Source of the DNA: Prevotella sp.
GTDB lineage: Bacteria > Bacteroidota > Bacteroidia > Bacteroidales > Bacteroidaceae
DNA: 64,000 nt
Direction of reading: 5' to 3'
Assembly (NCBI GenBank): GCA_017471465.1
Contig: JAFUTI010000008.1
Coordinates: forward strand, 1-64,000
Shown here: positions 1 through 64,000 of the stretch, one piece after another
How positions within the stretch are numbered: the first letter of the stretch is position 1
How the letters are laid out: each line of letters starts with the position of its first letter
Notes under the pieces: generated by a model
Told to the model about the DNA's origin: nothing
What the model saw: the letters and a program-made list of their open reading frames with translations, nothing else
The model's database searches: none
Made by a program: the position numbers and the translations under genes

Positions 1-1
1 A

Positions 2-151
2 CCATTCTTCACCACCAAACGAAGCGGTAGCGGAATCGGCTTGTCTCTAAGTCGCAGAATGGTGATTCAGCAAGGCGGTATGCTCGAACTGGCTGATACA
101 CCGCGCCAAGGATGCCATGTCGCTTTTGTTCTGTCACTTCAGACACTCTAA
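2..151 (+). CDS. C-terminal fragment of a sensor histidine kinase (truncated by the window edge)
   Basis: The first 49 codons read in frame to a TAA stop at 149-151. They contain PFFTTKRSGSGIGLSLSRRM, the F box and G2 box of the HATPase_c ATP-binding domain, followed by the usual short tail after the last strand (GCHVAFVLSL). The family is a membrane or cytoplasmic kinase that autophosphorylates on histidine and passes phosphate to a response regulator; neither the sensor domain nor the partner regulator is in the window. It reads towards ybeY at 20032, so the whole 19-kb island between them sits in what was probably a convergent intergenic gap. The assignment of the domain is firm; the signal is unknown. 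Confidence 0.9.
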   Translation, partial: PFFTTKRSGSGIGLSLSRRMVIQQGGMLELADTPRQGCHVAFVLSLQTL

Positions 152-186
152 CGACAAACTCAATATGTGAAAATAACGTTTATTCA

Positions 187-218
187 GCGGTGAAATAAGT
201 TTTTTTGCATTTCACCGC
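187..218. terminator. Hairpin terminator after the histidine kinase
   Basis: A perfect 10-bp inverted repeat, GCGGTGAAAT (187-196) and ATTTCACCGC (209-218), encloses a 12-base T-rich loop and is followed by an A/T-rich stretch with T6 at about 230-236. It lies 36 bases after the kinase stop and is suitably placed as a Rho-independent terminator, possibly bidirectional. It could alternatively be part of an attachment site. Confidence 0.55.
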
Positions 219-311
219 CAAATAAAAGCTTTTTTGTCCCATCCATTGTTTCTTTGAAATCATGGACAGACGAACTCATAAAGAACTACGACTTTCCAAT
301 ATCCCATCTGT

Positions 312-2501
312 TTACCCTCTCCTAAGCCTGTACCTCGGTGCATGCATAGCCTTGGCCATCTGATGACATCTTCGGGCGAAGGAGAGGTCATCCTCGTTGT
401 CCTTCTTCTTGGGTAGTTCGTTATTACCGCCACCACCGCCATAGGATTCTGAGATGGTGGTAGCACCATCGAGGAAACCAAAAAACAGGCAGGCAGTTGT
501 AGCAGCCACCTTATCCACATCATCAGCCACACCTTCGACCATGTCGAGTCCGAGTCTTTTGATATAGTTAACTCCAGGTTCGGCAGCAACCTCATAGATC
601 TCCGCTTTCGTATCGTTCGTTATTTCACGGACGGATTTAACAGCGCGTAGCATCCATTCGGAATTAGCCAAGCTGTTTTTAGGATTCTTACTTAGTGCCC
701 TTCTGATGGATTCTTTCTCTTCGTCGTTCATTACATACTCGTCAAGTCTCGGATTGGTAATAACCTTAATAGCGTTCCACATAGAGGGCCAGATTGATTC
801 CAATACACCATGAATCTTATCGTAATCATCTGCCTTTTTTCTAATCTTTTCGAATGAGTCTACAGTAATGCCCTTTCGCTGCATTTCGTCGTACTGCTGA
901 ATCTTGCGGATGGCGATGGCATTCTGGCGCAGTTCCTGCTTGACTATCGCCCGACTCCTGCGTGTCAGTTCCTCTATGTGGGCACTGTCGAAGCTGCGGA
1001 GAATAGTCTGCATGTCGGTCATGATGCTCTTGATTTCATTGTTCTGCTGTCTTCTGAACTCATCGGCATTAGTGAAGATTGATTTCTTCTGGCTCTTGAC
1101 CTTATCCACCTCCTGAAATGCCGCCATAATCACGTCCATCATCGTCATCTTCGTCTTGCCTTTCGCTTTCAGGTTCTCAATAATGGCACCGCTGCTTTTC
1201 GGGTTATAGGTAAAGACCGTATCGCAGAAGCCCTTGATCGTCACCGACTCCGACGGGTCGCCAACGGCATCGGCCAGTTCTCTGGCTTTCTGCTCCAATG
1301 CGGTCTTCTCGTTCTTCGCTGATTCCTTCTCCTTGTTGATTCTGTTCAGTTCCTGGCGGGCATTGTCTATCGAATCATTCAGTTTTGACGACGTCTCCCG
1401 CTTCTCGGCCAGTGATGACTCAAAATTGTTGAGCGCCCAAGCTGCCTGATCGGCTTTCTTTTCAGTTTCCAGAGCCTTCTTCTCTGACTCCTGAGCCTTT
1501 TTCTCGGCCTCTTCTGCCTTTTCCAGAGCCAGCAGCCTCTCGCGCTCCAATTGTCGTTTGTTCTTCTTCCGATGCTCCTTCCGTTCTTCCACCGTCATCA
1601 GCGAGGTATCTTCACCACGCTCCAGACCCCACTTGATATTGACTTCATCGTGCAGCATGTCGTGCCACTTCCTGAACGACTGCGATTCTTCATACTTCGT
1701 CTCGCCGAAATAGTGGGAATAGCTGACGGTGAGCACCTTCTTTGGTGTTGCAGGTCGGTAGAAGGATTGTTCTTCCTCCTTCAGCCGTTCATACTGTCGG
1801 GTGGTGATGTGCTCAGGACGTTCCTTGCCGTCGCTCTCCATGTCCGGGTCGAGCTCATAGCCGCCAACTCTGCCACGCTTCACCCGCTCGGCAACGGGAA
1901 TCACCAGCGCATGGAAATGCGGGGTGGTCTCGTCGAGGTGGCATTCGAGGCCGATGACATTCTCCTCGCCGAACTTACGGCAGAGGAAGTCGTAATAGTC
2001 CATGGCCATCGTCTCGATCATCTTCATGCCAGGGTGATTGGGATCGTCGGCAAGACTGACCCAGCTGTTGTCCTCCTGCCAGTCGAAGTCCATCGGCTTG
2101 CCGAAAGCAATCTCCGTCATACGGTCGTGGTCACCGCTAAGTACGAAATCGACGCAGGTGTTCGGCTGGTTCGGCGCGTCCTCCCTCCAAGGTTTGAAGT
2201 TCAGTTCCTTCAGTCGCTGCTCGTATCTTTTCTTCAGCGACTTCCGTTGAGTGCCCAGACGGACAATCCTTGGTGGAATATAGACTGTCTTACCGTTCCT
2301 CGTAGTTATCTTCTTACCACTCATTACCTCAAAATTGAGATGTCTTCTCGACCAGTCGTAGCGGTTGCCCGGCTGTTTGTTCTTGGCCTGATAGGTTTCC
2401 TCTGTCCAGTCACGCCGTTCGTTCTCCCTGCCCTGAGCGGTAGAGAAAGAAGCGGATGCCGATATGTTCAATGACTGATATTGTTTCAATGATATGTCCA
2501 T
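312..2501 (-). CDS. mobV: MobV/Pre-family relaxase (mobilization protein)
   Basis: This 729-residue protein would nick the element at oriT and lead the strand during transfer. The N-terminal third carries the MobV/Mob_Pre signature HLDETTPHFH (residues 188-197), the HxDExxPHxH metal-binding and catalytic motif. Residues about 320-430 are a highly charged coiled coil rich in E, K and A, usual for the C-terminal part of this family. The first ATG at 2501 is preferred; an upstream in-frame TTG at 2513 would overlap the preceding gene's stop. The extreme C-terminus has a GGGG stretch and no obvious domain. It is the last gene of the leftward mobilization block. The family assignment is confident; which relaxosome accessory proteins it uses is unknown. 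Confidence 0.93.
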   Translation of the reverse strand: MDISLKQYQSLNISASASFSTAQGRENERRDWTEETYQAKNKQPGNRYDWSRRHLNFEVMSGKKITTRNGKTVYIPPRIVRLGTQRKSLKKRYEQRLKELNFKPWREDAPNQPNTCVDFVLSGDHDRMTEIAFGKPMDFDWQEDNSWVSLADDPNHPGMKMIETMAMDYYDFLCRKFGEENVIGLECHLDETTPHFHALVIPVAERVKRGRVGGYELDPDMESDGKERPEHITTRQYERLKEEEQSFYRPATPKKVLTVSYSHYFGETKYEESQSFRKWHDMLHDEVNIKWGLERGEDTSLMTVEERKEHRKKNKRQLERERLLALEKAEEAEKKAQESEKKALETEKKADQAAWALNNFESSLAEKRETSSKLNDSIDNARQELNRINKEKESAKNEKTALEQKARELADAVGDPSESVTIKGFCDTVFTYNPKSSGAIIENLKAKGKTKMTMMDVIMAAFQEVDKVKSQKKSIFTNADEFRRQQNNEIKSIMTDMQTILRSFDSAHIEELTRRSRAIVKQELRQNAIAIRKIQQYDEMQRKGITVDSFEKIRKKADDYDKIHGVLESIWPSMWNAIKVITNPRLDEYVMNDEEKESIRRALSKNPKNSLANSEWMLRAVKSVREITNDTKAEIYEVAAEPGVNYIKRLGLDMVEGVADDVDKVAATTACLFFGFLDGATTISESYGGGGGNNELPKKKDNEDDLSFARRCHQMAKAMHAPRYRLRRG

Positions 2502-2509
2502 AGTCGAAA

Positions 2510-2986
2510 TCAATTGATGTTCATGATTGTGGGGTACTTAGGGGCAGGCCCCTGAGCGGAGGTCCAGGAGAGGGTCACTCCTGGTCGGGTCCCAAGGGCT
2601 GACGAGCCTTCGGCATATTGGGGTGATATGGCAGCATTGACATTATGACCCCTAATATGTTGTGGATTCATCATTGAATCCCTGCCGCAAGCAAATGGAC
2701 GAGAGCGATAAAGGCTGTAAGCCTGCCCGTAAATGGTGCTGTAGCAATTGTAGCAAACCGATGCAGCAAAGGCTGCGGGATGCAACTTGCTGGTTTTCAG
2801 CATCTCCTTATTTCTATCAGTAATAAAGGGAATAGATAGATTGCTCAGAATTGCTACCATACTACTACAAGAACAGACAACTGCCTTTTCCGTTGCTACA
2901 GATTGACACCATCTTGTTACATCTGAAAATGAAGATAAGTGTCTGATTATCTGCAATGTACATTTTGCTACATTTGCTACATCCAT
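2510..2986 (-). CDS. Hypothetical protein upstream of the relaxase
   Basis: An open frame of 158 codons starts at an ATG at 2986 and ends 8 bases before the relaxase ATG. I do not recognise a domain. The composition is unusual: nine cysteines, many serines, and a C-terminal half rich in G, P and A that is encoded by the inverted-repeat DNA proposed as oriT. No signal peptide or membrane segment stands out. It could be a small accessory mobilization protein, or a chance frame across a noncoding oriT leader. The ATG at 2986 follows the primase stop by 27 bases, which fits a shared transcript. Confidence that it is translated is limited. Confidence 0.4.
   Translation of the reverse strand: MDVANVAKCTLQIIRHLSSFSDVTRWCQSVATEKAVVCSCSSMVAILSNLSIPFITDRNKEMLKTSKLHPAAFAASVCYNCYSTIYGQAYSLYRSRPFACGRDSMMNPQHIRGHNVNAAISPQYAEGSSALGTRPGVTLSWTSAQGPAPKYPTIMNIN
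2540..2584. other. Putative oriT region with two adjacent inverted repeats
   Basis: Two perfect inverted repeats lie side by side just upstream of the relaxase gene: AGGGGC (2540-2545) with GCCCCT (2548-2553), and CCAGGAG (2564-2570) with CTCCTGG (2578-2584). MobV-type oriT sites are generally hairpins immediately upstream of the mob gene, so the position fits. The nick site is not identifiable by eye. The same bases are the 3' end of the open frame 2510-2986. Confidence 0.45.
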
Positions 2987-3013
2987 ATTCGTACCTCTTC
3001 AAATTTGCAAACG

Positions 3014-6000
3014 TCAGAAAGGTAAGTCGTCCGTCGGTTTCCCAAAAGGAATTTCTGCCTCTACAGGATCGGCAGGCTTCTCATCGCCAGAGTCCACACA
3101 CGAGTCAAGGTTGATGCCGAACTTCTCGCTCACCATCTTATAGTCGAAGCACAGAGGACGGTCTTGCTCGTAGATGGTTCTGTAGCCTTTGATGTTGCAC
3201 CCTTCCATGATAGGCTCTTGCATGGGCTGACCGTTGGAGTTGAACTTCTTGAACCGCTCTGGGGCATAGGACACGCCAAGATACTCAGTCGAAATCTGGA
3301 GGTAGTGGAGCATGGACTCTGTTGACAGCAGCTTCTCGTCCATCTTCTTTCCGAGTTCGCGGTAGGTGGTGAGCATGATGTCCTTTCGGATCATGAGGAT
3401 CTGCCTGACATCGCCAAACTCAATCGCCTCCTTCTGCGCATTGGTCTTGATGCTCTTCTTCCCCTTGATGACATAGTGCTGGCCGTTCATGATGGTTCCC
3501 TTCTGCTGGGCGCTGCTGATGATACGCCAGAAGCCGGACACCTCATCGGTCTTGGAGCACAGGTCGTTCTGACGAATCACGCACTTCACACAGAAGTCCA
3601 AGAGCGCTTCGTAATGGAATGGAAGCTTTATAACGTCCTCCAAAGCGAGGTAGGCAGACAATGGAACATACCAGTTGCGCTCGATACGGTCCATGACATC
3701 ATAGCCCTTCAGACGATAGGACAGGTCAACCTCGGCCTTCTTCCATGCTTCATCGAAACAGGCTTCGAACTTGTCGCGGTGTGACAGGATTTCCAAAGTG
3801 ATATGCGTGGCACCCATCAGTCGGTAGTGAACCAGGTCTTTCCAGCGTTCGCGCTCTTCCTGGGTGTGATGCTGTCGGTCATAGGTCAGATAGATCAGGC
3901 GGGTGAATAGTGCAATGTCAGCAGTGGGCATCTCCTGACCAGTGATGATCACCCCACTATCCACCCTGGCCTGTTCACGCTCTTTCTTGTCGAGATTCAT
4001 CTTGCTCCTACCGATACCAGCCCACAAGCCTTTCAACCACTCAATCCTCTTGATGTCGATGTTGTTGGAATACTCGTCTATCTGGACGAGTGCATTGCTA
4101 TAGCTCGACACTGCGTCAGACAGTGCAGGAAGAGAGTCGGAAACGATGCTCTGAGGGTCGTTCTCGCTGATGAAGAATGACATGAGCGAATGACCCAGCT
4201 CGGTCTTACCGGAACCCTTTGGCCCGAAGAGGTCAAGGATGGGAAAACAGCGTGCCTTGGTTCTGACAATGTCGCGGAAAAGCGTCGCCATATAGAAGCA
4301 AAGGCCCACCATCGCATTGTCGCCATGAACCTGCACCATCTTCTGGAAATAGTCGTGGAGTGAAATGTTGGTATGAGGCTTGTGGCGGAACTTTCTCTCG
4401 TTGGCAAACAACTCCACACTATTCCTGTAGATGCTCGACATGGCAGGAAGATAGTAGTTGCCAGAGTTCAGCCTTACAATACCATAGCCATCGACCTCAT
4501 GCCACTCTCCATCCTCGTATGCGCCATTACAAAAGCAGTAGAAGCCCTGTTTCTGCCAGCCCAGTTGCTTGATTTCAACCGCTGTCTCTGTCACCTGTGC
4601 CAGGTATCTCTGCAGCTGGATCAAGGCTTCCTCGCCAGCCAGCCAAGTGTAATTGCCGATACCCAGCAGCTTCTTTCTGAATGTCTTTGCCGAAGTTATC
4701 GCTTCCATATCCAACTCTATTATTTCAGGGGGAGTTGACGGGTCTGTATTGTTGATTTCAAACAGTCGCACAGGCTGAATGTCATCTTTGATATGGTACA
4801 ACGGTTTCAAGGTGAAGTTTGACAGCTGCACCTCGTCGCCATGCTTGTCACAGCCATAGTAGCAACCATGCTGCACCGTGAAGCCAAAGGAACGGAGCAT
4901 GTCGATACCGCTTTCCTTGTTCTTCTCGGAACGACGCTGCTGTTCACGAACCTTGGCAGAGTTGAGAGCCTGATGCCACAAGGCTTTGGAGCCGTCAATC
5001 TTGGAGAGTTGGGTGATGTACTGTTCCTTCACATCCTCATTCTTGATATGAAGGAGCAAGTCGCAGACTTCCTCCACCACCTTCTGTTTCTCTTCTGTCG
5101 TACCCTCCTTATTCAGTTTCTTGGAGAAGAACCAGACGATGAACTCCTTTTCCTGTAGTCCTGAGAGGTCAGATCTGTCGTTGATGAACTCATCCGGGTC
5201 GAGTTTCTTCGCGTGTTCTGCATGAATGTCGTTGGGAATCTCCTTCACGCTGACCGTAAAGCCCTGCTGTATGGCGATGGCACCGTTTCTCAACACGTTC
5301 TTGAATCCAGCGCCCAAGGTCTCGCCTTCTTTCGGCAGGTCAGAATCGGGAATGAAGCAGAGCGTACAACTCTTCAAGCGGTAGTCCTTCAGCAACTGGA
5401 ACTGTTCCTTCGTCCATCCTGCACCTAACGAAGCTATCGTATTATGAATGCCGAGAGACTGGAGCTTGACCACATCGGGGCCACCCTCCACCAGATAGAG
5501 CTTTTCTTCCTGTCGTGCGGCTTTGACGGCTGCATCGATGCCAAAGATGGACTCCGACTTGCTGTAGAGGATGCTGTCAGATGAGTTGATGTACTTGCGC
5601 TCTGCCTTGTCATCCAAAGCTCTTGCCGTGAAACCCTCGATATTGGAATAGCGGTCGCGGATAGGAATCATGAGGCGGTTCTTATAGACGCAGTACAGCT
5701 TGTCGGTCTTCTCGCTCATCTTCAGGATGCCCATCTCCTGCATCAGGTCAAGGCTCAGTCCTGCCTTGGTTGCGAAATCGACCACCGATGTCCAGTCGTC
5801 AGGTGCGAAGCCCATCTGCTGCTCATGGCAGTATTCCTCATTCCAACGGCCAAGCATGTATTCCCTCGCCAACTTGGCGACGGGCGTGTCCTTCTGAATC
5901 TCCTCGAAGAAGAAAGCGCACAACTTCGCGTTGATGATGCGCATGGACTCCTTCTTCTTGTATTTCTCCTCTTCTTCCGGCGTGGACTGGAGTTCATTGT

Positions 6001-6295
6001 CAGTCAGCGAGATGTTCTTCTTTTCCTTCAGCAGCTTCTTGACGGCAAGAGGAAAGGGCAGGTTCTCCATCTTCATGACAAAGGTAATCACGTTGCCGCC
6101 CTCATGGCAAGCACCGTGGCAGAACCAGAGGTTCTTGGCGGTATCGACGCAGAACGAAGCGGTTTTCTCATTGTGGAACGGGCAGCATCCCCAGGCACGA
6201 TGACCTTTCACCTTCAACGCAATCCCATAGTCTGAGACCACCTCCTGAAGGTCCACCGTGTCGAGGATCAAATCAATGTATTTCTTATCAATCAT
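3014..6295 (-). CDS. Primase-helicase: CHC2 zinc finger, Toprim and P-loop ATPase domains
   Basis: This 1093-residue replication protein probably primes and unwinds the element's DNA. The N-terminus is a DnaG-type zinc finger with CPFHNEK and later C-H-G-A-C (ligands around C38, H41, C59, C63). A primase core with a Toprim motif, LYLVEGGPDVVK, lies near residue 265. A separate C-terminal ATPase domain has the Walker A box GPKGSGKTE near residue 694 and a Walker B-like VQIDEY shortly after. The start chosen is MIDKKYID at 6295, because the zinc finger follows at the spacing normal for DnaG; the open frame extends 86 codons upstream, but that part overlaps the preceding gene and is low-complexity and basic. 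Fused primase-helicases of this sort are common in Bacteroidales mobilizable elements and phages. The role in replication or transfer is inferred. Confidence 0.88.
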   Translation of the reverse strand: MIDKKYIDLILDTVDLQEVVSDYGIALKVKGHRAWGCCPFHNEKTASFCVDTAKNLWFCHGACHEGGNVITFVMKMENLPFPLAVKKLLKEKKNISLTDNELQSTPEEEEKYKKKESMRIINAKLCAFFFEEIQKDTPVAKLAREYMLGRWNEEYCHEQQMGFAPDDWTSVVDFATKAGLSLDLMQEMGILKMSEKTDKLYCVYKNRLMIPIRDRYSNIEGFTARALDDKAERKYINSSDSILYSKSESIFGIDAAVKAARQEEKLYLVEGGPDVVKLQSLGIHNTIASLGAGWTKEQFQLLKDYRLKSCTLCFIPDSDLPKEGETLGAGFKNVLRNGAIAIQQGFTVSVKEIPNDIHAEHAKKLDPDEFINDRSDLSGLQEKEFIVWFFSKKLNKEGTTEEKQKVVEEVCDLLLHIKNEDVKEQYITQLSKIDGSKALWHQALNSAKVREQQRRSEKNKESGIDMLRSFGFTVQHGCYYGCDKHGDEVQLSNFTLKPLYHIKDDIQPVRLFEINNTDPSTPPEIIELDMEAITSAKTFRKKLLGIGNYTWLAGEEALIQLQRYLAQVTETAVEIKQLGWQKQGFYCFCNGAYEDGEWHEVDGYGIVRLNSGNYYLPAMSSIYRNSVELFANERKFRHKPHTNISLHDYFQKMVQVHGDNAMVGLCFYMATLFRDIVRTKARCFPILDLFGPKGSGKTELGHSLMSFFISENDPQSIVSDSLPALSDAVSSYSNALVQIDEYSNNIDIKRIEWLKGLWAGIGRSKMNLDKKEREQARVDSGVIITGQEMPTADIALFTRLIYLTYDRQHHTQEERERWKDLVHYRLMGATHITLEILSHRDKFEACFDEAWKKAEVDLSYRLKGYDVMDRIERNWYVPLSAYLALEDVIKLPFHYEALLDFCVKCVIRQNDLCSKTDEVSGFWRIISSAQQKGTIMNGQHYVIKGKKSIKTNAQKEAIEFGDVRQILMIRKDIMLTTYRELGKKMDEKLLSTESMLHYLQISTEYLGVSYAPERFKKFNSNGQPMQEPIMEGCNIKGYRTIYEQDRPLCFDYKMVSEKFGINLDSCVDSGDEKPADPVEAEIPFGKPTDDLPF

Positions 6296-6351
6296 GTTCA
6301 ATAATTGTATTATATAATCGTATAATATAAGTATATAACGAGGCTGAGAGG

Positions 6352-6723
6352 CTATAGACCCTGCAACTCCCTGCGGTGCTCGGCTATAAAGGCCATAATC
6401 ATCGCTGCGGCAATGGCACGGATGGGGATGTTCGCCTTTGCATTGGCGCGGATGAGTTCTATCTGCTTCTTCACCTCGGTGGGAATCCAGACGGCAGCAC
6501 CCTGTCCCTTCACGCCTGTATAGTCGTCGAGCAGCGTCATGAACTTCTTCCACTCCCTGGTCTTGCTGTAGTTTCCTTCGTTACCACTATTCACAGTGCC
6601 TTCAAGAGGCTCTGCGTGTGCCGGACTATCAGCGACAACTGACATTACACTCTCTGCCAAACTAATGTCCCCACCACTCTTTGAAAAGAATGGGTTGACT
6701 GGTTTATTCTCTTTCTTTGTCAT
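6352..6723 (-). CDS. Small ParA-partner protein (ParB-like or DUF3408-like)
   Basis: A 123-residue protein is encoded 5 bases downstream of parA. The first 60 residues are polar and probably disordered. The C-terminal half (AAVWIPTEVKKQIELIRANA onward) resembles the ribbon-helix-helix-like DNA-binding ends of small partition and mobilization accessory proteins, including DUF3408-type proteins found beside ParA in Bacteroides conjugative elements. The tight spacing argues for translational coupling with parA and a joint role in segregation, or in positioning DNA before transfer. The family assignment rests on position and general character, not on a diagnostic motif. Confidence 0.6.
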   Translation of the reverse strand: MTKKENKPVNPFFSKSGGDISLAESVMSVVADSPAHAEPLEGTVNSGNEGNYSKTREWKKFMTLLDDYTGVKGQGAAVWIPTEVKKQIELIRANAKANIPIRAIAAAMIMAFIAEHRRELQGL

Positions 6724-6728
6724 AACTC

Positions 6729-7379
6729 TTACAACTTATTGATTTCTTCTATAATTCGGTCGAAAGCATGCTCAACGGCAGCGTACTGGAATTTGTCGAG
6801 CGGATAGAGGGTGGAGTATCGCTTGATGACCACGCTCTGCTTGATTCTCGGCGTGACAGTACCGAGTTTGCCAAGAATGGAAATGGTCTCTTCGCGCATC
6901 TCCTTCTCATGCGCCTTGCCTTCCGTAGTGTTGATGCGGTTGGGCAGGAACACCAGACGGGCAGATGTCATCTTGCCGATGACGGAAACAAAGATACCCG
7001 TCGCGTCGATAGTGTCAACATCGTAGGCCATTGGAACCACGATAAGGTCGGCCTGTGAGTAGATGATGGCGAGGTTGTTGTCGTTGAGATTACCCGGACA
7101 GTCAATCACCACGATGCCGTCTTTTTGACGGAGCTTCTTCATGTCGGCTTTCAACTTACCGGCATCAAGCGTATTGAGCTTTACGATCTCCCATGATACA
7201 GCATGTTCCGGGTTTGCTTCTATCTCGCGCTCACGATGTCTGGTCAACGATGCCTGGATATCTGCATCCGCAGCACTCACCGACATGCCTTTTTCGTTCA
7301 GGTACTCAGAGAAATGGGCGCACAACGTGGTCTTACCAACACCACCCTTGATATTCGAAAACAATACAACTTTACTCAT
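6729..7379 (-). CDS. parA: ParA-family partition ATPase
   Basis: This 216-residue protein has the deviant Walker A box KGGVGKTT at residues 11-18, the DADIQAS segment of switch I and VVIDCPGN as Walker B. These define the ParA/MinD superfamily; the length matches the small plasmid ParA group that lacks an N-terminal HTH. It would bind ATP and DNA and help segregate the extrachromosomal form of the element. It is the first gene of a leftward block (parA, small partner, primase). A start at 7379 is supported by the motif lying 11 residues in, as is usual. Confidence 0.93.
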   Translation of the reverse strand: MSKVVLFSNIKGGVGKTTLCAHFSEYLNEKGMSVSAADADIQASLTRHREREIEANPEHAVSWEIVKLNTLDAGKLKADMKKLRQKDGIVVIDCPGNLNDNNLAIIYSQADLIVVPMAYDVDTIDATGIFVSVIGKMTSARLVFLPNRINTTEGKAHEKEMREETISILGKLGTVTPRIKQSVVIKRYSTLYPLDKFQYAAVEHAFDRIIEEINKL

Positions 7380-7454
7380 CTTATATAATATACTTAAATT
7401 ATGATTTTATATAATGTCATTGAGAGTATAGCCCTCACAATGAGGGCATTACTC

Positions 7455-7844
7455 TTACTTCTTGCTTTCACAAAGATTGTCAATGTCAGCCTTGTGATAA
7501 AACACTTTCCGACCGACCTTTACTGGTACGAGGTAGTTCTTGTTCGCCCAATTCCAGAGCGTCGCATGAGTTACACCAAGCTTTGACATCACCTCCTGCT
7601 TAGGCATGAGGGAATCCTCTTCCTCCTGTTGCACGACTCTTGGTTCCCTTTCATCAACGTACTTCACAAGTGCTCTTGCAAATGCCAAAGCACCTTCACC
7701 CGTAAAGGTCAAATCGATGCGATCACCAGAATTCTTAATTTGAGACACCAGCCGATTTGCATACAAATCAGCGAATAAAGCAGAATTGTTATCTGCCACT
7801 CCTGAAGTCATTGTAGACTTTTCAATTAAATTATCAGTTCTCAT
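7455..7844 (-). CDS. Excisionase-like HTH protein (MerR/Xis fold)
   Basis: This is a 129-residue protein. Residues about 79-127 match the winged-helix DNA-binding domain of the helix_turn_helix_17/MerR-like excisionase group: QEVMSKLGVTHATLWNWANK followed by YLVPVKVGRKVFYHKADID. The N-terminal 75 residues are a polar region without a known fold. In Bacteroidales mobile elements such proteins act as recombination directionality factors or as activators of the mobilization genes. It is transcribed divergently from the double-HTH regulator at 8011, across a short control region with a palindrome. The role as excisionase is inferred from family and position. Confidence 0.8.
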   Translation of the reverse strand: MRTDNLIEKSTMTSGVADNNSALFADLYANRLVSQIKNSGDRIDLTFTGEGALAFARALVKYVDEREPRVVQQEEEDSLMPKQEVMSKLGVTHATLWNWANKNYLVPVKVGRKVFYHKADIDNLCESKK

Positions 7845-7862
7845 ATATTTTTTATTATTAAA

Positions 7863-7974
7863 TTTGTTATATTCGAATTATTTTATTATATTTGCACCGA
7901 AATTCAGCGCTTAATCCTGAGAATGATTCTCAAATTCGAGTGCAAAGTTAATCAAATATACCATAACTGACAAG
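7863..7974. promoter_or_regulatory. Divergent promoters around a 15-bp palindromic operator
   Basis: On the + strand TTTG (7863-7866) and TATATTTG (7887-7894) are 20 bases apart. On the - strand CTTG (7971-7974) and TAACTTTG (7943-7950) are also 20 bases apart. Both match the Bacteroidetes -33/-7 pattern. Between the two -7 boxes lies the perfect palindrome TGAGAAT-G-ATTCTCA (7918-7932). The arrangement resembles a phage-type switch controlling the excisionase-like gene and the repressor. Which protein binds is inferred. Confidence 0.65.
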
Positions 7975-8010
7975 TTTTTGGTATTCAAATTAAGTTTATT
8001 TAACTATATT

Positions 8011-8655
8011 ATGGTTATAAGTGGCAATTTCCCCGTAGATATCAATATCGGTTCCCTTATCGAGAGCCGAATGGAAACAATGCACATATCAAAGGCAGAA
8101 TTTGCCAGAAGGATGCAAATGCCTCAGTCAAATGCAAGCAGAATCCTGAAAAAAGAAACGATGGACACTTCCAAGCTTCAAGTTATATGCGAAAAGCTGG
8201 ACTACAATTTCTTTGAAGAATTCTGTGGACGGGAAGACGGCCATTCAGGTGAAGAGGGCCGTCGATGGCCAACTGTTCACATAGGTTCGTCTATCGAAAG
8301 GCAGTTGAAAGAATCAAAAATGACCCAATCCGAGTTTGCCCATCAATTAGGAGTAAAGCAACCCGAAGTGAGCCGATTATTGAAAAGAGCAGATTTAGAT
8401 ACGGGCAAACTGGTCGTCATATCCAACCTGCTAAAATACAATTTCTTTGAAGAGTTCTGCGTTGTTAAAAAAGCGCAATCTGCCGCAGATCTCATTGAGG
8501 AAATACAAAGTAAAATGACCCCAATACAACCAATTTATCAAATGCAATTCACATCAGAACAATACAAGAAGTTCCTCATGCAGCAACTGGAACTGCCTGA
8601 GGAAGAACGTATCATCAAGATTACAGTTACCCCTAAGGATCAGAACAAGAAATAA
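8011..8655 (+). CDS. Regulator with two tandem XRE/Cro-type HTH domains
   Basis: This 214-residue protein has two homologous Cro/CI-type HTH domains in tandem. The first, around residues 12-65, contains SKAEFARRMQMPQSNASRIL; the second, around residues 89-145, contains TQSEFAHQLGVKQPEVSRLL. Both copies end in the same NFFEEFC block after a K-L-x-V-I segment, so the duplication covers more than the HTH. The tail (about 50 residues) may mediate oligomerisation. The first ATG at 8011 is chosen over an upstream TTG at 7978. It is divergent from the excisionase-like gene and probably represses one or both promoters through the palindrome between them. A covalent dimer of HTH domains is unusual among element repressors. 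Confidence 0.85.
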   Translation: MVISGNFPVDINIGSLIESRMETMHISKAEFARRMQMPQSNASRILKKETMDTSKLQVICEKLDYNFFEEFCGREDGHSGEEGRRWPTVHIGSSIERQLKESKMTQSEFAHQLGVKQPEVSRLLKRADLDTGKLVVISNLLKYNFFEEFCVVKKAQSAADLIEEIQSKMTPIQPIYQMQFTSEQYKKFLMQQLELPEEERIIKITVTPKDQNKK

Positions 8656-8673
8656 GGAACTTAGGAATACCGC

Positions 8674-9738
8674 TTATAGAACAGACTGTATTGCATTCCA
8701 ATAGAAGAAGGCCTCTGGATGGGTCTTCTTTAGTTTGTTTAGCTTTGTGGGAAGCGGCTGCTGAATGGTTTGTGCCGCCAAATCGCCCAATTTGTCAGGG
8801 TCATAATGATGCACCTCATTTATGTCGTATTCCAAAAGCTTGCTGAGATAAGCGGCTTTAGCAGCATTGATGATGGCAGAGTCGAGGGTATATTTCTCGC
8901 TGTGAATGAAGTTTCCAATACGGATGATGCCATCTTGTAACAGCTTGAATTCGTCAGGACTCTCCACGCCACGCATGCTAATGCATAGAGCGGTATGGTA
9001 GATGTCATCAAGAACCTGCTGGATATTGTCTGTCGGCAGGTGACGATACTCTAATTCAACGGCAGCAAACTTCGTGAAGGTGCTCCTCGTGACAGAGAGG
9101 TTGTCAGTGATGTCAAACAATGATGCCACATCAAAGAGTTGTTTGATAATCTCCATCGTACACTTCTTCTCACCTTTGAAGAATGGAATGCCTGTAGTGT
9201 GAGGAGCAAAAGCTGTCAATTTATCGCCAAGCAAATCTTCGTGACTTGGGAGGTTTACCATAACCAGAGGTTCTTCGGTAAGTAGTAGCGGGCTTTGGAT
9301 GGGTAGAGAAACAACTTTGGAGTAGTGCGTTTCCTCAAAGAGAACGTCGAGCAAGATCTTATCTTGACCGCCATTGCCGGGATAGCTCACCTCATAGTAG
9401 AATTTGGCATGCTTTTTGGGAACATCGGTGCGCGAGATTCGCTCAACCAGTTCCACTTTACCAAATCCGTATTCCTCAGCATATTTGCCGAGGTAATCCT
9501 CGATGACGGTGCCTGGTGGGCAGATAATATCTATATCTATGGACAGACGTTTGCTGGTATTCAGGTGAAGCATCAATGAACTACCGCCTTTGAAAAGGAA
9601 AGGACAGCCAGAACGGGCCAGAGCCTCTAACAACGAGAAAGCCCGGATGGTTTTCTCCATTAATGCCTTATCGCGAACACCCATCTTCTGAGCTACCTCC
9701 GTTATCCATTCAAGGGATCTGCTTCTTGGATTTATCAT
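8674..9738 (-). CDS. abiEii: AbiEii-type nucleotidyltransferase toxin
   Basis: This 354-residue protein carries the nucleotidyltransferase core KGGSSLMLHL followed by SKRLSIDIDI (a G-G-S motif and a D-x-D pair), the hallmark of the AbiEii/AbiGii toxin family (DUF1814). Family members are GTP-dependent or tRNA-modifying nucleotidyltransferases that stop growth upon phage infection. The start at 9738 overlaps the upstream AbiEi-like gene by 29 bases, which argues for translational coupling so that antitoxin is made first. It converges on the double-HTH gene with an 18-base gap. It is probably the accessory cargo of the element, giving phage defence or element maintenance. Confidence 0.88.
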   Translation of the reverse strand: MINPRSRSLEWITEVAQKMGVRDKALMEKTIRAFSLLEALARSGCPFLFKGGSSLMLHLNTSKRLSIDIDIICPPGTVIEDYLGKYAEEYGFGKVELVERISRTDVPKKHAKFYYEVSYPGNGGQDKILLDVLFEETHYSKVVSLPIQSPLLLTEEPLVMVNLPSHEDLLGDKLTAFAPHTTGIPFFKGEKKCTMEIIKQLFDVASLFDITDNLSVTRSTFTKFAAVELEYRHLPTDNIQQVLDDIYHTALCISMRGVESPDEFKLLQDGIIRIGNFIHSEKYTLDSAIINAAKAAYLSKLLEYDINEVHHYDPDKLGDLAAQTIQQPLPTKLNKLKKTHPEAFFYWNAIQSVL

Positions 9739-10462
9739 TGTCTATGCTGTTTATGATTTGTTCTACTTTTGTTTTACGGTTACGGCGAGAGGCGTATCTC
9801 AATAGTTTGCTCATGTTGACATGGTTCCTTTCACGCGCGTATTCAAATATATTATATATCTCTGAGCCACTGGCGAAAAAGAGTTCATTGTCGCCAATGG
9901 CATCAACCATGATTTTCTCGATACGTGGTACGGTGCAACCATCCACTTCCGTCAACGGCGACTGACCTATCAGCTGACGGACGACAATAGCATCCGTGCC
10001 CGTCAGATAACGGTCGCAGTCCATGAGTGACGGCGAAAGGAGGATGTTCCTGTTTAGCTCCATTCCCTGTAAGGCGTTAAAGACTGACTCCATACCGTCC
10101 TTCTCGACATCAATAAAGGTATAGCCTATATTTGGAACATGAAGCATGAATGAAGCCAGAACATTCGGACTCCAGATGCAGAAATCGAGAAATGGAAATT
10201 GCCGTTTGAGTTTGCCATAGATTTCTTTCTCAGCTTCTGATGGCCGATAGACGAACTCCGGCAAGCTGTTGTCGGTTAGTTCATATTCCCCATGTCCTAC
10301 TCGACGCAGCATCCCAGAAGCAATAAGACGATTGATCTGCAAATCAATGGCCTCTACCCTGATATCCTCTTTCCGACGAGCGACATCAAGCAGAAGGTCT
10401 TTCCGATGGAAAGTCCTTCCTTGCATGGTTGCATAGTTCAATATCGCCTCTGTCGCTGTCAT
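9710..10462 (-). CDS. abiEi: AbiEi-type antitoxin / transcriptional regulator
   Basis: This 250-residue protein has an N-terminal winged-helix segment (about residues 1-65: FHRKDLLLDVARRK, then a helix and LRRVGHGEYEL wing) and a C-terminal domain typical of AbiEi-like proteins (FCIWSPNVLASFMLHVP). In type IV AbiE systems this protein represses its own promoter and counters the nucleotidyltransferase without binding it. It is the first gene of a two-gene operon, overlapping the toxin gene by 29 bases. Identification rests on the pairing with AbiEii and the winged-helix start; sequence resemblance to characterised AbiEi is not close enough to judge by eye. Confidence 0.75.
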   Translation of the reverse strand: MTATEAILNYATMQGRTFHRKDLLLDVARRKEDIRVEAIDLQINRLIASGMLRRVGHGEYELTDNSLPEFVYRPSEAEKEIYGKLKRQFPFLDFCIWSPNVLASFMLHVPNIGYTFIDVEKDGMESVFNALQGMELNRNILLSPSLMDCDRYLTGTDAIVVRQLIGQSPLTEVDGCTVPRIEKIMVDAIGDNELFFASGSEIYNIFEYARERNHVNMSKLLRYASRRNRKTKVEQIINSIDNDKSKKQIP

Positions 10463-10481
10463 AAATTCTCTGTTTTGGCTG

Positions 10482-10513
10482 CAAAATTATATCTTTTTTG
10501 TCAAATATCCAAA
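10482..10513 (-). promoter_or_regulatory. Promoter of the AbiE operon
   Basis: On the minus strand TTTG (complement of 10510-10513) is 20 bases from TAATTTTG (complement of 10482-10489). The -7 box is 19 bases upstream of the antitoxin start at 10462. Confidence 0.6.
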
Positions 10514-10550
10514 TAATTTGTCTAAAATGATATACTTTTGCGCGTTTTTT

Positions 10551-10581
10551 TTATTATAATCCTACCTTATTATAATCCTAC
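10551..10581. repeat. Tandem 15-bp repeat downstream of the integrase
   Basis: TTATTATAATCCTAC occurs at 10551-10565 and again at 10567-10581, in the gap between the AbiE promoter and the integrase stop. Its role is unknown; short directly repeated sites near tyrosine integrases can be arm-type binding sites. A 12-base part of it (TTATAATCCTAC) also occurs at the end of the Rep gene near 18136-18147, perhaps by chance. Confidence 0.6.
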
Positions 10582-10603
10582 TTTATATTCCTTTGGGGCA
10601 AAT

Positions 10604-12136
10604 TTAGCCAATTAAGTCAATAACGCTCTTCAGGGTTTCATCCTCGATGTTACGGTATCGCTTGAACGCCCTACTTCCGTCAACGTGGCCACTCATCTTG
10701 CCAATCAGATTTGGATCGCTGACTTTGAAATAAGCATTGCCGATGAATGTGCGTCGCGCAAGGTGGCTCGATGCCACGGTATCAATGGGAACCAGTTCAT
10801 TTTCTCCAGTGCGGGCATTGCGGATGATAACATTCCTGGTTATACCAGCCATTTTAAAGACCTTCTTAATGGAGTCGTTATATTTCTGAGCACTGATGAA
10901 TGGGAAGAGCATACCCTGTTTGCTGACGCCTTCATACTTCTTCACCAGTTCCATGGCTTTAGGGTGGAGTGGCACACGAGCCTGAACAGCCTGGTCGCCA
11001 TTGTCCTTTGTCTTGTGTGGGGTATAAGTCAGGATTCCATCAACGATATTGCCAGGCGTGAGATTCAGGAGGTCGCCCACACGACAACCAACGAAACATT
11101 GGAATATGAAGATGTCCCTCTGTACGCCATATTCAGGAAGATGAATCTTGCTGATACCCTTTCTGTCTTCCTCCGACATAGCATCATAAGCTGCAGCAAG
11201 ATCTGTCTCTGCTATGGTATTTCTCTCCTCTATAGTTATATAATAAGGTGTACCCACCTTCTCCGTACCGATATTGATGCCGTCGAACGGTCTGTTCCTG
11301 GTATACTCTTCCTCATAGAACCACAGGAACAGTGACTTTAATCGCTTGGCGGCTTTGATGACAGTGTTCTCACCACGATCCTCCAACTTGCAGTTGCCTT
11401 TCGTGACGCTGGCGGGATATTCCGTCAGCAACTGCTTATATAAATCAGGATTCTCCTGAGACAGGCTGTATTCATGACGAAGATATTCGATGAAGTTTTC
11501 GATGTCCTTTCGTGTGACGGTGTTGATGTCGAAAACGAAGTTCTGGTAACCGGGCTCCTTTGCACGAAGATAGCCCTCGAACCTTGCCACCTCACGCATC
11601 AGGACACGAAACACCTTGGCATGGGCATAGGAGATCTTTCGCTTGGCAATATACTCCTCAGCAAGCACATAGAAAGACTTCTGTTCCTTTGCTCTAACGA
11701 TAAACTTGTCTGGGTTAACGAACTTATCGCAGACAAGTTGAAGCCATTCGCTTGTGACATTTTCGTCCCTATTGCTTTCATAGGTTTCGATGATAGTCTT
11801 CTTGAGTTCATCAAGCCGGTTAGCCTGCTCACGATGGTATTTTACATCAGGCGTTTCCAAACGCTGCTTGATAACTATCAGTCCGCTCTGCCTGAGGACA
11901 TAGTTGTTCTTATCTGCCTTCTCCTGAGTGACAGTAGCGAGATTAGCAGGCACCTTGACATCATTCTTCTCCGTCTTTGCCCTGTCGATATAGTATTCAA
12001 AGTATTCAGGAGAAATGAAGATACCACTCTTTGCCCGTGTGTTGAACTTCGTTCCCTGAAAGAAACGTATAAGCACCTCACACATTTTTGTTTCCTTCTG
12101 TACCTTACTCGACAATCTTAATTCTATCTGAGCCAT
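10604..12136 (-). CDS. Tyrosine recombinase / integrase
   Basis: This 510-residue site-specific recombinase should integrate and excise the left element. The catalytic residues are visible: R352 in GCRVGDL, K375 in the beta-hairpin HKTK, H458 and R461 in SSHLARRTF, H484 in SGHVDG and the nucleophile Y494 in FKRYRNI. The N-terminal 150 residues resemble an arm-binding domain and the middle a SAM-like core-binding domain, as in large Bacteroidales integrases (usually 400-500 residues). The promoter-proximal DNA (12137-12377) holds an inverted repeat that may bind it. The gene sits at the edge of the element, as expected for an integrase near its attachment site. Confidence 0.93.
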   Translation of the reverse strand: MAQIELRLSSKVQKETKMCEVLIRFFQGTKFNTRAKSGIFISPEYFEYYIDRAKTEKNDVKVPANLATVTQEKADKNNYVLRQSGLIVIKQRLETPDVKYHREQANRLDELKKTIIETYESNRDENVTSEWLQLVCDKFVNPDKFIVRAKEQKSFYVLAEEYIAKRKISYAHAKVFRVLMREVARFEGYLRAKEPGYQNFVFDINTVTRKDIENFIEYLRHEYSLSQENPDLYKQLLTEYPASVTKGNCKLEDRGENTVIKAAKRLKSLFLWFYEEEYTRNRPFDGINIGTEKVGTPYYITIEERNTIAETDLAAAYDAMSEEDRKGISKIHLPEYGVQRDIFIFQCFVGCRVGDLLNLTPGNIVDGILTYTPHKTKDNGDQAVQARVPLHPKAMELVKKYEGVSKQGMLFPFISAQKYNDSIKKVFKMAGITRNVIIRNARTGENELVPIDTVASSHLARRTFIGNAYFKVSDPNLIGKMSGHVDGSRAFKRYRNIEDETLKSVIDLIG

Positions 12137-12377
12137 TTTGACCTAACATTTTTAAATTTCCGTAAAAAGCGACCATATATTTGGTCGTTTAGTACAATAT
12201 CATTATCTTTGCGCCGTAATTGGCAGAGAGCCACTCCACCGCATGCTTTTGGCGTTTGCGGTGCAAAAGTATAAAAAAATGAGGAAAGAATTATGATTTT
12301 AACACTTAATTTTTGGCGTGTTTTTGGCGTGATATTATAAATTGATTTATATCAAATTATCATTATGCTTATATTGA
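12137..12377. other. Intergenic junction between the two elements
   Basis: This 240-base gap holds an inverted repeat CGACCA (12170-12175) / TGGTCG (12182-12187) close to the integrase start, a TATCTTTG box on the + strand near 12213, and a direct repeat TTTTTGGCGTG in two adjacent copies near 12308-12331. One of these may be the attachment site or integrase arm sites of the left element. No gene is seen. Confidence 0.4.
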
Positions 12378-14012
12378 TTAATTTCTATTTCTCTTGTAAT
12401 TCAGGCATTTATGTAAAAGTATAACAAAAATGATAAATTTCAGTCTCAATACATGTTGGCGCCTCATCCCGACCCAAGGCGACAAGTGAGACTTTTCACT
12501 TGCCGCTTTTTCTTTTTCAACCTTGTAACTTGTTGAGATACTGCGGAATATTCGGAACACCTCATTCTCGTTTTCTGTTCGATAACTACCCAAATGTTTG
12601 TCATACAAAATACCGTCAGGATATACGAGATTTTGGAGTTTCTGACGTGTACGAAAGTCGCCCTCTTGCCACAAACTGCCTAATTTACAAGACATTGCGA
12701 TAACGTCTGCTATATATTTCTTCTCGTTCGATAGGTCTCGTTCGGCTTCTTGGAGTGCTTTGTCTATCTTCGTCAGTTGGTCATTCAGATGCTCAGACGT
12801 AGCGTTGTAGATGTCTCGGTCTATCTCGCCCATACCGAAACGCACCTTCAAGGCAGTAAGTTTCTTCTCTGTCTCGCTCTTGTTCTTCAATAGGAGCGCT
12901 CTTGTGTCGCTTCGCTCTTGGTTGTACTCCCTAAACACCTTATGCAACACCTTCGTCAAGATTGGAACAAGTTGCTTGGGGATGCTATACGTGTTCAGCA
13001 AGGCGCAATATAACTGGTGCAGTCTCTCGGTGCTATGGTTGCTCTTGCAGCCCTTCTTGTTGCACTTGTAGTAATCTCTACCCCTACTCTTGACCGTGTA
13101 ACCTGTCAAGTAGCCGCCACAATCTGAGCAACGTATATGTCGCTTCAGTGGGAACGGCTCAGTTTCCTCTTGATGCTCATAGCCTGCGTGTGTGATGCCT
13201 TGTATCTTGTTGAAGGTAGCCTCATCAATGAGTTTCTCTTGCTTGCCATCGACTACTTCATCCCCCAAAAGATTGTGAGTTATCTTGCCGCAATAGAAGG
13301 GGTTGTGTAGTATCTTGTTGAGGTGCTTGCGGTCAACCCTCAGCCCCTCTGCTGCCAAACGCTCAACTATCTCAACGTCACCCATACCCTCATTGGCTTT
13401 CCACAAAAAGGCTTTCTTCAAGATGCGCCCATCGTCATTCACGGTCAAGACGTGGGTCTTACCTATCTTCTTATGGTCGTAACCCAATGGTGCTTTACCG
13501 TACCACTCGCCACGTTGTAAACAAGCGGTCATACCTGTTACTGCCTTGTCACGTCTGAGGCTGTTCTCGAACTGATTGAACAAGAACAAGATGTTTTCCA
13601 TAAACTCGCCTGCACAACTATCTGGGTCTGTAGGCTGGGTTGCACTGATTACATATACACCCTTTGACTTCAAGTAGGCTTTGGTCATTATTGCCTCGTG
13701 ACCAGCACGACTGAAACGGTCAAATGAGTAAACAAGAATAACGTTTATGTCTCTGTCCGTTGCCACTTCTGCAATCATCTTACGATATAGTTGTCCTTCT
13801 GTCTTTGCGCTCTCGTGTGTGCCTCCGTATTGCTTCTTGATGGTTATGCCGTGATTTGCTGCGTACTCTCTGCAAATGCGCTCCTGCGTTTCAAGGCTGC
13901 AATTATGTTCCTCTTGCCTCTCTGTTGACACCCTCGTCCAAAGGGCAGCGACCTTGTTCTCCAACTCTGAGAACTTCGTTACTTTCTGTGCTTTAACTCT
14001 CTTCTTCGTCAT
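12378..14012 (-). CDS. Large serine recombinase
   Basis: This 544-residue recombinase begins with the resolvase catalytic domain (ALWTRVSTERQEEHN; nucleophile S29), then a Recombinase domain (about residues 170-270), a zinc-ribbon (CSDCGGYLTGY ... CNKKGCKSN) and a coiled-coil region near residues 370-440. These are the parts of large serine integrases such as those of phiC31-type phages and Tn4451-like elements. The last 45 residues, after SEKSHLS, are encoded by the 50-bp repeat and the DNA beyond it. This suggests the reading frame runs from the element through its attachment junction into flanking DNA. Its start is embedded in the end of a 51-codon gene. It probably catalyses integration of the right-hand element. 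Confidence 0.92.
   Translation of the reverse strand: MTKKRVKAQKVTKFSELENKVAALWTRVSTERQEEHNCSLETQERICREYAANHGITIKKQYGGTHESAKTEGQLYRKMIAEVATDRDINVILVYSFDRFSRAGHEAIMTKAYLKSKGVYVISATQPTDPDSCAGEFMENILFLFNQFENSLRRDKAVTGMTACLQRGEWYGKAPLGYDHKKIGKTHVLTVNDDGRILKKAFLWKANEGMGDVEIVERLAAEGLRVDRKHLNKILHNPFYCGKITHNLLGDEVVDGKQEKLIDEATFNKIQGITHAGYEHQEETEPFPLKRHIRCSDCGGYLTGYTVKSRGRDYYKCNKKGCKSNHSTERLHQLYCALLNTYSIPKQLVPILTKVLHKVFREYNQERSDTRALLLKNKSETEKKLTALKVRFGMGEIDRDIYNATSEHLNDQLTKIDKALQEAERDLSNEKKYIADVIAMSCKLGSLWQEGDFRTRQKLQNLVYPDGILYDKHLGSYRTENENEVFRIFRSISTSYKVEKEKAASEKSHLSPWVGMRRQHVLRLKFIIFVILLHKCLNYKRNRN
12466..12515. repeat. Left copy of the flanking hairpin repeat (candidate att site)
   Basis: About 50 bp here resembles 19498-19547 in direct orientation. 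Each copy contains a near-perfect hairpin around GCGACAAGTGA and its complement, then a T-run. In this copy the hairpin lies inside the 3' coding end of the serine recombinase and has one mismatch in the stem. Confidence 0.6.
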
Positions 14013-14148
14013 ATCCTATCCCAAAATTGTACGTTATTTTTCCTAATGTGTAGAAGAACTCTAACACTTTCTTTTGCTGCTTTTCGTCTGTAATTCCTAA
14101 TTGATTCAGTTGTTCTGCATAGTCTTTCAGTTCTTCATCTGTGAACAT
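13993..14148 (-). CDS. Small acidic protein upstream of the serine recombinase
   Basis: A 51-residue frame (MFTDEELKDYAEQLNQLGI onward) runs from an ATG at 14148 to a TAA at 13993 and overlaps the recombinase start by 20 bases. It is acidic and appears helical, with a short C-terminal DEEES tail. The overlap puts the recombinase start codon within its coding end, a layout typical of translational coupling. Nothing in it identifies a function. A recombination directionality factor or a regulator of recombinase translation are possible roles, but this is inference. Confidence 0.6.
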   Translation of the reverse strand: MFTDEELKDYAEQLNQLGITDEKQQKKVLEFFYTLGKITYNFGIGYDEEES

Positions 14149-14203
14149 TTAATACTTAACTTTTACCGTGTGCCTCACTCGGCACTTATTTTCAAGAGCC
14201 TCA

Positions 14204-14824
14204 TCAGTTGAGGCTCTGGCACTTGCGTATCGTGTTGACGCTCGTGCCTGTTATCTTGCTGATGTTGCGTAGGCTGATGCCCTTACGCAATAGCCGTATT
14301 TCCTCGGCATACTGCTCACGCATTGCCTCGTCTGACTTCTTGTAGCCCTCCTTACGTCCGACCCTGCCGCCATTGGCTCTATAGTTCTTATAGCCGCTCT
14401 CGACACGCTCACGGATTGTCTTACGCTCCATACGTGCCACTTCTGCCAAAATGGTGATGAGAAACTGGCTCATTGGGTTCACCTCTCCGCTCTCTGTCAA
14501 CGTCTCTATGCCGTAGTTCTGAATGTAGAGGCTGATACCTAACTTGTTGAACTGTTCAATGACTTCGAGGACTTGCAACGTGTCACGTCCAAGACGACTA
14601 AGTTCTGTCACTGCCACCTTATTGATATTGTGGGCTTGAACGTACTCGACCATACGGCTCAGTTCTTTACGCTCTGAGTTCTTCTTTGCTCCGCTCACCT
14701 TCTCACAAAAGGTAGCCTCAACCGTCCACTCATTGCGCACTGCGAGGGCGGTCAGTTCGTTTACTTGACGTTCGTAGTCTTGGATGCTCGTGCTCACTCT
14801 GGCGAAAATTGCTACCTTTTTCAT
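14204..14824 (-). CDS. Small serine recombinase (resolvase/invertase type)
   Basis: This 206-residue protein has the resolvase N-terminal catalytic domain with S11 in FARVSTSIQDYERQ, the conserved ELSRLGRDTLQVL segment and an E helix, followed by a C-terminal HTH of the resolvase type (SLRNISKITGTSVNTIRKC). The length is that of Tn3-type resolvases and DNA invertases. It could resolve multimers of the circular form or invert a DNA segment; I saw no crossover-site pair to support inversion. It has its own promoter at 14902-14933 and precedes the large recombinase gene. Confidence 0.92.
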   Translation of the reverse strand: MKKVAIFARVSTSIQDYERQVNELTALAVRNEWTVEATFCEKVSGAKKNSERKELSRMVEYVQAHNINKVAVTELSRLGRDTLQVLEVIEQFNKLGISLYIQNYGIETLTESGEVNPMSQFLITILAEVARMERKTIRERVESGYKNYRANGGRVGRKEGYKKSDEAMREQYAEEIRLLRKGISLRNISKITGTSVNTIRKCQSLN

Positions 14825-14901
14825 TTTTCTACTTTTTTAATTTTGATGTTTTTGTTCTTTTTCTCTTCCTTGCTTGATTTTAATATCAATTATTTACAAT
14901 G

Positions 14902-14933
14902 CAAAGATATATAAAATATCTGAGATTCCCAAA
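14902..14933 (-). promoter_or_regulatory. Promoter of the resolvase gene
   Basis: On the minus strand TTTG (complement of 14930-14933) is separated by 20 bases from TATCTTTG (complement of 14902-14909), a full match to the Bacteroidetes promoter. The resolvase ATG lies 78 bases downstream. Confidence 0.7.
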
Positions 14934-14969
14934 TATTTTTTGATTTATTTTTCAATTTTCTTTAATTTT

Positions 14970-15001
14970 CTTGCAGATTTCGACAATTTTCGCTAAATTT
15001 G
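14970..15001 (+). promoter_or_regulatory. Promoter of the Cro-like regulator gene
   Basis: CTTG (14970-14973), 20 bases, then TAAATTTG (14994-15001) on the + strand, 21 bases before the ATG at 15023. With the resolvase promoter it forms a divergent pair. Confidence 0.65.
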
Positions 15002-15022
15002 CACCCAAAACAGTGGAAAAAT

Positions 15023-15322
15023 ATGGAAAATTTACTATCACAGAACGTGAGGCGAATCTGTAAGGAACAGAAGATTCAACTGAAAGAACTTGCTGCAAAG
15101 ATGGGTATTGACCCTGCAGCCCTAACTCGTGCTTTGGGTGGAAACGCTCGACTTGACACGATGCAGAAGATGGCAAATGCTTTGGGGGTGTCATTGAAAA
15201 GTTTGTTTGAACCAATGAACGATGTAGAAGGCTTTATCCGTATTGGTGAACAAGTTTATCAGTTCAACAGCAGAAAGGAATTGGAAAAGATTTTGGCAAC
15301 AAGTTCAAGTGATACCATGTAA
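15023..15322 (+). CDS. XRE/Cro-type HTH regulator
   Basis: This 99-residue protein contains a single HTH_3 domain near residues 9-62 (IQLKELAAKMGIDPAALTRAL is the recognition region) followed by a short tail. It is transcribed divergently from the resolvase gene and has the size of an autoregulating element repressor. The start at 15023 fits a promoter ending at 15001. Its targets are probably the divergent promoter pair, but no clear palindrome was seen between them. Confidence 0.85.
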   Translation: MENLLSQNVRRICKEQKIQLKELAAKMGIDPAALTRALGGNARLDTMQKMANALGVSLKSLFEPMNDVEGFIRIGEQVYQFNSRKELEKILATSSSDTM

Positions 15323-15388
15323 TGTGTAACGACTGATTGGGTCTTGATGTAGTCTCAAACTGAACATGTTGAGGCTTTTCTGATTAAG

Positions 15389-15418
15389 AAGTCCATGTTT
15401 CTACGGAAATATGGACTT
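15389..15418. terminator. Weak hairpin after the Cro-like gene
   Basis: AAGTCCAT (15389-15396) pairs with ATGGACTT (15411-15418). There is no T-run, so it may be a transcript-end structure or an operator rather than a Rho-independent terminator. Confidence 0.35.
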
Positions 15419-15479
15419 GACTTGTTAAATAGTGTTACGGAAATTTGGAACTTAAATATTTTTTCTATACTCTTGCACA

Positions 15480-15498
15480 TGTAAACACCTTGTTTACA
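15480..15498. promoter_or_regulatory. 19-bp palindromic operator-like site
   Basis: TGTAAACA-CCT-TGTTTACA is a perfect palindrome with a 3-base centre, 53 bases upstream of the gene at 15551. It has the size and symmetry of a dimeric repressor site; the neighbouring Cro-like protein is a candidate binder. Confidence 0.5.
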
Positions 15499-15550
15499 AA
15501 GAGTTCTTTGAATTTTATACTACTATTTAATTATTAAATTTTCTAAAACA

Positions 15551-15994
15551 ATGTCTAAAAGATTAACTAAGGATGACAAGCTCGTAATGATGAAGAACAT
15601 GTACAAGAGCTTTAGTAAAGAACAAGTTGAATACCTCGAACGTAAAGAGAATGTGGATGCTCGTTACAAGTGTGCTCAACGTTACATGAGAGAGATAAAC
15701 GAGGGTAAAAAAGGTGAACGTCTTAAAGCCTTGGAGTATTACAAACAGTACCGAGAGATACTTGAAGGGTTGGAGTGTGTTGACAAAAAACTCTGGACTG
15801 ACGAGAAGAAAATCAAGGCTTTCAGTGACTTGTTGGACGGCTACTGTGACAAGTGTGTTAAACTTGTCGAGGATAACAACCGTAGGCATCTTGAACGTCT
15901 CAAACTCCAACGCTCACAACGTCAGAAGGAGTACGAGGCAGAGCAGGCGAAGTACGATAAGGAGATAGCCGAACTCGAAAACAAACTGAGGTAG
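15551..15994 (+). CDS. Hypothetical charged coiled-coil protein
   Basis: This 147-residue protein is rich in K, E and R. No recognised domain is visible. The C-terminal 45 residues (from NNRRHLERLKLQRSQRQKEY) have heptad-like character and are probably a coiled coil; the middle may be helical too. There is no signal peptide. It has a palindromic site in its upstream region and is convergent with the small membrane-protein genes. Presumably it is an element-specific accessory protein; I make no functional claim. Confidence 0.7.
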   Translation: MSKRLTKDDKLVMMKNMYKSFSKEQVEYLERKENVDARYKCAQRYMREINEGKKGERLKALEYYKQYREILEGLECVDKKLWTDEKKIKAFSDLLDGYCDKCVKLVEDNNRRHLERLKLQRSQRQKEYEAEQAKYDKEIAELENKLR

Positions 15995-16040
15995 CCGATG
16001 TTGGCCACCTCAGTTCTTGTGTTGTTGTCAAGTTTCAATT

Positions 16041-16169
16041 TCATCCGCTATATCCAGCCCTAAATCCTTCCATAAACCTATCTATAAGAGAAGGATTTAA
16101 AACTATCATTGCTATTATTATCAATATCAGTGCAATGACTATTAAACCAATTTTTTTCTTGATGCTCAT
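16041..16169 (-). CDS. 42-residue single-pass membrane protein
   Basis: An ATG at 16169 and TGA at 16041 frame MSIKKKIGL followed by a strongly hydrophobic stretch of I, V, L, A and M (about residues 8-24), then a short polar tail ending in FMEGFRAGYSG. The lysine-rich start and hydrophobic core predict one membrane helix. It lies 102 bases downstream of the exported protein at 16272-17114 on the same strand. That protein also ends in a F-I-R-G-F-N-E motif, so the two might be related at their C-termini. Function unknown. Confidence 0.6.
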   Translation of the reverse strand: MSIKKKIGLIVIALILIIIAMIVLNPSLIDRFMEGFRAGYSG

Positions 16170-16271
16170 ATTCTATTGTTTTTATTAATTATTATTACTT
16201 TCAATATTATACGGAAATCATAAAAGACTGAGGCGAAAATTATCCCAACAGTTTATTTACGCCTATTACGA

Positions 16272-17114
16272 TTATACTCCCATTTTTTTCATGGTTTCAT
16301 TAAAACCTCTAATAAAGTATTTGACATAGATTTTCTTTAATTGTTCTTGATTTGCATTTGTAGGAGCATTATAAGCTTTATCATATTCAGAGGATGCCAT
16401 TTCTACAACCATTTTTTGGAATTCGTCTCCTATTTCTTCTATGTTTTCTGATATAATATGCATACCAGCAAAGCCATCATTGGACGCTCCAGCCATGCCA
16501 TATAATTGTCCATTGTTATATCCTGCAGTAGCCATTTCTTTCTCTTCTCCTTCCAACAAAGAAATGTTTTCTTCTCTCTTGTCGGTTTTCTTTACATCGT
16601 GTCTAATTTTTTCAAGTTCATTTTTTGCATCTTCTTCATTCGCACACTTTCTGAGTTTGCCAATTACACCTGCATTAAATGCAGCTGCTACTTGTTTGCC
16701 ATTACCAAAGACAGAGCCAGTACCGTCATAATATATATTCATATCTTTGTCAACATAGAAATTGTCGTTGCCCACCCAAAACCAAAAATATTCGTAATCC
16801 TTTGCTTGGAAAGTTTCCTTATGTGTACCTTTAGCCCATTTTCCTTCGAGAGAGAAAGGCGTTCCGTTACTTTCAACACCTTCAATACGGATGTCACGAG
16901 TATCATCTTTTTCATAAAAGACAATAAGTTGCAACATTCTGTTTTTCGTTCCATAAGATGATTGGTCATAAACTACAAAAGCGGATGAGCCATTCTCAGG
17001 AAGTAGTCCTTCAATTTTGTCAAATTCATCTGAATAGCTTTCGTCAGATGAAGCAAATCCAATAGCAAAGAGTGCTATCACAGCCATTGTCATGAAATAC
17101 TTTTTCATACGCAT
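16272..17114 (-). CDS. Exported protein of unknown function
   Basis: This 280-residue protein starts with a signal peptide (MRMKKYFMTMAVIALFAIGF, with a probable cleavage after the alanine or serine that follows). The mature part has a beta-rich first half and a charged helical region around residues 155-195 (many K, E and D). It begins 10 bases inside the end of the upstream membrane-protein gene, so the two are probably coupled. I do not recognise the family. As a secreted protein on an element it might alter the host envelope, but nothing in the sequence shows this. Confidence 0.75.
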   Translation of the reverse strand: MRMKKYFMTMAVIALFAIGFASSDESYSDEFDKIEGLLPENGSSAFVVYDQSSYGTKNRMLQLIVFYEKDDTRDIRIEGVESNGTPFSLEGKWAKGTHKETFQAKDYEYFWFWVGNDNFYVDKDMNIYYDGTGSVFGNGKQVAAAFNAGVIGKLRKCANEEDAKNELEKIRHDVKKTDKREENISLLEGEEKEMATAGYNNGQLYGMAGASNDGFAGMHIISENIEEIGDEFQKMVVEMASSEYDKAYNAPTNANQEQLKKIYVKYFIRGFNETMKKMGV

Positions 17115-17587
17115 TGTTGTTTTAATAAGTTGAACATATTGTTATTTGTAGTTTTTATTGCCAAATAAACAAGTGGTGGAAGTGCATAACAAGTTAAGTC
17201 GTATATGTCGAATGTTCCCTTGACTAATCCAAAGTATTGTAACACCTCGCTGCTGATAGTTGCAAAAGGAACAAGTGATATTACGATGTTCTTGACAATG
17301 CCATTATCATAATGCCAAATGGCATCAATGATAAGGATATAGGCGGCACAGTACAAACCATCAGGGAGACTGAACTTCACGAAGTCCGATATGTTCCAAC
17401 CTTGAACACTGTTACGGAGCGAGTCAATCATGCTGGATAACCCCAATACAGAGCACCATTGGTAGATGTTGAGAGCCTTACTTCTGAATAACAAGTAGAT
17501 GGCACTACCACATGCAAGGAAAAGAACTCCCAAGGCTACCTCAGAAGTGACCCACTTGTTTGTACGATGTTGGCATGACTGAGCCAT
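17105..17587 (-). CDS. Small multi-pass membrane protein, possibly VanZ-like
   Basis: This is a 160-residue protein with four predicted membrane helices (about residues 15-33, 73-91, 95-117 and 128-145). The sequence SSEVLQYFGLVKGTFDIYDL resembles the S-E-x-x-Q ... G-T-F-D-x-x-D segment of VanZ-like proteins. VanZ proteins affect glycopeptide sensitivity in some Gram-positives, but many VanZ-like relatives have unknown roles. It overlaps the exported-protein gene by 10 bases. The family call is tentative. Confidence 0.6.
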   Translation of the reverse strand: MAQSCQHRTNKWVTSEVALGVLFLACGSAIYLLFRSKALNIYQWCSVLGLSSMIDSLRNSVQGWNISDFVKFSLPDGLYCAAYILIIDAIWHYDNGIVKNIVISLVPFATISSEVLQYFGLVKGTFDIYDLTCYALPPLVYLAIKTTNNNMFNLLKQQCV

Positions 17588-18143
17588 CCCAAAACTTCTG
17601 CACCTTCGGCTCAGTGAGTGCGGTTAATAAATGACACTGTAGGCATATATAAAAAGTGGAGCCTCATCCATCCTCATTCATTGATGTAGGGCTTGGACTC
17701 CCCTTGTAATTGAATAAGGAGAATAATAACCCCACTTGGTCGTATATTGTATGGTTACAACTACGTACCAAGAAGAGCGTTCTTCCCATTACTCCGATTA
17801 CAAGTTTTGTGAAGTGTCCAAGTTCACATCAACGGAATAAAGCGAAATGCGCTTTCTCAATATGTCACAGCCCCTTTCGGAACTGCGCTACAAAGATACG
17901 CTTTTTTGGTGAAGAAAAGATTAATAATGTGTTGAATTTTACAAATATTAAGGAAAAAGAGTCTCCTTATTATGACTTGGGTGTTGTTATTAATCTTTTA
18001 AGTTAAGATGATACAAAAAGAATGTATCAGTATAGTTGATTTATAGATTATACTGATACATTTTTAATTTGACACGCTATCCCCTATATATATTAAGGTA
18101 TATGTGATTTGTGACATATCTCGTAGGGGTGGTTGTTATAATC
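17588..18143. other. Noncoding stretch between Rep and the membrane-protein cluster
   Basis: No convincing gene is present in these 556 bases. A minus-strand TATCTTTG box (complement of 17891-17898) could drive the leftward membrane-protein genes with a leader of about 300 bases. A strong hairpin lies at 18022-18061. The stretch may contain a single-strand origin of the rolling-circle type, but I cannot point to a specific structure. Confidence 0.4.
18022..18061. terminator. Bidirectional hairpin terminator after Rep
   Basis: ATGTATCAGTATA (18022-18034) and TATACTGATACAT (18049-18061) form a perfect 13-bp stem with a 14-base loop. On the + strand it is followed by TTTTAATTT, and on the minus strand by TCTTTTTG. 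It lies 83 bases beyond the Rep stop. Confidence 0.75.
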
Positions 18144-19034
18144 CTACGAGCGTCCTAACAGATGCTCCCAACTGGCATCCATCTTGCGGCTTTGAAAACG
18201 TATAACGCTCCCAAGGTAATGAAAGAACAAACCTTCGAGAACAGCCTCATCGAATAGAATGAGAGGTGTGTATTGGATGCCTATACGCTCAACATAGTTC
18301 TTGATGTCCTCTGCATTTAGATGTACCTCAGTACGGTAGAGCCTCTTGGGATTGCCGTAGTAGTCGAGTATGTACTGCTTGTCAGAAGCATTGCTGATTT
18401 CTGCCGTTTTGTCGTAGGTTTGTACCGTTATGCCCTTACTCTTGTCCTTGATGGCGTTACGTTGCTTGATGTTCACCGTCTTATACTTGTCTTGTTTGTT
18501 GAGGCTTCCGCTGTTTGTGTATGTGATTTCTGGTCTGTCCTCGTCTCTGTCAATGATGCGTTTGCCGTTCAAGATGGTGGTCACGTCTTTGTTATGGAGG
18601 TACGCTTTTACGAGTGGACTAACGCAGAAAGGTGTGTCAAGTGCGAGGTCAAGACTCGTCACGTTATGGAACTCCAGCCCCAGCCTCTGCTCTATGTAGG
18701 TCAGAAAATAGGTGTCCTTTGAGTAGAGTGTTTCATTGTTGAGACTGAACCAAACCTTACGATTGCCGTTGGTGTGTGTGTTGCTCTGCTCGTCACCTCG
18801 TGCAAGGTTGAATTTCAAGTAGCCCCACTCAATATCACGTGTGCCGTTATCCAATCGAATGGCATAGACGTTTTCAAAGTATCTGCCCTCTGTTCTGTAT
18901 AGTCTGAACTCGTCCATATCAAGGCACTCGCCAAAGTCGAGGACGCTGAGTTGTTCGTAGTAGTAGGGATGCACTACCTCGTAGCAAAGGTTCACTGCAT
19001 CAAGTTGAATAGGTCTCTTACATACTCGCTTCAT
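18144..19034 (-). CDS. rep: Rep_trans-like rolling-circle replication initiator
   Basis: This 296-residue protein shows the conserved blocks of the Rep_trans (PF02486-type) initiators of pT181 plasmids and related phages: VTSLDLALDTPF, then QTYDKTAEI and RLYRTEVHLN (the Y-x-K-x-x-E and R-x-E motifs). In this family a tyrosine nicks the double-strand origin; the tyrosine in the YDK block is the natural candidate. The HUH motif of other rolling-circle initiators is not seen, which fits this family. The start overlaps the NUMOD3-like gene by 17 bases. Its presence with two serine recombinases suggests a circular replicating intermediate. Confidence 0.7.
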   Translation of the reverse strand: MKRVCKRPIQLDAVNLCYEVVHPYYYEQLSVLDFGECLDMDEFRLYRTEGRYFENVYAIRLDNGTRDIEWGYLKFNLARGDEQSNTHTNGNRKVWFSLNNETLYSKDTYFLTYIEQRLGLEFHNVTSLDLALDTPFCVSPLVKAYLHNKDVTTILNGKRIIDRDEDRPEITYTNSGSLNKQDKYKTVNIKQRNAIKDKSKGITVQTYDKTAEISNASDKQYILDYYGNPKRLYRTEVHLNAEDIKNYVERIGIQYTPLILFDEAVLEGLFFHYLGSVIRFQSRKMDASWEHLLGRS

Positions 19035-19215
19035 CGTTTTGGTTATTACTCTCGTTATTTTCCTCGTCCTTGTAAGGGATTGTTGACCAGTACGCTTTCA
19101 TAGCGTCTGATATTGCTTGTTTGTGGGTCTCGCTGAACGAGCGACCTCGCAAGCTCTGTGAGATACGCAGCTTGGTATCATCACGTAAGTCTCGATATTC
19201 TCTTCTCATTGTCAT
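19018..19215 (-). CDS. NUMOD3-like mini DNA-binding protein coupled to Rep
   Basis: This 65-residue protein contains SQSLRGRSFSETHKQAISDA followed by MKAYWSTIPY, a clear match to the NUMOD3 helix motif that binds DNA in homing endonucleases (GIY-YIG and HNH types). Here it stands alone without a nuclease domain. Its 3' end overlaps the Rep start by 17 bases, implying coupled translation. An acidic, asparagine-rich tail follows. A role in recognising the replication origin or in regulating rep is plausible but inferred. A second start two codons downstream (MRREY) is possible. Confidence 0.7.
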   Translation of the reverse strand: MTMRREYRDLRDDTKLRISQSLRGRSFSETHKQAISDAMKAYWSTIPYKDEENNESNNQNDEASM

Positions 19216-19621
19216 TATTGTTTTAATATAAATAGTACGTTAGTTAGAAAAAGTTGGTATAGTAGCGATAAAAATATTCAGTAGGCTGGCAGAATTAATT
19301 GAAAGAACTGTTTTATCCCTACCATTTAGTAGGAATGAAAAAGAACGAAGAGGATACATAAACCCAACCCCCATAGGCAGAGGGTTTCCCCCTACTTATG
19401 GCGATTTTGGTTTTACTATGCGCGAGACATTGCAAGCATAAAGTTCACAATTTTGTCGAAGTCCTCGATGAACTTTATGTTCGATATTTCGTCAGCGATG
19501 CCGACCAAAAGCGACAAGTGAGAGTTTTCACTTGTCGCCTTTTTTTTGGACTGAGCCGAGATTGTTGTATATGAGGCTGCTACTTTACATAATGACTTAT
19601 TAAAAGGCTTCACCAATATGC
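19216..19621. other. Noncoding right end of the element
   Basis: This gap between the NUMOD3-like gene and ybeY holds a short hairpin (CCTAC and GTAGG around 19318-19334), a second CCATA/TATGG repeat near 19367-19402, and the flanking hairpin repeat at 19498-19547. The first two could belong to the double-strand origin of the Rep system. I see no supported gene. Confidence 0.4.
19498..19547. repeat. Right copy of the flanking hairpin repeat, also ybeY terminator
   Basis: A perfect 11-bp stem, GCGACAAGTGA (19511-19521) with TCACTTGTCGC (19528-19538), is followed by CTTTTTTTT on the + strand and by TTTT on the minus strand. It is 75 bases past the ybeY stop and directly repeats 12466-12515 with about 85% identity. 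It is probably both the native ybeY terminator and the chromosomal attachment site of the element. Confidence 0.6.
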
Positions 19622-20032
19622 TTATCGCAGTGCCAGGGCACGGTCTTCGGCAGCTTCCATTAGTTTGCGCTCGCCAGGCCCCTTGTCGTTGAGACCGCAG
19701 AGGTGGAGTATGCCGTGGATGATGACGCGGTGGAGTTCTTCATCGTAGTCCTTGCCATATTTCCGGGCATTGGTGCGCACGGTGTCGAGCGAGATGACGA
19801 GGTCGCCGCTGATGGTGTTGCCTTCGCAATAGTCGAAGGTGATGATATCGGTGTAATAGTCGTGTCCCAGGTACTCGCGGTTGACGGCAATAATGTGGTC
19901 GTCGTCGCAGAAGAGATAGCCCACCTCGCCCACCTTCTTGCCGTAGGTAGCGGCAACACGGCGTATCCACGCCGTTGTGTCGCGGCGGCGGATGGCAGGC
20001 ATCTTGACATTCTCGGTGTTATAGGTAATCAT
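19622..20032 (-). CDS. ybeY: Endoribonuclease YbeY (rRNA maturation)
   Basis: This 136-residue protein has the YbeY signature HGILHLCGLND near residues 105-115. The family is a single-strand endoribonuclease that processes the 3' end of 16S rRNA and takes part in 70S quality control. The first two metal-binding histidines (H-x3-H) are present; the usual third histidine is replaced around LNDKGPGE, as in other Bacteroidetes members. It is followed by a terminator-like hairpin and preceded by coaD, 20 bases upstream. Identification is confident from motif, length and context. Confidence 0.95.
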   Translation of the reverse strand: MITYNTENVKMPAIRRRDTTAWIRRVAATYGKKVGEVGYLFCDDDHIIAVNREYLGHDYYTDIITFDYCEGNTISGDLVISLDTVRTNARKYGKDYDEELHRVIIHGILHLCGLNDKGPGERKLMEAAEDRALALR

Positions 20033-20052
20033 AATTCTTCACTTTTCGCTCT

Positions 20053-20508
20053 TCACTTTTCGTTGGGTTTTGGCAGAAACTCGCTGACATCGACACCAAA
20101 GTGGCTTAGTTCGCGGACGGCAGTGCTTGAGACACTGGCCAGCTCAGGCTCTGTATAAAGCAGTATGGTCTCGATGCCTCCTAGGCGGCGGTTAAAATCA
20201 GCCTGCCACTGCTCGTACTCGAAGTCGCTGACCGAGCGCACGCCCTTGACGATGTAGCTTGCTCCCTCGCTGCGGGCAAAGTCCATCGCCAGTCCGAAAA
20301 AAGGTTTTACCTCAATGGCTGCCTGTCCCTGGTAAAGGTCGGCAATGGCTTTTATGCGGTCGGCGGCAGGACTCATAGCAGGTTTATTCACATTGTCGCC
20401 AACCACGCCTACAATCAGTTTGTCGAACAATGGCAGAGCCCGGCGTACGATGCTGTCGTGACCGATGGTAAAGGGGTCGAAAGTGCCTACAAATAATCCT
20501 TTTTTCAT
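20053..20508 (-). CDS. coaD: Phosphopantetheine adenylyltransferase
   Basis: This 151-residue protein has the nucleotidyltransferase signature GTFDPFTIGH at residues 8-17 and the VKGVRSVSDFEYE block around residue 88-100. These identify CoaD, which adenylates 4'-phosphopantetheine to dephospho-CoA in CoA synthesis. The length is usual for bacterial CoaD. It lies between ruvB (11-base gap) and ybeY (20-base gap) on the same strand, so the three are probably one operon. Confidence 0.96.
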   Translation of the reverse strand: MKKGLFVGTFDPFTIGHDSIVRRALPLFDKLIVGVVGDNVNKPAMSPAADRIKAIADLYQGQAAIEVKPFFGLAMDFARSEGASYIVKGVRSVSDFEYEQWQADFNRRLGGIETILLYTEPELASVSSTAVRELSHFGVDVSEFLPKPNEK

Positions 20509-20519
20509 ATCTGTCGGGG

Positions 20520-21557
20520 TTAATCGAAAAGATTGGGCTCCATGATGTTACCGGAATAAGGGTTGCGGTCGAAGTGGCGATATGCCAGTTCCGTCACCAT
20601 TCTTCCGCGTGGGGTGCGCTTGATAAAACCCTCCATAATGAGAAACGGCTCGTAGACCTCTTCCACGGTGCCGGCATCCTCGCCAATGGCGGTGGCGATG
20701 GTGGTCAGACCGACAGGTCCGCCACGGAACTTGTCGATAATGGTCAACAGTATCTTGTTGTCAATCTCGTCGAGGCCATACTGGTCGATGTTCAGCGCTG
20801 TCAGAGCCACCTTCGTAATCTTGCTGTCGATGCGGCCGTCGCCCTTCACCTGCGCGAAGTCACGTACGCGCCGCAGGAGGGCGTTGGCAATACGGGGCGT
20901 ACCGCGGCTACGGCCGGCAATCTCCAAGGCGGCATCCTCGGTGATGGGCACTCCCAGTATGTTACTGCTGCGCTCGATGATACGCTGCAGCACCTCGGGC
21001 TCGTAGTATTCCAGATGCATGTTGATACCGAAGCGGGCGCGGAGGGGCGCAGTCAGCAATCCGCTGCGCGTGGTGGCTCCGACGAGTGTAAAAGGATTCA
21101 GGTCAATCTGGATGCTGCGTGCCGAAGGGCCTTTGTCGATCATGATGTCGATACGATAGTCCTCCATAGCCGAGTAGAGGTACTCCTCAACGACGGGCGA
21201 CAGGCGGTGGATCTCGTCGATGAACAGTACGTCGTTCTTCTCCAGCGACGTCAGGATACCCGCCAGGTCGCCAGGCTTGTCGAGCACGGGGCCACTGGTA
21301 ATCTTGAATCCCACGCCCAACTCGTTGGCAATGATATTCGACAACGTCGTCTTGCCAAGTCCCGGCGGACCATGTAGCAGCGTGTGATCCAGCGGTTCAC
21401 CGCGGTATTTGGCCGCTTCGACAAACACCTCCAGATTCTCTACAATCTTCTGTTGGCCGCTGAAGTCGCGGAAGCTCAGCGGTCGCAGCGCATTCTCGAA
21501 GTCCTTCTCGCCTCCGCTGTAGCGCTCTTCTCGGATGTCAAAATCCTCGTCCATCAT
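20520..21557 (-). CDS. ruvB: Holliday junction helicase RuvB
   Basis: This is a 345-residue AAA+ motor that drives branch migration with RuvA. It shows the Walker A box GPPGLGKTT, Walker B FIDEIHR, the sensor 1 region GATTRSGLL, arginine-finger area TAPLRARFG and a C-terminal winged helix ([17 protein letters not shown]). The start chosen (MMDED at 21557) follows a -7 box, TATCTTTG (complement of 21570-21577), that overlaps a longer in-frame extension of 11 codons; the transcript would begin only a few bases before the start. It heads the ruvB-coaD-ybeY operon. Confidence 0.97.
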
Positions 21558-21569
21558 GAAATTTTGCTG

Positions 21570-21577
21570 CAAAGATA
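21570..21577 (-). promoter_or_regulatory. -7 box of the ruvB promoter, very short leader
   Basis: TATCTTTG on the minus strand, ending 12 bases before the RuvB start codon. The -33 position falls in the AATTCAT repeat and is not a clear TTTG. Leader length is expected to be under about 10 bases. Confidence 0.55.
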
Positions 21578-21583
21578 CAAAAT

Positions 21584-21611
21584 AATTCATAATTCATAAT
21601 TCATAATTCAT
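21584..21611. repeat. AATTCAT x4 microsatellite in the ruvB promoter
   Basis: Four exact copies of the 7-base unit AATTCAT, then AATT, fill the -33 region upstream of ruvB and lie 41 bases before the GH2 gene. Slippage would change the spacing and sequence of the ruvB promoter upstream region. Confidence 0.85.
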
Positions 21612-21652
21612 AATTTTTTTCTATCTTTGCCAACAAAAACCGAAAATTAGCA

Positions 21653-24133
21653 ATGAAAACCAACTTACTAACTACATTGGCACTATTGGCGGTTTTGCCA
21701 ATTTCCGCCCATAGACAAGAACTGATGCTGAGTGACAACTGGCAGTTTTCGCAAGACAAGCAGTCGTGGCAGCAGGTAACGATTCCACACGACTGGGCCA
21801 TCAGCGGTCCGTTCGACAAGAAGTGGGACCTGCAGGTGGTGCGTATCGAACAGAACGGCGAGAAGGAGGCCACCGAGAAGTCGGGACGCTCTGGTTCGTT
21901 GCCGTGGATAGGCGAGGGTCACTACAAACGGAAAATCACGATTCCATCGGGATTTTCCGGATACGCCGAACTGGTGTTCGACGGTGCTATGGCCGAGCCC
22001 ACTGTCTACGTGAACGGACAGAAGGCGGGCTACTGGGCTTACGGCTACAATACTTTTAGGATTGACATCACCCCCTACGTCAAGCCGGGCGAGAACTTGC
22101 TGGAGGTCGACTTGAAGAATGTGGAGGAGAGTTCGCGCTGGTATCCCGGTGCAGGCATCTACCGTCCCGTGACATTAGTGCTGACAGGCCGACAACACCT
22201 CGACCGCTGGGGCACTTATTTCCGTACGCTGAGCATCGATGGCGAGAAGGCCGAGGTGGAAGTGACGGCCGTAGGCGTCGGCGGCAATGCCATTGAGGTT
22301 AGTCTGCTCGATGCGAAAGGACAAACCGTTGCCGCCGCCCATAACGACTTGAACAAGGACGGGGTCGCCTGTACGACGATGGAGATAGTCAAGGCGCAAC
22401 TCTGGTCGCCCGAGCAACCCAACCTCTACCGCCTGCGTGTGCAACTGATGGAGAACGGGAAAACCATCGATGAAATCGAGGAAAAAGTAGGAATCCGCAC
22501 CGTTTCCGTATCCAAGGACGGCGGTTTCCAGTTGAATGGCGTCTCACGTAAGTTGAAGGGCGTCTGCCTGCATCATGACCTCGGCCCTCTTGGCGCTGCC
22601 GTCAACAAGGCCGCCCTTATCCGCCAGATTAAGACGATGAAGACCATGGGCTGCGACGCTATCCGCACGGCCCACAACATGCCAAGTCAGATGCAGATGC
22701 AGGTCTGCGACTCGTTGGGCATGATGGTGATGGCCGAGTCGTTCGACATGTGGATCTATCCGAAGTGCAAGAACGGCTATGCCCGCTTCTTCAAGGAGTG
22801 GAGCGACCGCGATATAACAAATCTCGTGCTGGCCAACCGCAACCATCCAGGCATCGTCATGTGGTCGATAGGCAACGAGATACCTGAGCAGGGCGACAAG
22901 AAGGGGGTCGACATCATCAACCGTCTTCAGGGACTGTGCCACCATCTTGACCCTTCTCGTCCTGTAACACAGGGTATGGACCGCATCGACAACGCCATTA
23001 GCAGCGGCTTTGCCCAGGCGATGGAGGTGCCGGGCATGAACTACCGCGTACATAAGTATCAAACCGCTTACAACAAACTGCCGCAGGGCTTCCTGCTGGG
23101 CTCCGAGACCGCCTCGACCGTCTCGTCGCGAGGCGTGTATAAGTTTCCTGTCAAGGTGACCGACAACTCACAATATGCCTCATGGGCTAAGGGCTACGAT
23201 CCCAATGCCATCAAGACGGCCGACGGACAGTGCTCGAGCTACGATGTGGAATACTGCTCATGGTCGAACCTGCCCGACGACGACTGGCGCTGGCAGGACG
23301 ACTATCCGTGGGTCATCGGCGAGTTTGTCTGGACGGGCTACGACTATCTGGGCGAGCCAACACCCTACGACGAATACTGGCCCTCGCGCAGCAGCTATTT
23401 TGGCATCTGCGACCTGGCCGGTCTGCCCAAGGACCGCTACTGGCTATATCGCTCAAAATGGAACGGTGAGCAGCACACCATCCACCTGCTACCTCATTGG
23501 TCGTGGGGAACCACGAAGAAACAGAAGGGGAATCGCATCGGAAAGGTGACACCCGTCTACTGCTATACCGACTATCCTGATGCTGAACTCTTCGTCAACG
23601 GAAAGAGTCAGGGTAGAATTAAAAAGGTGAAAGAGTTAAAAGGTGAAAATGTGAAGGAGGGGCGTCTCGACCGCTACCGTCTGCGCTGGAACGACGTGAA
23701 GTACGAGCCAGGAGAAATAAAGGTGATTGTTTACGATGAAATGGGCAAAAACTGTGGTGAGCAGACAGTTAAGACTGCCGGTAAGCCAGCCCGCCTGCAG
23801 CTCGACACCTGGACACAGCACGACCAGGCGGTTTTGAACGCCGACGGCAACGACCTGGCGTTTGTCACCGTCTCGCTCGTTGACAAAGACGGCAACTTCG
23901 TCCCCGACGTCCAGGACCAACTCACATTCGAAGTCAGCGGTGCTGGCACCTTCCGCGCCGTGTGCAACGGCGACGCCACCAGTCTGGAGTCATTTGTCGA
24001 GCCTACGATGCGACTCTTCAATGGTCAGCTGGTGGTCATCGTCCAGGCAGCCCGTCAAGCAGGCAACCTTGTGCTGACGGTCAGCGACTCACGGCGTCAA
24101 CTCACCGAAACGCTTACTATTCCTGTGAAATGA
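21653..24133 (+). CDS. GH2-family glycosidase (beta-galactosidase-like)
   Basis: This 826-residue enzyme has a signal peptide (cleavage after ISA-H, residues about 1-20), a sugar-binding domain, an Ig-like domain and the GH2 barrel. The acid/base glutamate is E409 in WSIGNEIP; the nucleophile is E485 in LLGSETAST. A C-terminal part from about residue 690 resembles the DUF4982 and invasin/Ig-like domains of Bacteroidetes beta-galactosidases. It probably acts in the periplasm on beta-linked galactose, or on glucuronide or mannoside. A TATCTTTG box lies at 21622-21629, 24 bases upstream. It overlaps the next gene by 4 bases (ATGA), so esterase and glycosidase are co-expressed. Substrate is not determined. 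Confidence 0.92.
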   Translation: MKTNLLTTLALLAVLPISAHRQELMLSDNWQFSQDKQSWQQVTIPHDWAISGPFDKKWDLQVVRIEQNGEKEATEKSGRSGSLPWIGEGHYKRKITIPSGFSGYAELVFDGAMAEPTVYVNGQKAGYWAYGYNTFRIDITPYVKPGENLLEVDLKNVEESSRWYPGAGIYRPVTLVLTGRQHLDRWGTYFRTLSIDGEKAEVEVTAVGVGGNAIEVSLLDAKGQTVAAAHNDLNKDGVACTTMEIVKAQLWSPEQPNLYRLRVQLMENGKTIDEIEEKVGIRTVSVSKDGGFQLNGVSRKLKGVCLHHDLGPLGAAVNKAALIRQIKTMKTMGCDAIRTAHNMPSQMQMQVCDSLGMMVMAESFDMWIYPKCKNGYARFFKEWSDRDITNLVLANRNHPGIVMWSIGNEIPEQGDKKGVDIINRLQGLCHHLDPSRPVTQGMDRIDNAISSGFAQAMEVPGMNYRVHKYQTAYNKLPQGFLLGSETASTVSSRGVYKFPVKVTDNSQYASWAKGYDPNAIKTADGQCSSYDVEYCSWSNLPDDDWRWQDDYPWVIGEFVWTGYDYLGEPTPYDEYWPSRSSYFGICDLAGLPKDRYWLYRSKWNGEQHTIHLLPHWSWGTTKKQKGNRIGKVTPVYCYTDYPDAELFVNGKSQGRIKKVKELKGENVKEGRLDRYRLRWNDVKYEPGEIKVIVYDEMGKNCGEQTVKTAGKPARLQLDTWTQHDQAVLNADGNDLAFVTVSLVDKDGNFVPDVQDQLTFEVSGAGTFRAVCNGDATSLESFVEPTMRLFNGQLVVIVQAARQAGNLVLTVSDSRRQLTETLTIPVK

Positions 24134-25242
24134 AAAGAATACTGACAACAGCCCTCATGGCAGCGGCTATGCTCGTTGCCAATGCCGACACCACACTGCC
24201 CCTGCGCGGCCATGTCTACAGTCCATCCGACCCTCATATCCAGTATGTCGGACGCATCAGCTTCCTGAACCCTGAACGGCCACAGTTCAACTACCCTGGC
24301 ACGCAGGTCAACGTGGCCTTCGAGGGCACCTCACTGCGGATGCTCTGCAAGCCGAAGAGCGGCTACTGGATGGCCCAGATAGACGAGGCCGAACCGTTCA
24401 AGGTGGCGTTTACCGGACGGCGCGACTCCGTTGTCACCCTTTGCACCGCCCTGCCGCAGGGACGTCATACCGCCCGCCTGATGTATATCATCGAAGGGTG
24501 GGACCTGAAGCCCGAGTTCCACGGCTTCGTCACCGACGGCCGGCTAGTGGAGCCACCAACCCTGCCGTCGAAAAAAATCGAATTCATCGGCAATTCTATC
24601 ACCTGCGGCTACGGCAACGAGGCGATGTTGCCAACCGATCGGTATAGCTATGAGACACAGAACCACTACCTGAGCTATGCACAGATAGCTGCCCGCCAGC
24701 TCGACGCTGTGGCTTATATCGTGGCGCGCAGCGGTATCGGCGTCTATCGTAACTACAACGGGCCGCGTACAGGAACGCCAGACAACCGCATCGACATGCA
24801 GTACGAATACACACTCTATGCCGAGAAGTCGGCCTTCCGCCGTGAGGGCGGTGCCATGAACGAGCGCTGGGATTTCTCACGTTTCCAGCCCGACATCGTC
24901 TGCATCAACTTAGGGACCAACGACCTGTCGACGAATAACTATGACACCAGACTCCTGAAGCAGGGCTACCAAAAACTGCTGCGCATGGTGCGTCAGCATA
25001 ATCCGAAGGCAAAGATCGTGTTCCTCACGGGCACAATGCTGCAGAAGAAGGAACTCGGTATCTGCCGCCAGCTGCTTGACGAGGTTGCCGACGAGGCTCG
25101 TCAGGCGGGTGACGCCGCGGTCTACCGTTTCGACATGACACCTCAGGGAAGTCTGGGCTATGGCGCCGACTGGCACCCCAGCTACGAGCAGCACAAGAAG
25201 ATGGCCGACGAGTTGTCGGCATACCTCCGAACGCTGCTATAG
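24130..25242 (+). CDS. SGNH/CE2-like carbohydrate esterase
   Basis: This 370-residue exported protein starts at the ATG overlapping the GH2 stop (24130). A signal peptide spans about residues 1-20. After a beta-sandwich N-terminal domain comes the SGNH hydrolase block IEFIGNSITCGYGNE with the nucleophile S156. INLGTNDLS supplies the oxyanion-region glycine and asparagine, and GADWHPSYEQH has the catalytic D347-x-H349. This two-domain form is that of CE2 acetyl esterases, which remove acetyl groups from xylan or mannan side chains. The partner GH2 suggests action on an acetylated plant or mucin glycan. The specificity is inferred. Confidence 0.85.
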   Translation: MKRILTTALMAAAMLVANADTTLPLRGHVYSPSDPHIQYVGRISFLNPERPQFNYPGTQVNVAFEGTSLRMLCKPKSGYWMAQIDEAEPFKVAFTGRRDSVVTLCTALPQGRHTARLMYIIEGWDLKPEFHGFVTDGRLVEPPTLPSKKIEFIGNSITCGYGNEAMLPTDRYSYETQNHYLSYAQIAARQLDAVAYIVARSGIGVYRNYNGPRTGTPDNRIDMQYEYTLYAEKSAFRREGGAMNERWDFSRFQPDIVCINLGTNDLSTNNYDTRLLKQGYQKLLRMVRQHNPKAKIVFLTGTMLQKKELGICRQLLDEVADEARQAGDAAVYRFDMTPQGSLGYGADWHPSYEQHKKMADELSAYLRTLL

Positions 25243-25260
25243 AAGATTTCTCGTTCCTTT

Positions 25261-25292
25261 TTTGGTTGTTTGCAGAATTTGCTGTATCTTTG
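25261..25292 (+). promoter_or_regulatory. Promoter of the thiamine uptake operon
   Basis: TTTG (25261-25264), 20 bases, TATCTTTG (25285-25292). A perfect match to the Bacteroidetes consensus, starting just before the TPP riboswitch. Confidence 0.75.
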
Positions 25293-25303
25293 CACCCGAT
25301 TTT

Positions 25304-25380
25304 CAAGGGGTGCCCACTGTCGTGGGCTGAGATGATACCCTCAAACCTGATTCGGATAATGCCGACGTAGGGATAGAAAG
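25304..25380 (+). ncRNA. TPP (THI-box) riboswitch
   Basis: The aptamer has the conserved THI elements in order: AGGGGTGCCC, GGGCTGAGATGATACCC, ACCTGAT, GGATAATGCC and CGTAGGGA. These define the thiamine pyrophosphate aptamer. It lies 52 bases upstream of the TonB receptor start. The usual effect is to shut off expression when TPP is plentiful; here a short distance to the ATG suggests control of translation or of a nearby terminator. Confidence 0.95.
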
Positions 25381-25431
25381 TATTATTGTTCCCCCTTTAT
25401 ATTAGTTTTTAATTAAAGGTAAAAAAACAGT

Positions 25432-27792
25432 ATGAAAAAGATTGTTTTGACAGTCATGGGCGTGACTCTGGCTACAGCAGTGGGCGCACAACAGCAATGG
25501 CATTACGACTCGACCAAAGTCGAGAAGCTGTCGGAAGTGGTGGTCAAGGGCGTAAGGGCACAGAAGAATGCACCTTACGCCGTGAGTAACATTAAGAAAA
25601 AGGAACTTGGCGACTTCTCCAAGACGGGACGCGAGCTGCCTTTCCTCTTTGCTCAGACGCCCGGCGTCCTGGCATGGAGCGAGAACGGCGTGGGAACGGG
25701 AACCACCTATATGCGCATCCGTGGTGCCGGCGACTCGCGTATCAACGTGACGCTCGACGGTGTGCCCCTCAACTCGCCCGAGGACCAGTGCGTCTTCTGG
25801 GCCAACATGAACAGCTACGGCTCGCTGCTCGGTTCGGTGCAGATACAGCGCGGCGTCGGCACGTCGACCAACGGCGACGGCGCTTTCGGCGGCACGGTGG
25901 CCCTGCAGTCGGCCACGCCCCTGCTGACGCCCAGTCTGGAGCTGTCGGCCAGCTACGGCACGTACAATACCTGGAACTGGGGCGGCAACTTCTCGACGGG
26001 CGCCTTCAACTTCGGCGTAGGACGGCTCGTTATTGACGGCGCCTATCATCAGACCACGACCGACGGCTTCATTCACGGCACCAGCGGCCGCTCGGGCAGC
26101 TACTATGGCGGTCTGACGTGGATGAAGGAGGGGCTGCGCATAGCCTATAAAAACATAGGAAACTTCGAGTGTACGGGCCAGGCCTGGAACGGCGTCACCG
26201 CCGGCGACAACGACATGAGTCTGATGGACGGCACCTACGGCGCAACGACAGGCATCAAGACCTACAAGGATATGTGGGAAGCCGGCCTCGGCAAGTACAA
26301 CACGCTCTACGAGACATTAGCCTACGATGCCGACGGCAACTTTGCCAAGGACGCCAGCGGCAGCTACGTCACCGAGCGTTACAAGATGGCCGACGGTTCA
26401 TACTGGGATAGGACGACGGACAACTTTTGGCAGAACCACAATCTGTTGACGGTCAGTGGTGAGCTTAGTGAACATTGGACGGCTTCAGCCACATTGCATT
26501 ATACGCACGGTTATGGTTACTATGAGGAATTCCGCCCGCAGAACAAGCTGAAGAAGTTTGGCCTCGCCTACAATGGTTTAAAGAAGACCGACTTCGTACG
26601 CAAGAAGGGCTTACGGCAGGACGTTGCCGGATTGGTGGGCAACATCAACTATCGAGACGAGAAATGGGACGTCATCGGTGGCGTGTCGGTACAGAAGTTC
26701 TGGGGTGACCATTTTGGCTATATCACCTATGCCGCCGACAAGGGCTTGAGCAGTCTTATTGGTTCGACATACAAATACTACGGTTCTGGTGCAGAGAAGT
26801 TCGACGGCAACGTCTTCGTGAAGGCAGCCTACAAGCTCACCGACCAGTGGGACGCCTTCGCCGACGTCCAGTACCGCCACGTGGGCTACAAGACCGACGG
26901 CATCAACGACAAGTTCTACGAGGAGGGAAGCCGCTACTACAACCAGCGCCTCGACATCGACAAGAAGTACGACTTCCTGAACCCCAAGGCCGGTCTGTCG
27001 TGGCATGCTGGCGGCCATCGTGCCTATGCCTCGGTAGCCATGAGCCACCGCGAGCCCGAGCGCAACAACTTTACGGACAACGGTTCCTATCCTGCCCCCT
27101 CGGCTGAGTCAGTCCTCGACTATGAGGTGGGCTACACCTTCACCAACGACCTCCTTCGCGCAGGCGTGAACCTTTATTATATGGACTACACCGACCAGTT
27201 CGTACAGACGGGAGCCGTGAGCGACATCGGCGAGAACCTGACCACGAACATCAAGGACTCTTACCGCATGGGCATAGAACTGCAGGCTGGTATCGACCCC
27301 ACACCGTGGCTCACCATCGAGGGTAATGCAGCCCTGAGCCAGAACAAAATCAAGGACTTCGACGAACAGGTACAGGTGGACTGGGGCGACTATCAGGCCA
27401 TCCACTACGACAACTCAACACTGGCTTTCTCGCCTGCCGTACTGCTTAACGGCTTCGTCAACTTCCACTACCGCGGCCTGCAGGCCGTGTGGCACACCAA
27501 CTACGTCAGTCGTCAATACCTGGACAATACGGAGTGTAAAGACCGTTCGTTGCCAGGATACTCCACATCGAATGTCACCCTGAGTTACACGCTGCCCATC
27601 AAGAAGGTGCTGCGCGAGGCCGTCTTCGGCCTTAACCTAAACAACGTCTTCGACAAGCGCTATGCTGCAGGCGGATGGGTCTATTCGGCCATCCTCAGCG
27701 ACAGTCACCACAACGAGAACCGTTACTACCAGATTGGCTATATGCCCATGGCGGGCTTTACGATGATGGGTAACGTGACGTTACGATTCTAG
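25432..27792 (+). CDS. TonB-dependent outer-membrane receptor for thiamine
   Basis: This 786-residue protein has a signal peptide (ends near AVGAQ), a plug domain (KLSEVVVKGVRAQKNAPYAV; GTTYMRIRGAGDSRINVTLD) and a beta-barrel ending in aromatic F (GNVTLRF). It is the TonB-dependent transporter class that moves scarce nutrients across the outer membrane. Control by a TPP riboswitch and coupling to PnuT mark it as the thiamine transporter (the OMP-thi type known from Bacteroides). The stop is 3 bases from the PnuT start. Function is inferred from the riboswitch and neighbour but is strong. Confidence 0.9.
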   Translation: MKKIVLTVMGVTLATAVGAQQQWHYDSTKVEKLSEVVVKGVRAQKNAPYAVSNIKKKELGDFSKTGRELPFLFAQTPGVLAWSENGVGTGTTYMRIRGAGDSRINVTLDGVPLNSPEDQCVFWANMNSYGSLLGSVQIQRGVGTSTNGDGAFGGTVALQSATPLLTPSLELSASYGTYNTWNWGGNFSTGAFNFGVGRLVIDGAYHQTTTDGFIHGTSGRSGSYYGGLTWMKEGLRIAYKNIGNFECTGQAWNGVTAGDNDMSLMDGTYGATTGIKTYKDMWEAGLGKYNTLYETLAYDADGNFAKDASGSYVTERYKMADGSYWDRTTDNFWQNHNLLTVSGELSEHWTASATLHYTHGYGYYEEFRPQNKLKKFGLAYNGLKKTDFVRKKGLRQDVAGLVGNINYRDEKWDVIGGVSVQKFWGDHFGYITYAADKGLSSLIGSTYKYYGSGAEKFDGNVFVKAAYKLTDQWDAFADVQYRHVGYKTDGINDKFYEEGSRYYNQRLDIDKKYDFLNPKAGLSWHAGGHRAYASVAMSHREPERNNFTDNGSYPAPSAESVLDYEVGYTFTNDLLRAGVNLYYMDYTDQFVQTGAVSDIGENLTTNIKDSYRMGIELQAGIDPTPWLTIEGNAALSQNKIKDFDEQVQVDWGDYQAIHYDNSTLAFSPAVLLNGFVNFHYRGLQAVWHTNYVSRQYLDNTECKDRSLPGYSTSNVTLSYTLPIKKVLREAVFGLNLNNVFDKRYAAGGWVYSAILSDSHHNENRYYQIGYMPMAGFTMMGNVTLRF

Positions 27793-27795
27793 ACG

Positions 27796-28371
27796 ATGAC
27801 AGAATTTCTAACGACTCATTGGCTCGATATCACGACCACCGTCCTAGGCCTGGCCTATATCCTTCTTGAATATAGAGCCAGTGTCTGGATGTGGGCGGTA
27901 GGCTTTGCGATGCAGGCCCTTGGCATCGTTCTCTACTACCAAAAAGGACTCTATGCCGACTGCGGCATGGAGTTCTATTATCTGACGATGACAGTCTACG
28001 GTTGGTGGCGATGGGTACATGGCTCGGCAACGAAGCAGAGTCTGCCTATCCGCCATTTCCCACAACGCCTCATCCTCCCCTGGCTCCTGACCATTGCTGC
28101 CGTTTGGGCCGCCATTTACTGGCTGCTGGTGTCGTTTACCAACTCCAATGTGCCACTGGCCGATTCGTTCACCACAGCCCTGAGCATCGTCGGCATCTGG
28201 GCGTTGGCCCATAAGTATCTGGAACAGTGGTTCATCTGGATAGCCGTCGATGTAGTGACATCTGTGCTCTATTTCTATAAAGACATTCCTTTTAAAGCCT
28301 CGCTTTACGCCCTTTATGTCGTCATAGCAATTTTTGGCTTCATAAAATGGCGGAAAATGATAAAAAATTAG
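27796..28371 (+). CDS. pnuT: PnuT-type thiamine permease (PnuC family)
   Basis: This 191-residue membrane protein has about seven helices and the PnuC-family motif YYLTMTVYGWWRW near residues 58-70. PnuC proteins import nicotinamide riboside; the PnuT subgroup, found behind TPP riboswitches in Bacteroidetes, imports thiamine. It is translated 3 bases after the receptor gene. A third gene for thiamine pyrophosphokinase (TnrK), common in this operon, is missing here. A new promoter (TATCTTTG at 28372-28379) immediately follows the stop. Confidence 0.92.
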   Translation: MTEFLTTHWLDITTTVLGLAYILLEYRASVWMWAVGFAMQALGIVLYYQKGLYADCGMEFYYLTMTVYGWWRWVHGSATKQSLPIRHFPQRLILPWLLTIAAVWAAIYWLLVSFTNSNVPLADSFTTALSIVGIWALAHKYLEQWFIWIAVDVVTSVLYFYKDIPFKASLYALYVVIAIFGFIKWRKMIKN

Positions 28372-28405
28372 TATCTTTGCGCCCTGAAACATAAATATCA
28401 ACACC

Positions 28406-29374
28406 ATGCGCAAAGTAATAGGAATAGGCGAGACGGTGCTCGACATCATCTTCCGTGGTGACCAGCCTCTGCAAGCGGTGCCTGGCGGGTCGGCTTTCAA
28501 CGCCATCATCTCACTCGGGCGAGCCGGAGTGCCAGCATCGTTTATCAGTGAGACGGGAAACGACCGTGTCGGTGACTATGTCAAGAAGTTTCTTGTCGAC
28601 AATCATGTCGACGCATCGGCAGTCAGCGTCTTTCCCGATTCGAAATCGCCCATCTCACTGGCTTTCCTCGACGATGAGAATAATGCCGACTACATCTTCT
28701 ATAAAGACCATCCCCACGACCGGCTCGACTTCACTTACCCTGAGGTACACCCCGATGACGTGGTGATCTATGGCTCCTTCTTCGCCATCAATCCCGTGGT
28801 ACGCACGCAGGTAAAGGGCTTCCTTGACTATGCCAAGGACAACGGTGCCATTCTCTACTACGATGTCAACTACCGTTCTTCTCACCGCCACGAGGTGGTC
28901 AAGCTGACGCCTAATCTGCTGGAGAACTTCGAACTGGCCGACATCGTGCGCGGCTCTGACGAGGACTTTGAGATTATGTACGGCAAGAAGGACTGCGATG
29001 CTGTCTATCGCTCAGAGATATCGTTCTATACCAAGAACTTCATCTATACGCGTGGTGCACATCCTGTCGAACTTCGGGCAGAGGGAAACATAAGGAAACA
29101 GTATGAGGTAATCAAGACCCAGACTGTAAGCACCATTGGAGCAGGCGATAATTTCAATGCAGGTTTCGTGTACGGACTGATCAAGTATGGTGTCACCCGC
29201 GAGATGATCGAGAGTGGTGTCAGCGAGGCGTTGTGGGATCAGATTATCGCCTGTGCCCAGTCGTTCTCTGCCAATGTCTGCAAAAGCATAAAAAACAGCG
29301 TCGACCAGACATTTGCCGATGAGAAGAAACGGGAGTTGGAAGCCAGTTTGAAGGAAATGGAAGAGAATAATTAA
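28406..29374 (+). CDS. PfkB-family sugar kinase (fructokinase-like)
   Basis: This 322-residue cytoplasmic kinase has the PfkB signatures GGSAFNAIISLGRAG near residues 28-42 and TIGAGDNFNAGFVYG near residues 243-257, which holds the catalytic aspartate. The family phosphorylates hydroxyl groups of sugars, commonly fructose, or nucleosides. The start at 28406 is 27 bases past a -7 box of its own. It is not part of the riboswitch-controlled unit. Fructose is a guess based on family frequency. Confidence 0.85.
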   Translation: MRKVIGIGETVLDIIFRGDQPLQAVPGGSAFNAIISLGRAGVPASFISETGNDRVGDYVKKFLVDNHVDASAVSVFPDSKSPISLAFLDDENNADYIFYKDHPHDRLDFTYPEVHPDDVVIYGSFFAINPVVRTQVKGFLDYAKDNGAILYYDVNYRSSHRHEVVKLTPNLLENFELADIVRGSDEDFEIMYGKKDCDAVYRSEISFYTKNFIYTRGAHPVELRAEGNIRKQYEVIKTQTVSTIGAGDNFNAGFVYGLIKYGVTREMIESGVSEALWDQIIACAQSFSANVCKSIKNSVDQTFADEKKRELEASLKEMEENN

Positions 29375-29378
29375 AAAT

Positions 29379-30545
29379 ATGAATATGATAAGTGATACTA
29401 TTAAGTACATCGGTGTCGACGATCTTGACATTGATCTGTTTGAGAGTCAGTATGTGGTGCCTGATGGCATGAGTTATAATTCCTATCTCATCGACGACGA
29501 GAAGATTGCAGTATTGGATACTGCCGACCGTCGCAAGGGCGAGGAGTGGAAGGCGAATCTGAAGGCTGCACTTGGTGGTCGCCAGCCAGACTATCTGGTG
29601 GCTCACCACATGGAGCCAGACCACGCTGCACTGATTGCCTGGATGCTGGAAACCTATCCTTGTCTGCAGCTCGTATGTAGTGCCCAGGCTGCGAAAATGC
29701 TGCCCAACTTCTTCGAGGGTTTAAACTTCGAAGGGCGTGTGGTGATTGTCAAGGAGGGTGATAAGCTCTCGCTGGGTAGCCATGAACTAACCTTCATCGG
29801 AGCTCCGATGATACACTGGCCAGAGGTCATCATGAGCTACGACAGTCTTGAAAAAGTGGTCTTCTCTGCCGATGGATTCGGCAAATTCGGCGCATTGGAA
29901 AAGGAAACCGACGATTGGGCATGCGAGGCTCGTCGCTACTATTTTAATATATGCGGCAAGTATGGCACGCAGGTACAGACGGTGATGAAGAAGTTGGCTG
30001 CACTCGACGTTCAGGCCATCTGTCCGCTGCACGGTCCTGTGCTCAAGGGTGAACAGTTGGCTGCTGCCATCAAGCTATACGACACATGGAGCAAGTACGA
30101 GCCAGAGAGCGAAGGCATCCTGATAGCCTACGCCAGTATCCATGGTGGAACGGCAGCTGCTGCAGAGCGTCTGGGTGAGATACTGCGCGAAAAGGGTGCT
30201 AAGAAAGTTGTGGTGAGCGATCTGAGCCGCAGCGATATGGCCGAGGTCATCGAGGATGCTTTCCGTTATCCTACCGTGGTTGTGGCTGCATCGAGTTACG
30301 ACGCAAGCGTGTTCCCCGTGATGCACGACTTCCTCTATCACCTGCAGATCAAGAACTATCAGAAGCGTCGCTTCGGCATCATCGAGAACGGCAGCTGGGC
30401 ACCCACGGCAAGCAAAGTGATGCGCTCGATGATAGAGGGATTGAAAGACTGTGAAATCGTGGAGCCGATGCTCACCATCCGCTCTCGCATGAAGACTGCC
30501 GACGAGGCTCTGCTAGAGCAGTTGGCCGACAGCCTACTTTCATAA
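29379..30545 (+). CDS. Flavodiiron protein (A-type flavoprotein)
   Basis: This 388-residue protein has an N-terminal metallo-beta-lactamase-like diiron domain with the ligand motif HHMEPDHAAL near residues 73-82 and later H ligands (PLHG). A C-terminal flavodoxin domain begins near residue 245 (ILIAYASIHGGTAAAAERL) and binds FMN. These enzymes reduce O2 to water or NO to N2O in anaerobes, protecting oxygen-sensitive enzymes. It follows the PfkB gene by 4 bases and ends before a hairpin terminator. Choice of O2 or NO as the substrate is not visible. Confidence 0.93.
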   Translation: MNMISDTIKYIGVDDLDIDLFESQYVVPDGMSYNSYLIDDEKIAVLDTADRRKGEEWKANLKAALGGRQPDYLVAHHMEPDHAALIAWMLETYPCLQLVCSAQAAKMLPNFFEGLNFEGRVVIVKEGDKLSLGSHELTFIGAPMIHWPEVIMSYDSLEKVVFSADGFGKFGALEKETDDWACEARRYYFNICGKYGTQVQTVMKKLAALDVQAICPLHGPVLKGEQLAAAIKLYDTWSKYEPESEGILIAYASIHGGTAAAAERLGEILREKGAKKVVVSDLSRSDMAEVIEDAFRYPTVVVAASSYDASVFPVMHDFLYHLQIKNYQKRRFGIIENGSWAPTASKVMRSMIEGLKDCEIVEPMLTIRSRMKTADEALLEQLADSLLS

Positions 30546-30552
30546 AATAGTA

Positions 30553-31080
30553 TTATATCAAACGGCTGATTTCTTCCAAGGAGTCAGCCGTTTTTATATA
30601 CTGTCGCCAGTCACCACGAACCATGCCACGCTGTTGCAGGTCGTCGAGCGTGGCGATGAGCGGGTTCCAGAAGCCTTTTGCATTATAGAGCACAACTGGT
30701 TTCTGATGATAGCCGATGGTAGCCGAGGCGGCAACAGTAAAGACCTCGTCGAGCGTGCCGATGCCGCCGGGCAGCGCCACGAACACGTCGCTCTGGTCCA
30801 TCATCAGCTGCTTGCGGTCCGTCAGGTTGTCGCAGGGAATTTCCACGTCGACATAGTCGCTTGTCCTTCCCGTCTTCTCCACGATGGTGGGTATCACGCC
30901 GATAGTACGTCCACCAGCTTCGTGAGCCGCCTTACCTACAGTTTCCATAAGTCCTTGGTTCACGCCACCATAGACAATCACATGCCCTTTACTGGCCGCC
31001 CAACGCCCCAAGTCCTCCGCTACATGGAAGAAGTCGGGGTCAATCTGCTCATTGGCAGAACAAAACACACAGATCTTCAT
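30553..31080 (-). CDS. LOG-family phosphoribohydrolase (TIGR00730)
   Basis: This 175-residue protein has the LOG signatures VIYGGVNQGLM (about residues 35-45) and PGGIGTLDEVF (about residues 105-115), the PGGxGTxxE motif of cytokinin riboside 5'-monophosphate phosphoribohydrolases. The bacterial enzymes hydrolyse AMP or related nucleotides to base and ribose-5-phosphate. The start at 31080 is behind a promoter: TTTG (complement 31116-31119), 19 bases, TAACTTTG (complement 31089-31096). It converges on the flavodiiron gene. The physiological substrate is not known. Confidence 0.92.
   Translation of the reverse strand: MKICVFCSANEQIDPDFFHVAEDLGRWAASKGHVIVYGGVNQGLMETVGKAAHEAGGRTIGVIPTIVEKTGRTSDYVDVEIPCDNLTDRKQLMMDQSDVFVALPGGIGTLDEVFTVAASATIGYHQKPVVLYNAKGFWNPLIATLDDLQQRGMVRGDWRQYIKTADSLEEISRLI
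30560..30595. terminator. Terminator inside the 3' end of the LOG gene
   Basis: AAACGGCTGA (30560-30569) and TCAGCCGTTT (30584-30593) form a perfect 10-bp stem with a 14-base loop, then TT-A-T-A on the + strand. It lies 14 bases past the flavodiiron stop and serves the + transcript, while its bases encode the C-terminus of the convergent LOG-family gene. Confidence 0.75.
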
Positions 31081-31143
31081 ACTGATGGCAAAGTTACGAA
31101 AAGTCAGGCAAAATGCAAAAGGTGAACACGCTTTTTTGTCTTT

Positions 31144-31177
31144 TTTGCATTGATATCGTTTTTTTTGCCTATTTTTG
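31144..31177 (+). promoter_or_regulatory. Promoter of the GH29 operon
   Basis: TTTG (31144-31147), 22 bases, TATTTTTG (31170-31177); a slightly long spacer. The ATG follows at 31205. Confidence 0.5.
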
Positions 31178-31204
31178 TACCCAAATTACTAAAACAATGA
31201 GATC

Positions 31205-32959
31205 ATGAACAGACTATTTACAACTATAGCAGTGCTAACAATTGCTATGTCGGCCAGTGCACAGACTCTGAAAGCAGGACGTGACCTGCCTGCCATACCC
31301 ACCATCCCCGAAGTGGATAGTCCAAAACCTAATGGCAGTGTACCCTTGGCCGATGCCAACACGTTCCGTGAGATACAACTCGACATTCCCATCTGCATCG
31401 GACCGTTCAAACCATCGTGGGAAAGCATAGAACAGAACTACCCCGGTACGCCTGAGTGGCTGCGCGAGGCCAAGTTCGGCATCTGGGTACACTTCGGACC
31501 GCAGGCTGCCGGTGAGAGTGGCGACTGGTATGCCCGCAACCTGTATAAGGAGGGCCATCAGGCCTATAAGAATCACTTGAAGCGCTATGGTCACCCGTCG
31601 GAGGTAGGCTATAAAGAGGTGCTGCGCGACTGGAAACCTGACAAGTTAGACCCTGAGCGACTGACCCGTCTCTATCAGAAAGCCGGTGCACGTTTCCTGC
31701 TCATCCAGGGTGTTCACCACGACAACTACGACCTGTGGAACTCGCAGTACCAGCCGTGGAACTCGGTGAACGTAGGTCCGAAACGCGACCTGTTGCGCGA
31801 GTGGGCGGATGCCTGCCATAAATACGGTATGCGCTATGGTGTCACCTTCCATCATGAGTACACCTGGTGGTGGTGGCAGACGGCATTCGGTGCCGACTCG
31901 AAAGGACCGAAGGCTGGTGTGCCCTACGACGGTCATCTGACGTTGAAGGACGGCAAGGGCAAATGGTGGGAAGGCATGGATCCGCGCCTGCTCTACGGCA
32001 TTGACCTGCGCGAGTATGAGGATGTCAATGCCAAGGCGCATACGCCGTGGTCACCGCCTAGAGACGGAATCATCTGGAATCATCTGGACTACGCCAAGTG
32101 GTATGCGACACAATGGGCGTTGCGTATGATGGACGTCACGGCCAACTACAACCCTGATTTCATCTATACCGACGGTACGATGGAAGGTCCGTTCTGTGGC
32201 AACGGCACGGGAACCTTCTATAAGTGCAATGCCATGCCGCTGGTGATGGCCGACTTCTACAACCGCACGCTGAAACGTCGCGGTGAGGTCAACACGTTCA
32301 GCATCGTGAAGTTCCGCCATCCCACCAACGGAACGGTGAACACCGCTGAGTTTGGCTGGCCCGACAGCATCAACACCAGTCAGGCCTGGATGCGTGAAGG
32401 GCCTGTGGGCGACTGGTTCTATGCCCCCGGCTTCGTCTATGACGCGGGCTCGGTCATCCGCTATATCATCGAAAGCATCAGTCGCGACGGCTGTGCGGCA
32501 CTAAATATTCCCATGAAGCCCGATGGTTCGATAGAGCCCGCCTGCGAACAGATGCTGGAAGAGGTGGGCCGCTGGATGCAGGTCAACGGCGAGGCCGTCT
32601 ACGGCAGCCGTGCTTGGACAACCTATGGCGAAGGCCCGCTCGACAAGAACGGCAAGATTCGCAAGTTGCCCGGCCACGCCCTGAAAGAACAGCACGCGCG
32701 TTTCCCCTTCACCGCCCAAGACCTGCGCTTCACGGTGGGCAAGACGGGAGCACTCTATGCTTTCCCGATGAAGTCGCCTGAGGCTGGCCAGAAGGTTACC
32801 ATCCAGTCGATGGGCAAGAAGAAGTTAAAGAAGGTGCGCAAGGTCACGCTTCTTGGTTACAATGGAAAAATCAAGTGGCGTCAGACTGCCGATGCGCTGG
32901 AGATCACCGCTCCTGCATCGTTACCTTTCCAAACCGTTGTTGCATTTAAGGTAGATTAA
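31205..32959 (+). CDS. GH29 alpha-L-fucosidase
   Basis: This 584-residue secreted enzyme has a signal peptide (to about SASAQ, residue 19), the GH29 opening motif AKFGIWVHFGPQAAGESGDW and the nucleophile D323 in NPDFIYTDGTMEGPF. It removes alpha-linked fucose from host mucin, milk or plant glycans. The C-terminal 80 residues look like the short beta-sandwich common in this family. It leads a cluster with a collapsed rhamnosidase gene 15 bases downstream and the DUF362 fusion. Periplasmic or surface location is inferred from the signal peptide. Confidence 0.95.
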   Translation: MNRLFTTIAVLTIAMSASAQTLKAGRDLPAIPTIPEVDSPKPNGSVPLADANTFREIQLDIPICIGPFKPSWESIEQNYPGTPEWLREAKFGIWVHFGPQAAGESGDWYARNLYKEGHQAYKNHLKRYGHPSEVGYKEVLRDWKPDKLDPERLTRLYQKAGARFLLIQGVHHDNYDLWNSQYQPWNSVNVGPKRDLLREWADACHKYGMRYGVTFHHEYTWWWWQTAFGADSKGPKAGVPYDGHLTLKDGKGKWWEGMDPRLLYGIDLREYEDVNAKAHTPWSPPRDGIIWNHLDYAKWYATQWALRMMDVTANYNPDFIYTDGTMEGPFCGNGTGTFYKCNAMPLVMADFYNRTLKRRGEVNTFSIVKFRHPTNGTVNTAEFGWPDSINTSQAWMREGPVGDWFYAPGFVYDAGSVIRYIIESISRDGCAALNIPMKPDGSIEPACEQMLEEVGRWMQVNGEAVYGSRAWTTYGEGPLDKNGKIRKLPGHALKEQHARFPFTAQDLRFTVGKTGALYAFPMKSPEAGQKVTIQSMGKKKLKKVRKVTLLGYNGKIKWRQTADALEITAPASLPFQTVVAFKVD

Positions 32960-32974
32960 TTCAATCTGGAAATT

Positions 32975-33425
32975 ATGCGCAGAACCATTTGTTCCTTCCT
33001 TGCATTCGTCTTTGCATTCCTGCCAATTTTTGTTCAGGCTAAAGACAGACCATGGACGTGACGCCGCTGCTCCGAAAGGGAAAGAATACCATCCGCGTGC
33101 AGCTGAGCCGTGGCTGGTGGGCAGGCGGCATCAGCCGCAAGGTTTATGCCGACAATCCGCCTTTGGCACTCATGGCACGACTGACGGTTGACGGCCAGTG
33201 CATAGCCCAGACCGCCGACCCGCTGACCATCCCACCTTGCAGTATCAGCCTCGCATCACATGGGTGCGTACCAAGGTGCATACCCCACAAGGCGACATCA
33301 CCTCTGCCTGGCGACTGATGGGCGACGGACATTATGAATACGAGTTCACGCTGCCGGCAGGTGTGACCTATAGTGTTGACATACCACATCTAACGAATAA
33401 AGATAAAGTCATCATTAAACAATGA
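32975..33425 (+). pseudogene. Internally deleted GH78 alpha-L-rhamnosidase remnant
   Basis: Three pieces of one gene remain in three different frames. The first is a signal peptide (32975-33061, ATG-RRTICSFLAFVFAFL). The second is the N-terminal domain motif MDVTPLLRKGKNTIRVQLSR from 33052, characteristic of Bac_rhamnosid_N. The last is the C-terminal domain (VHTPQGDITSAWRLMGDGHY ... VTYSVDIPHL) ending at the TGA at 33425. The catalytic barrel is absent. A full GH78 enzyme is about 800-900 residues, so more than 1.5 kb is gone. The final ATGA overlap with the next gene shows the old operon order. It cannot be functional as read. Confidence 0.85.
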
Positions 33426-35569
33426 AACGAATACTACTATCACTATTGATGATGCAAAGCATGGTCTTTGCAGAGGCACAGGATACGGTGACGGACGAGA
33501 GCCTCGGTCGCCACAATTTCTTCTATGCTGGACAGAGTAAGCAGCGGCGCATGTTCATCGTCAAGGACGGACAGATCTGCTGGAGTTATCAGGACGAGTT
33601 GAAGCGCGGTGAGATAAGCGATGCTGTGCTAATGACTGACGGCCACATCCTCGTAGCCCATCAGTATGGTGTGGCCGAGGTGACGCAGCAGAATGAGACC
33701 GTCTGGTGCTACGAGGCTCCCGAGGATACGGAGATTCACACCGTGCAGCCCATCGGTCGCCAGCACGTGGTATTCGTGCAGAACGGGAAGCCCGCCAAGG
33801 CGGTAGTCATGAAGATTCCCGAGTGCCAGATAGTGTGTGAGTTTGAACTGCCCACGAACGAACGGGGCTCTGTTCACGGTCAGTTCCGTAATGCCCGACT
33901 GTCGAGCCGCGGCACACTGCTGGTGGCCAACATGGCGCTTGGGTGTATTCACGAATACACCTCAGACGGCAAAGAGGTGGACTGTTGGAAGGGTTTCCTG
34001 CCGTGGTCTGTTCAGGAAATTGCGAAGACGGGCAACCTGCTCATTACGGGGCGTAAAGGGCTCATTCAAGAAATCAACCGCCAAGGGAAGACTGTATGGC
34101 AGATGAACACCACTGACTACGGCGTGACTCAGCCGCAGAAGACTGTGCGACTGAAGAACGGCAACCACATCGTGAACAACTGGTACAACGAATGGGGCAA
34201 GGAACCGATGGACAGCGCGAACGCCCCTGTGCAGGCTATCGAAGTAGACAAGCAGGGCAAGGTGGTGTGGCAACTCCGTGCATGGAAAGCCCCTGACCTC
34301 GGACCGTCTACAACCATCCAACTGCTCGACGACGCTGTAAACCGCGACCGGCTATGGTTCGGCGAGTTTGGCAAGCGTCCCCGACCACAACTCTTTGTAG
34401 GTCCTAATGAGCCCATAGGTGTGGGCCGAGGCATCCATCCCGGTCGCGTGGCATGGATTCATTCGCCCAGTGTGGCCCACTGGGACGGCAAGACCGGTCT
34501 CTGGGTGGAAGACCGCTGGAACTCTCAGGCCAAGGCCGACGCCATGATACCTGAGGCGGTCATACAGCTGACGGGTGAGGCAACGGCCAAGAAAGCCTGG
34601 CAGGCACTGTTCCGCCACTTCAACAAAACCCATAAACGTGGCAACCGAGGCTATAAGAAAGGGGAGATGATAGCCGTGAAGCTTAACATGAACAACGCCC
34701 TCACACACCATGACACCATCGAACTGAATTCGTCACCCTTCGTGACGCTGGCTCTGGTGCGCTCGATGGTACACGACGGCGGCATCCGCGAGCAGGACAT
34801 CGTGCTCTGCGAACCCAGCCGTGCCATCACCGACTCAATATATAACAAGGTACACCGTGAGTTCCCACAGGTACGCTTCATCGACAACATAGGTGGCGAC
34901 GGACGCGAGAAGTGCGAGTATTATCCCGAGCAGATTGTCTATTCGCAAAACAACGGCAAGATGGCCCGCGGACTGGCCAAGTGCATCGTCGATGCCGACT
35001 ACCTCATCAACTCGGCCCTGCTGAAGACACACAGCGGACCGGGTGTGACGCTGACCGCCAAGAACTGGTACGGCGCAACGGACATCAACCTGCTTTGGCG
35101 ACAGAACGCCCACAACAACGTGAGCCAGGACAAACGTAACGGCAAGCCGCAGTATAAGACTTTCGTAGACTGGATAGCCCACAAGAATATGGGCCAGAAG
35201 GCACTGCTCTACCTCATTGACGGCACATACGGTTCGCGCGACGTGAACGGAGCTCCCAACCCGAAGTGGATGAAGGAGCCCTTCAATGGCAACTGGGCCT
35301 GTTCGCTAATCGTCTCACAGGACGAACTGGCCTGCGATGCCGTCGCCATGGACCTCATCATCAGTGAGTGGCCGGAGTTTGGCAGTCTGAACTACTGCGA
35401 CGAGTACCTGCGTGAGGCCGCCAGCATACCGAGTGCCCCCAGTGGCACCGTGTATATGCAAGAGGGCAAGCCACTGACCAGACCACTCGGACTGATGGAA
35501 CACTGCGACAAGAACCGCCACTACACCAAGATTGACCTGAAATACGTCAACCTAGCGGAACATCAGTAG
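33422..35569 (+). CDS. Exported beta-propeller/DUF362 fusion protein
   Basis: This 715-residue protein has a signal peptide (residues about 1-20). Residues about 30-310 form PQQ/arylsulfotransferase-like beta-propeller repeats (recurring W-x-Y/W motifs such as QICWSYQDEL, ETVWCYEAPE, KTVWQMNTTD, KVVWQLRAWK). From about residue 340 the sequence is a DUF362 domain (PIGVGRGIHPGRVAWIHSPS; AVKLNMNNAL; INSALLKTHSGPGVTLTAKN). Secreted DUF362 proteins of Bacteroidetes usually stand alone; the fusion is unusual. The start overlaps the stop of the rhamnosidase remnant by 4 bases. The propeller resembles those that process or bind glycans, but no activity is assigned. The 3' end overlaps the convergent GH27 gene by 7 bases. 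Confidence 0.85.
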   Translation: MKRILLSLLMMQSMVFAEAQDTVTDESLGRHNFFYAGQSKQRRMFIVKDGQICWSYQDELKRGEISDAVLMTDGHILVAHQYGVAEVTQQNETVWCYEAPEDTEIHTVQPIGRQHVVFVQNGKPAKAVVMKIPECQIVCEFELPTNERGSVHGQFRNARLSSRGTLLVANMALGCIHEYTSDGKEVDCWKGFLPWSVQEIAKTGNLLITGRKGLIQEINRQGKTVWQMNTTDYGVTQPQKTVRLKNGNHIVNNWYNEWGKEPMDSANAPVQAIEVDKQGKVVWQLRAWKAPDLGPSTTIQLLDDAVNRDRLWFGEFGKRPRPQLFVGPNEPIGVGRGIHPGRVAWIHSPSVAHWDGKTGLWVEDRWNSQAKADAMIPEAVIQLTGEATAKKAWQALFRHFNKTHKRGNRGYKKGEMIAVKLNMNNALTHHDTIELNSSPFVTLALVRSMVHDGGIREQDIVLCEPSRAITDSIYNKVHREFPQVRFIDNIGGDGREKCEYYPEQIVYSQNNGKMARGLAKCIVDADYLINSALLKTHSGPGVTLTAKNWYGATDINLLWRQNAHNNVSQDKRNGKPQYKTFVDWIAHKNMGQKALLYLIDGTYGSRDVNGAPNPKWMKEPFNGNWACSLIVSQDELACDAVAMDLIISEWPEFGSLNYCDEYLREAASIPSAPSGTVYMQEGKPLTRPLGLMEHCDKNRHYTKIDLKYVNLAEHQ

Positions 35570-38070
35570 CTCCTAAGTATTTTTTTGCCTTCCTGCACGT
35601 AAAGTCCCTTGGTCTTTTTACCCATTGGGCGTCCTTGCAGGTCGTAGACAAGCGGCACAGCATTGACGGAACGACTCCTGACAGAGTTGCCGTCTGCAGG
35701 AATCTCCTGTAGGCCACTGGCCTGGTTGTCGCCTAAACGGAAAAGCTTTACGCCGTGACTGGGGACACTGGTCGTCAGGCTACCCATGACCGGCGTCAGG
35801 TCTTTCTTGGCCCAAATATCGTAGAGGGGAACTGCTTCATCGGCGGCATAGCCAAGCAGCGTCAGGTCGAAGTCGTAGTCTGACTGCTGGCCTATGGCGT
35901 AGACCAGAAACTCCATCGTAGTGCCCGTCGCCGAGGGGTTGTCACTGTCGCAGCTGGAGTCGTAGCCGCAGAGGGTGCGGAAGGTCTTGTAGCTATGGCC
36001 TTCGGGCAGGTCGTAGACAAGCGTGCACTGGGCGTTCAGTCCCAGTCCAGTGGTGTAGGGCTGTCCATCAACGCGCAGTGTGCCACCTTCCACATTCTGA
36101 TTGATGTGCAGCGTGCCCCACTCCGACGTATACGATGTCTGCTGTAGGGTAGTAAGCGATGTCTCACGGCCTTCGGCGTCGATAAGCACGGGGTTGATGA
36201 GGTCGGCGCGGTCGTAGCTGAAGCCGTCGCCATAGTTGCTCACCACAATCTTCAGCTGGCGGGCACCGGTGATGTCAGCCTCCAGCAGCTTCGACTTCGT
36301 GCCCGTACGCGATATAAGCCCTGAGCGGGCAGCGGCGTCATCCTGCTCGTCGGTGAGCGGGTTCTGATCGAACACCATGAAGCGGATGCTTGTGGTGGAG
36401 TTCGTCTGGCCGATGCCAGAGTCGTCGGCAGCGGCCATGGCGCGGAAGCGCACCACGTCCATATCCTCGGGTATCTGGAAGAAGATGGCAGCATTGGCAT
36501 CGGTCGAGAATCCACGGTCGTAGCTGACACCCATCACCTTCATTTGGCCACCGTTGTCCACGTTCTGATTCTCACGTATGCGGTTGAAGTAGCTCTTAGT
36601 GTAGTCACGGGTCTTCATCTGACCCGTCAGCGCCACCTCGGTGCCGTCGCGCAGCACAAGCGTAGGGTTAATCCAGTCGCCGTGGTCGTAGTTGTAGTTG
36701 TCGCCACCGTCGTCGACGACGAGCACCAGCGTCTTCTGACCATCAGGCCAGGCAATATCTACGTCAACAGCATGACCGTCGGTTGTATAGGCCACGGTCT
36801 CAGAGCGGTAGAGCGCCTTGGCGCCCACCACCCAGCGCGTGTTGTCGCGCTGAAACAGGGCCAGGTAGCGGTTGCCAGTGGTAGGGTCTGTGCTGGTCCA
36901 CGCCACACGGCCCAGATCCTCGTCATTCATCACCTGATGGGCATTTTCGCCATACTTGTGCATCTGGTGATACTCCTCGTTGGTGAGCAGCGACAGCGTG
37001 AACTCGTCATTACGGGTCATCTCGCCGCCAAAGAACAGTGGTGAGTGGCAGATGCCCCAGAGGGTCATCATCGTCAGCTGCTCATTCTGCGTCAGGCGAG
37101 TCCACCGGCCCTGGTCTGCCCCCGTATATCCTTGGTCGGCAATGGTCATGGCAATCCGTCCCAAAGGAAGCATGTCGCAGTCCGCATAGTTGCCGGGACG
37201 GGTGACCGCCTCCCAGGCATGAGCTTCGTTGAACACGGCATCGACGGCACTCCAGTTGTCCCACAGATCATCCATCATACGCCACATGTTAGCATTCTCC
37301 TGACACTCGTCGGCATACTGATACTGGGTCTTGCCGGGCGAGAGAGAGAGTACGATGGGACGCCCCGTCTGGTCGATAGCACGGCGTATCATGTGGATCT
37401 CGTCGGTATAGAACGGACGGCTCAAATCGTCAATCTTCAGGAAGTCTACGCCCCATTCAGCATACAGATCCATGATGCTATTGTAATAAAGCTGTCCGTA
37501 CTCGTTGTTCTTTACCAACAGGTTGTCCTTCAACCACGTGCAGGGCGAGGTCGTGCCATTGTACACCTGAGCCCACGGTGTCTGCTCACTGCCTTTCAGC
37601 TTATAGCTGCTGCCGACGACCGACTTCGGCACGCCGCGCATGATGTGTATGCCCAGTTTCAGTCCCATTTGGTGGAGCTTGTCGGCCAAGGCTTTGAAAC
37701 CGATATTCTTTCCGTCTTTCATACAGGAAGGAAAGCGCGAGGGTGAGGGCAGATAGCGTCCGTACTCGTCGAGCACATAGTCTTGATCGCCCCGCTGATT
37801 GTAATTACCGCCGCCCAGCGACGGGTGGTTGCAGTACCAGCGGATATCGATGACAACATACTGCCAGCCATACTTCACCAGGTCGTTGTCTACCAGATAC
37901 TGGGCGTTCTGCAACACCTCCTTCTCCGTCACCGACGAGTAGTAGCAGTCCCATGAGTTCCACCCCATGGGTGGTGTCATAGCCCACGTGCGGAATGTGG
38001 CCACATTGCTCTCCTGAGCAGTAACTGCCAATGACAACATCATCAGCAAAAAAGCGAAAATTTTCTTCAT
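35563..38070 (-). CDS. GH27 alpha-galactosidase with NPCBM-like domains and a secretion tail
   Basis: This 835-residue secreted enzyme has a signal peptide (residues about 1-18) and the GH27 opening MTPPMGWNSWDCYYS. The nucleophile is D214 in FLKIDDLS and the acid/base D268 in WRMMDDLW. After the barrel come a beta-sandwich and two NPCBM-like repeats. The C-terminus (VYDLQGRPMGKKTKGLYVQE) is the type A tail seen on proteins exported by type IX secretion. It removes terminal alpha-galactose, or alpha-N-acetylgalactosamine, from glycans. Convergent with the DUF362 gene. Its promoter (-7 box at 38099-38106) faces the helicase promoter. Confidence 0.92.
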   Translation of the reverse strand: MKKIFAFLLMMLSLAVTAQESNVATFRTWAMTPPMGWNSWDCYYSSVTEKEVLQNAQYLVDNDLVKYGWQYVVIDIRWYCNHPSLGGGNYNQRGDQDYVLDEYGRYLPSPSRFPSCMKDGKNIGFKALADKLHQMGLKLGIHIMRGVPKSVVGSSYKLKGSEQTPWAQVYNGTTSPCTWLKDNLLVKNNEYGQLYYNSIMDLYAEWGVDFLKIDDLSRPFYTDEIHMIRRAIDQTGRPIVLSLSPGKTQYQYADECQENANMWRMMDDLWDNWSAVDAVFNEAHAWEAVTRPGNYADCDMLPLGRIAMTIADQGYTGADQGRWTRLTQNEQLTMMTLWGICHSPLFFGGEMTRNDEFTLSLLTNEEYHQMHKYGENAHQVMNDEDLGRVAWTSTDPTTGNRYLALFQRDNTRWVVGAKALYRSETVAYTTDGHAVDVDIAWPDGQKTLVLVVDDGGDNYNYDHGDWINPTLVLRDGTEVALTGQMKTRDYTKSYFNRIRENQNVDNGGQMKVMGVSYDRGFSTDANAAIFFQIPEDMDVVRFRAMAAADDSGIGQTNSTTSIRFMVFDQNPLTDEQDDAAARSGLISRTGTKSKLLEADITGARQLKIVVSNYGDGFSYDRADLINPVLIDAEGRETSLTTLQQTSYTSEWGTLHINQNVEGGTLRVDGQPYTTGLGLNAQCTLVYDLPEGHSYKTFRTLCGYDSSCDSDNPSATGTTMEFLVYAIGQQSDYDFDLTLLGYAADEAVPLYDIWAKKDLTPVMGSLTTSVPSHGVKLFRLGDNQASGLQEIPADGNSVRSRSVNAVPLVYDLQGRPMGKKTKGLYVQEGKKILRSY

Positions 38071-38098
38071 AAATTAGTAGTTAGTCTTATATCGACGA

Positions 38099-38106
38099 CA
38101 AAGATA
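38099..38106 (-). promoter_or_regulatory. -7 box of the GH27 gene
   Basis: TATCTTTG on the minus strand, 29 bases before the GH27 start. Confidence 0.55.
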
Positions 38107-38144
38107 CGAATAAGTGAGTTAAAAACAAAATAATTCGCGATTAT

Positions 38145-38175
38145 TTTGTATTGCGCTTAACTTTTCGTATCTTTG
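38145..38175 (+). promoter_or_regulatory. Promoter of the DEAD-box helicase, very short leader
   Basis: TTTG (38145-38148), 19 bases, TATCTTTG (38168-38175). The start codon at 38184 is 9 bases past the -7 box, so the transcript has almost no leader. An in-frame upstream extension of 11 codons overlaps this promoter and is rejected as start. Confidence 0.65.
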
Positions 38176-38183
38176 CAAGCAAG

Positions 38184-40067
38184 ATGAAAAGTTTTGAAGA
38201 ACTGGGCGTCAGCGGAGAGATCCGGCACGCCATAGAAGAGATGGGATTTGTGCAGCCCATGCCTGTGCAAGAGGAAGTAATCCCCTACCTGCTGGAAAAG
38301 CGGCGCGACATCATTGCGCTGGCCCAGACGGGTACGGGCAAGACGGCGGCGTTCGGCATCCCGTTGCTGATGCGTATCGACACCCGCAACCATAACACGC
38401 AGGCGCTGGTTCTCTCGCCGACGCGAGAGCTCTGCTTGCAGATTGCCGACGATTTGCGCGACTTCAGTCGCTATATGGACGGCATCCATGTGGAGGCGGT
38501 CTATGGCGGAGCGGCCATTGAGCCGCAGATGCGGGCTCTGAAGAAGGGTGTGCAAGTCATTGTGGCCACGCCGGGCCGACTGCTGGACTTGAAGAACCGC
38601 GGCTTTGCCCATCTGGAGCTGGTGGCAAACATTGTGCTCGACGAGGCCGACGAAATGCTGAACATGGGTTTCTCTGATGCCATCAACGAAATCTTTGAGT
38701 CGCTGCCTGTGGAGCACGCTACGCTGATGTTCTCAGCCACCATGAGCCGCGAGGTGGAGCGGGTGGCTCGCCGCTACTTGAATAACTATGAGACCATTGT
38801 TGTTGGCAGTCGCAATGAGGGCGCCGAGAATGTGAACCATGTCTACTATATGGTGCAGGCCAAGGACAAGTATCTGGCCTTGAAGCGCATTGTAGACTAT
38901 TACCCCAAGATTTTCGCAATCATATTCTGCCGCACGAAGCTGGAGACGCAGGAGGTGGCCGACAAGCTGATACGCGACGGCTATAATGCTGAGGCTCTGC
39001 ATGGCGACCTGTCGCAGCAGCAACGCGACCTGACCATGCAGAAGTTCCGCCAGCACACGGTGCAGCTGCTGGTGGCCACCGATGTGGCGGCCCGCGGACT
39101 CGATGTTGATGACTTGACTCATGTGATTAACTTCGGACTGCCCGACGACATAGAGAACTATACGCACCGCTCAGGCCGTACGGGCCGTGCCGGCAAGAAA
39201 GGAACCAGTATCTCAATAGTCCACTCAAAGGAGAAGCACAAGATTCGCAATATTGAGCGGGAGATTGGCAAGAAGTTCGTGGAGGCTGAAATTCCGTCGG
39301 CAGAGGAAATCTGCAAGAAGCAGCTCTACAAGGTGATGGACCAGATTGTGAAGACCGACGTGGACGATGAGGAGATTGGACCGTTTATGAAAGACATCAG
39401 CCGCTACTTTGAATACATTGACAAGGAGGAGATCATTAAGAAAATCGTGTCCCTGGAGTTTGGCAAGTTCCTGGCTTACTATGCCGATGCGCCTGAGATA
39501 GAGAAGGTGAATAAAGAGGAGAGAGGAAAGAGGGGAGATGAGAGAGATTACAAGGCGAAGACCGACCGTCAGAAGATGCACAACAAGGCGGAAAAGGGCT
39601 ACAAGCGTCTCTTTATCAACTTAGGAAAGAAAGACGGTTTCTTCCCTGGCGTGCTGATGCAGACGCTGAACCGCTACGTCGGTGGTCGCCAGGAGGTAGG
39701 CCATATCGACCTGCTGGACACCATCTCTTATTTTGAAGTACCTGAGAAAGACGCCCGTAAGGTGATGACCCAACTGACGGGCATCCGTTTCAAAGGGCGT
39801 CAGGTTCGTTGCAACGAGGAAGATTCGACAGCAAAAACCGTGCCAAACAACAAGAAAGAGCACTTAAATAATTTCACTAAAAATTCACCAAACGCTGGCG
39901 AACGCAAAAAACGCCCATTTCATCGGGAAAATGACGACTGGCGCAGTCTGATGGGAAAGGCGCCACGCGAGCTGAAAGGCGAGGAGCCCGACTTCTTTGC
40001 AGAGCAAAGCGGCAAAGCCGAGCGCTCGGAAGAAGGTTGGGCACGACGCCGACCGAAAAAGAAGTAG
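38184..40067 (+). CDS. DEAD-box RNA helicase with DbpA-like RNA-binding domain
   Basis: This 627-residue helicase has all core motifs: Q motif (GFVQPMPVQ), AQTGTGKT, PTRELCLQ, TPGRLLD, DEAD, FSATM, RGLD and HRSGRTGRAGKKG. After about residue 430 comes a charged linker and then a DbpA-type RNA-recognition domain near residues 470-550 (LFINLGKKDGFFPGVLMQTL). The C-terminal 70 residues are basic and probably disordered. Such helicases assist ribosome assembly or cold adaptation. The start at 38184 is dictated by the promoter position. Confidence 0.95.
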   Translation: MKSFEELGVSGEIRHAIEEMGFVQPMPVQEEVIPYLLEKRRDIIALAQTGTGKTAAFGIPLLMRIDTRNHNTQALVLSPTRELCLQIADDLRDFSRYMDGIHVEAVYGGAAIEPQMRALKKGVQVIVATPGRLLDLKNRGFAHLELVANIVLDEADEMLNMGFSDAINEIFESLPVEHATLMFSATMSREVERVARRYLNNYETIVVGSRNEGAENVNHVYYMVQAKDKYLALKRIVDYYPKIFAIIFCRTKLETQEVADKLIRDGYNAEALHGDLSQQQRDLTMQKFRQHTVQLLVATDVAARGLDVDDLTHVINFGLPDDIENYTHRSGRTGRAGKKGTSISIVHSKEKHKIRNIEREIGKKFVEAEIPSAEEICKKQLYKVMDQIVKTDVDDEEIGPFMKDISRYFEYIDKEEIIKKIVSLEFGKFLAYYADAPEIEKVNKEERGKRGDERDYKAKTDRQKMHNKAEKGYKRLFINLGKKDGFFPGVLMQTLNRYVGGRQEVGHIDLLDTISYFEVPEKDARKVMTQLTGIRFKGRQVRCNEEDSTAKTVPNNKKEHLNNFTKNSPNAGERKKRPFHRENDDWRSLMGKAPRELKGEEPDFFAEQSGKAERSEEGWARRRPKKK

Positions 40068-40081
40068 AACTATAGATAAGT

Positions 40082-40543
40082 ATGAAGAACATTTTTCTCA
40101 CTGTGGTAGCACTGTGGATAGTACAGACCGCCAACGCACAGACGCAGACATTAGTACTGCACCATGCTGACGGGACATCCACTGACGTGGAACTATACGT
40201 CAAGCCACGTATCTCCTTTGTTGGCAACAAACTGTTGGTAACTTCGCCCGTTCTTAACCTTGAATACGCGTTGGGCGATGTGGTGAGGTATTCGTTCAAA
40301 GGCGAAGGAACGGCCGTTGAGAACATAGCTGCCGAAGCCGACTGTGAACAGCAAAACGGGCGGCTTGTCTTCAATGGCATAGCAATGGCCGACCGTGTGG
40401 CTGTCTATACAACCAATGGTGTGCGCATACCGGTGGAGGTGACCATTGAATCCGACCGTGCTGTCATCCCTCTGACAGCCCTTCCTCAAGGTGTCTGCCT
40501 GATAAGTGTGAATGGTAAAACTGCTAAATTCGTCAGGCCATGA
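40082..40543 (+). CDS. Small secreted protein with a T9SS-like C-terminal tail
   Basis: This 153-residue protein has a signal peptide (about residues 1-20), a beta-rich middle and a C-terminus (VAVYTTNGVRI ... GVCLISVNGKTAKFVRP) that resembles type A sorting domains of type IX secretion. Similar small proteins accompany surface-protein operons in Prevotella. It overlaps the following gene by 4 bases (ATGA). Mature function is unknown. The tail suggests surface attachment or release. Confidence 0.75.
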   Translation: MKNIFLTVVALWIVQTANAQTQTLVLHHADGTSTDVELYVKPRISFVGNKLLVTSPVLNLEYALGDVVRYSFKGEGTAVENIAAEADCEQQNGRLVFNGIAMADRVAVYTTNGVRIPVEVTIESDRAVIPLTALPQGVCLISVNGKTAKFVRP

Positions 40544-43185
40544 AAAAGTTTCTTTTTTCTCTGATGCTGCTGGCCGTCTCATGGGCGGGCTATGCACAAA
40601 CACTGGGCGAGGCTTTCTACATTTATTTGAACGATGGCCGCTTTGAGGCTTTCTTCCGTCAGGAGGTCGATAGCATCACTTTTTCCTATGAGGACGAGCA
40701 GGGCAGGACGTACGACGAGATTGTCATGCAGCGGGTATATACCAAAGACAGTGTCTACTTGATTCCGATTGCCAGTATCGACAGTGTGGCCTTCCTCACT
40801 CCACAGACCATTGTCAATGAAAAGGTGTTCCCCCTGACGGTTGAACATGCGCGCTACATCAGCAACGGCAGCATCACGGGTTTTACGCTCAGTGCAGCAG
40901 CGCCTGAGTCAATGCGGCCGAGGGTGGGGCATATTGTGGTGGCTACTGCCGACTGCGATGCCTTCCCCAATGGCATTATGGCTACGGTGCAGAGTGTCGG
41001 CAATGTGGCTGACGGCTTTAGCTATAGCTGCAAGCGGGCCTCTATTGACGAGGTGTTCGACCAGCTGGTGGCCTACGAGCGTCTGGAAGCTGTCAATGAG
41101 TCAGCTGACACGGCGGGAGACTCGATTGCTGCCGTCCGACAGTTGCCTGGCAAGTTGGAGAAGGACAAGAAGTACGACCTGTGGGATTTTGACTGGGAGT
41201 CGGAATTCGGCGAGGACGAAGCCAAACTGAAATTTGGCGGGCGCGATGTGGCCACGTTGAGGCTGGCTGTTCGAAAAACGTTGTTCTCACCCCTTTATGC
41301 AAAGATTGAACTGAACAATAAGTTTACTGCCTCCATGGATTTCCACGGCGAGGTAAGTGCTGAGAAGGAATGGGAGAAACAGTTGGGCAAGACGGTCACC
41401 TGTGGAAAGATTCCTGTTCCTTATACATTTGGACTGTTCTGGCTGGAGCCTAAGTTCTCCGTCTTCGGCTATGCGGGCATCAGCGGCAAGGCCAGTGTCG
41501 ATTTTCATGCTCACAACACCCGCACAGACTCTATTTCCTTTGTCTATCACAAAGGGAAATGGAAGTTTCCTCATGGCAGTAAGGATGACCCTGGCATTGA
41601 TGTGGCCCAGTTGAATCTGGAAGGCTCGGCAGAAGTCGGTTTGAAACCCGTGATGGACTTCTCGCTCAACGGAACAGGCGCCAGTTTCGGCTTGACGGGT
41701 AAGATTGGTATTCGCGAGACGGCCAACTTCGTCTACGATGCCAATGGTGCTGCCGACGGCTCGCTGTATGAGGCCATGAAAGACAGCTATGTGCGTACGA
41801 CACTGCCCTGGAGTCTGCAGGCTCAGGCCAGTCTTAACCTGTTTGAAGACTACGATGTGAATGCTGGCAAAGACGATGATAAAGCTGGCAAAGATGATGA
41901 TAAAGCTGGCAAAGATGATGATGAAGCTGACAAAGATAAGATGCAGACGGAGCCCATTGGCCCGGAAGACCCGCCGCAGTTGGGGCATGACATCTACTTT
42001 CTGCCCGAGTTCAGCAATGTCTATGCATTGGGCAACAGTGGCGACAATAGTGCCGCCTGGTGCATAGCCACCGCCTCGCGTCCTTGTCTGCTGCCGCTCA
42101 CATTGGGTTTCCAGTTGTTTGATGTGCTGAACAAGCCGGTGCCGGCTGTCTATTCATCGGCCACCTACAGTGCCGACCGTGCTCCTTTTTCTGTTGATGT
42201 CAACGGACTGGAGGGAGGGCAGTACACGGCCCGTCCGGTTATCAGCATCATGGGCCGCGACTTGGTAGCTTCGCCTGCCGTACAGGTTATCAAGGTGGCT
42301 ACTTTCGAGGCTCAGCAGGCTGATGGTACCGTTACCTTGCACGGCAAGGTCTATGGCACAGCTACCGACAAGGCCGGTTTCTACTATGGTCCGCATATTG
42401 ACCTGGAGAACAAACCCACACCGGCCTCTTATGTGGAGGCCACTCTAGGGGCAAATGGCGAGTTCACGGCCACACTGACTGATTTGGCTCCCGGTAACCT
42501 TTATGTGGCTGCCGTTGCCAATGTGCCCGACAATCTGGGGCAGACTACTGAAAGCCGCGGCGAGCCGTTGCTGCTGACCATCAAGGCTCCAGTTGCCGAT
42601 GAGCCTACGGCAGGTGCAGTCATTGATTTGGGGCTCAGTGTGAAATGGGCGGCTTGGAATGTCGGTGCCACCAGCCCCGAGGAGATTGGGGGTTATTGTG
42701 GATGGGCCATGAACCATGTCAGTATGAACTATGACGGCAGCGACTATGAGCATAGCGACAAGTTTGCTAACGGTGGTACTGGCAAGCTGGGGCAACTGCG
42801 GCAGGCTCGCAACGACATTGGTTTCGATATCTGTGGTAATCCGCAGTATGATGCTGCTCTTGCAGCGGGAATGGGCCGTCTGCCCACACAAAAGGAGTTC
42901 CAGGAGCTGAAAGACAACTGCACGGTGAAGCTCATCACCTATAAGGAGCGCAGCGGACTGCTGCTGACCGGCCCCAACGGCAATAGTATTTTCCTGCCCT
43001 TTGCCGGTGACAGCAACACGGGCAGCTATTGGGCGGGCACTGCCAGCATCTATAACTACCGCAACTATTTAGACTGTCTGACTTTGGGTGCCAGCGGCAC
43101 GGTCTTAGGGTCGGGACCGCAGGTCAGTGCCGGCTCGTCTCAGAGCTGGTCGGCAGCTTTCATGGTGCGTGGTGTTGTTGACTAA
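40540..43185 (+). CDS. Large secreted multidomain protein with an acidic repeat
   Basis: This 881-residue protein has a signal peptide (about residues 1-20). Residues about 80-400 are beta-rich without a recognised fold. A tandem AGKDDDK-type acidic repeat follows near residues 440-467. The region after 590 looks fibronectin- or Ig-like, and the last 180 residues contain VIDLGLSVKWAAWNVG, a motif of a domain common in Fibrobacter and Bacteroidetes surface proteins. Translation is coupled to the upstream gene by an ATGA overlap. It may be a surface adhesin or structural protein, but no evidence picks between these. Confidence 0.75.
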   Translation: MKKFLFSLMLLAVSWAGYAQTLGEAFYIYLNDGRFEAFFRQEVDSITFSYEDEQGRTYDEIVMQRVYTKDSVYLIPIASIDSVAFLTPQTIVNEKVFPLTVEHARYISNGSITGFTLSAAAPESMRPRVGHIVVATADCDAFPNGIMATVQSVGNVADGFSYSCKRASIDEVFDQLVAYERLEAVNESADTAGDSIAAVRQLPGKLEKDKKYDLWDFDWESEFGEDEAKLKFGGRDVATLRLAVRKTLFSPLYAKIELNNKFTASMDFHGEVSAEKEWEKQLGKTVTCGKIPVPYTFGLFWLEPKFSVFGYAGISGKASVDFHAHNTRTDSISFVYHKGKWKFPHGSKDDPGIDVAQLNLEGSAEVGLKPVMDFSLNGTGASFGLTGKIGIRETANFVYDANGAADGSLYEAMKDSYVRTTLPWSLQAQASLNLFEDYDVNAGKDDDKAGKDDDKAGKDDDEADKDKMQTEPIGPEDPPQLGHDIYFLPEFSNVYALGNSGDNSAAWCIATASRPCLLPLTLGFQLFDVLNKPVPAVYSSATYSADRAPFSVDVNGLEGGQYTARPVISIMGRDLVASPAVQVIKVATFEAQQADGTVTLHGKVYGTATDKAGFYYGPHIDLENKPTPASYVEATLGANGEFTATLTDLAPGNLYVAAVANVPDNLGQTTESRGEPLLLTIKAPVADEPTAGAVIDLGLSVKWAAWNVGATSPEEIGGYCGWAMNHVSMNYDGSDYEHSDKFANGGTGKLGQLRQARNDIGFDICGNPQYDAALAAGMGRLPTQKEFQELKDNCTVKLITYKERSGLLLTGPNGNSIFLPFAGDSNTGSYWAGTASIYNYRNYLDCLTLGASGTVLGSGPQVSAGSSQSWSAAFMVRGVVD
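41863..41940 (+). repeat. In-frame 21-bp tandem repeat encoding acidic heptapeptides
   Basis: Three near-identical 21-base units start at 41863, 41884 and 41905 and a degenerate fourth follows. They encode AGKDDDK, AGKDDDK, AGKDDDE and ADKDK. The units may vary in number between strains by slippage. Confidence 0.8.
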
Positions 43186-43216
43186 ATGTTTAACTCTTAA
43201 CAATAATAACAAGACA

Positions 43217-43810
43217 ATGAGAAAAAGAATTCTTTACGTGTGTCTCGCGGCTGCCGCACTGCTGGCTATGCCGCAGACAATGAGTGCCCAAGGGCTGTTT
43301 GGAAAAATCAGTAAGGGACTTGACAAGGTGAACAAGGCGTTGGAGAATACCAACGACAAGCTTGATGTGGCTTCAGGCCAGGCCGTTGAACTGCCTGGTG
43401 GCGGCATGATGTACAATCCGGCCTCACAGTGGCTCGACATTCAGCTGGTGGGTGTCTATGGTGTCTCCACAAGCAACAACTATGGCTATGTGGAAGTGGT
43501 GATGAAGGTGAACATGAAGCTCAATAAGTCTTCTGTATCGTTTGGTGGTAAGAAGAGCAACCTCTCTACCCAGGCTACAGATACCGATGGCAACATCTAC
43601 AAGATGAAGACCAACATCTATCATTCTTTTGATGTTGAAGAGGGCGAATTTGTGAAGGTGACGCTGAACGACGGTGCTGAGTTCGTGGATGTGCGCAAGA
43701 GTGCTACCGTGTTCCAGACGCTGAAACTATTCTGCCATGCCGACTACGAGGGTCACGAGGCACTGATTACGTTTAAGAACGTGCCTGTTCAGTGGGATGT
43801 AGAGCACTAG
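43217..43810 (+). CDS. Secreted protein of unknown function
   Basis: This 197-residue protein has a signal peptide (MRKRILYVCLAAAALLAMP to about MSAQ). A glycine-rich amphipathic helix with K and D/N residues follows (FGKISKGLDKVNKALENTND), then a beta-sheet-rich part. No family was recognised. The start used, ATG 43217, is 31 bases after the upstream stop and gives a good signal peptide; a longer frame is unlikely. It is on the same strand as the two genes before it and may share their transcript. Confidence 0.75.
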   Translation: MRKRILYVCLAAAALLAMPQTMSAQGLFGKISKGLDKVNKALENTNDKLDVASGQAVELPGGGMMYNPASQWLDIQLVGVYGVSTSNNYGYVEVVMKVNMKLNKSSVSFGGKKSNLSTQATDTDGNIYKMKTNIYHSFDVEEGEFVKVTLNDGAEFVDVRKSATVFQTLKLFCHADYEGHEALITFKNVPVQWDVEH

Positions 43811-43813
43811 GCT

Positions 43814-45007
43814 TTACTTGGTCAGTCTCACCTGCTTGGTGTGTCCCCATTTGTCGCGCACAGTGTAGGTATAGCTTTGGCCAATGATGAAAGGATAGGC
43901 CAGAAACTGGCGAAAGTCGTTGATGGGTGTGTTGTTGATTCTCTCAATGATGTCACCTTGGCGGAATCCCCGTTGATAGGCTTCGCTGTACTCCCATACA
44001 AGCCCTACTGCGGCCCTGCCGTGGTCGGGTATATAGTATATGTCGGGCAGATTGTTGCCGACTACCGCTCCGTTGCCACCATCGAACGGCTGGAAAATGA
44101 GGCGACGGCGAAACGGGTTAATGATGACTGAGCCGTAAGCCAGCAGGGCAGCTCCTATCGTGGAATTTCCTTGCGTGGTCAGCGCGCGAACTTTACTGAA
44201 ACGGAAGTTGCCCCACTGCAGCCCGCTGAGGCATAAAGCCACTACTTCATCATTGGTCTCTGCACCATAATGACTGATACGTAAACAGCCAAAGGTGCGC
44301 CCTTCAATCTGGGTATCCAGCAGCCGTCGGTCTACCGACTGAGAAGCGTGCTCAAAAGCCTTGTGTGAGATACTGTAAAACTCACGGTCGCCAGTATCGA
44401 ACCTTACATTCTCGTTGAAGCCTTCAAACGGACTAATGGTGACATGCGGTACATGGCGGTTCAGACGGTAGCGAGATGCATAGCCTGGCTCATTGCGAAA
44501 CAGCGTCTTGCGGTCAGTGAGGATGAGGTGCTTCTGCCGCACGTCAATCTTTCCAAGCAGGCCCTTGTTGAAGATATCAAAACCAACGATTCCATCGGCA
44601 TTTTTTGCACCTGGCGGCCGGTCAATCACATTGACGTGGTAGTCCCTTACAGTAAGGTTGCCAAGTTGTAAAGGTGGCAGACTAACGACCTGTGTTGTAT
44701 GGCTCCGTCCGTTGGCATCGTGCGAGGTGATATGCCCTATGGGCTTCATCCCATTGATGCGTGTGTCAGTATAGACACCGCCCATGCCTGCTCCCGTGTC
44801 GAGCATGAATCGGTAGGTGTGCTCCCCGATGGTGACGGGCACATACACACGTCCCTGGTCTACGCTGATGGTAATCGTGTCGGCAAAGTCTTCTGCCGAC
44901 AAGCTGAAGTTCAGCTTGTAGTGATACTGCTGGGCGCTCGCGTCAGCACTCCAGAGCAGCAGCAGAAGGATAAGCGCTGCGGCTTCCGTTGTTATTCTTT
45001 TTATCAT
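43814..45007 (-). CDS. Retropepsin-like aspartyl protease with C-terminal PDZ domain
   Basis: This 397-residue protein has a signal peptide (about residues 1-23) and two aspartyl-protease halves, the first with the catalytic triad FMLDTGAGMGG near residues 63-73. The second half lacks an obvious second DTG and has VRFDTGDREFY in its place. A PDZ-like segment near residues 320-385 (QRGFRQGDIIERINNTPI) is typical of DUF/Asp_protease_2 proteins in Bacteroidetes. It is secreted or periplasmic. The start at 45007 lies 20 bases past the promoter -7 box (complement 45027-45034); 29 extra codons upstream overlap that promoter. Confidence 0.85.
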   Translation of the reverse strand: MIKRITTEAAALILLLLLWSADASAQQYHYKLNFSLSAEDFADTITISVDQGRVYVPVTIGEHTYRFMLDTGAGMGGVYTDTRINGMKPIGHITSHDANGRSHTTQVVSLPPLQLGNLTVRDYHVNVIDRPPGAKNADGIVGFDIFNKGLLGKIDVRQKHLILTDRKTLFRNEPGYASRYRLNRHVPHVTISPFEGFNENVRFDTGDREFYSISHKAFEHASQSVDRRLLDTQIEGRTFGCLRISHYGAETNDEVVALCLSGLQWGNFRFSKVRALTTQGNSTIGAALLAYGSVIINPFRRRLIFQPFDGGNGAVVGNNLPDIYYIPDHGRAAVGLVWEYSEAYQRGFRQGDIIERINNTPINDFRQFLAYPFIIGQSYTYTVRDKWGHTKQVRLTK

Positions 45008-45026
45008 CGCACTCGGTGTGTGGTTG

Positions 45027-45076
45027 CAAAGATAAGAAATAATCAGGAATCGCCAAAGCAATTCCTGATTATTTCT
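45027..45076 (-). promoter_or_regulatory. Promoter with a 16-bp inverted repeat in its spacer; also terminator of the upstream gene
   Basis: The -33 TTTG (complement 45054-45057) sits in the loop of a perfect 16-bp inverted repeat: AGAAATAATCAGGAAT (45035-45050) and its reverse complement (45061-45076). TATCTTTG (complement 45027-45034) is the -7 box, immediately after the stem. It ends the LRR gene (stop 45117) and starts the protease gene. Confidence 0.7.
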
Positions 45077-45116
45077 GAATAATTTGCACAGCAAGCCTGC
45101 CTCGTTGATGGTGTTC

Positions 45117-46646
45117 TCACAGCGCGAACTTCAGCGTCCGGCCGTTGATGGTCAGGATATACACCTGGCCCTGCTGTAGGGCAATCTTCCGTGTGCCGTC
45201 GTTGATGACGGTGTTCACCACCTGCTGACCATCGCTGCCGTAGATGATGCAGCGGCTCTGCGGTTCGGTATTGCTGATGATAATGCCGTCGCTAACCACC
45301 TTGATGTCTGCCTGCGAACGGGTGGCGGCCCTTGCATCTGACGGTGCCCCCTCTTCGTAGACGATGATGATTGAGGTGTCGCCCGTGATGACTGGCGTCA
45401 CGAAAGTACCGTCTTCAGCAAGTCTTGATGTCACATAGCGGCCGTCCATGAAGATGTTGCTAATCTTCCATCCCTCTTCAGCCGTAAAGTTCAGCGTCTG
45501 CTCGGCGCCCTGCTTCACCTTGATCTTTGTGTATCCGCTACGGCTGTCATTCACCGTCAGCCAGGCGAACACCTCGGGCTCCGGCTCTTTCACGGACATA
45601 CCGTAAACTACCAAATCGTGTGCCGGCATCGTTGCGGGGTAAGTGTACCAGGTGACGGTATTCCCTTCGTTGTCCTTTGTTGGCGCTGTTATCTGGCTGC
45701 CGTAAGCTATGTTTTGTACAGACAGTTCTTTGTTGTCTACAATAAATGTCAGGCGGTACTTGGCCGTTTCGCCAGTCATAATTGGCGAAATTCCATTCCA
45801 ACTGAGTGTGGCAGTGGCAACGTCAGAGTTGTCATAGCCAGTTTTGGTGGCATAGACACTGACTGTATAGGTCGCTGTCAGGGGAACTGTCGCATCATAA
45901 TGTTTCTTAATGTCTGTATTCGTTATCTCCGACACATAATCAACTCCTTCTGTCTCACAATCAAACCTCAATTGCCCATCCTTACATGATATTGTCGGTG
46001 TAGCACACTTTGGCGTCTCGGGAATCTCTCCACCATCGATGGCAACAATATTCTTAAAGCTGCTCCAAGGAGCTGTAGTTTTGTACGCATTAACGGAGGC
46101 TGCAGGTACATGCAAGGTTGCGTATTCAATATATGAGCCATTAAATATACTGCTTTTCGCATTTGGAACATTCTCTGCCAAACAAGTAACGTCTGCGAGA
46201 TTTTGACAATTGCTAAAGGCTTCAGCATCAATTGTTTTTACATTACTTCCAATAGTCAATGATGTCAGGCCGCTGCAATCATAGAAAGCATAAGCGCCAA
46301 TTGATGTCACGCTGTTGGGGATATTGACGAAGGTCAGGCCGCTGCAGCCAGAGAAAGCATAACCACCAATTGTTGTCACGCTGTTGCCGATGGTGACGGA
46401 GGTCAGGCCGCTGCAACCACGGAAAGCATTACTACCAATTGATGTCACGCTGTACTCTACGTTATTATAGCTGACAGACTCGGGGATTGCAATGTTTCCT
46501 GTGTATGAATTAGGATCTTTAGTAACCTCGGCATAATTATCGTTCTTGGCTATTAGAGTGTAATAGATGCCGTCAATTTCCACGGCGTCAGCGTTTGCCA
46601 CCATAGGCAGTATAATAAATATGATAAGGAATAATTGCTTTTTCAT
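45117..46646 (-). CDS. BspA-like leucine-rich repeat surface protein
   Basis: This 509-residue protein has a signal peptide ([19 protein letters not shown]) and four BspA/TpLRR repeats near residues 70-150 (e.g. [20 protein letters not shown]). BspA-type repeats bind host proteins such as fibronectin and fibrinogen in oral Bacteroidales. A C-terminal region holds an Ig-like domain and a sorting-tail-like end ([13 protein letters not shown] ... [13 protein letters not shown]). The DNA of the repeats is itself repetitive (about 69-bp units near 46240-46460). The start at 46646 gives a normal signal peptide; nine codons upstream are unlikely. Confidence 0.88.
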
Positions 46647-46709
46647 AATTGCTCCTAATATTTTTGTTTCCACAATGTTTTTTTATATGAGTAACGTATC
46701 ATTTATAAC

Positions 46710-46910
46710 TCAATCAATTATAATATCGTTCCGATGCTGTAGTTCTTTTCGTACGATTTCACGCTCTTGGTCTGTCAGAGATGATGTTTCGAAACTTTCT
46801 GTGAAAATTCGAAAACAATCAGAATCAAGATGACCAGCAACCTTAACAATTTTCTCGCCAAGGTGAATTTCTATTAAATCCCCCTTTCTAACAAAATTGA
46901 CCTTATCCAT
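46710..46910 (-). CDS. Small hypothetical protein
   Basis: This 66-residue acidic protein (MDKVNFVRKGDLIEIHLGEK onward) has no signal peptide. Its first 30 residues form a compact beta-strand-rich stretch (FVRKGDLIEIHL, KIVKVAGHL), and the rest is helical. No family was recognised. The upstream region to 46975 has a strong hairpin that ends another transcript, so it would be a short separate unit. Codon use looks like that of the neighbours. Confidence 0.55.
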   Translation of the reverse strand: MDKVNFVRKGDLIEIHLGEKIVKVAGHLDSDCFRIFTESFETSSLTDQEREIVRKELQHRNDIIID

Positions 46911-46971
46911 AATCTATATTATTTATTATCAGTGTTCCCTTCCTGATAGATTAGAGTTATATGGCTAATAT

Positions 46972-47253
46972 ATAAAAAGAGCGTGGGAATCTACCTGTTA
47001 CTCGTCCCACGCATCGAGGCTCTGGCATCGCCTTGAATGTTGAACGAGCAACGCCGAAGCCCACGCCGATATGTATATATACGACAATGTCGGATACTAC
47101 ATACCCATAGGCGTCATTGTTGCGTTGTTCTTGACATTCAGTTTGGAACTGCCAGATTCCGATGCGTCAAGCACAAAGTGCAGATAACGCTTTTCCTATA
47201 TATAGGTCTCCACCCAAATGTCCCACGTCATGCGGGGCTTCGGTATGAAGACG
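46972..47253 (-). ncRNA. Candidate structured small RNA with own promoter and terminator
   Basis: The minus-strand region between a promoter (47257-47288) and a terminator hairpin (46981-47012) has no open frame of note but many stems. The 5' end (CCGAAGCCCCGC, complement 47232-47243) pairs with a later CCGAAGCCCACGC-type segment (complement 47054-47066), apart from one mismatch and enclosing about 165 bases. Inner hairpins include a CCTATATATAGG palindrome (47195-47206), GCAC...GTGC nested in GCGT...ACGC near 47165-47190, and CGACAATGTCG. The layout of a long closed rod resembles 6S RNA, but I could not verify this. The RNA family is unknown. Confidence 0.45.
46975..47012 (-). terminator. 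Terminator of the candidate small RNA
   Basis: TCCCACGC (47005-47012) and GCGTGGGA (46981-46988) form a perfect 8-bp stem with a 16-base loop. On the minus strand it is followed by TCTTTTTATA. Confidence 0.65.
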
Positions 47254-47292
47254 CAGCAAAGATAGCAAATAAATCTGAAAGTTCCAAGAAAA
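47250..47292 (-). promoter_or_regulatory. Promoter of the small RNA (first copy of a 43-bp duplicated promoter)
   Basis: CTTG (complement 47285-47288), 20 bases, TATCTTTG (complement 47257-47264). The 43 bases are identical to 48064-48106, which drives mntA-hepT. Confidence 0.65.
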
Positions 47293-47303
47293 TACACAAA
47301 AAA

Positions 47304-47336
47304 ATCTCCGAAGCCGCACTATAGGACTTCGGAGAT
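47304..47336 (-). terminator. Terminator of the mntA-hepT operon
   Basis: ATCTCCGAAG and CTTCGGAGAT form a perfect 10-bp stem with a 13-base loop. On the minus strand a T7 run follows. It lies 69 bases past the HepT stop. On the + strand a second hairpin (GTGATGC 47343-47349 with GCATCAC 47385-47391, then T7) stands in the same gap. Confidence 0.8.
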
Positions 47337-47404
47337 ATTTGGGTGATGCGAGCTGTGGACTTCTGAAACAATCTCAGCCCATAGGCATCACGGTTTTTTT
47401 AGGG

Positions 47405-47761
47405 TTATGTTACACTATTTAATTCCTCAATATATTGAGAAATCTGTTGCTTTAGCAACGGTAAGTCATTGGTGTAGGTTTCCCAAATTAACGTTGCATT
47501 TGTCGTGATATAGCCATGTACTAATACATTTCGCATATCTACGATATCACGCCAAGGCACCTCCAGATGGTTGTCGCGGAATTCTTTGGTCAGAAGATTG
47601 GCCGCTTCACCTAATATCATGATGTTATAGACGACGGCATGAAAACACATTATGTTTGCTTTCATGTCTTCGAACGACTTCCCATTGAGATAGTCATTAA
47701 TGTGCTCTATGCACTCGTCAATATGGCGAAGACGATCAATGTCTCTAATTGCTTCTCTCAT
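47405..47761 (-). CDS. hepT: HepT-like HEPN toxin
   Basis: This 118-residue all-helical protein has the HEPN RNase motif R-x4-H-x-Y (RNVLVHGY near residues 77-84). The HepT family is the toxin half of the MNT-HEPN systems, an RNase that the partner inactivates by attaching AMP to it. It overlaps the antitoxin gene by 17 bases and would be translated after it. The motif and the pairing are clear. Confidence 0.9.
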   Translation of the reverse strand: MREAIRDIDRLRHIDECIEHINDYLNGKSFEDMKANIMCFHAVVYNIMILGEAANLLTKEFRDNHLEVPWRDIVDMRNVLVHGYITTNATLIWETYTNDLPLLKQQISQYIEELNSVT

Positions 47762-48044
47762 AAATCACTTTTAAGTCGCGGTTTGCAGTAATCTGCGCAG
47801 CAGGACGAAGGGTGCCTTCTTCTACGAGGTCGACTTTGCGTCCCAGTCTTTCTTCCAGTTCGCGGTGCATACGTACAAACGCAAACAGACCTATGGGGAG
47901 ACTACGATCGAATTTCACAATTAAGTCTACGTCGCTGTCTTCGCGCTCCTCGCCGCGCGCATAGGAGCCAAAGAGCCATGCCTTCAGGACGGGTTGTGTC
48001 TTGAAGTATTCGGCTATCAGTTCTGTCATTGTCTGCTGGCTCAT
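47745..48044 (-). CDS. mntA: MntA-like nucleotidyltransferase antitoxin
   Basis: This 99-residue protein has the minimal nucleotidyltransferase motif LFGSYARGEEREDSDVDLIV (G-S-x10-D-x-D). In the type VII MntA-HepT system it attaches AMP to the HEPN toxin and so silences it. The start used is MSQQTM at 48044; 19 more codons upstream overlap the promoter (-7 box complement 48071-48078) and are rejected. The toxin gene overlaps its end by 17 bases. Pairing and motif make the assignment firm. Confidence 0.9.
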   Translation of the reverse strand: MSQQTMTELIAEYFKTQPVLKAWLFGSYARGEEREDSDVDLIVKFDRSLPIGLFAFVRMHRELEERLGRKVDLVEEGTLRPAAQITANRDLKVIYERSN

Positions 48045-48063
48045 ATTCCGTACTGTTTGAGAT

Positions 48064-48106
48064 GACGCAGCAAAGATAGCAAATAAATCTGAAAGTTCCA
48101 AGAAAA
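48064..48106 (-). promoter_or_regulatory. Promoter of mntA-hepT (second copy of the 43-bp duplication)
   Basis: Same 43 bases as 47250-47292, with CTTG and TATCTTTG 20 bases apart. The -7 box (complement 48071-48078) ends 26 bases before the MntA start. Confidence 0.65.
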
Positions 48107-48120
48107 AGGGGCAAAAAGTT

Positions 48121-48346
48121 TTGTTTCGCGCGTGCGTGATATATAGTTGTTACAAGCAAAAATGAACCCTCACCTCCCGCACCTCTCACACCTACGTCGG
48201 GTGTGGGAGGTGTGGGAGGTGAGGGTTGTATTTCTGTTTCACAATATATACGCGCGCGACCGTGACGGTTTCACCACACGCCTATATTTTTTCACGAGAG
48301 GCCGTGAGAGATTTACGAGAGGCCGTGACGTTTTTGTGAGCGGACG
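48121..48346. repeat. Repeat-rich intergenic region with a 28-bp hairpin
   Basis: No gene is seen. Left arm 48165-48192 and right arm 48200-48227 form a 28-bp inverted repeat with two mismatches and a 7-base loop; the arms are strongly purine/pyrimidine biased. Outside it, CGCGCGxG and ATATATA motifs recur on both sides (48126-48148 and 48243-48259), extending the palindrome imperfectly. Next, ACGAGAGGCCGTGA occurs twice (48294-48307, 48315-48328). Confidence 0.75.
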
Positions 48347-50422
48347 CTATTTTCTGATTTCCTGAAGCAGGCGGTCGGCATGTCCCCAACGGTCCATCAT
48401 GAAGAGGACGTAGCGGATGTCGACGCCTATGCAGCGGGCCAATTCGGTGTCGTAGAAGATGTCGCTGGAGAGCGAATCCCAGTTGCCGTCAAAGGCGAGG
48501 CCGATGAGACGGTTGCGGCCGTCGAACATCGGCGAACCGCTATTACCGCCGGTGATGTCGTTGGTGGTGAGGAAGCAGAGGGGCATGTCGCCGGCCTCTT
48601 GCATGAGTGTCAGCATCTCGGGCTGCACCTTATAATCCTCGATGGAATCGCCCTTTTTCATCTTTGCCACCATGCTGGGGGCTGTCGTGCGGAAGCCCGA
48701 CCGCCAGTTGCCTAAACGGTACTCTTTCACCTGCCCGTAACTGAGGCGCATGGTGAAGTTGGCGTCGCTGTAGTGGGGCAGGTTCTCCTCCATGCGCAGC
48801 TTGGCCGCGCAGAGCACGCGTTCCAGATCGGCAATACTGTCGCTCATCTGCATATATTCTTTACGCAGGTCGCCCATGACGGTGGTCAGGTCGAGTCCGT
48901 ATTGTACGCCTAAGTCTTTCAGGAACGATTTCTTAAGGGGATAGAATCGCTTGCCTTTCTTCATCAGCTTCGACTTGGCATAGAGATCGTCGGCATAGCG
49001 CTGGCAGTCGCCGCCATACTGCTGGTCGATGGTAGCATAGAAGTCGGGGAGGTATTTCTGGTCGCTGACCTTTTCGCGGTAGTTTCTGAGCAATGTGCCG
49101 AGAATCTCGCGGTCGGTATCGTAGTCCCACGTCTCGCTATTGTCCTTGATATTGATGTGCTGGCGCTTGCCGTGGCCGACGGGTTGTGCACCATTATGCA
49201 CAAACATGGCACGCGTAGAAAGCTCATCAGTGCGACGGAAGGTCTCGCTGAAGTAAATCAGGGCCTTGGCAATTTCCAGACGTTTGGCATAGAAGTGCTC
49301 CAATAGCTGAAAGTCGAGCTGATCCTTATAGAGCCCTGTGGAGTCCTGCCACTGGCGCAGCAGCTGTTCGAACTGCTGCTTCTGGGCGATGAGACCTATC
49401 GAGTCGATGCACTTGTTCATACCGATGGAATTCTTCCAGTAGTTAGAGGACTGCGCGTATTTTGAGTCATACTTGATGCGGACAGCCTCTGAAGCGTCCA
49501 TGTGGCGCTTCATCACCTCCTGCTTGACGCCGCGCACCTGGGCCCGGATAACATTCTGCTCGTAACGCTCATTGATGCCGTAGCTCGACAGGTAGCGTGA
49601 GGTTGAGCCAGGATAGCCCATGGTCATCGAGAACGAGCCTTCCTGATAGCCAGCATCCGACACGCGGGCCCAGTACTTGGGATGGTAGGGCACGTTGTCC
49701 TTCGAGTAGTCGGCAGGTCCGCCCGTCTTCGGATCGGCATAGATGCGGAAGACAGAGAAGTCGCACGTCTGGCGCGGCCACATCCAGTTGTCGGTCTCGC
49801 CACCGAACTTGCCCATCGACTTGGGGATGGTAAACACGAGGCGCAGGTCGCGGAAGTCGCGGTAGGTGGTGGCAAAATAGCGGTTGCCCTCGTAGAAGGG
49901 TTTCAGTTCAAAGCGCAGGGTGGAGTCTTGAGCCTTCACCTGCTTCGACATAGCGTTCTCGATGCTGTCGAGATAGATAGTGCGGTCCAGCAGGCTCATC
50001 GCCTCAAAGGCTGGCGTCAGTATCTGTTCGGTGACATCTTTCTGTTCAACCATGAACGAGACGAACATATCCTTGTTGGGCAGCTCCTCTTCATACGACT
50101 TGGCATAAAAGCCGTTAAGCATATAGTCGTGTTCGACGGTGCTGTGCGAACGGATAGCCTCGAAACCGCAGTGGTGGTTGGTAAATACGAGACCATCGGG
50201 TGAGACGACGACGCCCGAGCAGTAGCCTGAGAAGTTGACAACGGCCTTCATAATGGCATCGTCGGCACTGTAAAGCTGCTCATACGGCAGTTCATAACCA
50301 TCCAACCGCATCTGTTCGTAGACAGCGTTGGGCAGGTTGTAGAGTGTCCACATACCTTCATCGGCCCTCGCTCCGAGGGCTGCCATACAAGCAAGAGAGA
50401 GAATAATACGTTTTAATTTCAT
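48347..50422 (-). CDS. S46-family dipeptidyl-peptidase, DPP7-like
   Basis: This 691-residue serine peptidase has a signal peptide (about residues 1-20), the catalytic histidine H84 in TNHHCGF and the serine S628 in GGNSGSP. Family members remove dipeptides from peptide N-termini in the periplasm and support growth on amino acids. The residue 18 after the catalytic serine (FDGNW) is glycine, as in DPP7. In DPP11 it is arginine, which gives specificity for Asp or Glu. So this enzyme should prefer hydrophobic P1 residues. It follows the repeat-rich region and lies upstream of no further gene on this strand. Confidence 0.92.
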   Translation of the reverse strand: MKLKRIILSLACMAALGARADEGMWTLYNLPNAVYEQMRLDGYELPYEQLYSADDAIMKAVVNFSGYCSGVVVSPDGLVFTNHHCGFEAIRSHSTVEHDYMLNGFYAKSYEEELPNKDMFVSFMVEQKDVTEQILTPAFEAMSLLDRTIYLDSIENAMSKQVKAQDSTLRFELKPFYEGNRYFATTYRDFRDLRLVFTIPKSMGKFGGETDNWMWPRQTCDFSVFRIYADPKTGGPADYSKDNVPYHPKYWARVSDAGYQEGSFSMTMGYPGSTSRYLSSYGINERYEQNVIRAQVRGVKQEVMKRHMDASEAVRIKYDSKYAQSSNYWKNSIGMNKCIDSIGLIAQKQQFEQLLRQWQDSTGLYKDQLDFQLLEHFYAKRLEIAKALIYFSETFRRTDELSTRAMFVHNGAQPVGHGKRQHINIKDNSETWDYDTDREILGTLLRNYREKVSDQKYLPDFYATIDQQYGGDCQRYADDLYAKSKLMKKGKRFYPLKKSFLKDLGVQYGLDLTTVMGDLRKEYMQMSDSIADLERVLCAAKLRMEENLPHYSDANFTMRLSYGQVKEYRLGNWRSGFRTTAPSMVAKMKKGDSIEDYKVQPEMLTLMQEAGDMPLCFLTTNDITGGNSGSPMFDGRNRLIGLAFDGNWDSLSSDIFYDTELARCIGVDIRYVLFMMDRWGHADRLLQEIRK

Positions 50423-50434
50423 AGCTATGATATG

Positions 50435-50503
50435 TTATTTCTTGATAATCTTACGTCCATTGACAATATAAACGCACGGTGCGAGCGTACCCTGAACAGC
50501 CTT
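50435..50503 (-). pseudogene. Remnant of a T9SS-type sorting tail
   Basis: Between the flippase stop and the DPP start, the minus strand reads NKAVQGTLAPCVYIVNGRKI and then I-K-K-stop. This matches the C-terminal tails of Prevotella surface proteins, but no protein body precedes it; the frame runs back into the flippase gene. It is probably the last bit of a lost gene. Confidence 0.45.
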
Positions 50504-51950
50504 ATTTCTTTCGGAAGTAGCGTCCTATCACAGGAAGGCCACTGAGTGGCAGGTCACGCTTGATGATCAGTACCAGGAAACAGATGATGAGCAGGGTGTT
50601 GCCCGACAGCTGTGCCCATGCAGGCAGACTGGCCGTGAGATACATCATGAAGGTAAGGACAGCCGTTATGGCAACATAGACGATGATGTCCTTCATAGGA
50701 TAGGGAATGGGGTTTTTTATCTGGCCAACAACGTAGCTCAGCATCATCGCCGTGCCGTAACCTGCCACGCCGCCCCAGGCGCAGGCCCAGTAGCCGTACT
50801 CAGGGATGAACAGGATGTTGACGGCGAAGAGCACCAGGCAGCCGGCCAGTGAAAACCAGGCACCATAGATGGTCTTGTCGATAAGCTTGTACCAGAACGA
50901 CAGGTTGAAGTAGACACCCATCATAATCTCGGCTGCCATGACAACGGGCACCACGCCCAGTCCCTCGCGGTAGTCGGCACCGATGATATATTGCAAGACA
51001 GGCATCCAGCCGACGACACAGAGGAAGGCAAGCAGGGTGAAGATGAGGAAATACTTCATAGCCGCTGCATAGTATTCCGTCTTGTCGGCATCCTTCGACT
51101 TGGCAAAGACAATAGGCTCATAGGCGTAACGGAAAGCCTGCGTAATCATAGCCATAATCATGGCTATCTTCACGCACGACCCATAGATACCAAGCTGCAC
51201 GTTGGCTTCAGCCTGGTCAGGATAAACCAATGGGAAGATAATCTTGTCGGCTACCTGATTCAAGATACCGGCAATGCCGAGGATGAGGATGGGCCATGAG
51301 TAGCTGAGCATCTGGCGTAACAGCTGACTGTCGAACCGCCAATGGATGCGGAACAGGTCGGGGATGAAGAACAGCGTGATAAAGCCCGTGCAAAGCAGAT
51401 TGATGAAGAAGACGTAGAAGACGGACGTCTTGCCAAGAATGACAAACCAGAACACGTTTAGGAAGATGTTCAGGAAGATGAACAGCAACTTCAGCGAGGC
51501 AAAGCGGATAGCCCGCTTCTGGAAACGCAGGAAGCTGAAAGGAATGGCCTGCAGGGCGTCGAGGGCTACCACCACGCCCATCATCAGCAGGTAGTCGGGG
51601 TGGGCGGCATAGCCTATGGCACTGCTGACGGACGTTATAAAGCCGAAGAGCAACAGCAGGAAGACGGCAGTGAGTGAGGCGACGACAGCCATCGCTGTCG
51701 AGAACACCGTGTCGGGCTTGCTGCGGTCATCGTTAGCAAAGCGAAACAGCGTGGTCTCCATACCGAACGTCAACAGCACGAGTATGAGTGCCGTGTAGGC
51801 ATAGACGTTGGTACTCACACCATAGTCGCCCGAGTCCTTGGGCATATAGTGTGTGTAGAGTGGTACGAGCAGGTAGTTCAGGAATCTGCCTACTATACTT
51901 GACAGACCGTAGATGGCAGTGTCTTTAGCAAGAGATTTTAAGTTTGCCAT
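50502..51950 (-). CDS. Wzx-type polysaccharide flippase
   Basis: This 482-residue inner-membrane protein has about 14 hydrophobic helices, with the first cytoplasmic start (LAKDTAIYGLSSIVGRFLNY) typical of O-antigen and teichoic-acid flippases of the MATE-like fold. It moves lipid-linked glycan units across the inner membrane. No other glycan synthesis genes are next to it, so its substrate is unknown. It is followed 3 bases upstream by the SpmA/SpmB gene on the same strand. Confidence 0.9.
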   Translation of the reverse strand: MANLKSLAKDTAIYGLSSIVGRFLNYLLVPLYTHYMPKDSGDYGVSTNVYAYTALILVLLTFGMETTLFRFANDDRSKPDTVFSTAMAVVASLTAVFLLLLFGFITSVSSAIGYAAHPDYLLMMGVVVALDALQAIPFSFLRFQKRAIRFASLKLLFIFLNIFLNVFWFVILGKTSVFYVFFINLLCTGFITLFFIPDLFRIHWRFDSQLLRQMLSYSWPILILGIAGILNQVADKIIFPLVYPDQAEANVQLGIYGSCVKIAMIMAMITQAFRYAYEPIVFAKSKDADKTEYYAAAMKYFLIFTLLAFLCVVGWMPVLQYIIGADYREGLGVVPVVMAAEIMMGVYFNLSFWYKLIDKTIYGAWFSLAGCLVLFAVNILFIPEYGYWACAWGGVAGYGTAMMLSYVVGQIKNPIPYPMKDIIVYVAITAVLTFMMYLTASLPAWAQLSGNTLLIICFLVLIIKRDLPLSGLPVIGRYFRKK

Positions 51951-51953
51951 AAT

Positions 51954-53186
51954 TTATCCGAAGAACAAATAGCAAATAGCAATGGCAGAGATGATACCTG
52001 CAAGGTCGGCCAGCAGACCGCAGGCCACGGCATGACGCGTATAACGGATGCCGACACTACCGAAGTAGACGGCGAGGATGTAGAAAGTGGTGTCAGTGCT
52101 GCCTTGGAAGATACAACTGAGACGCCCTACGAACGAGTCGGCTCCGAAAGTGGTCATGGCATCGACCATCATGCCACGGGCGCCACTGCCTGAGAGCGGT
52201 TTCATCAGGGCCGTGGGCAGGGCTCCCACGAAATCACTGTTCATGCCCGTCATCTCAACGCCCCATTGGATGCCACTGATAAGCATGTCCATAGCTCCAG
52301 AGGCACGGAACACGCCGATGCCAACAAGGATGGCGATGAGATAGGGGATAATTCGCACGGCAGTGGAAAAGCCGTCCTTTGCACCTTCGATGAAAGCATC
52401 GTAGACGTTGACTTTTTTACGCATACCCGCCAGGATAAAACCTACAATAATACTCATCAACAGAATATTGGCTACGGTAGTGCTCACGCGGTTCATCATG
52501 TCGGGCGGTAACTGGGAAAAGCCCCAGATGACGGCAGCCACCAAAGCACAGGCGCCACCCAAGGTCAGTAACAGTGTGCGGCTCAGCAGATTAATGCGCT
52601 GGTAGAGCGACGTGACAATGATGCCGGCCAGTGTCGAGAAGAATGTGGCCAGGAGTATGGGGATAAAAACGTCTGTCGGCTGGGCGGCACCCATCTGTGC
52701 ACGGTAGACGAGAATGCTGACGGGGATAAGTGTGAGTCCGCTGGTGTTCAACACAAGGAACATGATCATGGTGTTCGACGCCGTGTCTTTTTTCGTGTTG
52801 AGTTCTTGCATCTGCTCCATCGCTTTCAGACCGAGCGGCGTGGCTGCATTGTCGAGTCCCAGCATGTTGGCAGCGATATTCATAAAGATACTGCCTGTGA
52901 CGGGATGCCCCTTGGGAATTTCCGGGAAGAGTTTGGTGAACACGGGCGACAACAGCCGAGCCAGCACATTTACGACACCACCACGCTCGCCAATCTTCAT
53001 TATGCCGAGCCAGAGGGCAAGAACGCCGGTAAGGCCCAACGATATTTCAAAGGCCGTCTTCGACGATGAGAACGTCGAGTCCATCATGGCCGGAAAGACG
53101 TCGAAATCGCCAAAAAATATAAGCTTCACCAATGCGATAACAAACGCGATGAGAAAAAAAGCTATCCAAATATAATTCAGTACCAT
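51954..53186 (-). CDS. SpmA-SpmB-like fused nucleoside-recognition (Gate-domain) transporter
   Basis: This 410-residue membrane protein has two nucleoside-recognition domains, the first with IFMNIAANMLGLDNAATPLG and the second with VGALPTALMKPLSGSGARGM. It thus joins what are two genes (spmA, spmB) in Firmicutes. The function in non-sporulating Bacteroidetes is unknown; the family includes transport-like proteins. The start at 53186 gives a clean first helix; 24 more codons would overlap a TACCTTTG promoter box (near 53197). Operon partner of the flippase (gap 3 bases). Confidence 0.88.
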   Translation of the reverse strand: MVLNYIWIAFFLIAFVIALVKLIFFGDFDVFPAMMDSTFSSSKTAFEISLGLTGVLALWLGIMKIGERGGVVNVLARLLSPVFTKLFPEIPKGHPVTGSIFMNIAANMLGLDNAATPLGLKAMEQMQELNTKKDTASNTMIMFLVLNTSGLTLIPVSILVYRAQMGAAQPTDVFIPILLATFFSTLAGIIVTSLYQRINLLSRTLLLTLGGACALVAAVIWGFSQLPPDMMNRVSTTVANILLMSIIVGFILAGMRKKVNVYDAFIEGAKDGFSTAVRIIPYLIAILVGIGVFRASGAMDMLISGIQWGVEMTGMNSDFVGALPTALMKPLSGSGARGMMVDAMTTFGADSFVGRLSCIFQGSTDTTFYILAVYFGSVGIRYTRHAVACGLLADLAGIISAIAICYLFFG

Positions 53187-53245
53187 AACAGTGTGCAAAG
53201 GTACGGCTTTTTTGTTGTAACAGCAAAAAAAACGGCGTAAAAAAA

Positions 53246-53272
53246 AGAGCGACTGCATCGCGCAGTCGCTCT
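53246..53272 (-). terminator. Terminator of the LruC lipoprotein gene 53313-55169
   Basis: AGAGCGACTGC (53246-53256) and GCAGTCGCTCT (53262-53272) form a perfect 11-bp stem with a 5-base loop. On the minus strand a T8 run follows. It sits 40 bases past the stop. Confidence 0.9.
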
Positions 53273-53312
53273 TCCATTTAGAAATGTTGTTATTTGAGTA
53301 TTTGATGTGTCA

Positions 53313-55169
53313 TTATTCTGAAACGATTGACCACCACTTCGACAGGTTCGGTTCGTTCGTCGTTGCCCACTGAACAAATGTCGGGTATTCATCCTTGATG
53401 CTGGTACGCTCGTCAAGCCAGTTGTAGTCGACAGTTACAGCCAGTTTCGTAGCGGGCTCACCCTGTACGGCGGTAAGCAACTGCCATACGTTGTTCTTAT
53501 AGACCTCAATCTTGATAGAGTTGGCTTCTTCAGCGTTGTTGATGCCACGACCAAGACGGAACTCTACGGGCTGCTTGTCGCGGGCATTGCCCTTCAGACC
53601 CTTGGCCTTGGCGTTGGTGTTAACCATGTAGTTCTGGTCTACACCGAACAACTTGTGAACCTCCCACTCATCATTACCGTCGATACGCAATTTCAGGGTA
53701 CCACCGGCAGCCTGCAGCTTGATGTAAGCATTTGAGGCATCATACTTCACGTCGAACACGACGTCGTTGAAGTCGAAGTCGCTGGCATCGTTGGCACTCA
53801 GGTCCTCAGCAATGATACGGAGGTCGTAGGGAGCTTCAACGCGCTTAGCCTCGGTCAGTGTAACAATCCAGTCAGAGAAGTAACCATCGCTCTTGCCTAC
53901 CTTCACCCATTCAGTAAGGCTCTTGTTGTTAACAGGCAGATAGCCCTGGGCAACGAGCTCGTTGATGCGCTTCAGGTTCAGCACGTGAGCCTTGTTGTTT
54001 GATGCACCCTGAACTTTCACATCCTTGAACACGAGAACATTATCCGAATAGACCTCGCTGATGGGCTTTTCACTGGCATTTGCCTCACCTGTCAGCGTAA
54101 TAGCATCCTCTGAAACGTAGAAGTTCTTGTTTGTGTTAAGCCAACCAATGGCTTCAGTACCTTTCAAGATATTCTGATATGCGGGGAGATAGTCGCCGAA
54201 AATCTTGTTGCCCCACTGATCCTCAGTATAGCTCTTAATCATAATGATATTCTCACCGTCCCAAGCATAGGCAGGAGCTGTGGGAGCTTGGCTATAGTCA
54301 GCATATACAACATTGCCGCTTCCGTCAGTAGCGTAGGCCTCAGCACCTTCTCTGATAGCCAAGTCGAAGCCCAGGAACGAACGGTTCCAGCTGTCGGTAA
54401 CATCTTCACCGAATTTGCCAACACTTTCCAGACTGTCTTTGTGTGCGACAGCCCATGCATCGATAACAGAGGCAGCTACCAAAGCAGCCTTGTTGTTGTG
54501 GTGCATGCTGCTACCCGTCTCGTGATAACCGAAGGCACCAGTATCGTTGATGTCGACCATCAGCATAATTTTATCGCTGTGATAGCTAACGTTGCCAGCC
54601 GCGATGTCTGAGCCATTGTCAAGCACATTGGCATAGACACTACAGTCACCATTGTTGAAGTTGTTGATATGGAGCGTGTCGTTAGCACCGACGGTCAGCA
54701 GGTTCATATTGGAGCTGTTATAAGTAGAACCATCTGCAGCAATGACTTGCTCTGTTGAGTTGCTTCCTGCAGATGTGCGGCCTTTATACACCTGCTGAAC
54801 AAAGAAGTTGTTCCATTGCGGATCTTCAAATGTCAAGTTGGGGTTTGCCTGGAAGTAAGCCTGAACGCGCAACTTCTGACCAGTTGTAAGCGTGTCGGGA
54901 ACCTGCCAGCCGCCAAAACCAGTGCTGTTCTTAACGTCAGCCCACTCATTGCCGTTGGCATTCTGTGCGCGGGTAGCATTAATTGTCGAACTGAAACCCC
55001 AAGTTTGGGTAGGGGCAACACTGCCACCAATGTAGCTCAGGAAAATCTGGTCGTACTTGGCCTTGTCAGCCTTTTCCTGTGTCCATTCCTCGAAATCATC
55101 GTTCGAGCAACTTGTGAATGCTGCCCCCATTGTCAAAGCAGCAATTCCCATCATCAAATACTTTTTCAT
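53313..55169 (-). CDS. LruC-domain lipoprotein
   Basis: This 618-residue protein begins with a lipoprotein signal (FTSCSND). A W-G-F motif (TQTWGFS) follows near residue 57, and the LruC domain core DFDFNDVVFDVKY near residues 468-480. It ends with a W-x-D-E-R segment and final W pairs (LSKWW). LruC domains are found in Ca-binding-like surface lipoproteins of Leptospira and Bacteroidetes. The variable middle part (residues 120-430) has no known fold. It has its own promoter (55220-55251) and is the last gene of the minus-strand cluster. Confidence 0.85.
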   Translation of the reverse strand: MKKYLMMGIAALTMGAAFTSCSNDDFEEWTQEKADKAKYDQIFLSYIGGSVAPTQTWGFSSTINATRAQNANGNEWADVKNSTGFGGWQVPDTLTTGQKLRVQAYFQANPNLTFEDPQWNNFFVQQVYKGRTSAGSNSTEQVIAADGSTYNSSNMNLLTVGANDTLHINNFNNGDCSVYANVLDNGSDIAAGNVSYHSDKIMLMVDINDTGAFGYHETGSSMHHNNKAALVAASVIDAWAVAHKDSLESVGKFGEDVTDSWNRSFLGFDLAIREGAEAYATDGSGNVVYADYSQAPTAPAYAWDGENIIMIKSYTEDQWGNKIFGDYLPAYQNILKGTEAIGWLNTNKNFYVSEDAITLTGEANASEKPISEVYSDNVLVFKDVKVQGASNNKAHVLNLKRINELVAQGYLPVNNKSLTEWVKVGKSDGYFSDWIVTLTEAKRVEAPYDLRIIAEDLSANDASDFDFNDVVFDVKYDASNAYIKLQAAGGTLKLRIDGNDEWEVHKLFGVDQNYMVNTNAKAKGLKGNARDKQPVEFRLGRGINNAEEANSIKIEVYKNNVWQLLTAVQGEPATKLAVTVDYNWLDERTSIKDEYPTFVQWATTNEPNLSKWWSIVSE

Positions 55170-55219
55170 TTCGCCTAATTATTAATAATACTTTAAGTGT
55201 TAAATTTACAATTGCGGTG

Positions 55220-55251
55220 CAAAGATAGTGATTTTCTTCGAAAGCGCCAAG
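55220..55251 (-). promoter_or_regulatory. Promoter of the last LruC gene
   Basis: CTTG (complement 55248-55251), 20 bases, TATCTTTG (complement 55220-55227), in the 132-base gap between two LruC genes. Confidence 0.7.
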
Positions 55252-55301
55252 AAAAAGTTCAAAACAAAAACAAAAAGATACGTAAACGATTACTTATCGC
55301 G

Positions 55302-57416
55302 TTACTCATACCAATCGGAGGCTACGCTCGGGTCGCTGACATAGTCGTTGAAACTCTTTGCATACCTTGTTCCGTTATAGATATCGCTGATATTCTTGCG
55401 CTCGTTGCACCATTCATAGGTGGGTTTCACCTGAATCTTGCTGGCAGGTTCGCCAGTATGGGCGGTGATTTCCATCCATACGCCACGCTTCTGAACCATC
55501 ACCTTAACGTCGTTGGCACTGTTGAAGGTGCCAGTCAGCGTCTTCACAACGTCTGGTTTACCGTTGACACCGTTTCTGGCATTGGTGTTGACCATCACGT
55601 TCGTTGCAACGTTGTACATGTTGTGAACCTCGTAGTCGGTATAGCTAGTGTCATCTGCACCACTCCATCCAATGGTCAGCGGCAGTGTGCCACCGGCTGC
55701 CTTCAACTTAATCTGCGCTTTGGTCTTTGCGCTGTTGATGCGAACGTCGAAGACGGCATCGTTGAAGTCGAAGTCGGTACGGGTCTGAACACTCAGGTCC
55801 TCAACAATAATTCTTACCCAATCGCTCCAGGTGTCGTCATCGACAGGCGGCGTGGTGTCGCCACTGAATCCTGGCGTACAGCCCTTGACACCCAGTTCGA
55901 AGTCGGTGTCAGCAGGGATAATTTCTGTTGTGCCTTTGTCGATAACTGCCACATTGCCATTGCCGGTTGCATTGGCCACGATATTCTTGAACTTGTATTC
56001 TGCAATGGAAAGCGAGTAGTTGTACTCATCGCTGGGATCTGTCTGGTGGTAGCCGTTGCCATCGGGGACGTTATCCCATGTATGGGAATATACATAGAGA
56101 TTGTTGGCAAAATAACCGCCTTGATCAGGATGGTCCTGCTGCCAGTTCAAAAACTCAATCTTATCCTCGATACTCAGAACAGCATAACCGTCAGATGTAG
56201 GTCCTGCCCAGCTAGTGCCGTTGTTATAGAGGGTATTACACTTCACAAGAGCACCGGCTGCTAGACCAACGGTAGTAGGATCACTTGTGCCGTCCTCACT
56301 GCCGCTGAACATCAGCTGACCGCCAACGATAAGCGCTGAGCCCATGACACCCTCGTAATTGCGGATGCGGGCATTGTGCTGGACATAGAACTGACAGGCA
56401 TTGAAGATGCGAGCATTGGCCGTGCTGCTGTCATAGATGCCGAAATGGTCGATGTTGGCAAGATGGTGGTTATAGAAGTTGCTCTCCTGAGCACCGCCAT
56501 GATACTCATTGACGAGGAAATCACCGTAGTTATAGAACTTTCCGAAGTTGTTGTTGAAGACAGCCACGTCGATAGTGCCGCCGTTGTAGTTCTCACGTCC
56601 CGCGGCATTACCGTTGTTCACCTCTACTTTTCCCGCGCCTGTCAGCTTTCCGCCGCGAAGTACAACGAGCTGAGCCTGGTTGACCATGTTCAGCGTCTTA
56701 CCACTGGCGACGTTCACCGTACCGCCATCAGCAATAATAATTCTGCCGAGACTGCCAATGCGCTGGTCCTCGGTGATGTTCCATGTGCCGGTGACGACAA
56801 TGGTGCGCTCAGCACCGCTATGCGTGCTACCGTCGATGAGCCCTTCAGAGCCAGCTACGCTGATGCCACCGTTCCATGTGTCGGTAATCTTGTAGTTAAG
56901 GACATAGTTTTCATCGGCATTGTATACAAACAGGTCATCAAAATGTTCCCATCCAGCAGCTTTGGCAGCAGCCACCTGTGCGTTCCAGTTATATGAATAA
57001 TCGGCCGACGGGAAAGCAGCCTCAAACTCTGTGTACCATGTCGCATAGGGTTCGCTGTATGTTCCCGCCTTGCGGCTATAAGAGCTATTGTCGTAGTTAT
57101 GGGCAACATTAGTGTTGCTGGGCTCCTTGGCCGTTGTCAGGTAGTCTGTCACCCATGTTCCGTCGTAGGGAGCGTTCAGTATGGGAACGGCCGGTGTCGC
57201 AAACGAGCGGGTGATGCCACGAGCCGTGCTAACCGACGCGTCAAAGCCCCAGTTGTGGTTGCTGGCGGGCTGACCGAATGTCTCGATAAACATGGTGTTA
57301 TAGGTGTTGTTCACCTCATCGGTCGGTGTGTAGTCGTCGAAGTCGTGCGAACAGCTTGTGAAAGCAAGACCCAGGCCAACGGTCGCTACACCTATTATAT
57401 TATATAATTGCTTCAT
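55302..57416 (-). CDS. LruC-domain lipoprotein with a beta-helix-like middle
   Basis: This 704-residue protein has a lipoprotein signal (AFTSCSHDF) and the W-G-F motif (NHNWGFD) near residue 58. The LruC core DFDFNDAVFDVRI lies near residues 558-570. The middle (residues about 200-400) has short strand repeats rich in G, N and V (GGTVNVASGKTLNMVNQA; GGKLTGAGKVEVNNGN), as in beta-helix adhesins. It ends with EWCNERKNISDIYN, a motif shared with the sister proteins. It directly follows the InlB-repeat gene in the operon (gap 12 bases). Confidence 0.85.
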   Translation of the reverse strand: MKQLYNIIGVATVGLGLAFTSCSHDFDDYTPTDEVNNTYNTMFIETFGQPASNHNWGFDASVSTARGITRSFATPAVPILNAPYDGTWVTDYLTTAKEPSNTNVAHNYDNSSYSRKAGTYSEPYATWYTEFEAAFPSADYSYNWNAQVAAAKAAGWEHFDDLFVYNADENYVLNYKITDTWNGGISVAGSEGLIDGSTHSGAERTIVVTGTWNITEDQRIGSLGRIIIADGGTVNVASGKTLNMVNQAQLVVLRGGKLTGAGKVEVNNGNAAGRENYNGGTIDVAVFNNNFGKFYNYGDFLVNEYHGGAQESNFYNHHLANIDHFGIYDSSTANARIFNACQFYVQHNARIRNYEGVMGSALIVGGQLMFSGSEDGTSDPTTVGLAAGALVKCNTLYNNGTSWAGPTSDGYAVLSIEDKIEFLNWQQDHPDQGGYFANNLYVYSHTWDNVPDGNGYHQTDPSDEYNYSLSIAEYKFKNIVANATGNGNVAVIDKGTTEIIPADTDFELGVKGCTPGFSGDTTPPVDDDTWSDWVRIIVEDLSVQTRTDFDFNDAVFDVRINSAKTKAQIKLKAAGGTLPLTIGWSGADDTSYTDYEVHNMYNVATNVMVNTNARNGVNGKPDVVKTLTGTFNSANDVKVMVQKRGVWMEITAHTGEPASKIQVKPTYEWCNERKNISDIYNGTRYAKSFNDYVSDPSVASDWYE

Positions 57417-57428
57417 ATCTGTTATTGA

Positions 57429-59678
57429 TTATTTGATAAATACCTTTTTGCCATTAACAATGTAGAGTCCCTTACCGGGATTATCCACGCGTACGCCACG
57501 GAGGTTGTAGATGACGCCATCTGCCTCCTTATCGTTAGCGGTTGCTTCGATTGGCGTCGTGTCATCCTCGAAGTCGAAAGTCAGTTCACGGGCGCTGGCA
57601 CTAACCTGCAAGTAAGACTTGCCTGCGGGTACGGTAGCCTCACGACCGTATGTGTCGGCAAACTTCACGACACCATTCTTCACGACCAACACGTATTTAT
57701 TGGCTGCATTGATTGTCACGGAGCCACTGGTGACACCTACCAGCAGGTTATTGCTGTAGGCAGTGCCCGACTCCATCTCCTCGACAGAAGCGCTGGCATT
57801 GGCACTCCCTTTCAGTACAAGGCCTGTGCCGGCAGCGATATTGCCGATCACCTGTTGCAGTGTGACGTTGTTACCGTTCTTAAACTTGGCGATGTATGCC
57901 TTCACAGCCTCGTTGCCAGTAAAGTACAGGGCCTTCGTTGAACAGAAGGTGGCATAGCCTGAAGCGCCAACGGCAACAGAAGTGTACACCTTGTCCTTGT
58001 CAAATGAACCTGTGATGACGACGTCCTGAGCAGGCATCGTGGCAGGAACATTCTGCCAACCTGAGAAGGTGAAGCCCTCCTTCGTCGGTTCGGCCTTCGG
58101 AGTGATAGCCGTACCGTAAGCCACTGTCTCAGGTGTGCCATAGACCTCGCCGTCGACCATATATGTCAGCGTGTAGCTGTTGACAGTGAACACGGCTGTC
58201 ACCGTCAAGTCGGTTTGCGGCATCTTACCATCTGTCGGCATGCCAGTCCATCCAGAGAAAGTGTAACCTTCTTTCGAAGGAGTAGGAAGGATATCAGAAA
58301 GGCTGGCTCCTTCTGCCACACTTTGTGTCGTTGATGTACCGTCAACAGAAATGGTTAGCGTATGAGTAGGAGTAACAACAATTTCCCCATCGTTATGTAA
58401 CCACTGAATGTCTGTGACGGTGAAATTATAACCAGTAAGGTTCCTTGTCTGGTTATTCTTCAATTGGTTAAGCATATCTTGGCTGATAACGGCATCAATA
58501 TAGCCGTCTTCCGCCGATGTCCACTGGGCAGTGAGAGCAGTATTACCCCAGTTGGGAACTTGCATATCGTTAAGCTGGACGTTGAAGTAGTTGTTCTCAC
58601 TATTCATACTGCCTTTGATACGAATAATATCGCCGACCTTAGCATTGGCAAAGTTAGCTGTGGAATACTCAATACGATTATCCCACCAGTCGATGGCTTT
58701 TGACGAGGGACCCCATATAGACGTAACAGTCGTTGTACTGCTAACAACAATTTTGAAAACAGCACTGACAGTCACGTTACTGGCTGGCATCACAAACTGA
58801 TTGTTATTGACCTGAACGGATTGGTTGTTGGCATCTTTCACTGTGACACCTACTAGTTCATAGCCTGCAGGAGGATTGCCAGGAGTGATTGTGATAGTCT
58901 CGCCAATATGCGCTGTCGTTGAACTGACAGAAACACCGTCGCCAGCTGTCACTGTGTAATCAATGACATTGAAAGTGGCCGATACTGTGACGGCTCTGCC
59001 TGGCATAGTGAAAGTACGCGTATTGCCACTACCACCAAGTGTAACAGAATTGTTGGCTGCATCAACAACACTAACGGTGCCCACCTCATATCCGGCAGAA
59101 GGGGTTAGTGTCAGCGTCACCGTCTTGCCTTCTTCCTGTCTGCTAGGACTGGCTGTAACGGTTCCCCCCGTCAGGTTAGAAGGCAGGTTGACTGCAAACT
59201 TTTCTACAGTTGCAGCATCAGTTGTGTATGTGATGCGATCAATTGTGTACATGCCATCAGTATCAATAAACAAACCATGTGTCTGGAAAACGCTGACGGT
59301 TGTTGCCGTACATACAAACTCAAAATACTCGTTGTTGAAAGAATAACCCTGACTATTGTCAGACCAAGTGTACCATGAAATATCCACTTTATTCCAGTTC
59401 TCAAAGCCCGGATCGACCCATGATATCGAATTCCAAGAGCTGACGCCGCCGCAGATATAAAGTTTCCAGCCATTAGCATTTATATTACTCACATAAATGC
59501 GGAAAACAGAACCTTCTGCCATATCACTGAACTCAGTGTTGGCAGCCACGAAGTTGTCATATTGGTAATTGTAATTGCCTTGGAATTCTACTTCTCGCTC
59601 ACCAGCCTTCACACTGTTCACTCCCATGAGCAACAAAGCTGCCACGAGAAACATTCTGAAAATATTCTTTGTCTTCAT
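57429..59678 (-). CDS. InlB-repeat surface protein with T9SS-like tail
   Basis: This 749-residue secreted protein has a signal peptide (about residues 1-25), a jellyroll-like N-terminal domain and several repeats. Two are divergent InlB B-type (GGTVTASPSRQEEGKTVTLT), and at least two are Listeria-Bacteroides type (YMVDGEVYGTPETVAYGTAI, KEGFTFSGWQNVP). The C-terminus (VIYNLRGVRVDNPGKGLYIV then NGKKV) is a classical type A sorting-like tail. It is flanked by LruC genes on the same strand with gaps of 12 and 30 bases, so it is co-transcribed. The function is probably adhesion. The start at 59678 gives the signal peptide directly. Confidence 0.85.
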   Translation of the reverse strand: MKTKNIFRMFLVAALLLMGVNSVKAGEREVEFQGNYNYQYDNFVAANTEFSDMAEGSVFRIYVSNINANGWKLYICGGVSSWNSISWVDPGFENWNKVDISWYTWSDNSQGYSFNNEYFEFVCTATTVSVFQTHGLFIDTDGMYTIDRITYTTDAATVEKFAVNLPSNLTGGTVTASPSRQEEGKTVTLTLTPSAGYEVGTVSVVDAANNSVTLGGSGNTRTFTMPGRAVTVSATFNVIDYTVTAGDGVSVSSTTAHIGETITITPGNPPAGYELVGVTVKDANNQSVQVNNNQFVMPASNVTVSAVFKIVVSSTTTVTSIWGPSSKAIDWWDNRIEYSTANFANAKVGDIIRIKGSMNSENNYFNVQLNDMQVPNWGNTALTAQWTSAEDGYIDAVISQDMLNQLKNNQTRNLTGYNFTVTDIQWLHNDGEIVVTPTHTLTISVDGTSTTQSVAEGASLSDILPTPSKEGYTFSGWTGMPTDGKMPQTDLTVTAVFTVNSYTLTYMVDGEVYGTPETVAYGTAITPKAEPTKEGFTFSGWQNVPATMPAQDVVITGSFDKDKVYTSVAVGASGYATFCSTKALYFTGNEAVKAYIAKFKNGNNVTLQQVIGNIAAGTGLVLKGSANASASVEEMESGTAYSNNLLVGVTSGSVTINAANKYVLVVKNGVVKFADTYGREATVPAGKSYLQVSASARELTFDFEDDTTPIEATANDKEADGVIYNLRGVRVDNPGKGLYIVNGKKVFIK

Positions 59679-59708
59679 AATCGTAGTTCTCATTTTAGGA
59701 GTTAAACA

Positions 59709-62150
59709 TTAACGGAGCTGACGTGAAAGGACATCCTCGCCCTGGTAGCCACCGGTGGTCGTCGACGTTCCCTTGTTGCGATAGGTTGTCGTGGGACCTT
59801 CTATGCCGACGAGTACCGTGACGGGAGCCATGGAACGCTCGGCGTAGGTGTCTTTCGGGTGAGAGTAGAGCATAGAATCTACTTTCTCTCCCTCCCAGAA
59901 TTTCTGTGAAGTGCCCACATAGCTCCTGAAGTCCGTATAGGCATTGGCAATGTTCACACGCTCCTTACACCACTTGGTGCCTATAGGAACCAGAATCTTA
60001 TGGGGTGCCCATCCCTGAGCAGCCGTCAACTCTAGCGTCTCGCCGTTGCCGTAGAGCACGCGTATGGGGATAGAGACGATACTTGAGTAACCGAAGTCGG
60101 TTCCCAGCACGACGGGGTCGTTTGTTGCCGACGTATTGCCGTAAGCATTGTCGCCCGTTCCAATGGTGTTGATGATGGTTGTATAGGAATTGCCACCCAG
60201 CTTGTTGTGCACTTCGACACCTGCCAGCGACAACTGTAGTGTACCACCGGCAGCTAACAGTACAATCTCGGTCTTATAGGTCGGCGTGCCATCCACTGTC
60301 GTGTTTGTGACGACTACGCCATCCTCCTTGACAACGGTATGGGTGCTTGGCGTGACACGATAGACGTATGCGTCGAAGACCACGTCGTTGAAGTCCAAGT
60401 CGTTGCTGCTGATCTGTCCTAGGTCTTCGCAGAACACACGTCCCTGCTCAATGAGTTCGGTCGTCTCGAAGTATTCTTTCGTTGTGACAACGGTAATCAT
60501 GTCATCCGAGGTATCGCCCTGGTCAACAGGGATGGTTGTCTCGTCCAGAGAGCCATAGCCCGGGCTGCAACCGGAAGCGGGGATGGTGACTGGGGCTTGC
60601 GTTGCCGTGACATTGGTATCGGCGGGATCGGAGAAGCTGAACTTCACCGTATTGTCATAATAGTATGCCGGCTGCTGGGTATTGTTTCCCGGAGCATCCT
60701 TATACCACTGGCCAAAGTGACTTCCGGCGTCGACGTAGAGGTTTCCGAAGTACGACATACGGAACTGCTCGTTGGAGTCGATGGTGACGGCCTGTGCCTG
60801 TATGACGGCATAGCTTTCACCAACGCCACGGAAGCCATAGTCGCTGTTAGCGTTGTTAGTATGCAAGTTGCCCGTTACCCTGAGTAGCGAACTACTGTTC
60901 ATCCAGAAGTTCGATGTATCCTCCCACGTGAACGACGCACACACGACCGATGCTCCGGCATTTAGCACAAACTCACCGCGGTTCAGATGGAAGTTTCCAT
61001 TTACCTTTAGATAGCAGTTGTTGTAGTTCTGCGCTGAGTAGTTGTCAACGTCGAAACTGCCTGAGGTGTATTGGCCATCGTTCGTCCACTGGCTGTTGCT
61101 GTTCGTGAGGTCGGTCTTGCCTGTAATGGTGGTAGTGCCCACATTGTGCATCTTACCGCCGGCCCGCATTGAGAGGAGTGCACTTTTCAGCGTACCGTTG
61201 TTGACAATCTCGGCACTCGAGTTCTGCAAGGCAATAGAGTCGGTAGCCTCTACGGTACCATTGTTATAAAGGAGGTTATAATTATTCTTAAGGAAGAGTC
61301 TCTTAGCTGTAATGGTTTTGTTGGCAGCATTGTAGATCATGTCGCTGGTGTTGCTGCACGACAGAGAGTCGGTAACAGTAATCGTTCCTTCGTTCCATAG
61401 CGTGTTGCTTTGGTCTAAGGTTAGGTTCGTGGCAGTAATCGTGCCTCCTGCGTTCAGAATCTGTGTACTGTTGGTAAACAGCAGATTGCCGGCATTGACA
61501 GTAGCATTGCTGCTAATGTAAAGAGCCGCATGGGAATTCTGGAACGTTGCAGTGCCACTGACTTGCGTCAGGTCAAGGGTAGCACCGGGGGCCAGATAAA
61601 CGCTAAGATTGTTGCTGACCTGCTTCAAGACAAGCGTGGAATTCTGGGTGACACAGATTTTTGTACCGTTACCGTTCTGGTTGGTAGATCCGTCGTATGT
61701 GACGTTCCCGTCCACATAGATGGTCAGATTCTCAGTGTTCTGCGGGTTGTTAAGCGTAGCATACGCCGTGTTGATGTAGATGACGTCACCACTTTGGTAG
61801 TTCTGGTAGTCTCTGGCATACTTGGCACCAGCGGGCACAGTATCGGTGACGTCAGGCATGGTAGGCCTCGCCATGGGATTAGTGTCACGGAAAGTTGGTG
61901 CGGTTGGCATCTGCGCGCGCATCATGGAACGGGTCAATGCTGCATCGCTGCTGCCAGTACTGTCAGTGTTAAATGTAAAGCCCCAGTTCTGGTTAGGGTC
62001 AATACTACCATAGGTATCCACGAATACCTCCTGGTATGCCTGTTTCTTGCTTTCAACGATTGACGAGTAGCCGTAATCGTCATGTGTGCATCCTGCCAAA
62101 TATCCGCCAAGGACGATAGCAGTAGCCCCTGTCAAAAAAAGGTTCTTCAT
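59709..62150 (-). CDS. LruC-domain lipoprotein, first gene of the cluster
   Basis: This 813-residue protein has a lipoprotein signal (LAGCTHDDY), the W-G-F motif NQNWGFT near residue 59 and the LruC core DLDFNDVVFDAYV near residues 585-597. Between them lie dozens of short strands rich in N, T, S and V that look like a beta-helix (e.g. GTITATNLTLDQSNTLWNEG). Its start is behind a TAATTTTG box (complement 62188-62195). The divergent LruC gene at 62314 is 163 bases away. It leads the minus-strand operon that continues through the InlB-repeat gene. Confidence 0.85.
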   Translation of the reverse strand: MKNLFLTGATAIVLGGYLAGCTHDDYGYSSIVESKKQAYQEVFVDTYGSIDPNQNWGFTFNTDSTGSSDAALTRSMMRAQMPTAPTFRDTNPMARPTMPDVTDTVPAGAKYARDYQNYQSGDVIYINTAYATLNNPQNTENLTIYVDGNVTYDGSTNQNGNGTKICVTQNSTLVLKQVSNNLSVYLAPGATLDLTQVSGTATFQNSHAALYISSNATVNAGNLLFTNSTQILNAGGTITATNLTLDQSNTLWNEGTITVTDSLSCSNTSDMIYNAANKTITAKRLFLKNNYNLLYNNGTVEATDSIALQNSSAEIVNNGTLKSALLSMRAGGKMHNVGTTTITGKTDLTNSNSQWTNDGQYTSGSFDVDNYSAQNYNNCYLKVNGNFHLNRGEFVLNAGASVVCASFTWEDTSNFWMNSSSLLRVTGNLHTNNANSDYGFRGVGESYAVIQAQAVTIDSNEQFRMSYFGNLYVDAGSHFGQWYKDAPGNNTQQPAYYYDNTVKFSFSDPADTNVTATQAPVTIPASGCSPGYGSLDETTIPVDQGDTSDDMITVVTTKEYFETTELIEQGRVFCEDLGQISSNDLDFNDVVFDAYVYRVTPSTHTVVKEDGVVVTNTTVDGTPTYKTEIVLLAAGGTLQLSLAGVEVHNKLGGNSYTTIINTIGTGDNAYGNTSATNDPVVLGTDFGYSSIVSIPIRVLYGNGETLELTAAQGWAPHKILVPIGTKWCKERVNIANAYTDFRSYVGTSQKFWEGEKVDSMLYSHPKDTYAERSMAPVTVLVGIEGPTTTYRNKGTSTTTGGYQGEDVLSRQLR

Positions 62151-62187
62151 TTGTTACGTAACTTTATAGGAATTCGAATTTATGCTG

Positions 62188-62195
62188 CAAAATTA
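62188..62195 (-). promoter_or_regulatory. -7 box of the LruC operon
   Basis: TAATTTTG on the minus strand, 38 bases before the start at 62150. Confidence 0.5.
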
Positions 62196-62313
62196 ATATA
62201 AATATTTATAAGTAGAACATTTTTTACGTTAAAATTATCAAAACACATTCTCAAAACCCTCCTTTGTGCATTTTTTTTTGTATTTTTGGCGACCAAATTA
62301 CAAGGTTAATCAG

Positions 62314-63594
62314 ATGAAGTGTTTGACGAAGATGAAAGGCAGATGGGTTCTCCTAGCGTGGGGACTGATGATGGTGTCGTGCAATAAGGACATGTTCAAT
62401 GAGGAAGATTACAAACAACTTGTCGAGACGGCCCAACCGGTAAGCGCAATTGACGCGTCCCACACCTGGGAGCTCACGACGACTCGTTATCTCACTATCA
62501 CACTAGGATCAGCGTATTCTGCGATGAACCGTCTGCAGATACTCAGCGACAATCCTGTTTCCGGGAATGGAGCCACGATACTTGGCGACTATCCGTTGTC
62601 GGGCGACACCCGTGAGTATGTAGCCTTTACGGCTCCCAGCACACTGAAAACATTCTACGCAGCACTGGTCGACAGTGACGGTCGTTATACCGTAAAGAAG
62701 TTTACGGACGGAGAGACATCGCTGGATTTCTCTAATCCTCTGGCTACCAGTGCCACAGTAGACGAGCGACTCATCAATCATCAGGCCTTCTCCTACTGTT
62801 TCGAGGACGAGATGCCCGAGCCTGGCGATTACGATTACAATGATGTCGTACTGCGCATCTCGCAGGAGCGCACAGCCGAGAGCCAGATAACCCTCAACGT
62901 CACGCTGGCTGCCGTCGGTTCGCTGTCGCAGGTAGCCGCTGCCATCCGTCTCGTCGGTTTCACGGTCGACCAGATAGAAAGCGTCACCACCGTTGATGAC
63001 GAGTCGTTCGATACAGGTTACAAGAAGTCTTCACTGCCATTTATCGACAGTCATCAGTTTCTGGTCAGCGGTATCGGCAACTCTGCTGTTATCAATGTCT
63101 TCGAAGATGCCCACTGGGCAACAGGGGTGGTTGCATACGCTTCCGAAGGCTATCTCCCGCGTTATATGTATAACGTTACCAAAGGAACGTCGGAAGAGAG
63201 CGACATGATGAGCCCACGCACCATCTCATACGTGATAACCTTCAAACCGACAGTCCTGAATATCAACTACTTCACGCTCGCAACAATAGACCCTTTCATC
63301 ATCGTTGAGTATAACGGCGCTTTCATGGAGAACCACGCAGCCTTCAAATACAGGACGACTTCTGTGCTCCATGAGTATACGCAGCCAACGAGTGCTGTCA
63401 TCCTCCCCTGGGCACTCGTCGTTCCAACCGGTTCTTTCCGCTATCCTCTGAATGGAATGCATATCGGCTATGCCAAGGACGGCGCTCTCTTTGGCGCCTA
63501 CATGACCTCAGGCCATTCCTTTGGCCAGTGGGCCTCTGACAGGACAACCTCCACAGACTGGTATGACTATCCGACAACGAACATGGTCTACTGA
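62314..63594 (+). CDS. LruC-domain lipoprotein (divergent member)
   Basis: This 426-residue protein has a lipoprotein signal (MMVSCNKDMF), an N-terminal W-E variant of the shared motif (SHTWELT) and the LruC core PGDYDYNDVVLRISQ near residues 182-196. The rest follows the LruC fold up to a C-terminal W-x10-W-Y-D motif (FGQWASDRTTSTDWYDYP). It lacks the long repetitive middle of its sisters and so may be a minimal scaffold member. The start at 62314 is chosen because it gives the lipobox at a normal distance; earlier codons lack a signal. A TATTTTTG box lies at 62281-62288. Confidence 0.85.
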   Translation: MKCLTKMKGRWVLLAWGLMMVSCNKDMFNEEDYKQLVETAQPVSAIDASHTWELTTTRYLTITLGSAYSAMNRLQILSDNPVSGNGATILGDYPLSGDTREYVAFTAPSTLKTFYAALVDSDGRYTVKKFTDGETSLDFSNPLATSATVDERLINHQAFSYCFEDEMPEPGDYDYNDVVLRISQERTAESQITLNVTLAAVGSLSQVAAAIRLVGFTVDQIESVTTVDDESFDTGYKKSSLPFIDSHQFLVSGIGNSAVINVFEDAHWATGVVAYASEGYLPRYMYNVTKGTSEESDMMSPRTISYVITFKPTVLNINYFTLATIDPFIIVEYNGAFMENHAAFKYRTTSVLHEYTQPTSAVILPWALVVPTGSFRYPLNGMHIGYAKDGALFGAYMTSGHSFGQWASDRTTSTDWYDYPTTNMVY

Positions 63595-63637
63595 AGCTCT
63601 CCCCGAAAAAGGAACAAAAACCATTCCACTGTTTAGT

Positions 63638-64000
63638 ATGGCTATAGAACAAGCAATATTCCGCAGGGCAGAACTTCTGTTGGGGGATGAGGCAATGAAC
63701 CGCATCAGCGAGAAGCGGGTGATTATCTTTGGTGTCGGCGGCGTCGGTTCGTGGTGCGCTGAGAGTTTGGTGCGAAGTGGTATCCGTCAGCTGACGATCG
63801 TCGACTCCGACCGAGTGTGTATCACGAATATCAACCGCCAATTGATGGCGACGACGAAGACCGTTGGCCAGGTGAAGGTTGATGCCCTGAAGGAGCGTCT
63901 GCTGAGCATCAATCCCCAAGCAGAGATTACCGCCCTGCAACAAATATTTACGGCAGAGACAGCAGAAAGCTTCAAGCTCGACGGCTACGACTACATCATT
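63638..64000 (+). CDS. tcdA: tRNA threonylcarbamoyladenosine dehydratase (truncated by window end)
   Basis: The first 121 codons contain the ThiF/E1-like ATP-binding motif VIIFGVGGVGSWCAESLVRS and the N-I-N-R-Q motif (TNINRQLMATT). The short N-terminus and context mark TcdA (YgdL/CsdL), which cyclises t6A to ct6A at tRNA position 37. Other E1-like proteins (ThiF, MoeB) remain possible until the rest is seen. It is 43 bases downstream of the LruC gene on the same strand. Confidence 0.88.
   Translation, partial: MAIEQAIFRRAELLLGDEAMNRISEKRVIIFGVGGVGSWCAESLVRSGIRQLTIVDSDRVCITNINRQLMATTKTVGQVKVDALKERLLSINPQAEITALQQIFTAETAESFKLDGYDYII

Follow-up and report, generated by a model that had tools for sequence, protein, structure and literature searches.

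Which kind of RNA, if any, lies in the region 46972..47264 of contig JAFUTI010000008.1 of Prevotella sp. (GCA_017471465.1), and to which gene, if any, does it belong? The region was analyzed within a stretch of 64,000 nucleotides (positions 1–64,000 of the contig), which is termed the window throughout. The initial annotation had proposed a free-standing regulatory RNA, either 6S-like or of a novel Bacteroidales class. According to our analysis the RNA is probably a 5′ leader rather than a free-standing transcript, namely that of the orf66-BspA operon, which extends from 46910 down to 45117. It probably belongs to a family of large RNA switches of the Bacteroidales that act in cis.

Layout of the locus

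On the minus strand a promoter (47257–47287) is followed by a fold of about 280 nt and then by a terminator-like hairpin with a U-tract (46965–47010). Promoter, U-tract and gene order place the RNA on the minus strand. The TTG and the element TATCTTTG, separated by 20 nt, have the form of the Bacteroides promoter consensus, so that the RNA's own promoter assumed in the initial annotation was borne out on this strand; transcription is predicted to start at about 47250. The extent given there fits in its coordinates, but it lacked the strand and missed the extension of the leader, which continues past the U-tract through hairpin D to the orf66 start codon at 46910. All features are collected in Table 1.

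Table 1. Features of the leader and the following operon in the window (minus strand; order of transcription).
Feature	Position	Strand	Properties
Promoter	47257..47287	-	TTG (47285–47287), 20 nt, TATCTTTG (47257–47264)
5′ hairpin	47206..47252	-	predicted fold; family strand-swap z = -7.2
Closing helix P1, A-rich 5′ strand	47188..47204	-	possible partners: U-tract and the AU stretch behind it
Hairpin A region	47169..47192	-	family motif AAGCG..CGCTT, diverged in the window; swap z = -0.6
Helix B, 5′ strand	47159..47168	-	partner 47009–47016; two-sided changes in 6/6 pairs
Lateral hairpin H3	47145..47160	-	loop CTGGCA (47150–47155) pairs with the H4 loop
Helix C, 5′ strand	47133..47140	-	partner 47034–47041; covariation
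Helix D, 5′ strand GCAAC	47119..47123	-	partner GTTGC inside 47043–47067; invariant or one-sided pairs only
Most conserved stretch	47043..47067	-	GGCGTGGGCTTCGGCGTTGCTCGTT; also complementary to hairpin T
Lateral hairpin H4	47016..47034	-	loop TGCCAG (47022–47027); covariation
Terminator-like hairpin T	46983..47010	-	GTGGGA..TCCCAC; two-sided changes in 3/6 pairs
U-tract and AU stretch behind it	46965..46980	-	5 or more T within 9 nt in most relatives
Hairpin D before the gene	46927..46948	-	loop GGGAA (46935–46939) complementary to the T 3′ arm (46985–46991)
orf66, first gene after the leader	46710..46910	-	no Pfam match
BspA-type leucine-rich repeat protein, second gene	45117..46673	-	PF13306, E 8.5e-30

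Two repeats were observed on the promoter side of the RNA. A 46-nt direct repeat (47247–47292 and 48061–48106, 98% identical) holds the promoter and flanks mntA-hepT, with its second copy before mntA, an arrangement that resembles an insertion of the gene pair along with a duplicate of the promoter. At 48165–48227 there is a GGTGTGGGAGGTG-rich 28-nt inverted repeat, 93% complementary with 7 nt between its arms.

The stretch 46965–47256 of the minus strand folds with -116.3 kcal/mol (z = -7.1), which none of 200 shuffles equalled; the plus strand is likewise structured (z = -5.1). The minimum-energy prediction favours a long hairpin without T. Hairpin T is also absent from the list of a simple terminator scan because its loop of 16 nt exceeds the 8 nt maximum of that scan. 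Helix B consists in the window of 8 uninterrupted Watson–Crick pairs spanning 160 nt. It is probably the pairing that had been described as 12 bp closing about 165 bases; the inverted-repeat listing of the window contains no 12-nt repeat for this helix. Short mechanical reading frames overlap the RNA stretch in the open-reading-frame list; the two-sided compensatory changes described below argue for an RNA nonetheless. A leader peptide was rejected, since the family alignment, inspected by eye, has neither a conserved start codon nor a conserved frame.

Fold and distribution of the family

A scan of the window with 4227 Rfam models gave nothing above cut-off at the RNA, the sole match above cut-off in the window being a TPP riboswitch at 25296–25391 of the plus strand (70.2 bits). 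In a permissive scan of 46880–47420 three matches appeared, all far below cut-off, and for 17 relatives no family was found at the RNA, with two tRNAs and one abiF RNA elsewhere. Thus 6S RNA, tmRNA and RNase P RNA, for which the initial annotation had suggested this check, as well as tRNA were rejected, none of them matching at the RNA. Near one RNA copy an abiF RNA (RF03085) is located (L104:5520–5557). The literature search yielded no recognised description of the RNA; a study with thousands of candidate RNAs (PMC8040213) might, judging from the available part of this source, list a fragment among its supplementary models.

For the comparison, 68 of 74 non-redundant sequences were aligned (A1, excluding L141, L111, L100, L094, L048 and L029; 49 of the 68 form set A4), and a hand-set structure of 43 pairs was tested on these 68. 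The share of paired cells was 95.2%, compared to 84.5% after shuffling and 33–41% after sliding. Two-sided changes were present in 20 of the 43 pairs (14.7 after shuffling), and the covariation score was 0.316 as opposed to 0.119 for shuffled and 0.048–0.062 for slid controls. Together with the folding z of -7.1, these compensatory changes, strongest in helices B and C, confirm the claim of a real structured RNA by the very check on homologous loci that had been proposed for it. In an APC ranking made without a preset structure, helices B and C account for all of the 11 best column pairs, ranks 12 and 13 belong to H4 and H3, and the remainder of the 110 pairs shown is mostly noise.

Strand-swap tests on the family sequences gave z values of -25.9 for helix B and -24.8 for helix C, followed by H4 (-6.8), H3 (-6.4) and T (-6.1), compared to -0.7, -2.1 and -0.9 for three negative controls. 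Helix P1 as a whole reached -9.5 and its part past the U-tract -5.4; the inner part, paired with only the U-tract, gave -0.8. As expected, no swap signal was obtained in invariant parts, namely hairpin A (-0.6), helix D (0.4) and, in this first set, the H3–H4 loops (-1.0). Hairpin A with this value has no covariation support, and for helix D the pairing fits while covariation is absent from the 68-sequence alignment. A pairing of loop A with loop T scored -4.7 in a tight cut and -0.2 in a wider one; the linker and loop T scored +2.4, which speaks against pairing. Swap tests and shuffles alike ignore relatedness.

A further set comprised 40 copies, nearly all from matches of the covariance model R1, built from the last 114 nt of the RNA; the 3′ part of these copies is therefore tied to the model, while their 5′ strands are independent of it. 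Fixed anchors or addition to the alignment recovered 4 of the 40, because the anchor itself covaries, and a looser parsing was used instead. With it, z was 15.5 for helix C and 9.3 for helix B (37 of 40 parsed). A Watson–Crick 6-mer partner for the H4 loop occurred upstream, as required for the H3–H4 loop–loop contact, in 38 of 40 copies, compared to 39 of 1320 cross-type combinations, and the H4 loop itself appeared as 19 different strings. The seeming invariance of both loops in the first set thus results from how that set was found. By comparison of sequences, with relatedness uncorrected, the fold can be regarded as well established.

At the 3′ end, a U-tract with 5 or more T within 9 nt is present in 63 of the 65 measurable sequences among the 68, and hairpin T is weak with a mean ΔG of -7.1 kcal/mol over all 68. 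Of the terminator with a T-run in the initial annotation, the U-tract and a covarying stem are seen; the structure is described here as terminator-like. The conserved core consists of the strands AATCTGGCAGTT / GCRATGCCAGAGC and GCGTGGGCTTCGGCGTTGCTCGTT. The latter fits the upstream GCAAC and complements T as well; this complementarity averages -28.1 kcal/mol compared to -15.8 for shuffled strands, and it hardly varies (swap z = -2.5).

Relatives are common in the family. Of 299 genomes from the genus, 124 gave a partial or whole BLASTN match with the RNA (E≤0.01); R1 matched 163 of the 248 family genomes (E≤1e-4; 120 of 248 at E≤1e-9, hand count) as well as 57 of 246 genomes of the order, the own genome being included in each case. 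Often several copies occur per genome, at least 15 in one; scoring was limited to 15 candidates in each genome. In the sample across the phylum, none of 197 other genomes matched at E≤1e-5, the own genome being the only one of 198. A 25-base pattern of the most conserved part was found in at least 117 stretches; of the 80 titles listed, 78 belong to Bacteroidales or close groups, one states 'Bacterium' only and one is from Bacillota. The proposal of a novel Bacteroidales RNA class is in accordance with these homologues in the family and with the lack of an Rfam match.

Eleven weak R1 matches, two of them identical, look by eye like true distant members. These (L207–L217, 38–45 bits) form a distant subgroup with different conserved strands, in which, again by eye, the loop–loop matches are kept and several retain a match between T and hairpin D. 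Two Phocaeicola plasmids match over 39% of the RNA. They are plasmids of P. dorei and P. vulgatus of 92–95 kb (L033, L034), in which the partial match precedes, by about 60 nt, a gene for a hypothetical protein of 177 aa. A phage search with the RNA gave no match; one viral contig of IMG/VR (L152) contains a copy, and the gene behind it encodes 433 aa that begin like an ATPase. One other copy was found in the own, incomplete genome, where it precedes an LRR gene. Intragenomic duplication as the source of the copies was rejected: copies within a genome are barely more alike than copies of different genomes (0.686 vs 0.673), and the excess is not clear.

Downstream genes and the contact across the U-tract

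The gene context was counted, without thinning for relatedness, in 101 loci in which a gene of 100 aa or more follows within 3 kb. Of these following genes 97 have the orientation of the RNA, and 50 of the 97 start 40–69 nt from a reference point close to where the U-tract ends; on the upstream side, 52 genes are on the plus and 48 on the minus strand. In further loci, likewise not thinned, the first reading frame is co-oriented in 38 of 40. The first ATG-started frame lies most often 70–79 nt past the T stem (42 of 94). A TAnnTTTG motif precedes the RNA in 83 of 94 loci, while promoter motifs in the gap before the gene, of the one type sought, were found in 2 of 98 loci compared to 5.9 by chance. 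With respect to this promoter type, the loci agree with a transcription attenuator leader, for which a co-oriented gene without an intervening promoter is expected. On this sequence evidence the downstream gene would be read from the promoter of the RNA.

The first genes themselves are diverse. In the set of 93 of the 101 loci used for Pfam (four genes on the other strand and four too far downstream excluded), the 25 listed of 49 families include BspA-type LRR (13), DUF2971 (8), AbiH (4), protein kinases (3), FRG (2) and single TerD, SrfB and CotH members; a second sample (n=38) contained LRR (6) and NusG-family genes (2). The 100 upstream genes are an ordinary-looking Pfam mix with Abi_2 as the commonest family (6). 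A signal or membrane N-terminus was indicated by a rough home-made test in 37 of 93 downstream and 16 of 100 upstream genes. In a hand comparison of 12 genomes, 6 of 83 RNA copies were located on the same strand 241–336 nt before a NusG-family domain. Copies before NusG/UpxY-family genes were seen in two genera (L218–L221, L195, L196).

A retron or another RNA with a partner protein was rejected, since the loci share no such protein: LRR, the most frequent cluster downstream, accounts for 33 of 118, and the rest is varied. A homologue of orf66 (45% identical) follows the RNA in L011 and L135, probably one genome, and occurs in one other of 100 genomes (L206), where the RNA was not seen in the stretch examined; orf66 is consequently not a defining partner. 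An anti-phage regulon was rejected as well. PADLOC families occur downstream (DUF2971-type 8–9 and AbiH 4 of 93) and also upstream (AbiD 6 of 100), so enrichment is not established.

At +40 to +50, in the gap behind the U-tract, many loci have GGGAGTC or a variant of it, often within hairpin D. The variants track the 3′ arm of T, with the combinations GACTCCC/GGGAGTC, GACTCTC/GAGAGTC, GATTCCC/GGGAATC, GGCTTTC/GAAAGCC and more. The longest complement of the T arm past the U-tract has a mean length of 6.60 nt with the own partner, 5.81 nt with swapped and 5.15 nt with shuffled ones (n=129), corresponding to z = 10.5 for own versus swapped. It reaches at least 6 nt in 100 loci, 68 of them at +40 to +49, and stays shorter in 29 of 129. 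In the window the match to loop D comprises only 5 bp, and the longest match reported by the script is elsewhere (6 nt at +28). For the stem of hairpin D the excess over the control is modest (72 of 108 vs 56.4, sd 3.1). As both partners are present only in a transcript that extends past the U-tract, these data point to a read-through leader under selection, and they constitute the strongest argument against a free-standing RNA.

Mode of action, alternatives and known systems

The RNA family very probably controls the many unrelated surface and accessory genes behind it. The best reading is a riboswitch- or attenuator-like cis switch for LRR/BspA, DUF2971, AbiH and kinase genes and some NusG/UpxY genes. 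Comparison provides the conserved promoter, the fold with helices B and C and the H3–H4 loop–loop contact, T with the U-tract, the T–D covariation and the leader position before a co-oriented gene; a termination step, an antiterminator and a signal are what we infer in addition. The 3′ arm of T would have three mutually exclusive partners, namely its own 5′ arm, the conserved GCGTGGG stretch and loop D. With T folded, termination at the U-tract would be favoured; with T opened and its 3′ arm held elsewhere, for example by loop D, read-through would lead to transcription of the gene. Loop D, located beside the start codon, may also tune translation. A signal, which might be a small molecule, a protein such as a NusG paralogue, or an RNA, could bind the conserved core and set the choice. 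Against termination as the general output stand the weakness of T (mean -7.1 kcal/mol) and the distant member L209, in which the U-tract is poor and the T–D match kept (by eye). Moreover, a loop made past the U-tract cannot prevent termination at the U-tract. Somewhat short of an even chance, and hence tentatively, we propose a sensory leader class specific to Bacteroidales, in which surface, lipoprotein, stress and anti-phage-type operons that vary horizontally would form a regulon governed by a shared signal, the T 3′ arm picking partners on both sides of the U-tract.

The strongest rival is a purely translational switch, in which T is no terminator and its 3′ arm pairs either with the 5′ arm or with loop D, thereby masking or freeing the start region. 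We consider it a serious possibility, though rather less probable than not. It would account for the supported pairing of the T arm with loop D and for the location of this loop about 10–30 nt before the ATG in several distant members (by eye), including L209 with its weak U-tract. The U-tract kept in 63 of 65 sequences of the main group and the pairing of P1 as a whole across it argue in the opposite direction. As this rival is a cis leader as well, its probability overlaps with that of the preferred explanation, and the probabilities do not sum to one.

Elements of processive antitermination such as put and EAR RNA are a further model, here as a put/EAR-like element or NusG-paralogue site for long accessory operons. 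It agrees with the RNA at the start of accessory operons and with the six copies before NusG-family genes, but 77 of the 83 copies in 12 genomes have no adjoining gene of this kind and the leader itself has a terminator-like end, making this explanation unlikely. A free-standing trans-acting sRNA, 6S-like or other, with the gene behind it by chance or under its own promoter, would fit the promoter, the terminator-like end and the conserved sequences. The co-orientation of 97 of 101 next genes, the rare promoter motifs in the gap (2 of 98), the covariation of T with the stretch past the U-tract and, for 6S, the missing match and a different architecture render this original proposal quite improbable. 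Finally, the fold could act as DNA at the end of a mobile gene cassette, for which the very varied cargo and the two Phocaeicola plasmids with a copy may be cited. The preceding promoter and the G–U among the kept pairs point to RNA, however, and copies within a genome are hardly closer to each other (0.686 vs 0.673), so that we regard this as very improbable indeed.

With the cis-acting leader as the preferred reading, an RNA of about 300 nt with loop–loop contacts is found outside Rfam across many members of an order dominant in the gut, often in multiple copies. If it is a shared switch, accessory surface and defence-like genes would make up its regulon, the signal of which can be sought, and it would provide a handle on when Bacteroidales express horizontally acquired operons.

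Among known systems, 6S RNA is a discrete transcript with a single long imperfect hairpin, a central bubble and pRNA. The long imperfect hairpin is shared, whereas the RNA described here has no Rfam match, several copies per genome, a leader position and loop–loop contacts. Riboswitch and attenuator leaders, of which the c-di-GMP riboswitches are an example with many copies per genome, are similar in having a large fold before the start codon, a terminator-like platform with putative competing pairings and many copies before unrelated genes; the present RNA differs by its length of about 280–340 nt, the pairing across the U-tract and the lack of an Rfam match. In the capsule leaders of Bacteroides, UpxY proteins stop premature termination in the 5′ leaders upstream of upxY, according to the accessible part of that report (PMC7819879). 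Six RNA copies precede NusG-family genes and UpxY acts on leaders, which is alike; 77 of 83 copies in 12 genomes, in contrast, do not precede such genes, and in the window orf66 and BspA instead of a NusG paralogue are located directly downstream. The FopS/GibS sRNAs, as far as the source is accessible, are likewise a multicopy Bacteroides RNA family with standard promoters (PMC11697453). FopS of B. thetaiotaomicron comprises short trans-acting sRNAs of about 65–70 nt, nine of them intergenic, four antisense and one 3′-derived (PMC11697453, same part), whereas the RNA of this study is a large leader.

What the first reader, a model, noticed from the sequence alone, without database searches (positions are those of the whole stretch)
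46972..47264. Possible new structured RNA with its own transcription unit
Between the mntA-hepT terminator and the small gene 46710-46910 lies a region with a promoter, no frame, many nested stems, a long-range 12-bp pairing that closes about 165 bases, and a terminator with a T-run. It looks like a free-standing regulatory RNA, perhaps 6S-like or a novel Bacteroidales class.
Basis: partly seen in the sequence, partly recalled or inferred. Interest (0 to 1): 0.75.

Follow-up and report, generated by a model that had tools for sequence, protein, structure and literature searches.

The report
New Bacteroidales gene-leader RNA switch
This stretch is one copy of a large folded RNA, not listed in the RNA family database, that sits at the start of many unrelated genes in gut and rumen Bacteroidales and probably decides, by changing shape, whether transcription stops or runs on into the gene.

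Summary
The RNA lies on the minus strand, about 47252-46973, with a Bacteroidetes-type promoter and a hairpin plus U-run, and matches no Rfam 15 family. It is not free-standing or 6S-like. Homologues occur in 287 of 398 searched genomes of the genus and 75 of 393 of the order, several per genome. A same-strand ATG frame starts within 100 nt of the U-run in 87 of 95 loci, median 68, and in 51 of 59 further loci; random positions 36%. The promoter motif precedes the RNA (57 of 87) but is in 0 of 79 segments between U-run and gene, where 2.7 were expected. Target genes are unrelated. Two helices covary beyond a phylogenetic null, a third by strand permutation. A pseudoknot and the terminator share strands; a later hairpin complements the terminator arm. 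Best reading: a new class of cis-acting attenuation leader, riboswitch-like, signal unknown. A NusG-like group carried by some copies was not found in two complete genomes that have the RNA, so it is not the universal regulator. No transcript data were available.

The parts
47257..47287 (-). promoter: -33 TTG (47285-47287), 20-nt spacer, -7 TATCTTTG (47257-47264); the consensus is recalled
   Evidence: sequence; TAnnTTTG 40-140 nt upstream of the 5' box in 57 of 87 loci, shuffled expectation 4.0, and 55 of 61 further loci
46973..47252 (-). structured leader RNA up to the end of the U-run (5' end inferred from the promoter)
   Evidence: fold z -7.46; homologues and covariation
47206..47252 (-). 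5' stem P0: GTCTTCA (47246-47252) with TGGAGAC (47206-47212); variable 5' domain
   Evidence: minimum-energy fold; coordinates; covariation not tested
47184..47190 (-). helix H, 5' strand GCGTTAT (conserved 5' box); partner ATGACGC 47111-47117
   Evidence: cols 11-14/81-84 94% canonical with compensatory change; 82.6% canonical over 9 pairs; 78.6%
47166..47170 (-). helix A, 5' strand TTGAC; partner GTCAA 47131-47135; competes with helix E
   Evidence: cols 29-33/63-67, 96% canonical in 165 rows, 78.3% in the 24-row alignment
47159..47167 (-). helix E, 5' strand ACGCATCGG
   Evidence: 5 pairs never reached in 60 phylogenetic null alignments; 97.2% paired
47009..47017 (-). helix E, 3' strand TCGATGCGT; its last two bases are the first two of the terminator 5' arm GTGGGA
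47150..47156 (-). helix F, 5' strand TCTGGCA (loop of the GGAA/TTCC hairpin 47145-47160)
   Evidence: 3 pairs never reached in the null; 100% paired
47021..47027 (-). helix F, 3' strand TGCCAGA
47134..47141 (-). helix B, 5' strand; partner 47034-47041 (hypervariable, up to 8 bp)
   Evidence: mean complementary run 7.25 against 3.43 (sd 0.08) when 3' strands are dealt to other loci, 148 sequences
47042..47067 (-). conserved core GGCGTGGGCTTCGGCGTTGCTCGTTC, contains the 5' strand of pseudoknot helix C (47042-47052)
   Evidence: nearly invariant; CM R1 108.1 bits (the window was one of the 24 training sequences)
46997..47007 (-). helix C, 3' strand GGACGAGTAAC, overlaps the terminator 5' arm and loop (pseudoknot)
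   Evidence: 11 bp, 98.6% canonical; sets CTCG/CGAG 106, TCTG/TGGA 5, CTTA/TAAG 2 of 165 rows; not significant pair by pair
46973..47012 (-). terminator-like hairpin GCGTGGGA (47005-47012) / TCCCACGC (46981-46988) with U-run 46974-46980
   Evidence: cols 221-226/244-249, 94% canonical, at most one break in 153 of 165 rows; compensatory changes
46929..46946 (-). post-terminator hairpin K; loop GGGAA (46935-46939) complements terminator 3' arm TTCCC
   Evidence: co-variation of loop and arm: 4.99 vs 4.30 (sd 0.08), 98 loci; 5.58 vs 4.68 (sd 0.13), 66 non-overlapping loci
46710..46910 (-). first downstream gene, 66 aa, no Pfam match; ATG 63 nt after the U-run
45117..46673 (-). second gene, BspA-type LRR_5 protein, 518 aa
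   Evidence: LRR_5 E 8.5e-30

Best explanation
The element is a cis-acting 5' leader that controls the gene behind it by transcription attenuation. Transcription starts at the promoter near 47257 and makes a roughly 280-nt RNA. In the OFF fold, helix A forms and the terminator hairpin stops RNA polymerase at the U-run. In the ON fold, the rod of helices E, F and B forms, and the conserved core strand GTTGCTCGTTC pairs with GGACGAGTAAC (pseudoknot C). E and C together take up five of the six columns of the terminator 5' arm, so polymerase reads through. The freed terminator 3' arm is then captured by the loop of the next hairpin (K) before the start codon, which may also affect translation. Shown: the helices (E, F, B firmly; C, terminator and A less so), their shared strands, the position before genes, and no promoter motif in between. 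Inferred: that the hairpin terminates, that the two folds exchange, which fold is ON, and that a signal drives the exchange. The most likely signal (about one in two) is a small molecule of general physiology or a second messenger; a protein or tRNA is the alternative.
For: Same-strand ATG frame within 100 nt of the U-run in 87 of 95 loci, median 68 nt, and in 51 of 59 non-overlapping further loci, median 71; random positions 0.362, and for the 50-82 nt band 0.113 against 48 of 73. NCBI annotation agrees on two Phocaeicola plasmids: the CDS begins 61 nt after the match end. Promoter motif upstream of the RNA in 57 of 87 and 55 of 61 loci, but in 0 of 79 and 0 of 61 stretches after the U-run. 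Tree-aware null: 8 pairs with E<0.05, all in helices E and F. Helix B 7.25 vs 3.43. Shared-strand triple, cols 32/222/248: A-T-A in 107 and G-C-G in 21 of 165 rows, so base 222 keeps its pair both in helix E and in the terminator. Helix C and terminator overlap at cols 224-226 and are 98.6% and 94.0% canonical. Loop K co-varies with the terminator 3' arm.
Against: No expression, probing or termination data. Helices C, T and A do not pass the tree-aware null. In some searches paired cells and covariation score beat all 500 shuffles, but the number of further pair types does not (186 and 469 of 500 shuffles reach it), and helix F is part of both structures. Helix A is only 78.3% paired in the 24-row alignment. 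0 of 79 promoter motifs after the U-run is not far below chance (2.7): it shows no enrichment, and other promoter types were not tested. U-run conservation is partly built in, because the locating script required a T-run. The loop of 16 nt is long for a terminator. Loop K is made after the termination decision and cannot drive it. In 30 of 87 loci the promoter motif is not within 40-140 nt; the histogram has a second peak of 28 motif positions at 140-180 nt. No metabolic theme among targets points to a ligand.
Confidence: 0.78

Rival explanations
1. Leader read by a dedicated protein antiterminator, in particular the NusG/UpxY-like protein that some copies encode directly downstream (autoregulation and control of the other copies in trans). 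Not exclusive of attenuation; it names the signal.
For: NusG is the first gene in 7 of 83 scanned loci and 2 of 66 of the second set; no NusG among control families with two or more members. In G274 and G408, five of six close relatives of this NusG group (E 4.4e-60 or better) have an RNA match at the locus, one of them weak at 30 bits. LoaP, a NusG paralogue, acts through an RNA leader hairpin (PMC12691694, passages seen).
Against: Single-contig genomes G045 and G430 have 8 and 5 RNA matches but only one distant NusG match each, E 6.7e-13 and 3.6e-13. G329, with no RNA match, has a relative at 1.8e-36. So this group cannot be the universal regulator; another protein is not excluded.
Confidence: 0.22
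2. Free-standing small RNA (6S-like or other trans-acting RNA) whose place before genes is incidental.
For: Own promoter and terminator-like end; strong fold; the terminated product would be a stable ~280-nt RNA.
Against: Narrow spacing to same-strand frames, no promoter motif between, co-variation with a hairpin beyond the terminator, no 6S family hit.
Confidence: 0.07
3. The switch acts mainly on translation or mRNA stability: the hairpin/U-run is not an efficient terminator and the K loop/terminator-arm kissing pair sets access to the start region.
For: K loop and arm co-vary, K lies shortly before the start codon, and K cannot take part in the termination decision.
Against: The terminator stem has at most one break in 153 of 165 rows; by inspection the NusG-linked copies keep stem and U-run while several lack K.
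Confidence: 0.12
4. Mobile repeat or recombination site (MITE or cassette attachment site) rather than a functional RNA.
For: Several copies per genome before unrelated genes; some contigs end near the element.
Against: In the window's genome DNA search finds no second full copy, so copies are divergent; compensatory changes keep RNA pairs; promoter and gene keep their places.
Confidence: 0.03

Closest known systems
Transcription-terminating riboswitches with pseudoknots and many targets (e.g. c-di-GMP, ZMP; details recalled, not tested)
   Same: 5' leader; terminator with competing fold; several unrelated operons per genome
   Different: No Rfam 15 match; much larger; only the order Bacteroidales was searched with the model; extra hairpin whose loop complements the terminator arm; ligand unknown
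LoaP/UpxY (NusG paralogue) antitermination leaders
   Same: Leader RNA ahead of genes, some copies ahead of a NusG-like gene
   Different: RNA occurs in complete genomes without the linked NusG group; far larger than the small LoaP hairpin described in PMC12691694 (passages)
EAR (epsC) and put processive antitermination RNAs (recalled; epsC passage seen in PMC2864571)
   Same: Structured RNA in the 5' part of operons, some surface-related
   Different: Here the RNA carries its own terminator-like end and recurs before unrelated genes; no Rfam match
6S RNA / 6S-Flavo (RF01685)
   Same: Long irregular rod-like hairpin
   Different: No Rfam hit; position, terminator and pseudoknot of a cis leader
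Bacteroidales-1 (RF01693)
   Same: Bacteroidales RNA of unsettled role (table in PMC2864571)
   Different: Not matched in the gathering scans or the E<=10 scan of the region

Membership tests
Riboswitch | lies in the 5' leader of same-strand genes | tested here: met
   87 of 95; 51 of 59
Riboswitch | conserved structured domain with covariation | tested here: met
Riboswitch | expression platform with mutually exclusive conserved folds | tested here: inconclusive
   strand sharing and co-change fit; conformers not observed; C, T, A not significant
Riboswitch | direct binding of a small molecule | not testable with these tools
   needs binding or in-line probing
Any Rfam 15 family | score at or above gathering threshold | tested here: not met
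   window and 17 loci: only a tRNA in one locus and a TPP riboswitch elsewhere in the window
6S RNA | free-standing, not a leader; family covariance match | tested here: not met
UpxY/LoaP-type NusG-paralogue leader | cognate NusG paralogue present wherever the RNA occurs | tested here: not met
   linked group not found in G045 and G430
Mobile repeat | near-identical copies with common ends within a genome | tested here: not met
   window's genome only: DNA search finds one full match, itself, plus a 46-bp promoter repeat and a 30-nt match; a second copy appears only with the covariance model. Other genomes not tested this way

The most novel reading that the evidence does not exclude
An undescribed class of very large riboswitch for a second messenger or other global signal, which through a pseudoknotted antiterminator coordinates from two to perhaps 17 accessory operons (surface LRR proteins, NusG-like regulators and many unknown genes) per genome across Bacteroidales.
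Probability: 0.4. Interest if true: 0.9.

Novelty: new variant of a known kind. Interest (0 to 1): 0.77.

Why it matters
If right, one RNA sensor controls a scattered set of mostly uncharacterised genes in gut and rumen Bacteroidales, in which few global RNA regulators are described (recalled). The ligand or factor, once found, would give the induction signal for BspA-type surface proteins, NusG-like regulators and many unknown genes together. It is also a good model for a terminator whose 5' arm and 3' arm each have a co-varying rival partner.

Tried and rejected
Rejected: 6S-like or free-standing RNA. The NusG-like group as universal trans factor. A defence regulon: 15 PADLOC models match among 83 downstream genes and 123 among 79 control genes, so there is no excess. 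My early idea that the 5' box pairs with the terminator 3' arm or with the nearby ACGCTTT: the better supported partner is GTAGATGCC (helix H), though H is the weakest helix. The structure used for model R1 (core GGCGTGGG with CCCACGC) has little compensatory support; R1 served only as a search model. Phage records: no match. One viral-collection contig matches the core; its frames were only listed.

Literature: listings, and 98 for core letters, showed no description. Passages were seen in PMC8040213, PMC12691694, PMC2864571 and PMC10994844; PMC11109978 held none of five terms. PMC7366714 was not read. PMC8040213 names Prevotella and Bacteroidetes candidate RNAs whose sequences I could not see, its supplements were not readable here, and the 2017 motif list was not held, so an unnamed entry there is possible.

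Rows dropped: 3 of 80 fetched loci without the motif; 3 of 98 without a frame, two of them near a contig end; 10 of 98 without a recognisable 5' box; 2 plasmid loci not matched by the script, 8 of 81 too short downstream, 4 of 81 without 5' box; 12 of 95 downstream proteins, short, overlapping or near-duplicate and including a NusG-like one in L179, left out of the Pfam scan. 15 of 81 second-set cores are identical to first-set ones, so searches are not fully independent of the first set.

Full report
WHAT IS THERE. The region 46972-47264 reads on the minus strand as promoter, structured RNA and hairpin with U-run. The minus strand folds with z -7.46, the plus strand with z -4.96. No Rfam 15 family reaches its gathering score there, and up to E 10 only two miRNA matches appear; in 17 homologous loci the only hit is a tRNA.

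DISTRIBUTION. BLAST with the window RNA finds 52 of 199 relatives. A covariance model of the 3' half (R1; 24 sequences) finds 287 of 398 genomes of the genus, 121 of 175 good-quality ones, and 75 of 393 of the order, in 42 of 206 genera. Ten chosen genomes give 3 to 17 matches each; low-scoring ones were not all checked, and one of the window genome's three is the opposite strand of the same place. Of eleven genomes chosen for lacking it, ten stay empty with laxer filters and one has a weak match (36.7 bits). Two Phocaeicola plasmids carry a relative, 76.7% identical over 38% of the query; phage records do not.

IT IS A LEADER. 80 loci were fetched, the RNA was located in 77, and with the window and 20 more loci 98 were analysed. 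An ATG frame of at least 45 codons on the same strand starts within 300 nt in 95; in 87 of the 95 it starts within 100 nt of the U-run, median 68. In a second set, mostly from named genomes, it is 65 of 73, median 70; 1620 random positions give 0.362 within 100 nt, and 0.113 against 48 of 73 in the 50-82 nt band. Fifteen of 81 second-set cores are identical to first-set ones; without them it is 51 of 59. The plasmid records, annotated by others, put a CDS start 61 nt after the match. The Bacteroidetes -7 motif TAnnTTTG (recalled consensus) lies 40-140 nt upstream of the conserved 5' box in 57 of 87 loci, shuffled 4.0; non-overlapping second set 55 of 61. Between U-run and start codon it is in 0 of 79 segments, 2.7 expected by chance, and in 0 of 61 stretches of 65 nt. 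That is absence of enrichment rather than strong depletion. Among the 30 misses many have a longer 5' domain; motif positions peak again at 140-180 nt (28 positions).

STRUCTURE. A covariation scan without a preset structure, on 88 and then 165 sequences, put helix E and helix F on top; by stems E has 9 bp and F 7 bp. Against 60 null alignments evolved along a FastTree tree (151 distinct rows), 8 pairs have E<0.05, all in E and F. Helix B is hypervariable and poorly aligned by columns; tested strand by strand its complementarity is 7.25 bp against 3.43 (sd 0.08) when strands are dealt to other loci, 148 sequences. Helix C, 11 bp, pairs the conserved GTTGCTCGTTC with GGACGAGTAAC across the rod, a pseudoknot. 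It is 98.6% canonical, with sets CTCG/CGAG, TCTG/TGGA and CTTA/TAAG. The terminator stem is 94.0% and helix A 96.1% canonical. C, A and the terminator do not pass the tree-aware test. On the 24-sequence alignment the proposed ON structure has 94.5% standard pairs and covariation score 0.435, against 0.218 for shuffles and at most 0.103 for slid versions. The OFF structure has 92.1% and 0.313, against 0.141 and at most 0.093. The count of further pair types does not exceed the shuffles in either, helix F is common to both, and helices H and A are only 78.6% and 78.3% paired there.

WHY A SWITCH. The same bases serve rival helices. Of the terminator 5' arm (cols 221-226), E takes 221-222 and C takes 224-226, and helix A shares cols 32-33 with E. 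Column 222 must match both col 32 (helix E) and col 248 (terminator): A-T-A in 107 rows, G-C-G in 21, other combinations in 37 of 165. After the U-run a small hairpin has a loop (often GGGAGT) that complements the terminator 3' arm (ACTCCC) and changes with it, for example GTTTCC with GGAAAC in L082 or GTCTC with GAGAC in L188. The mean complementary run is 4.99 against 4.30 (sd 0.08) for 98 loci and 5.58 against 4.68 (sd 0.13) for 66 non-overlapping loci. By inspection several NusG-linked copies lack this hairpin. Since it is made after the terminator it cannot decide termination and may act on translation or stability. That the hairpin terminates, and which fold is ON, is inferred.

TARGETS. 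Among 83 of the 95 first genes, Pfam gives LRR_5 11, NusG 7, DUF2971 5, and AbiH, SrfB, PEGA and LytTR 2 each; 35 families in all. In 66 second-set genes: LRR_5 6, PEGA 3, DUF4988 3, Glug 3, DUF2971 3, AbiH 2, NusG 2, LytTR 2 among others, 54 families. In 79 control genes from the same loci none of LRR_5, NusG, DUF2971 or AbiH is among the families with two or more members, and 132 families appear (controls were at least 100 aa, so totals are not strictly comparable). PADLOC shows no excess over controls. The targets look like accessory, surface-related and unknown genes without a metabolic theme.

SIGNAL. A NusG-like group with an N-terminal extension has the RNA at its locus in five of six cases in two genomes, one of them weak. 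Single-contig genomes G045 and G430 have the RNA but only one distant NusG match each, and RNA-free G329 has a relative at 1.8e-36. So it is a target or a local regulator, not the general one. The invariant core suits a binding site for a small molecule, a protein or an RNA; the data do not choose. I give a small-molecule signal about one chance in two.

NOVELTY. Not in Rfam 15 and not found by the searches listed under Tried and rejected, with the limits stated there. As a kind it belongs with cis-acting attenuation leaders and orphan riboswitches; the class, its size, the pseudoknotted antiterminator and the arm-complementing hairpin are, as far as tested, new.

Noticed in passing
47247-47292 and 48061-48106: A 46-bp direct repeat (98%) holds the promoter of the leader RNA and recurs just upstream of the nucleotidyltransferase gene, so the two units seem to share a duplicated promoter flanking the mntA-hepT pair.
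   Followed up: no
47408-48050: HepT-like and nucleotidyltransferase (MntA-type) pair, with a terminator-like inverted repeat at 47295-47345.
   Followed up: no
25296-25391: TPP riboswitch, plus strand, 70.2 bits.
   Followed up: no
L115, L118, L119, L136, L138, L178, L189: NusG-like proteins with a conserved N-terminal extension (TGVS, mostly SSQTGVS) directly behind a copy of the leader; some of these copies carry the helix C variant GTTGTCTGT with GGACAAC.
   Followed up: partly
L076, L097, L103, L105, L109, L114: Many of the 30 of 87 copies without a near promoter motif share a longer 5' domain (ACGCCGnGCC ... GGCGGG ... TGGG); this may be a second structural subtype.
   Followed up: no
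L090, L097, L103, L111, L175: Several copies precede large genes or operons with SrfB, FtsK/SpoIIIE or VWA (TerY-like) domains; possibly one multi-operon system with common control.
   Followed up: no
L327 539-637: A viral-collection contig (85,676 bases) carries a copy just before a 577-aa frame followed by further large same-strand frames, none scanned for domains; it may be host DNA.
   Followed up: no
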